Below are positions 1 to 37,332 of a stretch of 37,332 nucleotides of DNA, piece after piece (the stretch's first letter is position 1; the number at the start of each line of letters is the position of its first letter). The stretch is from a virus, in the IMG/VR virus record IMGVR_UViG_3300025030_000272, positions 1-37,332 of that record, one strand, 5' to 3'. A program made the translations under genes and the position numbers. A model generated the notes under the pieces. That model saw nothing but the letters and a program-made list of their open reading frames with translations. It did not search any database and was not told where the DNA came from.

Positions 1-120
1 TCGGCGAGGTCGGCGTGGTCGGCGGCGGAGTCGGCGAGGTCGTCGGCGTGGTCGGGTCACTACAAAAAAGTAATAACTCAATGCCGCGATTTTGTTATTA
101 AAAGAGCAGGATTAAAATAA
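1..120 (+). CDS. C-terminal end of the Ser/Ala/Trp repeat protein (continues from 36724-37332)
   Basis: This open frame enters from base 1 with no start codon and ends at TAA 118-120. It reads repeat residues (S-A-R-S-A-W-S-A-A-E...) for about 18 codons, then a unique basic tail ending VIKRAGLK. The frame starting at 36724 has exactly 203 codons to the last base of the window, so joining the two ends keeps the frame and gives a 242-residue protein. I infer that the sequence is a circle opened inside the repeat, and that this is the tail of that gene. The true repeat number may differ because short-read assembly collapses such tracts. Confidence 0.85.
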   Translation, partial: SARSAWSAAESARSSAWSGHYKKVITQCRDFVIKRAGLK

Positions 121-124
121 AAAG

Positions 125-517
125 ATGAAGAAAGACAATATTATAAAAAAACTATTGCTTTGGTTAGGAATTTTAGTTTCTCCGCCCTTAAAAGGTTTCG
201 CCATTCATTGCCACCACGATATTCTCGCGGAGTATTGCTGGGATTACGCCGAACGGGTTGAGAGTATTAAAAAAGACAAGCCCCAAAACGAGCAGGAAAC
301 CCGCCTCCGATTGTTTAAGATTTTACCCAAAGAAGCATTGTTGGAGCTTCCTTTGAAATATCAGAAAGCGGATGAGGCGCGGCCGTGGCAGGAAACGTAT
401 AAGGCGCGGCAGGAAGCGGATAAGGCGTGGCCGCAAGAATCCAAAGACGCCTTCCATAAAAAGTGGTGCGTGCCGGATTGTCCGTGGGATGGAAAAAGAT
501 TAGTGTTTGAAAAATAA
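125..517 (+). CDS. Hypothetical protein with short Trp/Ala/Lys repeats
   Basis: This 130-residue protein is of unknown function. It has a basic, hydrophobic N-terminus (about residues 8-27), then a conserved-looking block (CHHD, EYCWDYAERVE, NEQETRLRLFKILPKEAL). Residues 80-105 hold degenerate repeats built from KAD/KAR, W and Q, and the C-terminus is Cys-containing (KKWCVPDCPWDG). I recall metagenomic phage proteins of this design in which WQKAD-type units expand, but cannot name a family. It starts 5 bases after the stop of the other repeat protein, so two repeat-bearing genes sit side by side across the circle joint. Confidence 0.75.
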   Translation: MKKDNIIKKLLLWLGILVSPPLKGFAIHCHHDILAEYCWDYAERVESIKKDKPQNEQETRLRLFKILPKEALLELPLKYQKADEARPWQETYKARQEADKAWPQESKDAFHKKWCVPDCPWDGKRLVFEK

Positions 518-518
518 G

Positions 519-608
519 ATGACCCCGCCAAAAGAAAACTGGGAAGAAATGAAAGAAGAATTGCGGGAAGAGTTTGAAGAGTTGTTCCCTTCTAAAATAA
601 AAAGATGA
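519..608 (+). CDS. Tiny charged protein
   Basis: A 29-residue frame begins MTPPKENWEEMKEELREEF and is very rich in Glu and Lys, likely one amphipathic helix. Its TGA stop overlaps the ATG of the next gene (ATGA), the usual sign of translational coupling. It follows the upstream stop by only a few bases. Function unknown. Confidence 0.5.
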   Translation: MTPPKENWEEMKEELREEFEELFPSKIKR

Positions 609-772
609 GGAAAGAAAAGAAATATAACAAATATACCGCCATAAAGTTTTTAGTTGAAAATAATGAATGGCAGGGGGCAGGAATGTATGAACAAATTGAG
701 AGGATAGTCAAAAGTCCAAAGTTGTTTTACTGGGAAAAAGATTTAAGAAAAATGCTTAAAAAGAATGCTTAA
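605..772 (+). CDS. Small hypothetical protein
   Basis: This 55-residue basic protein (MRKEKKYNKYTAIKFLVEN...) starts inside the ATGA overlap with the preceding frame and ends at TAA 770-772. It has no recognisable domain; the centre (NNEWQGAGMYEQIERIV) could be a small helical or winged-helix-like fold. Tight packing in a run of same-strand small genes supports it. Confidence 0.5.
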   Translation: MRKEKKYNKYTAIKFLVENNEWQGAGMYEQIERIVKSPKLFYWEKDLRKMLKKNA

Positions 773-814
773 AAAGGCGGAAGATAGATAATTACCCCCC
801 TGGTGGCAGGAAGT

Positions 815-864
815 GTGGAAAATCTAACCCCCCAATAAAGTGGAAAATCTAACCCCCCAATAAA
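815..864 (+). repeat. Tandem duplication of a 25-base intergenic linker
   Basis: Two perfect head-to-tail copies of a 25-base unit lie at 815-839 and 840-864. Each starts GTGGAAAATC and carries TAACCCCCCAATAAA. The second copy runs directly into the ATG at 866. The unit contains the C-rich linker motif that precedes several other small genes, so this looks like a duplicated linker, perhaps left by gain or loss of a small gene between two linkers. Confidence 0.9.
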
Positions 865-865
865 T

Positions 866-1219
866 ATGAAGAAAGAAATTACAAAAGAATATAGAGCAGG
901 ATTTGATTGCGGTATAAATGGAGCGAATGAGGAAAATTGTCATTTCAGTTTATTTGCTACGTCCGAACAAACAAAAGAATGGGAGAAAGGGAAAAAGGAT
1001 GCGGACAATCGTCAAATAATCTACAAAAGAAAAGGTATTAAAGCTCCTATTTTGTCAAAAAAATATCCTAAGGTTATCTTTGTGCAGTCACAAGGTGAAG
1101 ATAAAGATGAATACTTACAAGCTGAACGAGAATTTAAGTTTATTCCTGATGATGGTAAGGTTGCAATTTACGAACTGAAGGAAATTAAAAACCGCCGAAC
1201 TGAAATAGAATTATTTTAA
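866..1219 (+). CDS. Hypothetical protein
   Basis: This 117-residue soluble, charged protein has no domain I recognise. The N-terminal half has two Cys (FDCGINGANEENCHF). The start follows the duplicated C-rich linker, and the stop TAA is itself part of the next linker (TTTTAACCCCCC). There is no Shine-Dalgarno sequence. It belongs to the small-gene cluster that spans the circle joint. Confidence 0.7.
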   Translation: MKKEITKEYRAGFDCGINGANEENCHFSLFATSEQTKEWEKGKKDADNRQIIYKRKGIKAPILSKKYPKVIFVQSQGEDKDEYLQAEREFKFIPDDGKVAIYELKEIKNRRTEIELF

Positions 1220-1274
1220 CCCCCCAAAAAACATATTCAAGATGGTGTGCGAAATAACCTCTAAATAAACAAAG

Positions 1275-1499
1275 ATGAAAAAAGAAATGAAAGAAGAAGA
1301 AAATTCAGGTGGTATCTGCGGCGGTGTTATTAGTCAATCTATGGACAGGAAGATGACTAAAAAGCACGGAGTATGGGCAACGGCGATGTGGTATATTCTA
1401 CCCGATAAGCAATATAAAAATTATATCTCATTGAAAAAATCGGGAAGAAACAAAGAAGCCAATAAGATTTTTGAAAGATTTAGTTATAGCATTATTTAA
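1275..1499 (+). CDS. Hypothetical protein
   Basis: A 74-residue protein starts MKKEMKEEENSGGICGGVIS and has basic, aromatic C-terminal helices. The function is unknown. The upstream spacer contains TAACCTCTAAATAAAC just before AAAGATG, a variant of the linker seen before 35852 and 36544. The stop TAA leads into AACCCCCCAATAAA. Confidence 0.65.
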   Translation: MKKEMKEEENSGGICGGVISQSMDRKMTKKHGVWATAMWYILPDKQYKNYISLKKSGRNKEANKIFERFSYSII

Positions 1500-1514
1500 C
1501 CCCCCAATAAAAAG

Positions 1515-1802
1515 ATGAAAATGATAATTGATTGGTTCAAAAATAGAAAGATACAAAAAGACGCTGAAAATGAACTTGTTGATACTATTATCCAGAGTAT
1601 GAGAGAAGAAGCGGACAAGTGGAATATAGATTCTTATAGGGCTAATTTTGGAGGATTAAGTATTTGGATAACCAACTCTCCCTATTCGGATATGACAATA
1701 AATGACAGGCGGCTTCCCCGTAGAGGAGAATTAAGAAAAGCATTAGCGTATTGCCAGTTGATAAAAGCTAAAAGCAAATTACTACTTAACCTCCCCCAAT
1801 AA
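1515..1802 (+). CDS. Hypothetical protein
   Basis: This 95-residue protein has an amphipathic N-terminal helix (MKMIIDWFKNRKIQKDAENE) and a mixed centre (SYRANFGGLSIWITNSPY). No family is recognised. C-rich linkers lie on both sides, and no Shine-Dalgarno sequence precedes AAAAAGATG. Confidence 0.65.
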   Translation: MKMIIDWFKNRKIQKDAENELVDTIIQSMREEADKWNIDSYRANFGGLSIWITNSPYSDMTINDRRLPRRGELRKALAYCQLIKAKSKLLLNLPQ

Positions 1803-1806
1803 AAAT

Positions 1807-2094
1807 ATGAAAAAACAATACTACTTTTCACCCGATATTTCTTACAAGGCATTCAAACGAGTATGCGACAAGTTTCCCGATAGCGGAATAGTCCCGCTAA
1901 ACATAGATAAAATGCTTTGGCAGATGCTCCGTGAAAGAAAAATAAATATCGGCTTTTTAAATTCCGATGACCCGATTTTTATCTCAATAAAGCCAATGCC
2001 AAAAAATGCCAGTTTAATAACTGACCCCCAAAGGCCTGTCCAAAATGCAAAAGTCGCCTTGAGAAAAAACCGAAACCGGAAAAAAGTTAGATAA
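1807..2094 (+). CDS. Hypothetical protein
   Basis: A 95-residue protein with a very basic C-terminus (ALRKNRNRKKVR) that could contact nucleic acid. The centre (DKMLWQMLRERKINIGFLNS) is helical. It is separated from the previous stop by 4 bases within a linker variant (TTAACCTCCCCCAATAAAA). Function unknown. Confidence 0.65.
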   Translation: MKKQYYFSPDISYKAFKRVCDKFPDSGIVPLNIDKMLWQMLRERKINIGFLNSDDPIFISIKPMPKNASLITDPQRPVQNAKVALRKNRNRKKVR

Positions 2095-2099
2095 CTGAA

Positions 2100-2273
2100 A
2101 TGGAATTAAGAAATGCAATTACATCAATCATTGGTTTTGTCTTTACGATTGGCGCTGTAGTTCTGTGGATAAAAGGATTCTGGATAGAGGGTTTTCTTGC
2201 CGCAATTTTAGGCGAGTTGATTGATATGCCGCAAAGGATTGCTGAACATCTAACCGAACCCCGAAGAACATAA
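2100..2273 (+). CDS. Small membrane protein
   Basis: A 57-residue frame starts MELRNAITSIIGFVFTIGAV. One clear membrane segment covers about residues 8-28, followed by an amphipathic region and a charged tail (QRIAEHLTEPRRT). It starts 6 bases after the preceding stop. The role is unknown; small phage membrane proteins here could be holin-like or superinfection-related, which is only a guess. Confidence 0.55.
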   Translation: MELRNAITSIIGFVFTIGAVVLWIKGFWIEGFLAAILGELIDMPQRIAEHLTEPRRT

Positions 2274-2294
2274 CTACTTTTCACCCGAAATAAT

Positions 2295-2426
2295 ATGAAA
2301 AAAGAAAATGACTTTTCCCCTTGCTTACTCTTAAAAGATGATTTAACATTAAAATATGGGTTGGGAAAATGTAGAACAACTACCATTTTTATACAACCCG
2401 GCGGCAATCTGGACTTTATCGGCTAA
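2295..2426 (+). CDS. Tiny hypothetical protein
   Basis: A 43-residue frame begins MKKENDFSPCLLLKDDLTLK and ends at TAA 2424-2426. It keeps the MKKE start common in this cluster, and neighbours on both sides are same-strand. No function can be assigned. Confidence 0.45.
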   Translation: MKKENDFSPCLLLKDDLTLKYGLGKCRTTTIFIQPGGNLDFIG

Positions 2427-2438
2427 TTTGAATAAATC

Positions 2439-2582
2439 GTGAACGAGCAGGACATAGAACTTAAACTAAAGCCGTTAAAACAAGAACTTTCTTTGTTCCA
2501 GCTTAATACCCTGAAAAAGCTGGGTGAAATTGAAAATCGGTTAAAAGAACCCCATTCCCACCCCAGGCGATGGGGAAGATAA
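2439..2582 (+). CDS. Tiny coiled-coil protein (GTG start)
   Basis: A 47-residue frame starts with GTG and reads NEQDIELKLKPLKQELSLF, a heptad-like helix, with a basic tail (SHPRRWGR). It lies directly before the small terminase gene. The GTG start and short length keep confidence low. Confidence 0.4.
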   Translation: MNEQDIELKLKPLKQELSLFQLNTLKKLGEIENRLKEPHSHPRRWGR

Positions 2583-2611
2583 AGTGAAATAACATATAAA
2601 ATGTTAAAAAA

Positions 2612-2923
2612 ATGGCGGAAGTTCCAGAACAATTAAGGCCGTTTCTTTTCAAGAAAGGATGGAAGGGCGGGCCGGGAAGAAAAAAAGGTAAATCTCTCAA
2701 GGAATTCGCCAGAATATATTTAAGCAAACTGACGGATAAAGATAAAATTGAATTTCTTAACAGCATTGACCCCGATTTGGCCTGGAGGATGGCTGAAGGT
2801 AATCCTCACCAAACTGAAGACATAACCTCTGCTGGCAAACCTTTACCACAACCTATTTATGGCGGATTATCGAGAAAACACGGCGCTAAAAAAACTCTTC
2901 CAACTGCAGAAGAAGATTCGTGA
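2612..2923 (+). CDS. Putative small terminase subunit
   Basis: This 103-residue protein directly precedes and overlaps the large terminase gene by 65 bases. The N-terminal part (FKKGWKGGPGRKKGKSLKEF) resembles the basic GGRPKG-type entry of DUF5681/small-terminase-like phage proteins. It is followed by a helical segment (LTDKDKIEFLNSIDPDLAWRMAEGNP) of the type that packs in DNA-binding TerS rings. The C-terminus is low-complexity. The role, recognising phage DNA for packaging, is inferred from position and composition rather than a decisive motif. Confidence 0.6.
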   Translation: MAEVPEQLRPFLFKKGWKGGPGRKKGKSLKEFARIYLSKLTDKDKIEFLNSIDPDLAWRMAEGNPHQTEDITSAGKPLPQPIYGGLSRKHGAKKTLPTAEEDS

Positions 2924-4052
2924 TGTCGGAGGAGGCACGGGAGCGAGTAAAACAGTCGGTATTCTTATCTGGCTGATTGATTATGCCCAGAGCTTTAAAA
3001 AAGTGATAGATGTGGTGGCTGAGAGCTATCCCCATTTGGAGCAGGGTTCAATCAGAGAGTTTAAGAACATAATGATTGACCGGAAATACTGGAATGATGA
3101 TAGATGGAATGAAAGCAAGCACCTTTACACGTTTGAAACCGGAAGCACCTTACAATTTCAGAGTTATGACAAGCTGGGCAAAGCCCACGGACCGAGAAGA
3201 GATGTTTTGTTTCTGAACGAGGGAAACTGGCTTCCGTGGAATATCGTTGACCAGCTTATTACGAGAACGAGAGACGTAGTTTGGGTGGATTACAACCCCG
3301 TGGCGGAATTTTGGATGCATACCGAGATTTTGGGGAAACGAAATGATGTAGAATCTTTGAAACTGACTTATCTGGACAACGAGTGTTTGAGCGAAGCTGA
3401 ACGGCAGGAGATTGAGGGACGAAAAGGCAACTCTCGCTGGTGGAGGGTTTATGGCGAGGGAGAACTTGGCGAAGCGGAAGGTCGGATTTATACCGGCTGG
3501 AAGTTGATTGACGAAATTCCCCACGAGGCGAGATATGAGGGGCCGGGATTGGATTTCGGATACGACCCTGACCCGGCGGCGATAATAAATGTTTATTACT
3601 TGGACGGAGGATATATTCTAGACGAGGTTTTATACGGGACAAGATTGGATAACCGGATGCTGGCTACGACCTTAAAAAATCTTCCTCCCGCGCTCACGGT
3701 GGCCGATTCCGCGGAGCCGAAAAGCATAGACGAGATTAAAAGTTTCGGGGTAAATATCATCGGAACTCCCAAAGGGGCAGATTCCGTGAGATACGGGGTT
3801 AAAACTTTACAAGCCCAAAGAATCAGCGTAACTAAAAGGTCGCTCAATTTAATCAGAGAATATCGCAATTTCTTCCAAGCGGTGGACAAACGAACCAATG
3901 TCCCGATTATGGGGCAGTATGAAGGCGAATGCCATGCTTTGGATGCCGCTAGATACAAAATATGCTCATTGATTCCGATAATTCAGCGCAAAGAGATGCT
4001 CGCCCAAATCCCGAAACTTCCTCCGAGGGCAAGAACCAACCCCGCATTATAG
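2859..4052 (+). CDS. terL: Terminase large subunit (packaging ATPase/nuclease)
   Basis: This 397-residue protein powers DNA packaging into the prohead and cuts the concatemer. A Walker A-like GGTGASKT lies at residues 25-32, and a Walker B-like strand with catalytic acid (VLFLNE) at 116-121. The C-terminal RNase H-like nuclease shows three spaced acids: D232 (LDFGYD), D283 (VADSAEP) and D362 (HALDAARY). Length and order fit a compact TerL. The ATG at 2859 overlaps the small terminase gene, but the short N-terminus before the Walker A strand is typical, so I keep this start. No Shine-Dalgarno sequence precedes it. Confidence 0.93.
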   Translation: MADYRENTALKKLFQLQKKIRDVGGGTGASKTVGILIWLIDYAQSFKKVIDVVAESYPHLEQGSIREFKNIMIDRKYWNDDRWNESKHLYTFETGSTLQFQSYDKLGKAHGPRRDVLFLNEGNWLPWNIVDQLITRTRDVVWVDYNPVAEFWMHTEILGKRNDVESLKLTYLDNECLSEAERQEIEGRKGNSRWWRVYGEGELGEAEGRIYTGWKLIDEIPHEARYEGPGLDFGYDPDPAAIINVYYLDGGYILDEVLYGTRLDNRMLATTLKNLPPALTVADSAEPKSIDEIKSFGVNIIGTPKGADSVRYGVKTLQAQRISVTKRSLNLIREYRNFFQAVDKRTNVPIMGQYEGECHALDAARYKICSLIPIIQRKEMLAQIPKLPPRARTNPAL

Positions 4053-4162
4053 AAATTGGTGTTGAGGATATTAAAATACCGGATTGTTGCAGAGAGGGAT
4101 GGGAATCTTGCCCGCATGTTGTGAAGAGGCCCCGAAAAGCGAAACAAAATATAGCTTTATGA
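3962..4162 (+). CDS. Small Cys-rich protein overlapping the terminase end
   Basis: A 66-residue frame starts inside the terminase gene in another frame (91-base overlap) and ends in an ATGA overlap with the next gene. The C-terminal 40 residues look like a real small domain: VEDIKIPDCCREGWESCPH, with Cys-Cys, Cys and His spaced as a possible metal site. The only ATG in frame is 3962. The first 27 residues are low in features and may be extra if translation begins at a rarer codon downstream. Function unknown. Confidence 0.6.
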   Translation: MLIDSDNSAQRDARPNPETSSEGKNQPRIIEIGVEDIKIPDCCREGWESCPHVVKRPRKAKQNIAL

Positions 4163-4467
4163 AAATAACCAAAGACACCTTCCCTAAATATAAGCCCCAT
4201 TCGCTTATCGCAAGTCTTCCTCCGCACCTTAAAGACCCCGCTAATTACAAAAAAATTCAAAGGGCTTTATTGGAAACATTATCTACCGGGCATTCACACA
4301 GCGAAATGGAAGGTTGGGCTAAATGTCTTACTTGTATGAACGCCGTTTTAGCGCAGAAGGAACTGATGAAACGATTGGGTTTTAAATCTCCCGCGCAGTA
4401 TATGGCTTGGCAAAAGATACACGAAGTAATAACAACGAGGGTGCGCGGGTTGAAATATAATGACTGA
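4159..4467 (+). CDS. Hypothetical protein between terminase and portal
   Basis: This 102-residue protein begins MKITKDTFPKYKPHSLIASL at the ATG that overlaps the upstream TGA. An in-frame ATG at 4084 would run through the neighbouring gene and is less likely. It is mostly helical with CLTCMNAVLAQKELMK in the middle. Its 3' end overlaps the SET-domain gene by 8 bases, suggesting a coupled unit. No family recognised. Confidence 0.7.
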   Translation: MKITKDTFPKYKPHSLIASLPPHLKDPANYKKIQRALLETLSTGHSHSEMEGWAKCLTCMNAVLAQKELMKRLGFKSPAQYMAWQKIHEVITTRVRGLKYND

Positions 4468-4873
4468 AAATCAAGATTATACCATTGCGAAACTTAATAC
4501 TCTGGTGAAACTCCGCCTAGCTCCCTCTAAGATTCACGGCGTAGGAGTATTTGCGATGAGAGAAATTCCCAAAGGAACAAAACTTTATGCTGACAATATG
4601 CCGGAAGTTTATCATGTTCCTTATTCCAACTTTAATAAGTTGTTTCCCGATGTGGCCGATTTATTATTGGAACGCTGGCCGCAAATCGTGAACGGCTCAA
4701 ACTTTATTTATCCTGACGCGCGGATGATTGCTTATATGAACCATGGCGGGGATGAAAGCAATTATGACGCGGAAACGGATACATTGTTACTCACAGTTGA
4801 CAAAGGAGAAGAAATAACGGAGGATTATAGGAAGATACTAAATTATCAAAAAGTTTATACTTGGCTTAAATAA
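4460..4873 (+). CDS. SET-domain protein (predicted lysine methyltransferase)
   Basis: This 137-residue protein fits a stand-alone viral SET domain, a fold that transfers methyl from S-adenosylmethionine to protein lysines. The opening strand has the GxG-type motif (SKIHGVGVFAMREIPKGT, residues 23-40). The core shows Asn-His at 94-95 (YMNHGGDESNYD) and the closing motif GEEITEDYR at 116-124, matching the SET NH and E-x-x-x-D-Y pattern. No Cys-rich post-SET region is present. It lies between terminase and portal, so a virion protein is a possible substrate, but a host target is equally open. An alternative is a non-catalytic SET relative. Confidence 0.82.
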   Translation: MTENQDYTIAKLNTLVKLRLAPSKIHGVGVFAMREIPKGTKLYADNMPEVYHVPYSNFNKLFPDVADLLLERWPQIVNGSNFIYPDARMIAYMNHGGDESNYDAETDTLLLTVDKGEEITEDYRKILNYQKVYTWLK

Positions 4874-4881
4874 AATATCTT

Positions 4882-5100
4882 ATGTTTCAAGTTCATTGTA
4901 TAGAATGTAAAACAGAGTACGAAGACAAAGAGCCGGACGATTATTACTGCTCTGTATGCCTTCCTAAAATTAAGGAAATTGCCCGAAAGATAGATGCGAA
5001 ATTAAAAACCCGCCCTAGGAAAGAAGTCGTGAGTAATTTAGTTAGATATGATTCTTTGCCTAAAATTCGGGGGTTCGTAGATGCGAAGCATTTTTTATGA
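4882..5100 (+). CDS. Small zinc-ribbon protein
   Basis: This 72-residue protein has CIEC at 7-10 and CSVC at 23-26, a classic two-knuckle zinc ribbon, then a basic helix (KIKEIARKIDAKLKTRPRK). It overlaps the next gene by 4 bases (ATGA). Such proteins often bind nucleic acid or a partner protein; no specific role can be given. Confidence 0.7.
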   Translation: MFQVHCIECKTEYEDKEPDDYYCSVCLPKIKEIARKIDAKLKTRPRKEVVSNLVRYDSLPKIRGFVDAKHFL

Positions 5101-5381
5101 AAAAGAGAAAAACAAAAAGCAATAAGAAAGGGGTAATAAAATCTTATTTCAAAATTATGGGCGTGAGGTATTCGGGAAGCGGTAATACGGTTGAGAAGGC
5201 GATTACCAGTTTGAATCCTAAAATTGTCAGAGGAATGGGTGTTTTGACTTTGGAGAGAGGAAGGAAAAAGAGGGAGAAGATTTTAAATAAGTTTTTGGTT
5301 ATGCGTTTATTCGGTCAAGTTTCCAGGTTTAACAAGGAGATTGCTTGGAAGCAGGTTAATCAAATGTTTCAAGGATTATGA
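5097..5381 (+). CDS. Basic hypothetical protein
   Basis: A 94-residue, strongly basic protein: the N-terminus is MKKRKTKSNKKGVIKSYFKI, the centre has GVRYSGSGNTVEKAI, and the C-terminus is helical. The charge suggests nucleic-acid or head-protein contact. It is coupled on both sides, by ATGA overlap upstream and a 4-base overlap with the portal gene. Confidence 0.7.
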   Translation: MKKRKTKSNKKGVIKSYFKIMGVRYSGSGNTVEKAITSLNPKIVRGMGVLTLERGRKKREKILNKFLVMRLFGQVSRFNKEIAWKQVNQMFQGL

Positions 5382-7165
5382 CTCATCCGCCATCAATTTA
5401 TGACTACATCACGGGAGAGGAAGCTAATTTTAGCGCTGATGAGATACAGGTTTATGATAACTACTCCTGGAACCTACAAAACTATGTGCAGATGAGTTTG
5501 CAGTTAAAGCATGGGGTATTCACTACCGGAGCCAACAATTACTTGCGTCCTTTTAAAAAAGTGATTGAGCCGATTTTGAACTTGCGATACCGCGCCGAGG
5601 ATATAGAACTCAAAGATGTCGTGCTCTATGTTGAAAACGATAATGGGCGAGTCCTCTCGTTTTTAATTAAGAAATACCATGATGAGGTTTATGTTAAAGA
5701 ACACGATTTAGATTCTTTTTTTGATGAAGCCGGGGAAGAAAACATTAATTTGGGCGGGGTATTGGTTCAAAAAGGACAAGTTCCAGAAGTCATGCCTTTG
5801 CAGTTTCTGGCTTTCTGCGACCAAACCGATATTTTGGGAGGCCCGCTTGGGTTTAAGTATTATTTTTCTCCCGATAAGTTAAGAGAAAAAGTTAAAGCTG
5901 GGTGGGGCAATATAAACAACGGAGCAACGATTACGATAGATGAGTTGATTGTTTTGGCTGAACTAGTAAAAGATGTCGCTGGAGATGCGGGGAATCGAAC
6001 CAATAGAACCCCTGGAAAGAATATCGAGGTTTATATAGTTCGCGGGTCTTTGCCGGAACACTATCTTGAAGATAATGATAATATGGAGAATTATTATAAC
6101 CAGCTTCATATTGTCGCTTTTTATACAGACAAAGAAAATAATAGAACAGGTGTAACGCTTTACCGCAAAAAGGAACAGTCGGGGACTCTCAAATTCTTTA
6201 CTAGCCAAAAGATGAGAGGCCGAGCTTTAGGGCAAGGCGGTGCGGAAAGTCTTTTTCACGAACAGATATGGACTAACTTCCTTGAAATCCATAAAACAAA
6301 CCTTTTGGAATCCGCTTCTAAAGTTCCTCTTTACACGGATGACGATGCTTACTCCAACCGAAATAGAATTATTGATATGGAAAACTTGGAGATTACTACG
6401 ATAGCAGAGGGCAAGTTTATAAGGCAGGTTCCCACCGCCGCTCCAGTTAATATCCAGCTTTTTGAAAGAAGCATTAGCGAATGGTTCAGCCACGCGCAGA
6501 TTCTTGGCTCGGCGGGCGACCCTTTATTGGGAGTTCAGCCGCCTTCTGGCACACCGTTTAGATTGCAGGAAAGGGTTGTCCGGGAAGGCAAAGGTATCCA
6601 CGAATATCGTAGAGGAAAGTTTGCCAAGTTTGTTGAAGAAATATATCGGGATTGGATAATACCTGACATAAGAAACAAAATTCTCAAAGGTAAAAAGTTT
6701 CTAGCCACTCTTGATTCTGAAGAAATGCAATGGGTTTCTGAAAGACTCGCGGAAAACCAGGCCATTAGAATACAAGCCGAACAAATTTTGAGTGGAGAAG
6801 ATGCTCAATTTGAAAGCAAGGAAACTCTCGTTCAGAAATTCAAGGGGGAGTTTATTAAAAAGGGCAATAAGCAGTTTCTTGAGATTTTAAGGGACGAGTT
6901 TAGGGATGTTGAAATAAAGTTAAGCATCAATATCGCGGGCAAACAGAAGGATTTGGCCGACCTTACGGACAAAGTAACAAATATATTCAAATTTATTTTC
7001 GCCAATCCCCAGGGTTTTCAACAGGTGATGCAAATTCCCGGAATGTCCAAGGCGTTTTCGGATATTTTAGAGTTTTCCGGCTTAAATCCTGTTGATTTTT
7101 CGTCAATGCCACGGCTTCCCGTAGCATCAGCAGAGCGGTCAGCTAAAGAAACTGCCAATGTATAA
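5378..7165 (+). CDS. Portal protein
   Basis: This 595-residue protein is in the usual place, after terminase and before scaffold and capsid. It would form the dodecameric ring through which DNA enters and leaves the head. Portal-like features are the N-terminal segment with NYLRPFKKVIEPILNLRYR, a mixed wing, the long region IWTNFLEIHKTNLLESASKVP, and LQERVVREGKGIHEYRRGKF with a following helix, typical of the portal stem and crown. No catalytic motif is expected. The ID rests on size, position and overall pattern. Confidence 0.85.
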   Translation: MTHPPSIYDYITGEEANFSADEIQVYDNYSWNLQNYVQMSLQLKHGVFTTGANNYLRPFKKVIEPILNLRYRAEDIELKDVVLYVENDNGRVLSFLIKKYHDEVYVKEHDLDSFFDEAGEENINLGGVLVQKGQVPEVMPLQFLAFCDQTDILGGPLGFKYYFSPDKLREKVKAGWGNINNGATITIDELIVLAELVKDVAGDAGNRTNRTPGKNIEVYIVRGSLPEHYLEDNDNMENYYNQLHIVAFYTDKENNRTGVTLYRKKEQSGTLKFFTSQKMRGRALGQGGAESLFHEQIWTNFLEIHKTNLLESASKVPLYTDDDAYSNRNRIIDMENLEITTIAEGKFIRQVPTAAPVNIQLFERSISEWFSHAQILGSAGDPLLGVQPPSGTPFRLQERVVREGKGIHEYRRGKFAKFVEEIYRDWIIPDIRNKILKGKKFLATLDSEEMQWVSERLAENQAIRIQAEQILSGEDAQFESKETLVQKFKGEFIKKGNKQFLEILRDEFRDVEIKLSINIAGKQKDLADLTDKVTNIFKFIFANPQGFQQVMQIPGMSKAFSDILEFSGLNPVDFSSMPRLPVASAERSAKETANV

Positions 7166-7406
7166 CGACACCCAAATCGCCAAAATAAGGATTTTCTTGC
7201 AAGACAAAGCAATGTGTGATACCATTAAGACGGTTCTTACCGATTCATTTTTGAAGCCGAGAACGAGCATGAATGGTTTGGATGTTTACATATTGGCCGC
7301 TTCGCGCCTTGCCATAGATTTTTTGGCCGAGGCGTATAAAGACCTTGAGAAATTTAAAAATAGCAAAAAAGAACCAAGCGCTAAATTAACCAACCCCGGA
7401 CTATAA
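7158..7406 (+). CDS. Small helical protein after the portal
   Basis: An 82-residue, mostly helical protein (MYNDTQIAKIRIFLQDKAMC...) that overlaps the end of the portal gene by 8 bases and the next gene by one base. The position suggests a head-assembly accessory. No family recognised. Confidence 0.7.
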   Translation: MYNDTQIAKIRIFLQDKAMCDTIKTVLTDSFLKPRTSMNGLDVYILAASRLAIDFLAEAYKDLEKFKNSKKEPSAKLTNPGL

Positions 7407-7591
7407 TGGCTAAAACAAGGAAAGAATTAAAAGAGCACTATCTAGCTGGTTTTCAAGTTGAACTGCAAAGATTGGAAGTGGAAAAATCAGATTTGGCGGA
7501 GAAATATAACTCAAAATTGGAGTTGATAGACGAACAAATAGCTGGTATAAAATTACAAAGCGAAGCCATTACAAAATTAAAGGTCGCATAG
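7406..7591 (+). CDS. Small coiled-coil protein
   Basis: A 61-residue protein that is almost entirely heptad-like helix (LEVEKSDLAEKYNSKLELID). It sits between the portal and the first anchored protein. It may be a small assembly factor; this is inference from position only. Confidence 0.65.
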   Translation: MAKTRKELKEHYLAGFQVELQRLEVEKSDLAEKYNSKLELIDEQIAGIKLQSEAITKLKVA

Positions 7592-7610
7592 GTTAAACTT
7601 CCCAAATTAA

Positions 7611-8150
7611 ATGCCAAACATATTGAAAAAGATTTTAGCGGTTATAGGGGCATTGGCTGTTTTCTCTATTGCCGTCTTCGTAGTAAGCCAGCAACCGCAG
7701 GGAGCTTCGGGGTTTTCTGTAGTTAAGAGGGTTGATATTCTTGGAACCGGCACCAGCACCGCCGGGACATATAACTTTGGCGCAGCCGCGACTACCTCGG
7801 TCTTATTCACTCCCACGGAAAGTACTGACACGTTGGACTTTGATATTTACTCTGAATCCGCTTCGTCCTCGGCGCATTTGGGCATCCAGATTCTACAGTC
7901 CTCTTTGGCTAAATGTAACGCCACCGGTGGCAATAATCAGAACTGGGTGGATTCCAAGCAGATAATTACCGCCACGGCGCATATCAATACCCTTACCCAA
8001 GCGACTACGACTTACCAATGGATTCCCTCTACTCGTCTCACGGGCGGGCATATCCAGCTTACCAATGTGAACGCTCAATGCATGAAAATATATGTGGGCG
8101 GGGCTAGCGTAAATGTTTATATTCAAGCCGTGTTGAAATCTCAAATTTAA
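7611..8150 (+). CDS. Membrane-anchored or secreted beta-rich protein in the virion module
   Basis: This 179-residue protein has a basic start and a hydrophobic segment (about residues 8-25, ILAVIGALAVFSIAVFVV), then a Thr/Ser/Ala-rich beta-sheet region with two separated Cys (KCNATGG and AQCMKIYV). This is a signal anchor plus extracellular beta domain, odd for a protein coded between portal and scaffold. It resembles in design the gene at 8524. It may be a surface or virion decoration protein that passes through the host membrane. No family recognised. Confidence 0.7.
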   Translation: MPNILKKILAVIGALAVFSIAVFVVSQQPQGASGFSVVKRVDILGTGTSTAGTYNFGAAATTSVLFTPTESTDTLDFDIYSESASSSAHLGIQILQSSLAKCNATGGNNQNWVDSKQIITATAHINTLTQATTTYQWIPSTRLTGGHIQLTNVNAQCMKIYVGGASVNVYIQAVLKSQI

Positions 8151-8161
8151 CAACTTAAAAA

Positions 8162-8229
8162 AGCATTGCGACCTTCGGGGGAGCGGGCCTGTTCCCTGAA
8201 TAGTTCGCCGCAATGCTCTATTCGGGAAC
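8162..8229 (+). ncRNA. Structured RNA element with two interlocking helices
   Basis: Two perfect or near-perfect inverted repeats overlap. AGCATTGCG (8162-8170) pairs with CGCAATGCT (8209-8217) over 9 bp. GTTCCCTGAATAG (8191-8203) pairs with CTATTCGGGAAC (8218-8229) over 12 bp with one bulged base. The order a-b-a'-b' is that of a pseudoknot, or of two mutually exclusive hairpins. It lies between a stop and an intrinsic terminator, so it is at the 3' end of the upstream transcript or forms a small RNA. No known class recognised. Confidence 0.6.
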
Positions 8230-8230
8230 A

Positions 8231-8262
8231 AGCCGACTTCCTCGGAGGAGGTCGGCTTTTAT
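8231..8262 (+). terminator. Rho-independent terminator
   Basis: AGCCGACTTCC and GGAGGTCGGCT form an 11-bp stem with one G-U pair and a 5-base loop, followed by TTTTATT. It starts one base after the interlocking RNA element and closes the portal-to-8150 unit. Confidence 0.8.
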
Positions 8263-8280
8263 TAGCAATAATTTAAAATC

Positions 8281-8379
8281 ATGCCAAAAGGAAAAGGCAC
8301 GTACGGACATAAAGTGGGCCGTCCCAGAAAGTCCAAAACGGCGGCTTCACGAATGTCCCGCATGAGAAAAAGGAAATAA
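8281..8379 (+). CDS. Tiny basic protein (MPKGKGTYG type)
   Basis: A 32-residue frame begins MPKGKGTYGHKVGRPRKSKT. I recall very short proteins with MPxGKGTYG starts beside capsid genes in several phages, but their role is not known to me. It is extremely basic and ends RMSRMRKRK, so it may contact DNA or act in head assembly. The next frame starts two bases after its stop. Confidence 0.65.
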   Translation: MPKGKGTYGHKVGRPRKSKTAASRMSRMRKRK

Positions 8380-8380
8380 T

Positions 8381-8527
8381 ATGTCCACATTATCAGACGC
8401 AAGAATGCCTTCGCTTAAAGACAAGCTTGCCGCCGAAGAAGTCGCAAGCAAACTAAAGGCGAAGCCAAAAGTAGTGAAAAATAAAAAGGTCGGTAAATTA
8501 GGAAAAGTAAGTAAGAAAAAGAAATGA
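8381..8527 (+). CDS. Small basic protein with Lys-rich tail
   Basis: A 48-residue protein: MSTLSDARMPSLKDKLAAEE, then an Ala/Lys helix and a tail ending GKVSKKKK. It is coupled to the next gene by ATGA. It is likely nucleic-acid binding or a head accessory; no family named. Confidence 0.6.
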   Translation: MSTLSDARMPSLKDKLAAEEVASKLKAKPKVVKNKKVGKLGKVSKKKK

Positions 8528-9084
8528 ATAAATCGAATGTGATTTCGGGAATAGTTGCTTTGATTGTTGCGGCAATAGTGGCTTATCTCTTAGGAGGGGG
8601 ACAAACAATTATTAGGGAATTTGGAGCCACTCCCGGAGATACCGTAACTGGAAACTTCTGGAATGTCGGCGGGGTGGAGTTTTACCATGCCGATAAAGGC
8701 GTAAATGCCACGACTTCGGCGATGTGTATTTTCTCAAACCCTTTCAACGCTACTTCCAGTATCGTGGCATTTTCAGCAAAGATAAAAGGATTTACGGCTG
8801 CGGTTACATTGGATGTTTCCACCAGCACTAAAAGCGGATATACGACATCTACTCCAAAATTGATTCACGCATTTTCGATTCCTACGACTGGAGCCGAGTT
8901 CCAATGGCAGAAAGGCGTTATGTCTACCAGTTCCGTTAATACGTATTTCCCCGTTCCTGATAGTGGCATATCTCCATATTTTCTCCTGCCGGGAGAATTT
9001 ATAACGCTTAAAATAGCGTCTTCAACTCCGGGAAACGAAACTATACCAAGAGGTAATTGTTCACTAACATTACAAAAGATGTAA
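8524..9084 (+). CDS. Membrane-anchored beta-rich protein in the virion module
   Basis: This 186-residue protein has one N-terminal membrane segment (about 5-23, VISGIVALIVAAIVAYLLGG) and a Ser/Thr-rich beta domain containing two Cys (AMCIFSNPF, GNCSLTL) that could pair. It has the same architecture as the 7611 gene but no close identity that I can see by eye. It lies just before the scaffold gene. It may be a decoration or receptor-side protein, or a host-surface modifier made late. Confidence 0.65.
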   Translation: MNKSNVISGIVALIVAAIVAYLLGGGQTIIREFGATPGDTVTGNFWNVGGVEFYHADKGVNATTSAMCIFSNPFNATSSIVAFSAKIKGFTAAVTLDVSTSTKSGYTTSTPKLIHAFSIPTTGAEFQWQKGVMSTSSVNTYFPVPDSGISPYFLLPGEFITLKIASSTPGNETIPRGNCSLTLQKM

Positions 9085-9214
9085 TTGGTTATCGTTCCAT
9101 TTAAAAACGACTTAAACGGTTATGCCACCGCCCAAAAAGTAATTACGAGTATCATTCCTCGAAAGAATGACACAAGTTCTCACCCTTATTAAAAGTGTTT
9201 AAACATTATCATTT
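9085..9214 (+). other. Short spacer before the scaffold gene
   Basis: This 130-base spacer contains a TTG-initiated frame (9085, about 35 codons) without supporting features, which I do not call as a gene. No strong hairpin or promoter is evident. Confidence 0.4.
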
Positions 9215-9820
9215 ATGGCCACAAATGAAATTGAAATCAAGGACGAAGATTTAAAGGATGTGGAAGATTTCACGCCTGAAGAATTGGAAACCGAAGATTT
9301 CGACTGGAAGGCTAAAGCTTTAGAGCGCACGGGTATCGCCAAAAGGCGGACTACCCAGCTTAAAAAGGCGAAGGATGCTCTTACGGCAAGGGACATAACC
9401 ATTAAAGACCTTGAAGGTAAAATCCCCCCAGAGCCGAAGCTCCAGGATAAAAATAAACCTGACGAATTCGGACTATTGCAAAAAACTTATCTTCGCTCTG
9501 CGGGAATTACTGCCGAAGATGAGGTTGAACTTGCCCGCGATATCCAAAAGAAAACCGGATTGGATTGGGATAAGCTCGTTGATGACGACTATTTCAAATC
9601 AAAACTGGAAGTATTGAGAACGGCTAAAGCCAATGAAGAGGCAACTCTAGGGGTCAAGGGTGGCGGGGGGACGACCCAGGCTAAAAACACTCCCGAATAC
9701 TGGATTGCCAAAGGCGTTCCTCCTACAGCCGAACAAGTCCCCGACAGGAAACTTCGCGCTAAAATCGCGAGAGCGATGATGGCTCAAAGCAAAGACGGAA
9801 GCAAGTTCTACAACGAATAG
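9215..9820 (+). CDS. Putative capsid scaffolding protein
   Basis: This 201-residue protein lies immediately before the capsid gene. It is acidic at the N-terminus (EIEIKDEDLKDVEDFTPEE), has a Lys/Ala-rich helix (TTQLKKAKDALTARD), a Pro-rich linker, and a helical C-terminus with RAKIARAMMAQ. This acidic-helical design with a basic C-terminal helix is typical of scaffolds, which shape the prohead and then leave. There is no protease motif. The ID rests on context and composition. Confidence 0.75.
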   Translation: MATNEIEIKDEDLKDVEDFTPEELETEDFDWKAKALERTGIAKRRTTQLKKAKDALTARDITIKDLEGKIPPEPKLQDKNKPDEFGLLQKTYLRSAGITAEDEVELARDIQKKTGLDWDKLVDDDYFKSKLEVLRTAKANEEATLGVKGGGGTTQAKNTPEYWIAKGVPPTAEQVPDRKLRAKIARAMMAQSKDGSKFYNE

Positions 9821-9868
9821 GTCGGATAGCCGTTTCGTCGGGTTCTTAAAAACTAAAAAGAACCGAAA

Positions 9869-9880
9869 ATGGCTGTAGCT
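9869..9880 (+). CDS. Major capsid protein, exon 1
   Basis: Only four codons (M-A-V-A) lie before the intron; read straight on, the frame stops at TAA 9881-9883. A hairpin (GTTCTT/AAGAAC) sits just upstream of the ATG. The exon ends in T9880, which forms the U-G pair of the intron P1 helix. Joining it to 10560 gives M-A-V-A-N-T-I-T-Y-E-T-L, a normal start for this type of capsid protein. Confidence 0.8.
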
Positions 9881-10559
9881 TAACGATATAGGCTACATTA
9901 AATCTCTTCTAATTGACTTGGAAGCCCAGAGATGGGTAACAGGGCGGAAGGCGAAAGCCGCCGTGAACGACTGAACGAAGGGACTCGCCTAAGGACTATA
10001 CAATATCTAATAAGTCCCCAAAGCGAGATGCGACAGTCTGCACTCTACGAATAATCTTTGACAACTTAATCTAGCTTCTTGAAATGGGATGTGATAGTAT
10101 TTGCTTATGAATAGCAAATGGAGAAACCATTTAAGCGAAGGTCAGAGGCGAGCTTGGAAAGAGGGCAGAAGAAAAATACATCCAAATACTCTCAATAATC
10201 TCAAGACTCTGAATAAAGGCAAATTTGGGACAAATCATCCTGCTGGAGAAGCGAAACATCCGGCATGGAAAGGTGACAATGTGGGATATTCTGCTTTGCA
10301 TAGTTGGGTGAGAAGGCGTAAGAGCAAGCCGGATACTTGCGAACATTGCGGAAAATCTGGTTTTAAGGGAACACAAATTCACTGGGCAAGTAAAAGCCGC
10401 AAATACAAAAGAGATTTGAACGATTGGATACGGCTTTGTGCGAAATGCCATTCCATATATGATGAAAATTTTCCTCCTCCGAGGAGAGCTAGATTGAGCT
10501 GAAGGTAGAGAGAGAAACTCGAAGAAGTTTTTCCCCGCAAAAAGCGGAGTAACAAAAGG
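9881..10559 (+). other. Group I self-splicing intron in the capsid gene
   Basis: The core helices can be drawn. P1 is GTAGCTT (9875-9881) with AGGCTAC (9890-9896), with a U-G pair at the 5' splice site. P3 is TCTCTTC (9903-9909) with GAAGGGA (9977-9983). P4 is CTTG with CAGG. P5 is CCCA-GAGA-TGGG (9925-9936). P6/P6a is GGC-GGAA-GGC-GAAA-GCC-GCC. P7 is GACTG (9969-9973) with CAGTC (10034-10038). P8 is CTCGC/GCGAG plus GGACT/AGTCC. The intron ends in G10559, as group I introns do. An HNH gene fills the region after P7. Splicing restores the capsid frame exactly. Confidence 0.88.
10107..10502 (+). CDS. Intron-encoded HNH homing endonuclease
   Basis: This 131-residue protein lies in the P9 side of the intron. 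Such enzymes cut intronless alleles so that the intron is copied in. The N-terminal region (SEGQRRAWKEGRRK, GEAKHPAWKGD) looks like DNA-contact motifs of phage HNH proteins. The HNH core has CEHCGKSG, then the His-Trp (IHWAS), KYKRDLNDWIRLCAKCH and YDE. The ATG at 10107 is preferred over TTG 10101. Its stop is 57 bases before the 3' splice site, leaving room for P9 hairpins (AAACT/AGTTT and CCGC/GCGG). Confidence 0.85.
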   Translation: MNSKWRNHLSEGQRRAWKEGRRKIHPNTLNNLKTLNKGKFGTNHPAGEAKHPAWKGDNVGYSALHSWVRRRKSKPDTCEHCGKSGFKGTQIHWASKSRKYKRDLNDWIRLCAKCHSIYDENFPPPRRARLS

Positions 10560-11414
10560 AATACAATCACCTATGAGACACTTTATGAAGATGTCTTACA
10601 GGATAGGCTAGACCATCCAACCACTTGGAAGGAGATGTGCGATGTTGCTTATAGCAACACTAAACTCGTTTCATCTTCTTATATGTCCACCACTCCTTCG
10701 GTGCAAAGCGTATCGAGAGGAACGGGACATTCCATGCAGACTTTCGTGGAAACGGCGGAAACGCTGGATATTGCGACTGGACGCGACCTTGGTCTCTTTG
10801 TGGACTGGGCTGATTTGGCGCAATCTCCGTGGACAAAACCTGCGGAACTGTTTGACCGAATCGGGGCTTTGCTCAATGAGTATATTGAGTCGGCAGTCCT
10901 CGCCAGGCACACAAGTTGGACTAACATTGACGGAGCTTCCATCGGTGAAGCGGCGGGGAATATCACCGTTTCCGCGCAAAACATTGACGATATAATCCGA
11001 GCAACCAGGCGGGAAATCCGCGAGAACAACGGCAATATGTTCATGAACCAAAATGGAGTCGGCTTTGTTTGGAGAGCCGCCGATTTTGAATTTCTTGAAG
11101 CTTTTGCCCAGGCAAACGGATTTGTGGGTGCGGACGAGGCTTTGAAAAAGGGATTGGTGGAGGGAATTCACTATCTCGGCTCCGACCACTATTGGTCGAA
11201 CGACCACACCGCGAACCATGTATTCGCGGGAGTAAAGAAGATTGAGAGGCTCGGTATTTTGAAAGGCACTTACGGGAAAGCTCATACGATTGAGTTTCCA
11301 GCGGGTGATTCAAATACCTATCTTTCAGGAGTTTCTTTCTACTCCAGAGTGGATATTGGTCATCTCACGCCCACGGCTCACGTAGGGCTGGTGTTTGACG
11401 TAAACGTTGCATAA
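10560..11414 (+). CDS. Major capsid protein, exon 2
   Basis: This frame is open from the splice junction with no start codon of its own at the junction (A-A-T-A-C-A-A-T-C). The internal ATG at 10635 would lose the first 25 residues, which are a typical capsid N-arm (YETLYEDVLQDRLDHPTTWK). The spliced protein has 288 residues, the size of compact HK97-fold capsid proteins. It includes a long helix (QNIDDIIRATRREIRENNG) suited to the spine helix and a C-terminal beta segment. Adjacent scaffold and adaptor genes support the call. Confidence 0.88.
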   Translation, partial: NTITYETLYEDVLQDRLDHPTTWKEMCDVAYSNTKLVSSSYMSTTPSVQSVSRGTGHSMQTFVETAETLDIATGRDLGLFVDWADLAQSPWTKPAELFDRIGALLNEYIESAVLARHTSWTNIDGASIGEAAGNITVSAQNIDDIIRATRREIRENNGNMFMNQNGVGFVWRAADFEFLEAFAQANGFVGADEALKKGLVEGIHYLGSDHYWSNDHTANHVFAGVKKIERLGILKGTYGKAHTIEFPAGDSNTYLSGVSFYSRVDIGHLTPTAHVGLVFDVNVA

Positions 11415-11420
11415 CTTGTG

Positions 11421-11442
11421 GCCTTACCCTTTGGGGTAAGGC
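11421..11442 (+). terminator. Strong hairpin after the capsid gene
   Basis: GCCTTACCC pairs with GGGTAAGGC around TTTG, a perfect 9-bp stem 6 bases after the capsid stop. No T-run follows, so it may stabilise the abundant capsid mRNA 3' end or act as a processing site rather than a full terminator. Confidence 0.5.
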
Positions 11443-11465
11443 AGAGAACCTCAAGGATTTTCTGC

Positions 11466-11481
11466 CCTGCCTCTAAGCAGG
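11466..11481 (+). promoter_or_regulatory. Hairpin that covers the AGGA before the adaptor gene
   Basis: CCTGC (11466-11470) pairs with GCAGG (11477-11481) four bases before the ATG at 11486. The AGGA that could serve as a weak ribosome site lies in the 3' arm, so the structure may damp translation of the adaptor compared with capsid. Confidence 0.4.
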
Positions 11482-11485
11482 AATT

Positions 11486-12214
11486 ATGACTATCGCGGAC
11501 ATCAATTCAGAAGCGAGATTACTTACTGATACTGATACGACCTCATATACGGCCGCAAATCTTTTGCGTAGAATCAATGCCGCTTATGAACAGGTCGTTA
11601 GCTGGATTATAAATGCGGACGGGACTTGGCAATTTGATGACACGAATTATTCCGACCATCCCAGAGGAACGGGAACTTTAGTTGAAGGACAGGAAGATTA
11701 CGCTTTCTCATCTGAATACCTCCAAGTTGAAAGCATTGAGATATTAGATGCTTCTTCGCCTGCAAAATACATAAGAATTAAACAATTAGACCACCAAAAT
11801 CTGGGCGGTCTTTCTCCGGAGGAATACTTCGGGCTGGAATCTAATGGAAACCCGAAAAAGGGATGGCCGCAGGCTTACGATATCAACGGAGATACTATCC
11901 GTCTTTATCCCGCTCCCGCCGCCGCCAATGTTACCCTCGCCGCCGGGTTGAGAATATGGTTCAAGCGCACTGCCGACTTGTTTACATCCGACCAAGTAAC
12001 CACTGGCACCAAAGAGCCGGGTTTTGCTTCGCCTTATCACATAATTCTCGCTTATATGGCGGCGATTCCTTACTGTATGGCCTATAAAAAAGACCGCATA
12101 GCCCTCTATGAAAAAAAGGTTATGGATTTAAAGAATGAAATTATCAAGCATTACTCCCACAGGGACAGGGACTCAAGAAAGGTCATGACTCCTAAAAGGA
12201 TATTGTATCTATAA
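11486..12214 (+). CDS. Head-tail adaptor (connector) protein
   Basis: This 242-residue protein follows the capsid gene. The N-terminus (ADINSEARLLTDTDTTSYTA, then LLRRINAAYEQVV) and the segment TIRLYPAPAAANVTLAAGLR match the pattern of gp11-like adaptor/connector proteins of podoviruses, which bind beneath the portal. The C-terminal helix (YEKKVMDLKNEIIKHY) also fits. It overlaps the next gene by one base (TAATG). Confidence 0.75.
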   Translation: MTIADINSEARLLTDTDTTSYTAANLLRRINAAYEQVVSWIINADGTWQFDDTNYSDHPRGTGTLVEGQEDYAFSSEYLQVESIEILDASSPAKYIRIKQLDHQNLGGLSPEEYFGLESNGNPKKGWPQAYDINGDTIRLYPAPAAANVTLAAGLRIWFKRTADLFTSDQVTTGTKEPGFASPYHIILAYMAAIPYCMAYKKDRIALYEKKVMDLKNEIIKHYSHRDRDSRKVMTPKRILYL

Positions 12215-12405
12215 TGCCTCTTACTGTTTCCAATGAATCAAAAAATAATTTAACGATTACCAATGAAGCGAAAAACTCTACCGCTACATGGGCCGACATG
12301 GTGGTAAGTTGGGAAAAAGCGAAAGGAACTTGGGCTTCTCCCCGCCGTCCTTTAGTTAAAGAAAGCAAGAATTCATTATCCATAAGCAATGAAGCCAAAA
12401 GTTAA
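12214..12405 (+). CDS. Small structural protein with Asn-Glu-x-Lys repeats
   Basis: A 63-residue protein in which related short units recur at both ends: SNESKNNLTITNEAKNS and KESKNSLSISNEAKS, with a Trp-rich middle (TWADMVVSWEKAKGTWAS). I recall similar units in small neck or fibre-associated phage proteins. One-base overlaps link it to both neighbours. Confidence 0.65.
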   Translation: MPLTVSNESKNNLTITNEAKNSTATWADMVVSWEKAKGTWASPRRPLVKESKNSLSISNEAKS

Positions 12406-13658
12406 TGAAACAGGTTAAACAATTCATTCTTCTGGCCGCCGCGTTTTTTATGGCAATAGGAGGCTCGGTTTGGGCTTCTACTATTACCACCATCCAATCC
12501 ACTGACCTTATTTCTGATTCTCGTGCCACAATTAACACCAATTTCTCAAATCTCAATACTGATAAGATTGAAGCATTTGGTTATAGAGATATCGGCATAG
12601 GAGGTTTAATCGCTACCGGCACGGTCAGTTTTCTCGGAGGAACATTCAATTTAGGGAACGGCTCGGCTACCACTACCATTTCTTACAATGCCACAGGTAT
12701 TGGAGTATCTTCCACTTCTCCGGCGCAACTGTTTTCGGTAGGAGGAAGAATTTATCTGACAGGAGGACTAGGAGTTGGGGTTACCACCACGACCGCTGGA
12801 ACGATAGAAACCTCCGGGAAAGTATATGTCGGTGGGTCTAATTTAACCGTAGCTGGGGCGGGAGTTTCTTCTTTCGCCGGAACGCTTACAGTTACGGGCA
12901 ATGTTACTTTATCAGGCACGGGCAACACAGTAGGCACTATTACGTCAGGAACGTGGAATGGAACCGCTATCGGGGCGGTATATGGCGGCACGGCGCAGAC
13001 CACCTGGGCTACGGGCGATATTTTATATGCTTCTGCGACAAATGTTTTATCTAAACTTACTGCGGGAACTCGCGGCACAATTCTATCAATTACTATTGGA
13101 GGCATTCCGGGTTGGATTTCCACTTCGACTTTCGCTGTTCTCACGGCTAACAATGTTTGGACAGGAACAAATGATTTCGGCGGAGGGGCTTCTTTGGAAA
13201 TTCCAAATGCGGCTTCGCCGACTGTGGATGCGGCGGGGGAGATTGCCATAGACACCACTACTGGACAGCTCAAATGGTATGACGGCACGAATACTCATAT
13301 TACATTAGGGGAATTTGACCGCACTATTATCATCGCTTCCACCACGCCGGACGCGAATTATAAAAGCTATAAAACTGGAACCTCTACGTTTAGGGTATGG
13401 AATCCTTATAGGGCGGTTACTATGGACAGGTTTTACTGCCAGACCGTCAGAGGTATATCCGGCGACCTCTTTATTCGATTCGGAGATGGCTCGGCTTCTA
13501 CCACTTACGCTAACTGCGGCAATGCGGGAACGGAAAAATCTTCTTTGTCCAACAATGCTTTTACTTCAAGAGAAAGGATGTTTTTGGAAGTGGGAGGCAC
13601 AAGCGGGCTGGTGGACAGCATTACCATCACAGCCACTTTTAATTTAACGGCTGACTGA
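12405..13658 (+). CDS. Tail fibre-like protein with a signal peptide
   Basis: This 417-residue protein has a Sec-type leader (MKQVKQFILLAAAFFMAIGG, cleavage plausible after VWAS), then a Thr/Gly-rich beta region. The block TITSGTWNGTAIGAVYGG followed by TTWATGDILYASATNVLSKL is common in phage tail fibres. The C-terminal about 120 residues (DANYKSYKTGTSTFRVWNPY...) form a distinct end domain with two Cys. Fibres normally bind host receptors. A leader peptide on such a protein is unusual and suggests export or membrane assembly. Confidence 0.7.
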   Translation: MKQVKQFILLAAAFFMAIGGSVWASTITTIQSTDLISDSRATINTNFSNLNTDKIEAFGYRDIGIGGLIATGTVSFLGGTFNLGNGSATTTISYNATGIGVSSTSPAQLFSVGGRIYLTGGLGVGVTTTTAGTIETSGKVYVGGSNLTVAGAGVSSFAGTLTVTGNVTLSGTGNTVGTITSGTWNGTAIGAVYGGTAQTTWATGDILYASATNVLSKLTAGTRGTILSITIGGIPGWISTSTFAVLTANNVWTGTNDFGGGASLEIPNAASPTVDAAGEIAIDTTTGQLKWYDGTNTHITLGEFDRTIIIASTTPDANYKSYKTGTSTFRVWNPYRAVTMDRFYCQTVRGISGDLFIRFGDGSASTTYANCGNAGTEKSSLSNNAFTSRERMFLEVGGTSGLVDSITITATFNLTAD

Positions 13659-13659
13659 T

Positions 13660-14646
13660 ATGTTTAATAAAAAAGTAATCGGAACAATCATCGGAGGACT
13701 TCTGGCGGCGGGAACGTTGCCGGTTGTTCCGCAGGAGATGGAGCTTTTGTTTTCATACAGTCGCCCTTGCGTAATTCAAGAAAGTGGCGCTACTACGACC
13801 ATTCCCTCGCCTAACGAATACCAACCCACTCAATGCTCTCCTGACGGCAACGCTTATATTTCCGTTTTCAAAGATTCAAACGGCAATAAAGTGTATGTTG
13901 AAATATCAGAGGAACGTTACAAGCTGATGGGGGAGGAAGGTGGATATAAATTAAATCCTTCTAAAAACGAGTATCAGACTTTATTTGAAGCATTTGTTTT
14001 AGAAGCCAACGCACTTTCGGTTACGGGTTCTACGGGAGCTACTTCAGGTGGAGCGGCAACTTCACTCACTTACTCTCATACTACGGCTTCGGGAGACGAT
14101 TTAGTTGTTGTAGAAATTGGCGCGGATACGGTAACCGGCATTACTTTTAATGGCGCGGCTTTCACGGAAGCTATTTCCACTGTAACCACTTTCCGTTCCG
14201 GGATTTGGTATAAAATCAGTCCTTTTATCGGAACGGCCAATGTGGTGGTGAGTCAGTCATCCACTTGGGCGATAACTTCGGGAGCGACTAATTATTCGGG
14301 GGCTGATATTACAACTCCTATCGGAGTTACGGCGGTGGCGGAAGCTTCGGAGGATATTACTCTCAATGGAACCACCGCGGGGAATATAATTACAGCCGTG
14401 GCTAGAAACGCCAATAGTGCCACGACACTTTCGTTCGGCGTGGGGCAGACGGAAAGATGGAATCAAAACAGCGCAGGAACTGGTCAGAACCGAAGCGGAG
14501 GAAGCACGAAAGCGGCGGGGGGAAATATAACTATGGACCAGACTTTCAGTTTAAATGACAATCCTTCTGCGGCGGGAGCGGAAATCAAGGCGGCCGCGGC
14601 CGTAGCCGTTCCCCAAAAACCAACCCCGATTTTAGAATTTAATTGA
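13660..14646 (+). CDS. Secreted or anchored beta-rich virion-module protein
   Basis: This 328-residue protein has an N-terminal hydrophobic stretch (KVIGTIIGGLLAAGTLPVV), a Cys pair region (PCVIQ, QCSPDGNAY), then a Gly/Thr/Ser-rich beta domain starting at about 120 with ASGDDLVVVEIGADTVTGIT and NGAAFTEAISTV. It looks like a jelly-roll or Ig-like adhesin. The role is probably virion surface or host binding; no family named. Confidence 0.6.
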   Translation: MFNKKVIGTIIGGLLAAGTLPVVPQEMELLFSYSRPCVIQESGATTTIPSPNEYQPTQCSPDGNAYISVFKDSNGNKVYVEISEERYKLMGEEGGYKLNPSKNEYQTLFEAFVLEANALSVTGSTGATSGGAATSLTYSHTTASGDDLVVVEIGADTVTGITFNGAAFTEAISTVTTFRSGIWYKISPFIGTANVVVSQSSTWAITSGATNYSGADITTPIGVTAVAEASEDITLNGTTAGNIITAVARNANSATTLSFGVGQTERWNQNSAGTGQNRSGGSTKAAGGNITMDQTFSLNDNPSAAGAEIKAAAAVAVPQKPTPILEFN

Positions 14647-14647
14647 T

Positions 14648-14872
14648 ATGAATAAAGGACAATTTAATTTATGGGTCGCAATCGTAGGAGCTATCGGGAT
14701 GTTGGGAGCTTCAGCTATTACCAGTTTTGTTACTTCCAACGTAAAAATTTCTGTTTTGGAAGAACGGGAGGAGAACCACTATGAAGAAGTGCAAAAACAA
14801 CTTGGAATGATGGATAAGAAATTAGACAAAATTCTGGAAGATAAAGTACCAAGTTTAATTCAAAAAAAATAA
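14648..14872 (+). CDS. Small membrane protein with coiled coil (paralogue of 23589)
   Basis: A 74-residue protein: MNKGQFNLWVAIVGAIGMLG membrane segment (about 8-30), then a charged coiled coil (LEEREENHYEEVQKQLGMMD KKLDKI). It shares the MNKGQ start, hydrophobic segment and EEREENH/QVQKQL block with the 23589 gene. The layout is reminiscent of XhlA-like or other holin-associated proteins, but the membrane segment here is N-terminal. Confidence 0.7.
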   Translation: MNKGQFNLWVAIVGAIGMLGASAITSFVTSNVKISVLEEREENHYEEVQKQLGMMDKKLDKILEDKVPSLIQKK

Positions 14873-14873
14873 A

Positions 14874-16460
14874 ATGGGAAAAACTATTGAACTCACCATA
14901 GACAATTTTTCAGGAGGAATGACTGGCAATATCCGTTCCAAGGATATGCGCTTGTCCCGCGTCATTAAGCATCTCGACCCGCTTTCTCATCAGGGCCAAC
15001 TTTTACCCTTGAGAGATATGGCGGCAGATGGAAGCACAGGCGATACTGAAAAGCTCTGCCAATACCTAGTGGCGCGGAAAATTAACTCTGCCGTGGCATC
15101 TGATGTATGGGCTTTGGGGGTGGTTTCCGGACAAACTTATGCCAAGATTTTCCGGCGCACCGATGTATCTGATGCTTGGGCGGCGGCGCATGCCACATTA
15201 GCGCAGGATACCGTGGAGCGGAGCGAAAAACTTTTCGTGGAGTATAATAATGTGCTTTATGGGGCAAATACAAACAATATCTGGTCTTATGATATTGCTA
15301 CCAACACTTTCACTTCGGCGGCCCAAGCTCTGACTTATACTAATATCGCGCAAGGGATAGTTCATTCCAAAGACGATATTCTGTACATTCCCTACGACAA
15401 TAAAATCGCCAGTAAAAATGGGGCGGGGGCGTTTAATTTAACTGCGCTCGCTTTGCCAGCGAATTTAATTATCACTTCTATTTGCGAATATGGAAACTAC
15501 CTGGCGATTGCCACCAAACCTTTAGTGAGAAGCGGGATTGTACATTCTACGGTTTATCTCTGGGACAGAGATTCTACACTTGCCACCCTCTCCGAAAAAA
15601 TAGACTGGGGCGCGGAAACACTTCTTCTTATAGAAGAAATTGACGGCTCTTTGGTGGGAATATCTGCAATCGGAGTGGGAACTGGGGCTTCGGGAGTGGA
15701 TTATAGCGCGTGGAACTTTACGCCCAAAGTTATTTTTAGGGTATGGAATGGAATTAGAGCCACAAAGTTTTTGGAGCTCCCCGCTTTGTCCAGCACGACT
15801 TTAAACATTACCGGAAAGCAAAAAATCCACAACCGCCTTTACTTTATGATGACTATTAAAATGGGCGGACTTCGTTTTAATGATGATACGGATGGCGTTC
15901 AACTGAACGGAGTATGGGCGCTCGGAAGAAATGAGAGCGGGCAATTCTGCCTTTATCTTGACCGTCTGTTAAATAATGACACCGCAATTACAACCGCTGT
16001 CCCTAAAGGGTTTCTCCTTTTTGGGGATTATATGTTGGTGGCTTACACCACGGCTGGAACATATGTGGCCAATATTACCAACTCTTCCGATGTTTATGCG
16101 GCCGCAAGCGGGACTTATGAATCGCTCATTTTAGGAGAAAGTTATCGGCATTTTAAATTAAACGCCATAGGAATAAGCACCGAACCAATGCCTATGGCCG
16201 GGCAAGTTATTTTAAAGTATAAAGCTGATGCGGAAACTTCCTGGACGACAATTTTTACGCATACTGCGGACGATGCGTTATTCCATGAAGCTATAAATAT
16301 AGAAAGTTCCCCGGGGGTTTTGCCTCAATTCAGAGAAATTCAGTTTCAATTCTTGGTTACTGGAAAAGCGGTCGTAACCGGACTTTGGATTCAGGCGAAA
16401 GAAATTGAAGATGGATTAGTGGCAAGATTGTTGCGTTCACTTATCGGTTGGCTTGGCTAA
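14874..16460 (+). CDS. Tail nozzle-like beta-propeller protein
   Basis: This 528-residue protein has repeated beta blades with Trp/Tyr-Gly turns (DILYIPYDNKIASKNGAGAF; YGNYLAIATKPL; VYLWDRDSTL; LFGDYMLVAYTTAG), as in the gp12-like nozzle of podoviruses. The end (FREIQFQFLVTGKAVVTGLW) is also typical of tail-tube proteins. It starts with INFSGG-like ELTIDNFSGGMTG, common in these proteins. The position after adaptor and fibre genes fits. The name rests on fold impression, not a catalytic motif. Confidence 0.65.
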   Translation: MGKTIELTIDNFSGGMTGNIRSKDMRLSRVIKHLDPLSHQGQLLPLRDMAADGSTGDTEKLCQYLVARKINSAVASDVWALGVVSGQTYAKIFRRTDVSDAWAAAHATLAQDTVERSEKLFVEYNNVLYGANTNNIWSYDIATNTFTSAAQALTYTNIAQGIVHSKDDILYIPYDNKIASKNGAGAFNLTALALPANLIITSICEYGNYLAIATKPLVRSGIVHSTVYLWDRDSTLATLSEKIDWGAETLLLIEEIDGSLVGISAIGVGTGASGVDYSAWNFTPKVIFRVWNGIRATKFLELPALSSTTLNITGKQKIHNRLYFMMTIKMGGLRFNDDTDGVQLNGVWALGRNESGQFCLYLDRLLNNDTAITTAVPKGFLLFGDYMLVAYTTAGTYVANITNSSDVYAAASGTYESLILGESYRHFKLNAIGISTEPMPMAGQVILKYKADAETSWTTIFTHTADDALFHEAINIESSPGVLPQFREIQFQFLVTGKAVVTGLWIQAKEIEDGLVARLLRSLIGWLG

Positions 16461-16461
16461 T

Positions 16462-16836
16462 ATGGATGAAATACAAGTAAGAAATATAATCCAGCAGGAG
16501 CTAGAGAGGAAATTCGCCTCGCTCTTTAAAGGCGACCGCTTTGTGTTTGAAAAACTTATACAGATTATGGATGGGAGGAACATCCAGCTAGGACTGGGTA
16601 CTGGAACAAAAATCGGAACGGCGACAAACCAAAAATTAGGATTTTTCAATGTTATGCCGGTAGTCCAGCAAGCCGACATTGTGGCTCTTACCGATAGTTT
16701 AGCGGGCGGAAGCGCTGGAGATATTATCGAAACGGCGATTGCCGGGAATGATGTTTTAGACAGTAACTTTAAGCGAATACTGGGAAGAATCAACCTTCTA
16801 AGGACAGTTTTAAGAAATCTAGGTCCAATGGCATAA
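16462..16836 (+). CDS. Small tail or fibre-associated protein
   Basis: This 124-residue protein begins MDEIQVRNIIQQELERKFAS (coiled coil) and has a core with LGLGTGTKIGTATNQKLGFF then VMPVVQQADIVALTD, a motif pair seen in many phage fibre or tail-tip proteins. The C-terminus NFKRILGRINLLRTVLRNLG is helical. The ATG at 16462 is preferred to TTG 16453, which would overlap the previous stop. Confidence 0.65.
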   Translation: MDEIQVRNIIQQELERKFASLFKGDRFVFEKLIQIMDGRNIQLGLGTGTKIGTATNQKLGFFNVMPVVQQADIVALTDSLAGGSAGDIIETAIAGNDVLDSNFKRILGRINLLRTVLRNLGPMA

Positions 16837-16837
16837 T

Positions 16838-18184
16838 ATGGCGTTAATACCAAACCCACAATTCAATCCCAACGACCCGAACTCCCAGAGATATATTTTT
16901 AGCGACCCTGAAACGGCGGTTATCAACCCGACCACTGGACAGACGGCCTCCGGGGGGGTTATTACGGCGGAAAAATTAACTCCAGTTCAACCGACTAATT
17001 TTCAAACCGCACCCCCAGTTTCCGTTCCTTCTGTTCCCGATTTTACAGCTCTTGGCCCGGTAGAACAGCAAGTCCAAACAGAATCAGAGGAAATTCGGCG
17101 CAGGCAGACAGAACTTTTGGGTAAAGGTGCTTTTGAAAGAGCCGAAGAAACGAGGTTAGGCCTCCCCGAATTTCAAAGACAGCAGAGGGACTTAACTTCT
17201 CAGCTTTTAACTTTCAAAACCGAACTTGAGGATTTGCAGAATCAAGCCGCAACTATTCCCTCGCAGGTAGAGGAGCAGTTCACGGGCAGAGGCGCTACGG
17301 CGGGAGGCATTGCTCCGATTATGGCGGGGGAATTAAGACGAAATCAGATTAAGCAGGCCACGGTTGCCTCCAAAGCGCTCACAGTTAGCGCCCGGTTGCA
17401 AGCAATTCAAGGAAACATAGAAACAGCCAACGATATGGTAAAACTTGCCGTAGAAGCGAAGTTTGGGCCTATAGAGGAGGAATTGGCGGTCAAGAGAGCC
17501 AATTATGACGTGATTATCAAATCTCCCGCGTTTTCTGCGGAGCAAAAGGAAAGAGCGAAAACTTTAGACGAGGCCGCGAAGAAAAAAGAAGCGGAAATAA
17601 AGGTGCAGAGAGATAACGTGGAGGATGCTCGCAAAATGGCGATTAAAGCGATTGAAAACTATCCCGACGATTCGAATGTGGCAATTTTGTCCCGTCAGGT
17701 AATGGGTTTCAAAGATGACGACCCGAACATTTTGAAAACGGCCACGGAGCTTTTGGGAAAGTATCAGGCGAAGCCGGAGAAAGCTCCAGCGAATGTTATC
17801 GGTTCTGCGGAAACTGGGTATCTGCAGTTCAATCCCGCAACGGGAAGATACGATATTCCGGTGAGTGCACCGAGGGAAAAGCCAGGGGGAGGAATATCTG
17901 CCGACCAAGCGACTTCCCGTCTTTTAGCGCAGGGCTTGCCTACAAATATCCTCACTACTGGAAATGTTTTGACCAAAGGCAATAAAGACAATATAACTTC
18001 CGCCGGAGTTCCGCCTTCAGTGGTTGACTTGATTACCCGGGCGATTTTAGAGGGGAATACTTTGGAAAAAATCAGGCAAGTGATGATGGAAGGATATGGA
18101 AAAGATGTTGGATTTGGATATTTGGATAAATATATGAGCACTTTGCAGGGCGGAGCAAGCGATATACCCTCACATCCTTTTTAA
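16838..18184 (+). CDS. Internal virion (ejection) protein, coiled-coil type
   Basis: This 448-residue protein has a Pro-rich N-terminus (to about 70), then long Glu/Arg/Lys/Ala helices (about 75-270; ELLGKGAFERAEETR, TLDEAAKKKEAEIKVQRD), then a looser C-terminal part. The place, before the giant internal protein and after the nozzle, and the helical content match the ejected core proteins of podoviruses. No enzymatic motif seen. Confidence 0.65.
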   Translation: MALIPNPQFNPNDPNSQRYIFSDPETAVINPTTGQTASGGVITAEKLTPVQPTNFQTAPPVSVPSVPDFTALGPVEQQVQTESEEIRRRQTELLGKGAFERAEETRLGLPEFQRQQRDLTSQLLTFKTELEDLQNQAATIPSQVEEQFTGRGATAGGIAPIMAGELRRNQIKQATVASKALTVSARLQAIQGNIETANDMVKLAVEAKFGPIEEELAVKRANYDVIIKSPAFSAEQKERAKTLDEAAKKKEAEIKVQRDNVEDARKMAIKAIENYPDDSNVAILSRQVMGFKDDDPNILKTATELLGKYQAKPEKAPANVIGSAETGYLQFNPATGRYDIPVSAPREKPGGGISADQATSRLLAQGLPTNILTTGNVLTKGNKDNITSAGVPPSVVDLITRAILEGNTLEKIRQVMMEGYGKDVGFGYLDKYMSTLQGGASDIPSHPF

Positions 18185-18185
18185 T

Positions 18186-21100
18186 ATGCCAACTGCTTTA
18201 GAGCAATTAAGACAGGGTATAGGCGGAGTTCAACCGACTTCAGCTTTAGATTTGCTTCGGCAGGGAGTGGGAAAAGAAGAAGTATCAACTTTAGCTATTT
18301 TCCCTCCAGAAGAAAAACCTGGATTTTTGAGCAGGATTGCCGCCGGTTTTAAGGGAGTATTGAAAGGTGAAGCGCCAATTCAGAAAAAAGTAAGAGAATT
18401 TCTAAAACCTGAAATAGCGGAAGAAATTACTCCAAGCTTGGTAGTTAGCAAAGAGGGATTTCCTTTTTTGAAAGGGCCTGGCGACACTTTTATTGACCCT
18501 ATTTTTACAGCCGGGCTGGAAAAAGTTGGAACAAAAATCGCTTCAAGTTTTATCAGCCGAATGGCCAAAGAAACCGATACAAAAGTTATTAAGCAACTGG
18601 CAAGTTTGGCTGGGGAAGCGATAGACGATATAACGGCCAAATTAGTAGGTGAAGCTAAAACTCCGACTGCGGTAAAACAAATCCTTGATATAAATGCTCA
18701 AAAGATAGCGTCAAAAGCCGCTCCCCGTATCACTGCCAAAGAGGAGTTTAAGATTGGCGATATTTTAGACCCACAAGGGAAAACAAATATGGTGGGCAAT
18801 GTAAAAATAAGAGAAATAACAGGGAATACTTTGAAATTTGTTGACTCCGAGGGGACTGAATTTGCAGGTATGCAACGCTCAACTGTTAGAAATCTTATCA
18901 AGGAAGGTAGTTGGAAAAAGGTAGACCAACCCGCTCCCCGCATTGCTCCCGAATTAGAACCCCTCGCCCAAGAAGCAAGGAGGTTTGGATACGAAGTTAA
19001 TTTTATAGATAAAAAGCCAAAAGATTATTATGGGAAACATTTTTCTGATTCAAAAAGAATTGAAATTTATATTAAAGGGAGGACACCTCAACAAATTCAA
19101 GACACACTTGACCACGAATTAGGACATATTTTTGACTACCAAAGAAGGGGAATTATTGCCGACCCAATGGGGGATTCTATAAAAGGATTAGACGGAAAAT
19201 TAAGAGCTGCTCAAGACTCGGACATTTATTTTAGAGATTCACGATTAAAAGAAGCAGAAGCTATTAGAAAGGAGGTGCCTAAAATTCACACAGCCGCAAC
19301 CACTCAAAAGGAAATATATGCAGACGCTTTTAAGCTCTTTAGAAGAAATCCTGAAAAGTTAAAAGAGATAGCACCTAGAATTTATAATGAAGTTTCCAAC
19401 TTCTATAACCAAGCCACTAAACAAGTAGATACAGGATTGGACGCTTTAGCAGTTGAAGCAAGGAAGTATAAGAGTGCGGAGGAATTTGTGAGGGAGGTAA
19501 GAAGCGATAAAGTATTTTATAGAGGTGGAGTTGGAGAACCAGATTTGACAAAACCGATTTTTATTTCTCGTAATGCGGATTTGGCATTGAGTTATAGTCC
19601 AGCATATCCTGATATAGCAAGGGCTGAAAAAGATTTGCGTGCTTTTATTAGAAAGCCCGGAAAAACATTGGATATTTATAATGTGGAAGATGCGAGGAAA
19701 TTCCTAAACGAGAAGATTCTTGAGAAACCGATTGGTAAGGATGAATTTGTCGGTGTTAGAGAAGTTGTTTTTAATAATTGGAGCAAAATTATAAACCGAG
19801 CAAAAAACGAGGGATATGATTATATTCGGCATTTAGGAGAAGGAAAGTTTAAGGGTGGAATGGATGAAGAATTAGTAGTCCTTAATCCTCAAAAGTCATT
19901 AACAAAACTCACCAACTTCTATAATCAGGCGGTGAGGGGGGTAAAAGAAATAACTCCTGCGGGAGTGGAAGCGAGAGCGATAATTGCAGAAGCTCCCAAA
20001 GCGGAAGATACTATCTCTAAACTCATTAAAGCTATTGACGATTCTGTTCCGTTAAGGGGAGAGCAGAAAAAACTATATCACGAGGAACTCGCTAAAAGAA
20101 CCGCGAGAGTGGCGGCAATGGGAGAAAAAGTCGCTGGTGAAAAGGGATTTTTTGCCCAACTTGGACAGCTAAAAGGCCCGCTTCCAAAAGCCCAGTTTGA
20201 AGCCATTAAAAAACAATTCAGTCAGGGAGAAATAGATTCATTGTTTGATTCCATAGAAAAAACCAAAACTTTGCTTCCTCTTGAAAAAGTGGCGACTAAA
20301 GGAGGATTAAGAAATTTACTTGAAGGGATTGTGCCTACCAAAAGCGAGATTGAGCATTTAAGAGAAGTATTTCCCAAAGAGTTGATAGATTCGGTGCTGG
20401 CTCGGAGGCCGCTTTTGGAGAGGGTTAAAGACCTAGCGGGAGAGATTTGGAACATTCCAAGAACTATGATGGCCACCCTTGACCTTTCCGCGCCTTTCAG
20501 ACAAGGGGTGTTTATGCTGGGCCGCCCGATACGCTTCGCGCAGGCGTTCAAAGATATGTTCAAGTTCGCAGTATCCGAAAAAGCATATCAAGGACTTATA
20601 GAGGGAATCAAAGCCCGCCCGACTTATTTAAAAATGAAAGAAGGAGGGTTGGCTCTTACCGAAATAGGAGGCCCGCTTTTGAAAAGAGAGGAAAGATTTA
20701 TGGGCCAGCTTGCCGAAAGAATACCCGGATATGGAGCGTTAGTCAGGGCATCTAATAGAGCTTATACGGGGTTTCTTAATAAAATGAGGGCGGATATTTT
20801 TGATGACATTTTGACAAAAGCGGAGATTCTAGGCAGAGATATTGAAGAACCGCTTTTAAGAAGCATTGCAGATTTTGTAAACTCCGGAACCGGCAGAGGC
20901 AAGTTTGGATTGTTTGAAACCGGCGTAATCCCCAAAAGTATGGAAAAGGCGGCGGTAGTTTTGAACGGAGTATTTTTCTCTCCCAGATTGATGGCCTCGC
21001 GCTTGAATCTTCTCAATCCCTATTTTTATGTCCAGCTTGACCCGTTAGTGCGGAAAGAAGCAATTAGAACGCTATTCGCAACTTCGGGGATTTTGGGAAG

Positions 21101-22010
21101 CATTTATGGGCTTTGGAAACTGAACGGCGGAGATGTAGGAATTGACCCCAGAAGCGCGGACTTCGGAAAACTAAAAATAAGGAATACCCGATATGACATT
21201 CTGGGAGGATTTCAGCAGTATATTAAACTCGCGGCACAACTTATTACCGGAGAAATTGTAAGTTCCACTACGGGCCGGACGATTACGCTTGGAGAAGGAT
21301 TTAAACCTCTTACAAGACGGGAAATTATCCTGCGTTTTTTTGAAAGCAAAGAATCCCCGCTCGCCTCGTTTTTTACCGGCTGGCTTCAGGGAACTACTCT
21401 CATAGGAGGAAAGTTTGATTTACCTACTGAAATTATAAACAGGTTTCTCCCTATGGCCGTGCAGGATATGTATGATATTGCGCAAGAAAGAGGCGCGGAG
21501 GGGATTTTATACGGACTTCCAGCGATTTTTGGAACGGGGGTTCAGACTTACGGGAAACAAGAACTAGTTTTTGGAGAAAGCAAAATCGGAGAGCAGACGG
21601 CTGAAATCAGACCCGTGCCGGAATTAGCGGAAAAGATAAGAGAATTGGTTTTAGGCCAGCTTCCACTTGGAGCATCGGCCTCGTTCAGCGTTGAGGCTTA
21701 TTTTGACCAGTTGAGCAATCTGCCAAGAGAGGAGGCAAATGAGATTTTTGAGAAAATTAAGGAATCCAATCCGGATTTAGCCAAGAAACTTTTTGATGTC
21801 ATAAAAGAACGGCAAATTGGAATTACCGTCAAAGATAAAGATTTGAAATCTAAAGGGGTGGCTTCGGGCGATAGGGCTTTGGCGGTTAAAAAAGAATTGG
21901 ACAGATTGGAGACAAAAGAAAAAAAAATTGCGCTATGGGAAGATTACGCAAAAAAAGGAATTATTACCAAAGAGGTAGGCAGACAACTCAATGTCTTATA
22001 TGGAAAATAA
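18186..22010 (+). CDS. Giant polyvalent internal virion protein with protease and ART-like segments
   Basis: This 1274-residue protein is likely injected with the DNA. Residues 310-314 are HELGH inside TPQQIQDTLDHELGHIF, a zinc-metallopeptidase signature. Residues about 443-575 start VFYRGGVGEP, continue PIFISRNADLALSYS and end ELVVLNP, the pattern of ADP-ribosyltransferase domains in phage polyvalent proteins. The C-terminal 600 residues are long amphipathic and hydrophobic helices (ATSGILGSIYGLWKL) like the membrane-crossing part of ejection proteins. Short N-terminal repeats occur (ALEQLRQGIGG and ALDLLRQGVGK). Enzymatic activity is unproven. Confidence 0.78.
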   Translation: MPTALEQLRQGIGGVQPTSALDLLRQGVGKEEVSTLAIFPPEEKPGFLSRIAAGFKGVLKGEAPIQKKVREFLKPEIAEEITPSLVVSKEGFPFLKGPGDTFIDPIFTAGLEKVGTKIASSFISRMAKETDTKVIKQLASLAGEAIDDITAKLVGEAKTPTAVKQILDINAQKIASKAAPRITAKEEFKIGDILDPQGKTNMVGNVKIREITGNTLKFVDSEGTEFAGMQRSTVRNLIKEGSWKKVDQPAPRIAPELEPLAQEARRFGYEVNFIDKKPKDYYGKHFSDSKRIEIYIKGRTPQQIQDTLDHELGHIFDYQRRGIIADPMGDSIKGLDGKLRAAQDSDIYFRDSRLKEAEAIRKEVPKIHTAATTQKEIYADAFKLFRRNPEKLKEIAPRIYNEVSNFYNQATKQVDTGLDALAVEARKYKSAEEFVREVRSDKVFYRGGVGEPDLTKPIFISRNADLALSYSPAYPDIARAEKDLRAFIRKPGKTLDIYNVEDARKFLNEKILEKPIGKDEFVGVREVVFNNWSKIINRAKNEGYDYIRHLGEGKFKGGMDEELVVLNPQKSLTKLTNFYNQAVRGVKEITPAGVEARAIIAEAPKAEDTISKLIKAIDDSVPLRGEQKKLYHEELAKRTARVAAMGEKVAGEKGFFAQLGQLKGPLPKAQFEAIKKQFSQGEIDSLFDSIEKTKTLLPLEKVATKGGLRNLLEGIVPTKSEIEHLREVFPKELIDSVLARRPLLERVKDLAGEIWNIPRTMMATLDLSAPFRQGVFMLGRPIRFAQAFKDMFKFAVSEKAYQGLIEGIKARPTYLKMKEGGLALTEIGGPLLKREERFMGQLAERIPGYGALVRASNRAYTGFLNKMRADIFDDILTKAEILGRDIEEPLLRSIADFVNSGTGRGKFGLFETGVIPKSMEKAAVVLNGVFFSPRLMASRLNLLNPYFYVQLDPLVRKEAIRTLFATSGILGSIYGLWKLNGGDVGIDPRSADFGKLKIRNTRYDILGGFQQYIKLAAQLITGEIVSSTTGRTITLGEGFKPLTRREIILRFFESKESPLASFFTGWLQGTTLIGGKFDLPTEIINRFLPMAVQDMYDIAQERGAEGILYGLPAIFGTGVQTYGKQELVFGESKIGEQTAEIRPVPELAEKIRELVLGQLPLGASASFSVEAYFDQLSNLPREEANEIFEKIKESNPDLAKKLFDVIKERQIGITVKDKDLKSKGVASGDRALAVKKELDRLETKEKKIALWEDYAKKGIITKEVGRQLNVLYGK

Positions 22011-22283
22011 TGATTTTCTAAAAGGATTGTCTATGTGTTCCGGAGAAAACAATTTAATTCGGTTCCATTCTACTTCTGAAGCGCAATCTTTCACTGCATC
22101 AGCGCCTCCTGCTAATTCTTCCAATGCTGAAAGTTCTTTAGGAGCGAGATTGGCACATAATCGCATACTATTCACCACATCAAGATTATGCTCACGTATT
22201 TTTATGAAAAGGAAAAGCCAAAGAGAAAGCGCTAAAACAATTAAAATGCCAATCTTAAACCAATTTTCTTTAATCCAATTCAT
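21996..22283 (-). CDS. Small single-pass membrane protein
   Basis: This 95-residue protein begins MNWIKENWFKIGILIVLALS, with one membrane segment to about residue 27, then a soluble tail with two Cys (RLCANL, KDCASEVEW). 'WIKENWFKIG' starts are common in small proteins I associate with Patescibacteria, so it may be host-derived. It converges with and overlaps the giant internal protein gene by 15 bases. It is second in a leftward unit behind 22363-23301. An overlapping plus-strand frame looks like a shadow. Confidence 0.75.
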   Translation of the reverse strand: MNWIKENWFKIGILIVLALSLWLFLFIKIREHNLDVVNSMRLCANLAPKELSALEELAGGADAVKDCASEVEWNRIKLFSPEHIDNPFRKSLFSI

Positions 22284-22362
22284 TATGACCCCACCCTACC
22301 CCTCAACCAATAATTTATCTTGACCTGAACAAGTCATTAAACTATTCCGCTAAAAGCGTTGT

Positions 22363-23301
22363 TCATTGAGAAGGTATTACCAAAATAGTACTTGTCGCTG
22401 TTGTTCCATTAACGGTAGCTGTAATTATAGTGGTGGTTGTCGCTGTTATTCCAAATGAAGGGTAATAACTAAAATAAACAGTTGGTTTGCCATCTTTTCC
22501 ACTTGGACGAGTTGGGCAGGTTAGTGGGTTTCCCTTTCTCTGTGTCCCATCTGAATTTGCTGCTTCGGCACCAATACATTTATTGCCTGGATAAGAGGAT
22601 TCTATGAATCTACCGCCACTATCATTAGACAATATACTTACTGACGATGCATTTGTTCTCTGACCCTCCTCAAAGTAAAAAACTTCAATATCACCACAAC
22701 CTTTCCCAACAAGTACACTACTACACGAACTCACCTTTATTTCTTTTTTGACTTCTGGCGGGGGAGGCGGTGGAGGAGGCAGGGGAGTTGGAGGAGGCGG
22801 AGCCGTATTCGTTTGAATCTGCGTTAAAGTCTGCTGTTGCTCGGTTACCTGCGTCTGAATCGCTCCGAGTTTCTGGTTTTGTTCCACTAAAACCGCTTGC
22901 TGTTTCTGGAGTTCCGCGAGTTGCTGTTGTAAAAGGATTATCTGTTCCATAAGTTTTGCCACCAAGTCGTCTGTAGTTTTGGGCGGAGTGATGGTGGGAC
23001 TGATGGAAGTTCCGCTTTCATCGGTAACCGCAGACAAAAGAGAGTTGGTCTTAGCGCGGGTCAAAGGCCCGAAATATCCGGTAGAGGAGATTAAGTTCGC
23101 AGTTTGAAAATCTTTTACGGCCTTGAGGGTGAGAGAAAAGAAGTTTCCCGTTACCGGACCGGAATACACGCCTTGCGTGGTGAGAAACTCCTGGAGTTCG
23201 GTAACTTGCGGGTCTTGGCGAAGCCCATAAAAGAGGTCGCGGTCAAAGGAGGCTGAGGCGATTAAGGGAAATAAGAGAGATAAAATGATGTATTTTGTCA
23301 T
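22363..23301 (-). CDS. Secreted peptidoglycan-binding protein
   Basis: This 312-residue protein has a signal peptide (MTKYIILSLLFPLIASAS), a peptidoglycan-binding-1 domain at about 20-90 (QVTELQEFLTTQGVYSGPVT, TGYFGPLTRAKTNSLL) and a Gln-rich coiled coil at about 108-165. A polyproline spacer follows (about 167-183), then a C-terminal Cys-containing beta domain. The domain style is one I associate with Patescibacteria surface proteins. In the phage it may anchor to the host wall, block other phages or help lysis. It runs opposite to its neighbours, from a leader with a possible attenuator. Confidence 0.85.
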   Translation of the reverse strand: MTKYIILSLLFPLIASASFDRDLFYGLRQDPQVTELQEFLTTQGVYSGPVTGNFFSLTLKAVKDFQTANLISSTGYFGPLTRAKTNSLLSAVTDESGTSISPTITPPKTTDDLVAKLMEQIILLQQQLAELQKQQAVLVEQNQKLGAIQTQVTEQQQTLTQIQTNTAPPPPTPLPPPPPPPPEVKKEIKVSSCSSVLVGKGCGDIEVFYFEEGQRTNASSVSILSNDSGGRFIESSYPGNKCIGAEAANSDGTQRKGNPLTCPTRPSGKDGKPTVYFSYYPSFGITATTTTIITATVNGTTATSTILVIPSQ

Positions 23302-23327
23302 AACTAATTTAATAATTTATAAAAACA

Positions 23328-23372
23328 AATTGCGAGGAAATCTGGGCAGAAAACCTCGCAATTCGCCCAGAT
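23328..23372 (-). promoter_or_regulatory. Possible attenuator in the leader of the peptidoglycan-binding gene
   Basis: AATTGCGAGG and CCTCGCAATT (10 bp, 23328-23337/23354-23363) form a hairpin that on the minus strand is followed by TTGTTTTTAT, a terminator shape. ATCTGGGC and GCCCAGAT (8 bp, 23340-23347/23365-23372) pair across it. The two helices interlock, so forming one likely blocks the other, as in transcription attenuators. The ligand or signal is unknown. Confidence 0.5.
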
Positions 23373-23382
23373 AATTCAACTG

Positions 23383-23415
23383 ATTATAGGTTAGCAGGTT
23401 ATAAAATCTTGTCAA
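23383..23415 (-). promoter_or_regulatory. Candidate leftward promoter
   Basis: On the minus strand TATAAT lies at 23388-23383 and TTGACA at 23415-23410. The spacing of 21 bases is longer than usual, so the -35 match may be fortuitous. A start near 23376 would place the interlocking repeats at the very 5' end of the leader. Confidence 0.4.
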
Positions 23416-23427
23416 GTATAAACCAAA

Positions 23428-23592
23428 ATGGAAAATATCTCGCCTGAACAACTCCAAGAATGGCTCGCGATATTGGGAAAGCCGACTTTGGGCGTGGTCG
23501 CGTTCATTGTTATTATTCTTTACAGAGAAGCGATTATCCACATTATAAAAGTGGTCGCGGATGTGGTTGGTTCGTGGTTGAAACGCAGATGA
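23428..23592 (+). CDS. Small membrane protein
   Basis: A 54-residue frame: MENISPEQLQEWLAILGKPT, then a membrane segment (LGVVAFIVIILY) and an amphipathic C-terminus ending SWLKRR. It is coupled by ATGA to the next gene, another membrane protein. The pair may be a holin or spanin-like set, or part of the protease unit downstream; this is inference. A perfect DnaA-box sequence (TTATCCACA, 23534-23542) falls inside the gene, probably by chance. Confidence 0.6.
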   Translation: MENISPEQLQEWLAILGKPTLGVVAFIVIILYREAIIHIIKVVADVVGSWLKRR

Positions 23593-23822
23593 ACAAAGGA
23601 CAAACCCAAATTATAGTGACAGCGATAACAGCTACGGCAATACTGATAGGCTCTTGGCTTACTTCTTGGGCTACGGCAAGCAACAGAGTGGGAATGACGG
23701 AGAGAAATATCGCCGTCGTTGAGGAACGCGAGAACAATCATTTTGCCCAAGTTCAAAAACAACTGGAAGACATCAATAAAAAACTGGATACGATAGCGGA
23801 TAAGTTAAATGTGAAGAAATGA
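23589..23822 (+). CDS. Small membrane protein with coiled coil (paralogue of 14648)
   Basis: A 77-residue protein starting MNKGQTQIIVTAITATAILI; the true ATG is at 23589 in the ATGA overlap. It has a membrane segment at about 7-28, then VVEERENNHFAQVQKQLEDI coiled coil. It is clearly related to the 74-residue protein at 14648. It may be holin-associated or a virion membrane-contact protein. It overlaps the protease gene by 4 bases. Confidence 0.75.
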   Translation: MNKGQTQIIVTAITATAILIGSWLTSWATASNRVGMTERNIAVVEERENNHFAQVQKQLEDINKKLDTIADKLNVKK

Positions 23823-24577
23823 CCTACGGCTTTCTGCCTCCGAAAATTGAAGACTCCGATTTCTGGCTCGGAAGTAAAAAACTAGGGAGCCAAGAGATAA
23901 ACCCCAGTGGAGATTGGAAATTATCTCTGCCCAGATTTGAACCTCAAAGAAAAAGGGAAGAGACTTCCGCTTGCGTAACTTTCACGATACTTTCGGATAT
24001 TGAAACTCTTGAGAAGTTCCAGTATGGGACAGAGCCGAATTATTCCGATAGATATATCGCCCAATTATCGGGGACAGACCCCGCGAGAGGCAACGACCCT
24101 AAAAAAGTTTGCGAGGCCATAAGAAAATATGGATTGGTGAATGAAGAAGATTGGCCGTTCGTTGATGACATAAACGAATACTACAAGGAAGTGCCGCAAT
24201 ATCTGATTGATAAAGGCAAGAAATGGCTTGAGAAATACGACTTCGGATACGAATATGTAGATACGGGTAAGATTGACCTTGCTCTCAAGCGCTCGCCTGT
24301 TTCAGTCGCGGTTTATGCTTGGAGTGAAAATGCTCAAGATGAATATGTCAGATTGAGAGCTTCCAATCATTACACGCTTCATTTCTTAAAAGATAATTTT
24401 GGGCGGCTTCTTGTTTTTGACAGCTATGAGAATCCCTTTATTAAAACTCTGGCGAAAGACCATAATGTTGAATTTGCGCAGATGTATATTCTTCGCAGAA
24501 AAGAACAAACCAAAGTTTCTTTTTGGCAAAAACTCTGGCAAGGAATCAAGTGGTATGTGGGAGAAATACTTCGTTAG
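23819..24577 (+). CDS. Papain-like cysteine protease
   Basis: This 252-residue protein has the layout of the C1 papain fold. The likely nucleophile is C52 in EETSACVTFTIL, the His is H184 in ASNHYTLHFLKD, and the third residue may be D201 in LLVFDSYENP. The central block SDRYIAQLSGTDPARG followed by CEAIRKYGLVNEEDWPF is typical of papain-type proteins. No signal peptide is seen, and a basic amphipathic tail ends the protein. It is coupled to two membrane proteins. The role could be virion maturation, host-protein cleavage or lysis; the sequence does not decide. Confidence 0.8.
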   Translation: MTYGFLPPKIEDSDFWLGSKKLGSQEINPSGDWKLSLPRFEPQRKREETSACVTFTILSDIETLEKFQYGTEPNYSDRYIAQLSGTDPARGNDPKKVCEAIRKYGLVNEEDWPFVDDINEYYKEVPQYLIDKGKKWLEKYDFGYEYVDTGKIDLALKRSPVSVAVYAWSENAQDEYVRLRASNHYTLHFLKDNFGRLLVFDSYENPFIKTLAKDHNVEFAQMYILRRKEQTKVSFWQKLWQGIKWYVGEILR

Positions 24578-24625
24578 AAATCCTAAAATAGTTATCCCCT
24601 TACTTCTTAATTTATGATTAAAATA

Positions 24626-24634
24626 TGATAAAAT
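24626..24634 (+). promoter_or_regulatory. Extended -10 promoter for the structured region
   Basis: TGATAAAAT matches the extended -10 form TGnTAtAAT with one change. The sequence that follows (AAAAGAAA) is shared with the promoter at 27239. No good -35 is present. Transcription would begin near 24641, just before a 7-bp hairpin (CGCTCGC/GCGAGCG, 24645-24674). Confidence 0.5.
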
Positions 24635-25089
24635 AAAAGAAAAGCGCTCGCCACCCTCCGAGGATAAGCGAGCGTCAAAAGGCCTTTTTGATAAGTCGTG
24701 TGAGCGACCATGAAGATAGAATAGCACAAGCACTTTAATAAGTCAATAAAGAACCTTCCGCCCTCTCCTTAAATGGAGGGGTGCGCATAGCGCCCTTCTC
24801 TCTTTTGAGAGGAGGGTGGAGGGTTTAAGAACTTTTACATCTGGAATGGAAGGTATAAGCGAATTATTTTAGAGTTCTTCACGCGCAAGACAACCTGTTG
24901 AAAGAAGACAGGGAGGACATAAAATACGATTGCGGGGCGCGGAAGTGTTGATTTTCCGCTCGGCGGGAGTCGCAATATTACACCTCTACCGCAATGTGCC
25001 GATTGGTGCCGAACCAATACGCAGTCGCTCACTTCTATTTCAGTTTTAAGAGTTCTTTTACAGGACTGCCCCAGAAAGGAGGTGGTAAG
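24635..25089 (+). ncRNA. Long structured non-coding stretch (leader or large RNA)
   Basis: No convincing gene lies in these about 455 bases, but many hairpins do. They include CGCTCGC/GCGAGCG (24645-24674), a palindrome AAAAGGCCTTTT (24677-24688), the composite palindrome at 24761-24816, ATTGCG/CGCAAT (24929-24934/24971-24976) enclosing GCGGAA/TTCCGC, and ATTGGT/ACCAAT. It begins at a likely promoter and ends at the only strong Shine-Dalgarno sequence of the window. It may be a long regulated leader or a free large RNA; I recognise no known class. Confidence 0.45.
24761..24816. repeat. Composite palindromic (REP-like) element
   Basis: Three hairpins stand in a row: CCCT-CTCC/GGAGGGG around TTAAAT, GCGC-ATA-GCGC, and a 10-bp stem (CCCTTCTCTC/GAGAGGAGGG) with a TTTT loop. 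This arrangement resembles mobile intergenic palindromes found in many bacteria. A weaker echo (CCCTTAAATGGG) lies near 34957. Confidence 0.55.
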
Positions 25090-25413
25090 ATGTGGATGCT
25101 GATTTTCGTCCTCATTACAGGAGGCCTTACCGAAGGCATATCGGACGGGGTTCCAACGGCAATTCTGGAACGCCTTAAAACCCAGCCCGCCTATATGGTT
25201 TCCACGCTGGAAGTTTGGGAGAACGGGAACATCCGCAGGTTCGCAACCGTCTATGTCCGCCCTTACTATCTTTTGGTGGAGTTCAAGACGGACAAAGAAG
25301 GCAAGCCGTATTTTCTGAACAGCGACATCTACGAGGTGTTCCTTCTGAAAGGCGAAGACATAATCACGATTTGGACAAAGCCTCCAACCAGTCCCTCCAA
25401 AAGGGACAACTAG
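25090..25413 (+). CDS. Hypothetical protein with strong Shine-Dalgarno site
   Basis: This 107-residue protein starts at ATG 25090, 9 bases after a textbook AAAGGAGGTGG; the longer frame from 24994 runs through the structured region and is rejected. The N-terminus is hydrophobic (MWMLIFVLITGG), followed by a mixed, GC-richer body (LEVWENGNIRRFATVYVRPY). No family recognised. The start signal and base use differ from neighbouring genes, a sign of separate origin. Confidence 0.65.
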   Translation: MWMLIFVLITGGLTEGISDGVPTAILERLKTQPAYMVSTLEVWENGNIRRFATVYVRPYYLLVEFKTDKEGKPYFLNSDIYEVFLLKGEDIITIWTKPPTSPSKRDN

Positions 25414-25447
25414 AGTGAGGGGTTCGGAGCTATCTGAACCCTCACTC
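25413..25447 (+). terminator. Long hairpin after 25413
   Basis: GAGTGAGGGGTTC and GAACCCTCACTC form a 12-bp stem with one bulged G and a 10-base loop, starting on the stop codon of the upstream gene. There is no T-run, so it may stabilise an mRNA end or be a weak terminator. It also argues against the GTG 25415 start for the next gene. Confidence 0.5.
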
Positions 25448-25456
25448 ACCAAATTT

Positions 25457-25675
25457 ATGAAAAATATAAAATTATCATCAGAACAGCAAAAAGCCGCCGC
25501 CATACTGTTTTACGATTTTCATAAAAGCCCCTCGGAAATCGCCAGAAGATTTGAAATTGGTAGCAACCGTATAGCATATATCCTTAACAAAGCGGGGAAC
25601 TATAAAGATGTCTTGTCGCAGATGCACGGAGCAAGAACGGCCAGAGGTCATTTATTGGCTAAAAGTAAAAGTTGA
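25457..25675 (+). CDS. Small helix-turn-helix protein
   Basis: A 72-residue protein, MKNIKLSSEQQKAAAILFYD..., with a sigma-70 region 4-like helix-turn-helix (SPSEIARRFEIGSNRIAYIL). It probably binds DNA as a small regulator. ATG 25457 lies just after the long hairpin and is preferred. It is followed by the free-standing HNH gene. Confidence 0.65.
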   Translation: MKNIKLSSEQQKAAAILFYDFHKSPSEIARRFEIGSNRIAYILNKAGNYKDVLSQMHGARTARGHLLAKSKS

Positions 25676-25698
25676 AGTAAGCGAGGAAAAAATCAAAA

Positions 25699-26352
25699 AT
25701 GGTAATCGTTTCAAAATTCATTAAGGTTAATTTCACTACAGGACGGAACGAGCAAGGACAATTTATTAAAGGTTTTAGTCCTCCTAGTGAATGGTTTACA
25801 AATAGAATCGCTTGGAATAAGGGTATTTCTCCTTCACTAGAATCTATAAAAAAGATGGTTGGAGTTCGTAAAAAGAAAGGTAATTATGTTGCTTGGAATA
25901 AAGGATTAAAAGGAGGCACAAGTTGGAATAAAGGAAAACATTTTTCTGAAGAATCTAAAAGAAAAATGAGTGAAGGACATAAAAACTCAAATTATGTTCA
26001 TTCTTTAGAAACCCGTAAAAAAATGAGTGAATCTAAAAAAGGCGGGAAAGCACCATTTTGGAGAGGAGGTATTACACCTATAAATCACATAATAAGACAA
26101 TCTTTAGAGTATCGTTTATGGCGTGAAGCAGTGTTCGCAAGAGATAATTATATTTGCCAAAAATGTGGACAGCTAGGAGGAAATTTAGAAGCCGACCACA
26201 TAAAAAGATTTTCAGAATATCCCGAACTTCGTTTTGCGATAGATAATGGCCAGACTTTATGTAAAGCTTGTCATAAAACAACTGATACTTGGGGCACAAA
26301 AGGACTTAAAGGGAGACAATATCATTATGTCAATGAATATGCAACAGATTAG
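25699..26352 (+). CDS. Free-standing HNH homing endonuclease with NUMOD3-like repeats
   Basis: This 217-residue protein has repeated DNA-contact motifs in the first half (AWNKGI, AWNKGL, SWNKGK; FSEESKRKMSEGHK and SLETRKKMSESKKG), as in NUMOD3-bearing homing enzymes. An HNH core follows at about 150-205 (CQKCGQLGGNLEADHIKRF, then NGQTLCKACHKTT). Such enzymes cut cognate genomes next to themselves and spread by repair. It overlaps the amidase gene by 26 bases, with no intron signs at its edges. Confidence 0.9.
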   Translation: MVIVSKFIKVNFTTGRNEQGQFIKGFSPPSEWFTNRIAWNKGISPSLESIKKMVGVRKKKGNYVAWNKGLKGGTSWNKGKHFSEESKRKMSEGHKNSNYVHSLETRKKMSESKKGGKAPFWRGGITPINHIIRQSLEYRLWREAVFARDNYICQKCGQLGGNLEADHIKRFSEYPELRFAIDNGQTLCKACHKTTDTWGTKGLKGRQYHYVNEYATD

Positions 26353-27235
26353 AAGTCCAAATTTTTCGTTTAGAGAAGGATATAAGCCAGAAATTTGCGT
26401 GATACATATAACAGAAGGTAATAGAAAAAGCGTAATTAGCGAATTTTCTAGTTTTTCAACGCAGAAGTCCTCGCATTATTTGGTTTGTAAAGATGGTGAG
26501 ATAATCCAGTTTGTTCCGGAACTTTTATCGGCTTGGACGCAGGGAATAGTGAATAATCCTACTAATGAAATAGTAATACAACATACAAAATCTAGAATTA
26601 ACATCAACAACATTTCTATTTCCATAGAACACGAAGGCTACGCTAATCAGCCCTTAACCCCCGTTCAATACGAAACTTCCGCAAAACTTATTTTAGACAT
26701 CTGCCAGAGAAACAATATTCCTTTGGACTGCGGGCATATTGTAAAGCACAACGAAATAAACAATTGGAAAACCTGCCCCGGTATAATAAATATGGATTAT
26801 TTGATACTGCGGGCGAAAGAGCTACAAAACCCCCCCATCTCCCTCATTCCACCTGAAAACGCTTTTCAGATAAGTTTGCTAAAACGCATACTTGAACTTT
26901 ATCAAAAACTGTTGGCATTACTTCAACAGGAAAAGACGCTGGGCGCGGCCCGAAATTGGCGATGGCCGAAAGTCCGACGAGAACACCTTAATAATTTTCC
27001 TATGTGCGCCGTTTGCGGAGGCATAGACAAAATTGAAGTTCATCATATCAAGCCTTTTTACAGCAATCCCGAACTAGAACTTTTAGAAAGCAATCTTTTA
27101 ACTTTATGCGAATCGGGAAAGAATGGAATTGTCTGCCATCGGGCCATCGGGCATCTTGGTTCATATCAAAGCATAAATAAAGACGTGATAGTTGACGCAG
27201 GATGGTGGAAAGAGAAAATTGTAAATCGCCCTTAA
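26327..27235 (+). CDS. Endolysin: T7-type amidase fused to an HNH nuclease domain
   Basis: This 302-residue protein has an N-terminal N-acetylmuramoyl-L-alanine amidase (about 20-165), which cuts the peptide from glycan in peptidoglycan. H27 (VIHIT), H141 and C150 (KTCPG) match zinc ligands, and Y51 and K148 match the catalytic pair of T7 lysozyme. After a helical linker (about 176-205) comes an HNH domain: C227-x2-C230, H239-H240 (EVHHIKPF), N256, C261, C270-H271 and a RP end. The latter resembles stand-alone phage HNH proteins. ATG 26327 is chosen; longer frames run into the upstream gene. The fusion is unusual. Confidence 0.88.
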   Translation: MSMNMQQIRSPNFSFREGYKPEICVIHITEGNRKSVISEFSSFSTQKSSHYLVCKDGEIIQFVPELLSAWTQGIVNNPTNEIVIQHTKSRININNISISIEHEGYANQPLTPVQYETSAKLILDICQRNNIPLDCGHIVKHNEINNWKTCPGIINMDYLILRAKELQNPPISLIPPENAFQISLLKRILELYQKLLALLQQEKTLGAARNWRWPKVRREHLNNFPMCAVCGGIDKIEVHHIKPFYSNPELELLESNLLTLCESGKNGIVCHRAIGHLGSYQSINKDVIVDAGWWKEKIVNRP

Positions 27236-27247
27236 TCGTGCTAAAAT
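27219..27247 (+). promoter_or_regulatory. Promoter before the holin-like gene
   Basis: TTGTAA (27219-27224), a 17-base spacer and TAAAAT (27242-27247), with TG in the extended -10 position (TGCTAAAAT). The downstream AAAAGAAA is the same as after the promoter at 24626. It would drive holin, transglycosylase and methyltransferase. Confidence 0.55.
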
Positions 27248-27276
27248 AAAAGAAATTATTGGCTTAATTTAATAAT

Positions 27277-27519
27277 ATGAATGTCGTAAGCAGTTTGATA
27301 TTCCGCCTTAACCTGCGGGATGTAGTCAAAGGTCTGGCGGTGGCGGTCATCGTAGTCATCCTGGGCGCCCTACAGGAAGCATTTGGACAGCATGGCCTGG
27401 ACATTACTTCTTTTGATTGGCAAAACATTTTAGATGTGGCGTGGAAGGCAGCCCTGGCTTACTTGGGAAAAAATTTCCTTTCTGATGAAAAAGGGAAGGT
27501 ATTGGGACGCATAGGGTAA
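27277..27519 (+). CDS. Holin-like membrane protein
   Basis: This 80-residue protein has the RLNLRDVVKGLAVAVIVVIL segment (one membrane span at about 18-36) and a second weaker one (VAWKAALAYLGKNF at about 54-67) with a charged tail. This pattern, NLRDxxKG...KAALAYLGKN, occurs in small phage holin-like proteins that permeabilise the membrane for the lysin. Its place directly after the amidase supports the role. Confidence 0.7.
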   Translation: MNVVSSLIFRLNLRDVVKGLAVAVIVVILGALQEAFGQHGLDITSFDWQNILDVAWKAALAYLGKNFLSDEKGKVLGRIG

Positions 27520-27581
27520 ATTATCCTTAATTTCACTTTACGAGTGAAAAAACTAAAAACGTTCTGGCGCATGTCGGAATA

Positions 27582-28121
27582 GTGCTTGGAGCGATTGGGT
27601 TATGGATGATTCCGCTACACGCTTGGACAATAAATTACGCAGACGCTTTTGAAACTCCCCACCCTGGAATTATTGAAAACGACAGGGGCTGGTTTATCTG
27701 GAAAGAATTTGACGTGAACGGACTCAAAATCTGGGCTATTCAGCTTATCCAGCCCAAGCCCGCCCAAGCCCAAGAACTGCCATTGGGGGAGCAGATTGAG
27801 GCGTGGATTAGCGTCCAAGCAACAAAACACCGCCTAAACGCGAAGATACTGGGAGATTTGGGGAATTGTGAGTCTGGCTGGCGAACCGACCCTTATAAGG
27901 CAATTAAAGCGCAAGGGGATTTCAGAAGCGAAACTGGAGAATATCTCGCCAACGGACTTTTTCAATGGCACTGGCGAAGCTGGATGAAGTATTCAATTAT
28001 TTATCCGCAAAAAATATGGGACTACGAATCGTGGAAAGACCAGACGGAACTTTCGGCACTTGTTTTGAAAGACGGCGGATGGAAAAATTGGTATAATTGT
28101 TATCGGTGGATTACAAAATGA
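27582..28121 (+). CDS. Lytic transglycosylase-like wall hydrolase, N-terminus uncertain
   Basis: The 179-residue frame starts at GTG with a hydrophobic segment, then QPKPAQAQELP. The C-terminal half fits an SLT-type transglycosylase: likely catalytic Glu in LGNCESGWRTDP, then YLANGLFQWHWRSW and GGWKNWYNCYRW. Upstream, another frame from GTG 27544 reads M-K-K-L-K-T-F-W-R, exactly the basic start such a membrane segment lacks. One frameshift near 27570 would join them. A TTTCACT/AGTGAAA hairpin covers that start. It overlaps the next gene by ATGA. Confidence 0.7.
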   Translation: MLGAIGLWMIPLHAWTINYADAFETPHPGIIENDRGWFIWKEFDVNGLKIWAIQLIQPKPAQAQELPLGEQIEAWISVQATKHRLNAKILGDLGNCESGWRTDPYKAIKAQGDFRSETGEYLANGLFQWHWRSWMKYSIIYPQKIWDYESWKDQTELSALVLKDGGWKNWYNCYRWITK

Positions 28122-28783
28122 AAACTCAAACTTTGGAAAAACCTTTAGAACTCAATCGCATTATTCAAGGAGATGCTTTGGAAGTTCTAAAAACTTTCCC
28201 TGACGAAAGTTTTGATTTGGTATTAACTGACCCACCTTATAATGCTAAAAATATAGGTCCCAATGCCAGAGTTTATTCAATGGGAAAAATGAAATTGCCC
28301 ACGATGGAATATAAAAAGTTTTGCCACGATTGGTTTACAGAAGCTCAACGGGTGGCTAAAACAATAATTTTTACTCCGGGTATAGCGAACACGCACAATT
28401 ACCCGCAACCATTCTGGCAAATTTGCTGGCACAAACCCGCCGCAGTTTCTTTCAATCGAATGGGAGGATTTAATGCTTGGGAACCGATATTTATTTATGG
28501 GAAACCGAAAGCACGCATAGGTCAAGATTATAAAAGACAAGATACTTTGAATTTAACCCCCGGCATTTGGAAAGAACATCCTTGTCCTAAACCCCTATCT
28601 TTATGGGAATGGTTGATAGACAAGTTTAGTAAGGAAGGAGACATTATTTTGGACCCATTTGAAGGTTCTGGCACAACTTCACGAGCCTGTAAGAATTTGA
28701 AACGAAAGTCTATCGGAATAGAAATTAACCCAGATTATGTAAAGATAGCCAAAGCAAGATTATCGCAAGAACTTCTTTTATGA
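28118..28783 (+). CDS. DNA methyltransferase (beta-type N6-adenine or N4-cytosine)
   Basis: This 221-residue protein would transfer methyl from S-adenosylmethionine to a DNA amino group. The catalytic DPPY is at residues 38-41 (VLTDPPYNAKN), and the cofactor motif ILDPFEGSGTTSRAC lies near the C-terminus with SIGIEINPDY after it. Catalytic motif before cofactor motif is the beta-class order. No restriction enzyme is nearby, so it is an orphan that may protect phage DNA. ATG 28118 in the ATGA overlap is preferred. Confidence 0.9.
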   Translation: MKTQTLEKPLELNRIIQGDALEVLKTFPDESFDLVLTDPPYNAKNIGPNARVYSMGKMKLPTMEYKKFCHDWFTEAQRVAKTIIFTPGIANTHNYPQPFWQICWHKPAAVSFNRMGGFNAWEPIFIYGKPKARIGQDYKRQDTLNLTPGIWKEHPCPKPLSLWEWLIDKFSKEGDIILDPFEGSGTTSRACKNLKRKSIGIEINPDYVKIAKARLSQELLL

Positions 28784-28847
28784 TAACCACGGAAGAATTA
28801 TGCCGATTTTGGTAAGCCATTAAAAACTGCTACCCCTAATAGTTTAT

Positions 28848-28876
28848 TTGAATGAGATAAGCAAGATTTTTAATAT
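28848..28876 (+). promoter_or_regulatory. Candidate promoter of a small RNA
   Basis: TTGAAT (28848-28853), exactly 17 bases, then TAATAT (28871-28876). Both hexamers match consensus at four positions. The region downstream has hairpins but no gene. Confidence 0.4.
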
Positions 28877-28958
28877 GCCCGTGTAGCCGGGCAGGAGTCC
28901 AAGACTCCAGTTGGTTAGCAAACTAAAAGCCCTCTGTTCGCAAGGGCTTTTAGTTTGC
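28877..28958 (+). ncRNA. Candidate small RNA ending in a 16-bp terminator hairpin
   Basis: GCCCG/CGGGC (28877-28892), GGAGTC/GACTCC (28894-28908), then a perfect 16-bp stem GCAAACTAAAAGCCCT/AGGGCTTTTAGTTTGC (28918-28958) with a 9-base loop. The last hairpin also serves as a two-way terminator between the methyltransferase and the leftward metallopeptidase. It may be only a terminator region; a start near 28883 would cut the first hairpin. Confidence 0.4.
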
Positions 28959-29028
28959 TCTCTAGTGAAGCTCGGAGGAGAAGCGGGATTTGTAATACCT
29001 CCGAGCTTGTTCCATAATGCTAGAGAGC
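28957..29028. terminator. Nested hairpin at the end of the metallopeptidase gene
   Basis: GCTCTCTAG/CTAGAGAGC (9 bp) encloses AAGCTCGGAGG/CCTCCGAGCTT (11 bp; 28968-28978/28998-29008). The outer right arm contains the stop codon of the minus-strand gene. It probably ends or stabilises the leftward transcript. Confidence 0.55.
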
Positions 29029-29403
29029 TACTCTTTCGGGGGTGGCTCTTTGTTTTCGGGGCTTGAACTGCTCGCCTTTAAGGAGTCGCCCGATTTTCTC
29101 CTCAAAGTTTTTGCCGTGTGAGAGATAAGGGAAGCGCAAGTGAATAAACTCGTGAGTCAAAGTTTTCCTCGCCTGCTCTGCGTCTATTCTCGGACTAATG
29201 TAGATTACATTTTTGTCCGACCACGCGAACCCTCTATAACGATTGCCGAGGTTGGAATATCTTTTTAACCCCAAGCGTTTTATTTGTTGCTTGCTGAAAG
29301 TTAAAAAAGGTATTCGTTCCAAAGCGCATAACTTTGTGAGTCCGGGAAGAGCGCTTCTTACCATTGCTTCAACATAAGGTTTTGGCTTGATGCGATATTT
29401 CAT
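29020..29403 (-). CDS. SprT-like zinc metallopeptidase
   Basis: This 127-residue protein has an HExxH motif in TLTHEFIHLRFPYLSHGKNF, with a third His (H in SHGKNF) ten residues on, as in SprT/WLM-type small metallopeptidases. The C-terminal tail is basic. The gene is alone on the minus strand between two plus-strand blocks. Substrate unknown; DNA-protein crosslink or wall roles are known in distant relatives, so nothing specific can be claimed. Confidence 0.78.
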   Translation of the reverse strand: MKYRIKPKPYVEAMVRSALPGLTKLCALERIPFLTFSKQQIKRLGLKRYSNLGNRYRGFAWSDKNVIYISPRIDAEQARKTLTHEFIHLRFPYLSHGKNFEEKIGRLLKGEQFKPRKQRATPERVAL

Positions 29404-29438
29404 ATTTTGTTTTCAAATTACCTCCCGCTTCTATCTCC

Positions 29439-29447
29439 ATTATATCA
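29439..29447 (-). promoter_or_regulatory. Extended -10 promoter for the metallopeptidase
   Basis: On the minus strand TGATATAAT is a perfect extended -10. It is 36 bases from the start codon; a purine-rich GGGAGG lies between but too far from the ATG for normal initiation. Confidence 0.55.
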
Positions 29448-29505
29448 AACGCGCTTTTTCAAAATGCTGATTTTAAAAAGATTTTATGCGGGAAAACATT
29501 AAAAC

Positions 29506-29535
29506 TTGACAAGTGTTTCCCGATTAAGTTTTAAT
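29506..29535 (+). promoter_or_regulatory. Promoter of the early region
   Basis: TTGACA (29506-29511), 18 bases, TTTAAT (29530-29535). A further TTGACT/TTGACA pair (29642-29659) precedes the gene start at 29677. The 273-base gap before 29677 holds these and the leftward promoter, plus DnaA-box-like ATATCCACA (29586) and TTATCCCCT (29634). Confidence 0.55.
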
Positions 29536-29676
29536 TTTTTCGCAACAATTTTTCTCATTATTCGCACGAGGTTCGCTTACAGACGATATCCACAGGTTTG
29601 TTTTGACCCTTTTATCTTATTTGATATTTTGACTTATCCCCTTGACTATTATATTGACATAACCTACTCTAAAATT

Positions 29677-30267
29677 ATGGACTTAACTACCCAACGGAAA
29701 CTGAAAATAATTGAGTCAGTCAAGCAGGGCTTAACTTATCGTGAAATAGGGAAATTATACAATATCTCTCGCCAGCGCGTTCATCAGATTGCTACCGGTT
29801 ATAAATCCCCTGCTAGTTATATACCATATTGGAAAAAAATTGGTTTAGCAACGGAAGAACAATGGTTGCAACTTCAAAAAGAAAAGTTAAAGAAAAGAGC
29901 GATACTTATACAGACCCAGCAAGCAATTTTAGAAAGAAAAAAACTTAAAGAAATAGAAAGAGAAAATGGGATAAGGGCGGATTTGCACGGAATAGATAAT
30001 AAGAAATTTCAAGGCAGAGATTTGGTGAGGGAGGCCATAAGAAAACGAGACAATTATACTTGTCAAATATGCGGTAAAAAATGGAAACGAGGCAAAAGAA
30101 GATTAGATATTCATCATTTAGATGGGTTATGTGGAAAAAAATCACAGGCGTATGATAAAGCAGGAGATATTACTGGTCTCATTACTTTATGTCATAAATG
30201 CCACCTAAATCTTGACGAAAATCGTAAAAAGATGTCTATCGCGAGGTATAAAAAGTTATCCACTTGA
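29677..30267 (+). CDS. HTH-HNH protein (homing endonuclease or regulator)
   Basis: This 196-residue protein begins with a helix-turn-helix (GLTYREIGKLYNISRQRVHQ, about 16-38), has a Lys-rich helical linker (about 65-95), and an HNH domain at about 115-190: CQICGKKWKRGKRRLDIHHL, then LITLCHKCHLNLDE. It is probably a free-standing homing enzyme that uses the HTH for target choice. ATG 29677 is taken because upstream codons of the open frame overlap promoters and encode nothing domain-like. Confidence 0.85.
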   Translation: MDLTTQRKLKIIESVKQGLTYREIGKLYNISRQRVHQIATGYKSPASYIPYWKKIGLATEEQWLQLQKEKLKKRAILIQTQQAILERKKLKEIERENGIRADLHGIDNKKFQGRDLVREAIRKRDNYTCQICGKKWKRGKRRLDIHHLDGLCGKKSQAYDKAGDITGLITLCHKCHLNLDENRKKMSIARYKKLST

Positions 30268-30293
30268 CAAGTAAATTGACAGCTTGCTATCCT
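30264..30293 (+). promoter_or_regulatory. Promoter of the recombination/replication operon
   Basis: TTGACA (30264-30269), 18 bases, TATCCT (30288-30293), with TG at the extended -10 position (TGCTATCCT). It overlaps the stop of the HTH-HNH gene and a DnaA-box-like TTATCCACT (30256-30264). Confidence 0.6.
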
Positions 30294-30360
30294 TAAAACA
30301 TCAATAAAGGTCGTTCAGTTAAAAACCTAACCAAAAAATTATTACTTATATTAAATAACT

Positions 30361-30435
30361 ATGGCCATTATCTATCAAAGCCCCCTCTGGCTCCGCATCT
30401 ATAACAGAATCTGGTATTGCTTTTATGGAAAGTAA
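30361..30435 (+). CDS. Leader peptide-sized frame
   Basis: A 24-codon frame, MAIIYQSPLWLRIYNRIWYC..., opens the operon and overlaps the next start by 11 bases. It is aromatic and hydrophobic. It may be a coupled leader peptide or simply chance. Confidence 0.35.
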   Translation: MAIIYQSPLWLRIYNRIWYCFYGK

Positions 30436-30730
30436 AAAGTGGGAAAATATGGGAGTAAATGTAATTCTTAGAGCGAAATGGGGTAGAATTTCTTATAATC
30501 CCGATACCAGTGCGCATGCTTTAGCTGGTCTAACGACACAACTCATCAGATTAATGGGACGAGATGTTAAAGATGGTGAAGAAACTGCTTTATATGATGG
30601 AAAAATTTGGAGAATCCTGACGGGAGATTTCAGAAAAGATTATGAAAAAGTGTTCCCTAATCTTGAAAAATGTCTAACTTTTTACGAAAGCAAAAAGGCC
30701 GAGTTTAGGAATAACTTTTCAACTGACTAA
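30425..30730 (+). CDS. Hypothetical early protein
   Basis: A 101-residue protein without a recognised domain; a helical core (HALAGLTTQLIRLMGRDVKD) and charged ends. First sizeable gene of the operon. It ends one base before the next ATG. Confidence 0.7.
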   Translation: MESKKWENMGVNVILRAKWGRISYNPDTSAHALAGLTTQLIRLMGRDVKDGEETALYDGKIWRILTGDFRKDYEKVFPNLEKCLTFYESKKAEFRNNFSTD

Positions 30731-30731
30731 A

Positions 30732-30962
30732 ATGGAAACTAGAATCATCCGGACAAACGGCGCGATAGACACTTACTGCCATAATTGTTCCGAAAATGCT
30801 GTCTGCGCCGAACTCTCCCTTAAGAACTGGCAATACAAGGTATTCATTTGCTTAAAATGTCTGGACGAAATGCGTCAAAAATTAAGCAAGCAGATGGTTT
30901 CGCTGGCACAAGAGCCGATACCATCGCCATTCAACAAGGAAAAAGTCGGATTAAAAACTTAA
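30732..30962 (+). CDS. Zinc-ribbon protein
   Basis: A 76-residue protein with CHNC (16-19) and CLKC (40-43), a zinc-ribbon layout, and a helical tail. Probable nucleic-acid or partner binding. About 100 bases without a clear gene follow (30963-31064). Confidence 0.65.
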   Translation: METRIIRTNGAIDTYCHNCSENAVCAELSLKNWQYKVFICLKCLDEMRQKLSKQMVSLAQEPIPSPFNKEKVGLKT

Positions 30963-31064
30963 ATCGGTTGCTCTCGCCTCGCCGGTTCGGAGGTACCCTT
31001 ACTCTGGAGTTCTGCAACGGATTATCTGGAGAATGCCGAACCTGTGAGACGAGAAAATAACACT

Positions 31065-31265
31065 ATGACAAGAAAAACAAATCCATTTCACTATTTACCC
31101 TTTAATCTGGGAGGAAATAATGTTTATCTTTATTGCCTTCCAGCAATTAAGGCATTAGAAGAAGGATATGATGCTGGCGAAATAGACGAAATGTCCCTCG
31201 CCCACAATGCGATGGAGGACGAATTAGTGGAGGAATTAAACCAAAAAGATGGAAAAGAAAACTGA
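31065..31265 (+). CDS. Small acidic hypothetical protein
   Basis: A 66-residue protein, MTRKTNPFHYLPFNLGGNNV then an acidic helix (EIDEMSLAHNAMEDELVEEL). A GTG seven codons upstream is an alternative start. It overlaps the next gene by 17 bases. Function unknown. Confidence 0.6.
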   Translation: MTRKTNPFHYLPFNLGGNNVYLYCLPAIKALEEGYDAGEIDEMSLAHNAMEDELVEELNQKDGKEN

Positions 31266-31998
31266 CATTATCTCGGTTGAACAAACTCCTCAATTAGTGA
31301 TTGGAGAAAATTCTATTAAACGCGGCGCAAAAATCGCCAAAGAACTCTCCAACATCATTAACAAGCAAAAACTCTATGCCGTTATTCAAGGTAAGAAATT
31401 CGTAACCGTTGAGGGTTGGAATACTCTTGGAGCGATGATGGGAGTGTTCCCGGAAGTCGTGAGAACCGAAAAGCTGGCGGGAGAAGAAGGAGAAATCAAA
31501 TATCTCGCAGAAGTCCGGCTGAAAACTCCTCAAGGACAGGTTATCTCCTCGGCGCAAGCTATCTGCTCCAATAAAGAAGCAATTAAAGGCGGAAAAGATG
31601 AATATGTGATTTTCTCGATGGCGCAGACCAGAGCCACCGGCAAAGCATTCCGATTGGCTTTCAGTTGGATTATAAAGATGGCTGGCTATTCTCCGACTCC
31701 CGCGGAAGAAATGATAACTCTCCGGCAGGAAGAAAAAGAAATCCAAATCCAAACAGCAGACAAAGCTCTGAAATCCGGCATTGAACAAGATAAAAAGGAA
31801 ATAACCTTGCTTGCCAAAAATCTCGGTTTCAATATTCAAGATAAAGCCAAATTCAAGGAGCAGGTAGAACACACCACCCAACTCCCATTAACGGAAGAAA
31901 ATTATCTTGAAATCCGCCTACGGCTTGGCGTGCTATGGGAGGAGAGAGAAATGGCCAAGGCGGGCCTAAAGGCCGAAGCTCCAGTAGAGCCTGAATAG
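31249..31998 (+). CDS. Candidate single-strand annealing/recombination protein
   Basis: This 249-residue protein has a conserved-looking core: FVTVEGWNTLGAMMGVFPEV, YLAEVRLKTPQGQVISSAQA, then MAQTRATGKAFRLAFSWII and AGYSPTPAEEM. I recall this family in many phages beside recombination genes. The QTRATGKAFR block is reminiscent of Erf/Rad52-type annealing proteins, but I cannot confirm it. The C-terminus (about 170-249) is a helical tail with acidic end. Neighbouring NinB-like and DUF1064 genes support a DNA recombination role. Confidence 0.55.
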   Translation: MEKKTDIISVEQTPQLVIGENSIKRGAKIAKELSNIINKQKLYAVIQGKKFVTVEGWNTLGAMMGVFPEVVRTEKLAGEEGEIKYLAEVRLKTPQGQVISSAQAICSNKEAIKGGKDEYVIFSMAQTRATGKAFRLAFSWIIKMAGYSPTPAEEMITLRQEEKEIQIQTADKALKSGIEQDKKEITLLAKNLGFNIQDKAKFKEQVEHTTQLPLTEENYLEIRLRLGVLWEEREMAKAGLKAEAPVEPE

Positions 31999-32052
31999 GC
32001 CAATTTCACATTCTGTGCCTTCAAATTTGCGTTAAAACTTAAATAAGCATAA

Positions 32053-32331
32053 ATGACCCAGCACGAAAAGATAATTGAATTATGCGGAGATGGCGAATGG
32101 CATTGCCAGAATGAGTTTCGGCGCTTGTATATCTTCTCCCCCCATAAACGCCGGAGCGAGATAGAAGCCAAAGGGAGATATAAGTTTGAAAAGATTAAAT
32201 GCGAACACGGAGTAAGAGGTCAGTTTGACTACCGAATGCACGAATTTTTACCAGAACCCCTCCCTCAACCCGCTTACAAGCCCCGCCCGTGGAAAGAGAT
32301 ACAAAAAGATTATCAGTTGGTGCTTAATTGA
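32053..32331 (+). CDS. Small winged-helix-like protein
   Basis: A 92-residue protein resembling small phage winged-helix proteins: IIELCGDGEWHCQNEFRRLY then HKRRSEIEAKGRYKFEKIKC. The likely role is DNA binding. The Pro-rich C-terminus follows. It ends one base before the next ATG. Confidence 0.65.
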   Translation: MTQHEKIIELCGDGEWHCQNEFRRLYIFSPHKRRSEIEAKGRYKFEKIKCEHGVRGQFDYRMHEFLPEPLPQPAYKPRPWKEIQKDYQLVLN

Positions 32332-32332
32332 A

Positions 32333-32767
32333 ATGGAGAAACGAGAAAGAAACGAAAAAATAAAAGAACTTCGCAAAAGTATGACTCTACAAACCATTGG
32401 GCAGAAATTTGGAATTAGTCGTGAACGAGTGCGTCAAATTTGCCATCCTGTTCAATTGTGTCTCAAACATAAGAGAGAATTTAGACTTTTTTGTGCTGTC
32501 TGTAGAGAGGAAAGAAGAAAAATAAAAACACGAACATTTAAAGAATACGAAATCCAACTTTCAAAAAATCTTATCAACAAAGAAAAAGAAATTAGAAGAC
32601 TAAAAGTATATTCTAGGAAACAACATTTAGTTTTAGAAAGAGCTATTTTAGTAAAAAATCTTCGTGATTCCAACTTATCTTTTCCTCAAATTGGGAAGTT
32701 GTTACACAGAGACCATACTTCAATAATGAATTTGCTTTACAAGGTTTATCCTTTAATTCCACAATGA
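32333..32767 (+). CDS. Two-HTH protein with a DnaA domain IV-like C-terminus
   Basis: This 144-residue protein has an N-terminal sigma-region-4-like HTH (MTLQTIGQKFGISRERVRQI, 17-36) and a Cys/His cluster (C37, C43, H46, C54, C57). A coiled stretch follows, then a C-terminal SFPQIGKLLHRDHTSIMNLL at 116-134. The last motif resembles the DnaA box-binding helix (IGxxxxxRDHxTV). It may bind the phage origin or recruit host initiators. ATG 32333 is preferred to an overlapping upstream start. Confidence 0.7.
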   Translation: MEKRERNEKIKELRKSMTLQTIGQKFGISRERVRQICHPVQLCLKHKREFRLFCAVCREERRKIKTRTFKEYEIQLSKNLINKEKEIRRLKVYSRKQHLVLERAILVKNLRDSNLSFPQIGKLLHRDHTSIMNLLYKVYPLIPQ

Positions 32768-32783
32768 GCTTCGGCAGATTAAA

Positions 32784-33140
32784 ATGTATTTAGTTAAAAG
32801 AGGAAACAAGTATGGAGCGAAAAGCACCGAGTATGATGGGATAATATACCACAGCAAAAAGGAGGCTGGATTCGCTCAAACGCTGGATAATCTGAAACTC
32901 GCCAAAAACGCCTCGGAGCGGGTAGTGGAATGGGAACGGCAGGTTAAAATTCCGCTAAAAGTATATGGCCGCCTGATAGCAAACTACTATGTTGATTTCA
33001 AAGTGAAATACGCGGACGGCCACGAAGCGTTTATCGAAGTGAAGGGTATTCAGATGGATGTGTGGAAAATGAAGTGGAAAATACTTGAAGCGATTGCCGA
33101 AAAAGAATATCCGGGCATTGATTTAGTAGTTATCAGTTAG
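32784..33140 (+). CDS. DUF1064 nuclease-like protein (possible junction resolvase)
   Basis: This 118-residue protein matches DUF1064: KYGAKSTEYDGIIYHSKKEA, an EWERQVKIPL strand, YVDFKVKYADG and AFIEVKG. The E-x-K motif with upstream Asp is a PD-(D/E)xK-type nuclease core. In phages these small proteins are thought to resolve recombination or replication branches. Likely partner of the annealing and NinB-like proteins of this operon. Confidence 0.82.
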   Translation: MYLVKRGNKYGAKSTEYDGIIYHSKKEAGFAQTLDNLKLAKNASERVVEWERQVKIPLKVYGRLIANYYVDFKVKYADGHEAFIEVKGIQMDVWKMKWKILEAIAEKEYPGIDLVVIS

Positions 33141-33167
33141 AATTATTAAGGCATTACAAAAAAGCTT

Positions 33168-33569
33168 ATGAAAGAAGAAAAAATGTTTGTGTTTTCAAAA
33201 AGAAATATCTTGGGCGAAATTGCTCATTGGGCGGTTTGTCAAAGTCCTTATCATAGACCAGATAATCTTGAAGTGGTATTAGATAAGTTTAATAAAATCA
33301 TTGCATTAGTGCCTGAATATCCATCAATGAGTTATTTCCAAATACGGGAATTTCTTGATGAATTAAAAGAAATTCCCGAATTTATGTTGTGGAACGAAAG
33401 AAAGAATGGAAGACAGGGAATGGGTTTTAGTGTGGCAGGACATCACGACAATGCCGATGATGACTTTATTGATTTGGACGCTCTTATAAGAAATGTTGCA
33501 AACAGCATTATTCGCGAGGGAACTGAAAAATCAATACCAGAAATTTTAGGTGAATCTGAATTGCAATGA
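33168..33569 (+). CDS. Hypothetical early protein
   Basis: A 133-residue mainly helical, acidic protein (NLEVVLDKFNKIIALVPEYP..., HHDNADDDFIDLDALI). No domain recognised. It overlaps the next gene by 4 bases (ATGA), so it is part of the recombination operon. Confidence 0.7.
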   Translation: MKEEKMFVFSKRNILGEIAHWAVCQSPYHRPDNLEVVLDKFNKIIALVPEYPSMSYFQIREFLDELKEIPEFMLWNERKNGRQGMGFSVAGHHDNADDDFIDLDALIRNVANSIIREGTEKSIPEILGESELQ

Positions 33570-33925
33570 AAACAATTAAACAACAAGAAAGGCAAATTGA
33601 GGCCGAAATGGTGGCAGAAAGAGTAAAACTCCTATGGGGTTTTCTCGCCGATTTAATTCCGCACTTACCGATGCTCAAAGATGTGGTAGAGGGAGCTTCC
33701 AAACGTTCTTCAATGACCTTATCAATGGCTCCGATACTGGGTGCTTTTGGGCAAGATTATGAGGTGGTTCACGCACAAAAAGAGATAGAAAGAAAACGAG
33801 CTAAAGCCCTTTATGAGTTGATTAAAACGCTGGATGATACTGAAAAAGAGCGAGCGGAGTTTGCGAAAAAACAAGAAGCAAAGAAAGAAGTACTAGCACA
33901 ACTTCATAAAGCGTTAGGACTTTAA
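33566..33925 (+). CDS. Hypothetical helical protein
   Basis: A 119-residue protein dominated by helices with a long charged coiled C-terminus (EIERKRAKALYELIKTLDDT onward). No family recognised. Coupled to the preceding gene by ATGA. Confidence 0.7.
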   Translation: MKTIKQQERQIEAEMVAERVKLLWGFLADLIPHLPMLKDVVEGASKRSSMTLSMAPILGAFGQDYEVVHAQKEIERKRAKALYELIKTLDDTEKERAEFAKKQEAKKEVLAQLHKALGL

Positions 33926-33934
33926 CTTTCCACT

Positions 33935-34369
33935 ATGCCAAAACTGCTTGAACGCTTCACCTTTGCGACAAAATTGCAGAAAGGAGTTCTGTTAAACACC
34001 GAACACTCCATATTTTGTTTGAGCAAATTTGAGGATTGCCCCATATCTGTTTCGGTGGAACGGCCGCGAAGCAGGCGCACGCTTTCCCAGAATAACTGGT
34101 GGCACGGATTTATCATTCCGCCGGTGGCGGAGAAAACGGGAATGTCCCACGAAGAAACCCATCGTTTTTTGGAAGGAGAATTTTGCCCCCGCTATGTCAA
34201 AAAAATTCTAGGGAAAGACCGGGTGTTCATCCGCAGATGTTCGCAACTGACGAAAGGTGAATTTGTGGAAGTAGTGGAAAGAGTCCGAGCATTTTTGGCG
34301 GATTTCGGGATAGCGATACAAGACCCCGACCCCGCGCTTTCCTCTATAAAATTAGACACTAAAATATGA
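33935..34369 (+). CDS. NinB/lambda Orf-like recombination mediator
   Basis: This 144-residue protein fits the NinB (lambda Orf) pattern: ISVSVERPRSRRTLSQNNWW, helical GMSHEETHRFLEGEFCPR, then SQLTKGEFVEVVERVRAFLA. Orf helps load recombinase or annealing protein onto SSB-coated DNA. Position in the operon with the annealing candidate and DUF1064 supports this. It overlaps the next gene by 4 bases. Confidence 0.75.
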   Translation: MPKLLERFTFATKLQKGVLLNTEHSIFCLSKFEDCPISVSVERPRSRRTLSQNNWWHGFIIPPVAEKTGMSHEETHRFLEGEFCPRYVKKILGKDRVFIRRCSQLTKGEFVEVVERVRAFLADFGIAIQDPDPALSSIKLDTKI

Positions 34370-34629
34370 TTTACACCTCATCTTATCAGCAAGCCAAACA
34401 ATTTCTCGCTTCCCTGCCGGAAGAAACCAAGGAAAACCTTGCGTCCCACAGAAGATACCGGCATATCATCAGAGAGAAAGTTGATATAATCGGCATTTTA
34501 ACGGAAAAGTTTGACCTTTCTTCCACGGAGATAGCGAACCTACTGGGTTATGAGGACCGGGGAATCATCTCCCACCATTACCGAACTTATCGGGTGAGGA
34601 AACAAAATTATCTAAACGAAACCCTGTAA
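34366..34629 (+). CDS. Small protein with a DnaA domain IV-like helix-turn-helix
   Basis: An 87-residue protein whose C-terminal half (ILTEKFDLSSTEIANLLGYE DRGIISHHYRTY) resembles the IGxxxG-xRDHxTV helices of DnaA domain IV, though Arg-Asp-His is altered (EDRGIIS). It may bind DnaA-like sites. ATGA-coupled to the NinB-like gene and last sizeable gene of the operon. Confidence 0.6.
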   Translation: MIYTSSYQQAKQFLASLPEETKENLASHRRYRHIIREKVDIIGILTEKFDLSSTEIANLLGYEDRGIISHHYRTYRVRKQNYLNETL

Positions 34630-34692
34630 ATGCCAAAAAGAGAGCTTAACATAAGAGGGAAATGGATATTAAGGCTATTAACAAGATATTAA
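34630..34692 (+). CDS. Tiny basic frame at operon end
   Basis: A 20-codon frame, MPKRELNIRGKWILRLLTRY, begins right after the previous stop. The start and basic content could be real but it is very short. Confidence 0.3.
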   Translation: MPKRELNIRGKWILRLLTRY

Positions 34693-34710
34693 CATTCTTA
34701 TAAGGTTGCC

Positions 34711-34772
34711 ATACAAAAACCGCCCTTGTGGACGGCTTTCGGAAGCGTTATTATGCTTCTATGACAAAATGC
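34711..34772 (-). ncRNA. Candidate minus-strand small RNA with intrinsic terminator
   Basis: On the minus strand, after the promoter at 34806-34779, about 60 bases contain a hairpin GAAGC/GCTTC (34742-34759). They end in CCGTCC-ACAA-GGGCGG followed by TTTTTGT, a good intrinsic terminator (34735-34713). No frame of note is present. It could be a regulatory RNA or a short antisense to readthrough of the recombination operon. Confidence 0.5.
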
Positions 34773-34778
34773 TATTAC

Positions 34779-34806
34779 AGCATAGCATCTAGGAAAATCC
34801 TGTCAA
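34779..34806 (-). promoter_or_regulatory. Promoter of the minus-strand small RNA
   Basis: TTGACA (34806-34801), 16 bases, then TATGCT (34784-34779) on the minus strand, with TG in the extended -10 position (TGCTATGCT). Confidence 0.5.
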
Positions 34807-35140
34807 GTTGAAAAACTGGCGGGGTTTTTTGTTGTCAAAAAAAATAGAGAGAAAAGTCTGGGCTTGGCAAGCTACTAAATGCGACAGACAAGGGTCTGGG
34901 TTCGCGGCCGGGGGACTTTTGAAGAAGTAAAGAACAAAGTTTCGCGCTCCCTTTACCCCTTAAATGGGCGAGGAACAGGAGTTGTGCCTTATCGCGCGGG
35001 ATTTTTCCACCGATTTTTCCAATCTTTCTTGAATTCCTTTCGTTCTTTACCGAAGCCATTACTAACGCTCTTATGCTTCTCTCTTGTCATACTCTTTAAT
35101 CAACTCCCCTTTAAGAGAAGTCCGGGGGATTGGAGAACCT
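34807..35140. other. Unassigned region
   Basis: These about 330 bases have open frames on both strands, but their predicted proteins look like chance. Notable are a 9-bp inverted repeat GTAAAGAAC (34927-34935) with GTTCTTTAC (35042-35050), a direct repeat ATTTTTCCA near 35000, a CCCTTAAATGGG palindrome near 34957 and a T-run after a weak hairpin (34811-34830). It might be an origin, a packaging site or a structured RNA; the sequence does not decide. Confidence 0.3.
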
Positions 35141-35338
35141 ATGATTAATTCATCAAATCAAAGTGTGGCTTGGGAACTGGCAAAAGAATTTAATTGCCCC
35201 GCGAGTTTCAAAAAGTTCCTCGGAGTTGTAAAACGGCTCGGCAAGGAAAAGGTTTTGGAAATGGCCTCTAAAATCAGGCAAAGCAAGGATGTTAAATCCT
35301 CTGAAGCTTTGTTTATGTATTTGACCCGAAAATCTTGA
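35141..35338 (+). CDS. Small conserved-looking helical protein
   Basis: A 65-residue protein: MINSSNQSVAWELAKEFNCP, then a helical body (FKKFLGVVKRLGKEKVLEMA) and an SEALFMYLTRKS end. Small proteins with a similar '..ALF.YL..K' end occur near replication genes in some bacteria and mobile elements; I recall no name. ATG 35141 is preferred over 35084, whose extra codons cross the structured region. Confidence 0.6.
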   Translation: MINSSNQSVAWELAKEFNCPASFKKFLGVVKRLGKEKVLEMASKIRQSKDVKSSEALFMYLTRKS

Positions 35339-35384
35339 CAAAAAGCGGGTTTAGATTTGGAATAATACTTAACCACAGATTGAC

Positions 35385-35412
35385 TTGACAAGGCAAGATA
35401 AAAGAATAAACT
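35385..35412 (+). promoter_or_regulatory. Candidate promoter before the RHH gene
   Basis: TTGACA (35385-35390), 16 bases, TAAACT (35407-35412); the ATG at 35420 would then lie at or next to the transcript start, giving a leaderless mRNA. A second TTGACA at 35335-35340 has only a weak -10. Confidence 0.4.
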
Positions 35413-35419
35413 AGAGAAT

Positions 35420-35575
35420 ATGAAAGAATCTGCACGAGAACGTTGGGCTATTTTTATCCATGAGGACGCTAAAAAGAAATTTGACGAGCTTGCTAAAAAT
35501 GAACGTAGAACTCAAGCCGCACAGTTTGATATTGTATTAGAAGCATTTTTAAAATCCTTACAAGAGAAAATATGA
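35420..35575 (+). CDS. Ribbon-helix-helix-like regulator
   Basis: A 51-residue protein: RERWAIFIHEDAKKKFDELA then NERRTQAAQFDIVLEAFLKS, the strand-helix-helix pattern of small DNA-binding regulators (RHH/Arc-like). Likely controls local promoters as a dimer. ATGA overlap with the next gene. Confidence 0.6.
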   Translation: MKESARERWAIFIHEDAKKKFDELAKNERRTQAAQFDIVLEAFLKSLQEKI

Positions 35576-35832
35576 TAAAAGAAATAAACAAAAAACTAAG
35601 AGAAGATTTAAGAGATTTTATTGTAGAAACTGCTGAATATAAAAAGGTAGTAGAAGCTGGTTCGTTGGAAGCCGCGGTAGTGTCAGCATTTATTTTATGG
35701 CCGCCTAAAAATCCGTCTTTTTTAACCAGAGTAAAGGCGAAAAGACCTCTGAAATTGAAAAGAGGCGAGGGTATGTGGCATTACATTGATACGATAGCAA
35801 TGCTTAAAAAAGCAGGATATAGCGTTAATTAA
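35572..35832 (+). CDS. Hypothetical protein
   Basis: An 86-residue protein (helical N-terminus, basic centre VKAKRPLKLKRGEG). Coupled to the RHH gene by ATGA. Its stop TAA is part of the C-rich linker that begins the small-gene cluster. Confidence 0.65.
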   Translation: MIKEINKKLREDLRDFIVETAEYKKVVEAGSLEAAVVSAFILWPPKNPSFLTRVKAKRPLKLKRGEGMWHYIDTIAMLKKAGYSVN

Positions 35833-35851
35833 CCCCCCTAAATAAACAAAG

Positions 35852-36118
35852 ATGAAAGAAGACATTATCATTGCTGTTCCTACGGAAGATGTGGAGTATG
35901 TTGAGGCATTGCGTATCTACAATGTGAAGCTCCCGCCTATGGGTGTAAGTCAGTGGAAGGAAGAAGAAAGAAAAGACGCATTTCTTGAAGGACTAAGACG
36001 GCATACTTGGATGAAAGATGGAATTACTTATGTCGGCAATGGAACTTATACTTTGACAGAAGCCATTGAATTAGCAGAAAGAGATGGATTACTGCCTCGT
36101 CTAAATAAACAAATATGA
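35852..36118 (+). CDS. Hypothetical protein
   Basis: An 88-residue acidic protein (MKEDIIIAVPTEDVEYVEAL...). No domain recognised. Preceded by the linker TTAACCCCCCTAAATAAAC and AAAGATG. ATGA overlap with the next gene. Confidence 0.65.
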   Translation: MKEDIIIAVPTEDVEYVEALRIYNVKLPPMGVSQWKEEERKDAFLEGLRRHTWMKDGITYVGNGTYTLTEAIELAERDGLLPRLNKQI

Positions 36119-36285
36119 AAAAAGAAAAGAAAAATAAATATGAGAATATCATAGTTCCAATTAACTGGTTAAGTGAGTTAGCCAAACACGCCGCACTTGC
36201 CCGGAAAGACAAAGAATATGTAGTGCATTTAATTGGTTTTGCCTCGTCAGCAAAAACTCTATTAAAATATGGGATTAGAAGATAG
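36115..36285 (+). CDS. Small hypothetical protein
   Basis: A 56-residue basic protein: MKKEKKNKYENIIVPINWLS then a helical end (HLIGFASSAKTLLKYGIRR). Starts in the ATGA overlap with the upstream gene. Function unknown. Confidence 0.5.
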   Translation: MKKEKKNKYENIIVPINWLSELAKHAALARKDKEYVVHLIGFASSAKTLLKYGIRR

Positions 36286-36296
36286 CCAATAAAGAT

Positions 36297-36524
36297 ATGA
36301 AGAAAGAAGAAATAAAAACGTACGATAACTATTCTGAAATTGCTTGCCCATTTTGCGATTATGTGCAAAGAATAGAACCTGAAGAATTGAGCAGTGGTCT
36401 TGTTTCATATTGGGGAGAAGACGAACCAACAGAATATGAGTGTAGGTCTTGTGAAAAGAAGTTTTTTATAAATGAAAAAGTTAATCGTTATTGGGAAGTT
36501 GCAAAAAATACTGAAGATTTTTAA
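36297..36524 (+). CDS. Zinc-ribbon protein
   Basis: A 75-residue protein with CPFC (17-20) and CRSC (49-52), a zinc-ribbon pair spaced by an acidic loop (WGEDEPTEYE). Probably a small binding protein. The C-rich linker follows its TAA. Confidence 0.65.
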   Translation: MKKEEIKTYDNYSEIACPFCDYVQRIEPEELSSGLVSYWGEDEPTEYECRSCEKKFFINEKVNRYWEVAKNTEDF

Positions 36525-36543
36525 CCCCCCTAAATAAACAAAG

Positions 36544-36705
36544 ATGAAAGAAGAATTGCCATACATAGAAACAGATTATTCATACCACTGGAGATGTCCT
36601 AAATGTTCGGAATACCAGAGCATTGAAAAAGACGGCGATGGTTTCCATCCCGTAATATGTCAGAAATGTAAAACTGAATTTCCAGATTATGATACCGATT
36701 CTTAA
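36544..36705 (+). CDS. Zinc-ribbon protein
   Basis: A 53-residue protein, MKEELPYIETDYSYHWRCPK..., with CPKC and CQKC, another two-knuckle zinc ribbon. Linkers lie on both sides: TTAACCCCCCTAAATAAAC before, and TTAACCCCCCTAAAATAAA after. Confidence 0.6.
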   Translation: MKEELPYIETDYSYHWRCPKCSEYQSIEKDGDGFHPVICQKCKTEFPDYDTDS

Positions 36706-36723
36706 CCCCCCTAAAATAAAAAT

Positions 36724-37332
36724 ATGAAAACACTTTACAAAAGCCTGCCTGAAAACAAAATCTCCAACGGCCACATATGGAAGCTAAGCAAATGGTATAA
36801 AATTACCGAGCCTCTTAAAATTTGTCAAATCGGTTTCCACGCCTCAAAAAACATAATTGATGCTATGAATTTTGTTGATATAGGATACGCGGCAAAAGTT
36901 GAGGTTAGAGGAGAATCTATTATTACAGACGACAAAGAATGTTGGTCAGAAATGCGAATTATACAATGGAAAAAATGGACAAAAGAAGACTCTATTTCTT
37001 TAGCGATATTCGCTGCAGAATTGGTTTTAGATAATTTTGAAAAGAAATATCCCAATGATAAAAGACCCAGAGAAGCTATTGAGGCGGCAAAAGCAGTATT
37101 GAAAAATGACAATCAAGAAACTAGGTCGGCGGCGGAGTCGGCGGCGGAGTCGGCGGCGGAGTCGGCGTGGTCGGCGGCGGCGAGGTCGGCGTGGTCGGCG
37201 GCGGAGTCGGCGGCGGAGTCGGCGGCGGAGTCGGCGTGGTCGGCGGCGTGGTCGGCGGCGGCGTGGTCGGCGGCGGCGTGGTCGGCGGAGTCGGCGGCGG
37301 CGGAGTCGGCGTGGTCGGCGGCGTGGTCGGCG
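36724..37332 (+). CDS. Repeat protein with Ser-Ala-Glu/Arg/Trp tract (continues at 1-120)
   Basis: The N-terminal about 130 residues (MKTLYKSLPENKISNGHIWK..., FHASKNIIDAMNFVDIGYAA, EAIEAAKAVLKNDNQE) form a conserved domain that I associate with a phage family now called DUF7666. From about residue 138, codons TCG, GCG, GAG, AGG and TGG alone build a tract of S-A-(A) followed by E, R or W, to the window end. With the tail at 1-120 the protein has 242 residues. The tract is very GC-rich against an AT-rich surround. The function of the family is unknown to me. Confidence 0.82.
   Translation, partial: MKTLYKSLPENKISNGHIWKLSKWYKITEPLKICQIGFHASKNIIDAMNFVDIGYAAKVEVRGESIITDDKECWSEMRIIQWKKWTKEDSISLAIFAAELVLDNFEKKYPNDKRPREAIEAAKAVLKNDNQETRSAAESAAESAAESAWSAAARSAWSAAESAAESAAESAWSAAWSAAAWSAAAWSAESAAAESAWSAAWSA

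Follow-up and report, generated by a model that had tools for sequence, protein, structure and literature searches.

Organization of the locus

The window, i.e. the whole stretch of viral DNA that was analysed (37,332 nt), carries a major capsid gene that is split after its fourth codon by a group I intron with an HNH gene (Table 1). As the original prediction had it, the gene opens with ATG GCT GTA GCT (ATGGCTGTAGCT), meets an in-frame TAA immediately 3' at 9881-9883, and resumes exactly at 10560, from where the frame stays open through its stop codon.

Table 1 Features assigned to the split capsid gene and its intron
Feature	Position	Strand	Basis or remark
Exon 1, major capsid gene, ATGGCTGTAGCT (MAVA)	9869-9880	+	runs on into exon 2 in intronless relatives
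Exon 2, major capsid gene, 284 aa (288 aa once spliced)	10560-11414	+	
Group I intron, 679 nt; first codon in-frame TAA, last base G	9881-10559	+	relatives' junction; core covariation
P1, 9874-9880 UGUAGCU (exon) with 9891-9897 GGCUACA; splice-site U-G	9874-9897	+	
P3, 9903-9909 with 9977-9983; P4, P5 and P6 inside	9903-9983	+	
P4, P5, P6	9917-9920/9940-9943; 9924-9927/9934-9937; 9944-9947/9961-9964 (within P3)	+	
P7, 9967-9973 with 10034-10039; bulged C9968	9967-10039	+	
P7 guanosine-site pair	G9969-C10038	+	
P8	9984-9987/10024-10027	+	
P9 stem, 10043-10048 with 10505-10510; HNH gene in loop	10043-10510	+	read from sequence
HNH homing-endonuclease candidate, 133 aa from TTG; ATG at 10107	10101-10502	+	phrog_8446, PF01844

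A search with exon 2 returned 34 viral contigs, one being the phage's own and the others 66-82% identical. More than 20 of the 34 lack an insertion at the start and read continuously through M-x-x-[A/S]-NTITYETLYEDV or a close variant. As these intronless relatives read through, the boundaries 9880/10560 are set by comparison, beyond folding alone, and the junction predicted from them agrees to the base. The alignment also finds the N-terminus conserved, and splicing would be required to make it.

The designation as major capsid gene was borne out by several lines of evidence. Around it lie a terminase (2859), a portal candidate of 595 aa (5378), a candidate scaffold gene (9215) and an SU10-type adaptor (11486), a gene order that supports the assignment, and phrog_267 (major head) was matched by 22 of the 33 capsid homologues. 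An AlphaFold model based on a deeper alignment reached a pLDDT of 82.5, and its best Foldseek matches were phage capsids, including HK97 (PDB) and 'Major capsid protein Gp5' (BFVD); an earlier model from a shallow alignment (pLDDT 37) was discarded. A profile search of PDB sequences gave no match for the capsid, nor did a tblastn search against isolate phages. On the basis of gene order, phrog_267 and the structural modelling, we identify the product of the split gene as an HK97-fold major head protein.

A capsid exon 2 of 100% identity with the same intron occurs in LBYG01000028.1 (L155), which belongs to the Parcubacteria bacterium MAG GW2011_GWB1_40_14; Parcubacteria are thus a possible host, a lead that comes from binning only.

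Structure and covariation of the intron core

The predicted P1 places a U9880-G9891 pair at the 5' splice site, and the last base of the intron is G10559. The outermost pair of P1 is A-U in two relatives (L011 and L014) and U-A in the window, a compensatory change. For the core, 34 homologous introns were collected by means of a pattern confined to intron sequence (the P3 region) and aligned, and the P3-P8 pairs were counted. The structure, including the P3/P7 pseudoknot, accounts for 97.5% paired cells, and 20 of the 31 pairs have changed on both sides. Double-sided changes amount to 168, compared with 47 +/- 7 after shuffling, and the covariation score is 0.488 versus 0.177 +/- 0.010 for shuffled alignments and at most 0.133 for slid partners, so that all six core helices are supported by covariation in the 34 sequences. 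The G-C pair of P7 is invariant (34/34), and the flanking pair covaries as A-U, G-C and U-A across the bulge; a bulged base beside an invariant G-C is what is expected for the guanosine site. A P10 pairing was not identified in the window intron. The full core that had been proposed (P1 with its U-G, P3 to P8, terminal G) is therefore present and covaries among its homologues, and sequence comparison confirms 9881-10559 as a group I intron splitting the major capsid gene.

A covariance model built from the 34 cores gave a single match in the window, at 9899-10044, with 102 bits, a score that holds by construction as the window is among the rows of the model. More informative is that no second intron of the capsid class was found in the window with this model, despite three other HNH-type genes. 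The Rfam search for RF00028 that had been proposed as a check turned out differently, with no group I intron match in the window at the gathering threshold or at E up to 10, and nothing in the relatives under the same settings. This negative result carries no weight because two introns of T4, td and nrdB, likewise escape the same search at the gathering threshold (L158, T4 136000-146000). A negative Rfam result is consequently not grounds for rejecting phage group I introns, and the introns described here form a set in capsid genes that the Rfam model fails to report.

Distribution and homing

With a second intron-only pattern, taken from P7-P3', at least 61 introns were found, at least 56 of them with a usable exon fragment, and grouping at 90% identity left at least 44 clusters among the matches listed. 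Major-head genes of three families hold 29 of these 44 non-redundant introns among the matches listed (21 clusters in the phrog_1357 group, 4 in phrog_283/P22 coat and 4 in the window's own group), with the remaining clusters among the matches listed including portal, tape measure and ribonucleotide reductase genes. The starting set behind both patterns was enriched in capsid introns, and the shares of host genes hold among the matches listed. Among those matches, capsid genes are the commonest home of this intron class. The view that a capsid gene is an unusual home did not survive this count, and precedents in phage capsids exist (PMC3706429, PMC7886860). The class also splits a P22-type coat gene in an environmental phage (MW202674, L337) and a ribonucleotide reductase gene in Roseobacter phage CRP-118 (OR420741, L336), both of which are annotated as two CDSs; introns of the capsid class can thus lead annotation to divide one gene into two.

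Introns were present, by our reading, in 12 of the 80 contigs kept for comparison. In the capsid genes of this phage group, introns lie before the codons N-T (site A) in the window, L011, L014, L205, L234, L237/L238/L251, L247/L249 and L239/L256, after ACC-T in L023/L025/L026, L188 and L212, after ACG-AT in L217, after AGG-CT in L028, and near codon 190 in L032 and L212, the last of which has two introns within one capsid gene. A tree of the cores, in which most forks are weak, separates the site-A introns from the other capsid introns and requires capsid genes to have been entered at least twice. From these sequences, site A is an intron hotspot at which the capsid start has been colonised repeatedly in distant phages. 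In L023/L025/L026, L182 and L183, the expected capsid start shows ATT or ATC and no visible ATG, GTG or TTG, which would mean that translation begins at a non-standard codon or that a further intron lies upstream.

The HNH frame matches phrog_8446 (E 9e-7) and, slightly short of the Pfam cut-off, PF01844 (E 1e-3). With the close pair L234/L237 set aside, site-A introns are 77-91% identical, while the capsids of those loci share 26-51%; L237 and L239 have 91% of the intron in common and capsids that are only remotely related. Near-identical introns in such diverged capsids indicate that the introns before N-T have spread horizontally, probably by homing, in line with what the HNH gene had been taken to mean. 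The position of this gene varies: it occupies P9 in the window, L028, L032 and L212, P6 in L011 and L014, and the P1 loop in L239, and it lies directly upstream of exon 1 in L237 and L205, an arrangement reminiscent of collaborative homing with its free-standing endonucleases (PMC3984707). Elsewhere in the window, an N-acetylmuramoyl-L-alanine amidase (Amidase_2, 26246-27235) carries an HNH-like domain as a C-terminal fusion, and two HNH genes (25699-26352 and 29506-30267) carry, one each, NUMOD3 motifs and an N-terminal helix-turn-helix; the core covariance model found no intron of the capsid class near these two genes.

Splicing and the capsid start codon

Taken together, the major capsid gene is almost certainly interrupted behind its fourth codon by a group I intron that is mobile and carries a homing gene of the HNH type. 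With the junction, the covarying core, the in-frame stop, the capsid identity and the same-site spread in diverged capsids read from sequence, we infer catalysis, splicing efficiency, DNA cleavage and a competition of P1 with the initiating ribosome as follows. The ribozyme core would fold in the pre-mRNA, a guanosine bound at the P7 site would cut after U9880, and the freed exon 1 would then attack after G10559, joining MAVA to NTITYETLYEDV and giving a capsid protein of 288 residues. Translation of unspliced RNA would be confined to MAVA by the stop at the first intron codon. The HNH enzyme would cut intronless capsid alleles near GCT|AAYAC, and repair would copy the intron in.

P1 of the window intron starts 2 nt past the AUG, a position inside the footprint of an initiating ribosome. 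Five relatives (L234, L237, L205, L249 and L239) have AUGGCU as their whole exon 1, and in these it is AUGGCU itself that P1 pairs with. A P1 on or beside the start codon suggests that splicing comes before translation; splicing thus likely precedes translation initiation of the capsid, and capsid expression would, we infer, depend on it. Efficient splicing of T4 introns is reported to need translation of exon 1 (PMC3073962), an aid that could hardly operate when the exon is two to four codons long.

These features would also fit a broader view, which we entertain tentatively and consider unlikely, of a group I lineage specialised for phage capsids at the translation start, with P1 set against the start codon, a splicing-first order and possibly a timer. 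If true, capsid synthesis would be obligatorily splicing-first, and splicing would be able to time late expression. That the intron serves in addition as a control element, its P1 masking or competing with the start codon so that splicing gates and times capsid synthesis, is distinctly improbable in our judgement. The pairing of P1 at or near the AUG speaks for such a role, as does the in-frame stop that forms the first codon of all eight site-A introns compared. However, group I introns as a rule have an in-frame stop close to the splice site (PMC3073962), both intronless relatives and introns elsewhere in the capsid gene are common, and a sensor domain was looked for and none was found.

Just 5' of the capsid start, a short hairpin (9841-9864) recurs in most relatives, and a Shine-Dalgarno sequence is not obvious there or in the relatives' 5' UTRs. 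Among 34 UTRs, folding gave a mean z of -2.5, with z < -2 in 22; the hairpin of the window itself (z -0.7) is not significant alone, though the family is. It could be a translational control element.

An intron that is still present yet degenerate, no longer splicing or moving, is very unlikely: its P8 loop is unusually long, longer than in the relatives, and its activity is a prediction, but every core helix pairs in the window, the capsid gene is intact and essential, and the HNH frame is open. Translation of the capsid from an internal ATG at 10635, with the upstream region as a leader only, could draw on the ATG-started frame 10635-11414, yet the 25 residues upstream are conserved in frame, together with the start codon, in intronless relatives, leaving this reading scarcely credible. 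Translational bypassing, an intein or a group II intron, for which no supporting point was found, were rejected as next to impossible given the immediate in-frame stop, the further stops after it and the complete, covarying group I core with its terminal G.

Comparison with known systems

Introns in phage capsid genes are already known from mycobacteriophage LittleE (PMC3706429) and crAss-like phages (PMC7886860). Like the window, LittleE has a major capsid gene with an intron, probably of group I, that bears a homing-endonuclease gene; splicing in LittleE was demonstrated by RT-PCR and protein sequencing (PMC3706429). The LittleE intron lies past the capsid processing site and has a LAGLIDADG-like ORF on the opposite strand (PMC3706429), while the window intron follows codon 4 and has an HNH ORF within P9 that is encoded on the same strand. 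The crAss-like phages, which are likewise uncultured, also have group I introns in their major capsid genes, and a single gene can hold several; these are, however, large gut phages whose introns were recognised from endonuclease domains (PMC7886860), whereas the class described here has a core defined by covariation and recurs at the start-codon site. The td and nrdB introns of T4 likewise belong to group I, harbour endonuclease genes and show an in-frame stop by the 5' splice site (PMC3073962, PMC2988022), but follow a long translated exon 1 that is reported to help splicing, in contrast to the four codons of the window and the two of some relatives. By analogy, the window intron might work like the c-di-GMP allosteric group I ribozyme of Clostridioides difficile, in which splicing near the gene start decides ribosome loading (PMC3984707). 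That ribozyme occupies a 5' UTR, together with the aptamer of a riboswitch (PMC3984707), whereas the window intron lies inside the coding sequence, and an aptamer was not found in it. Compared with these systems, the newer points are that the start-codon site has been used time and again and that P1 pairs with the start in relatives.
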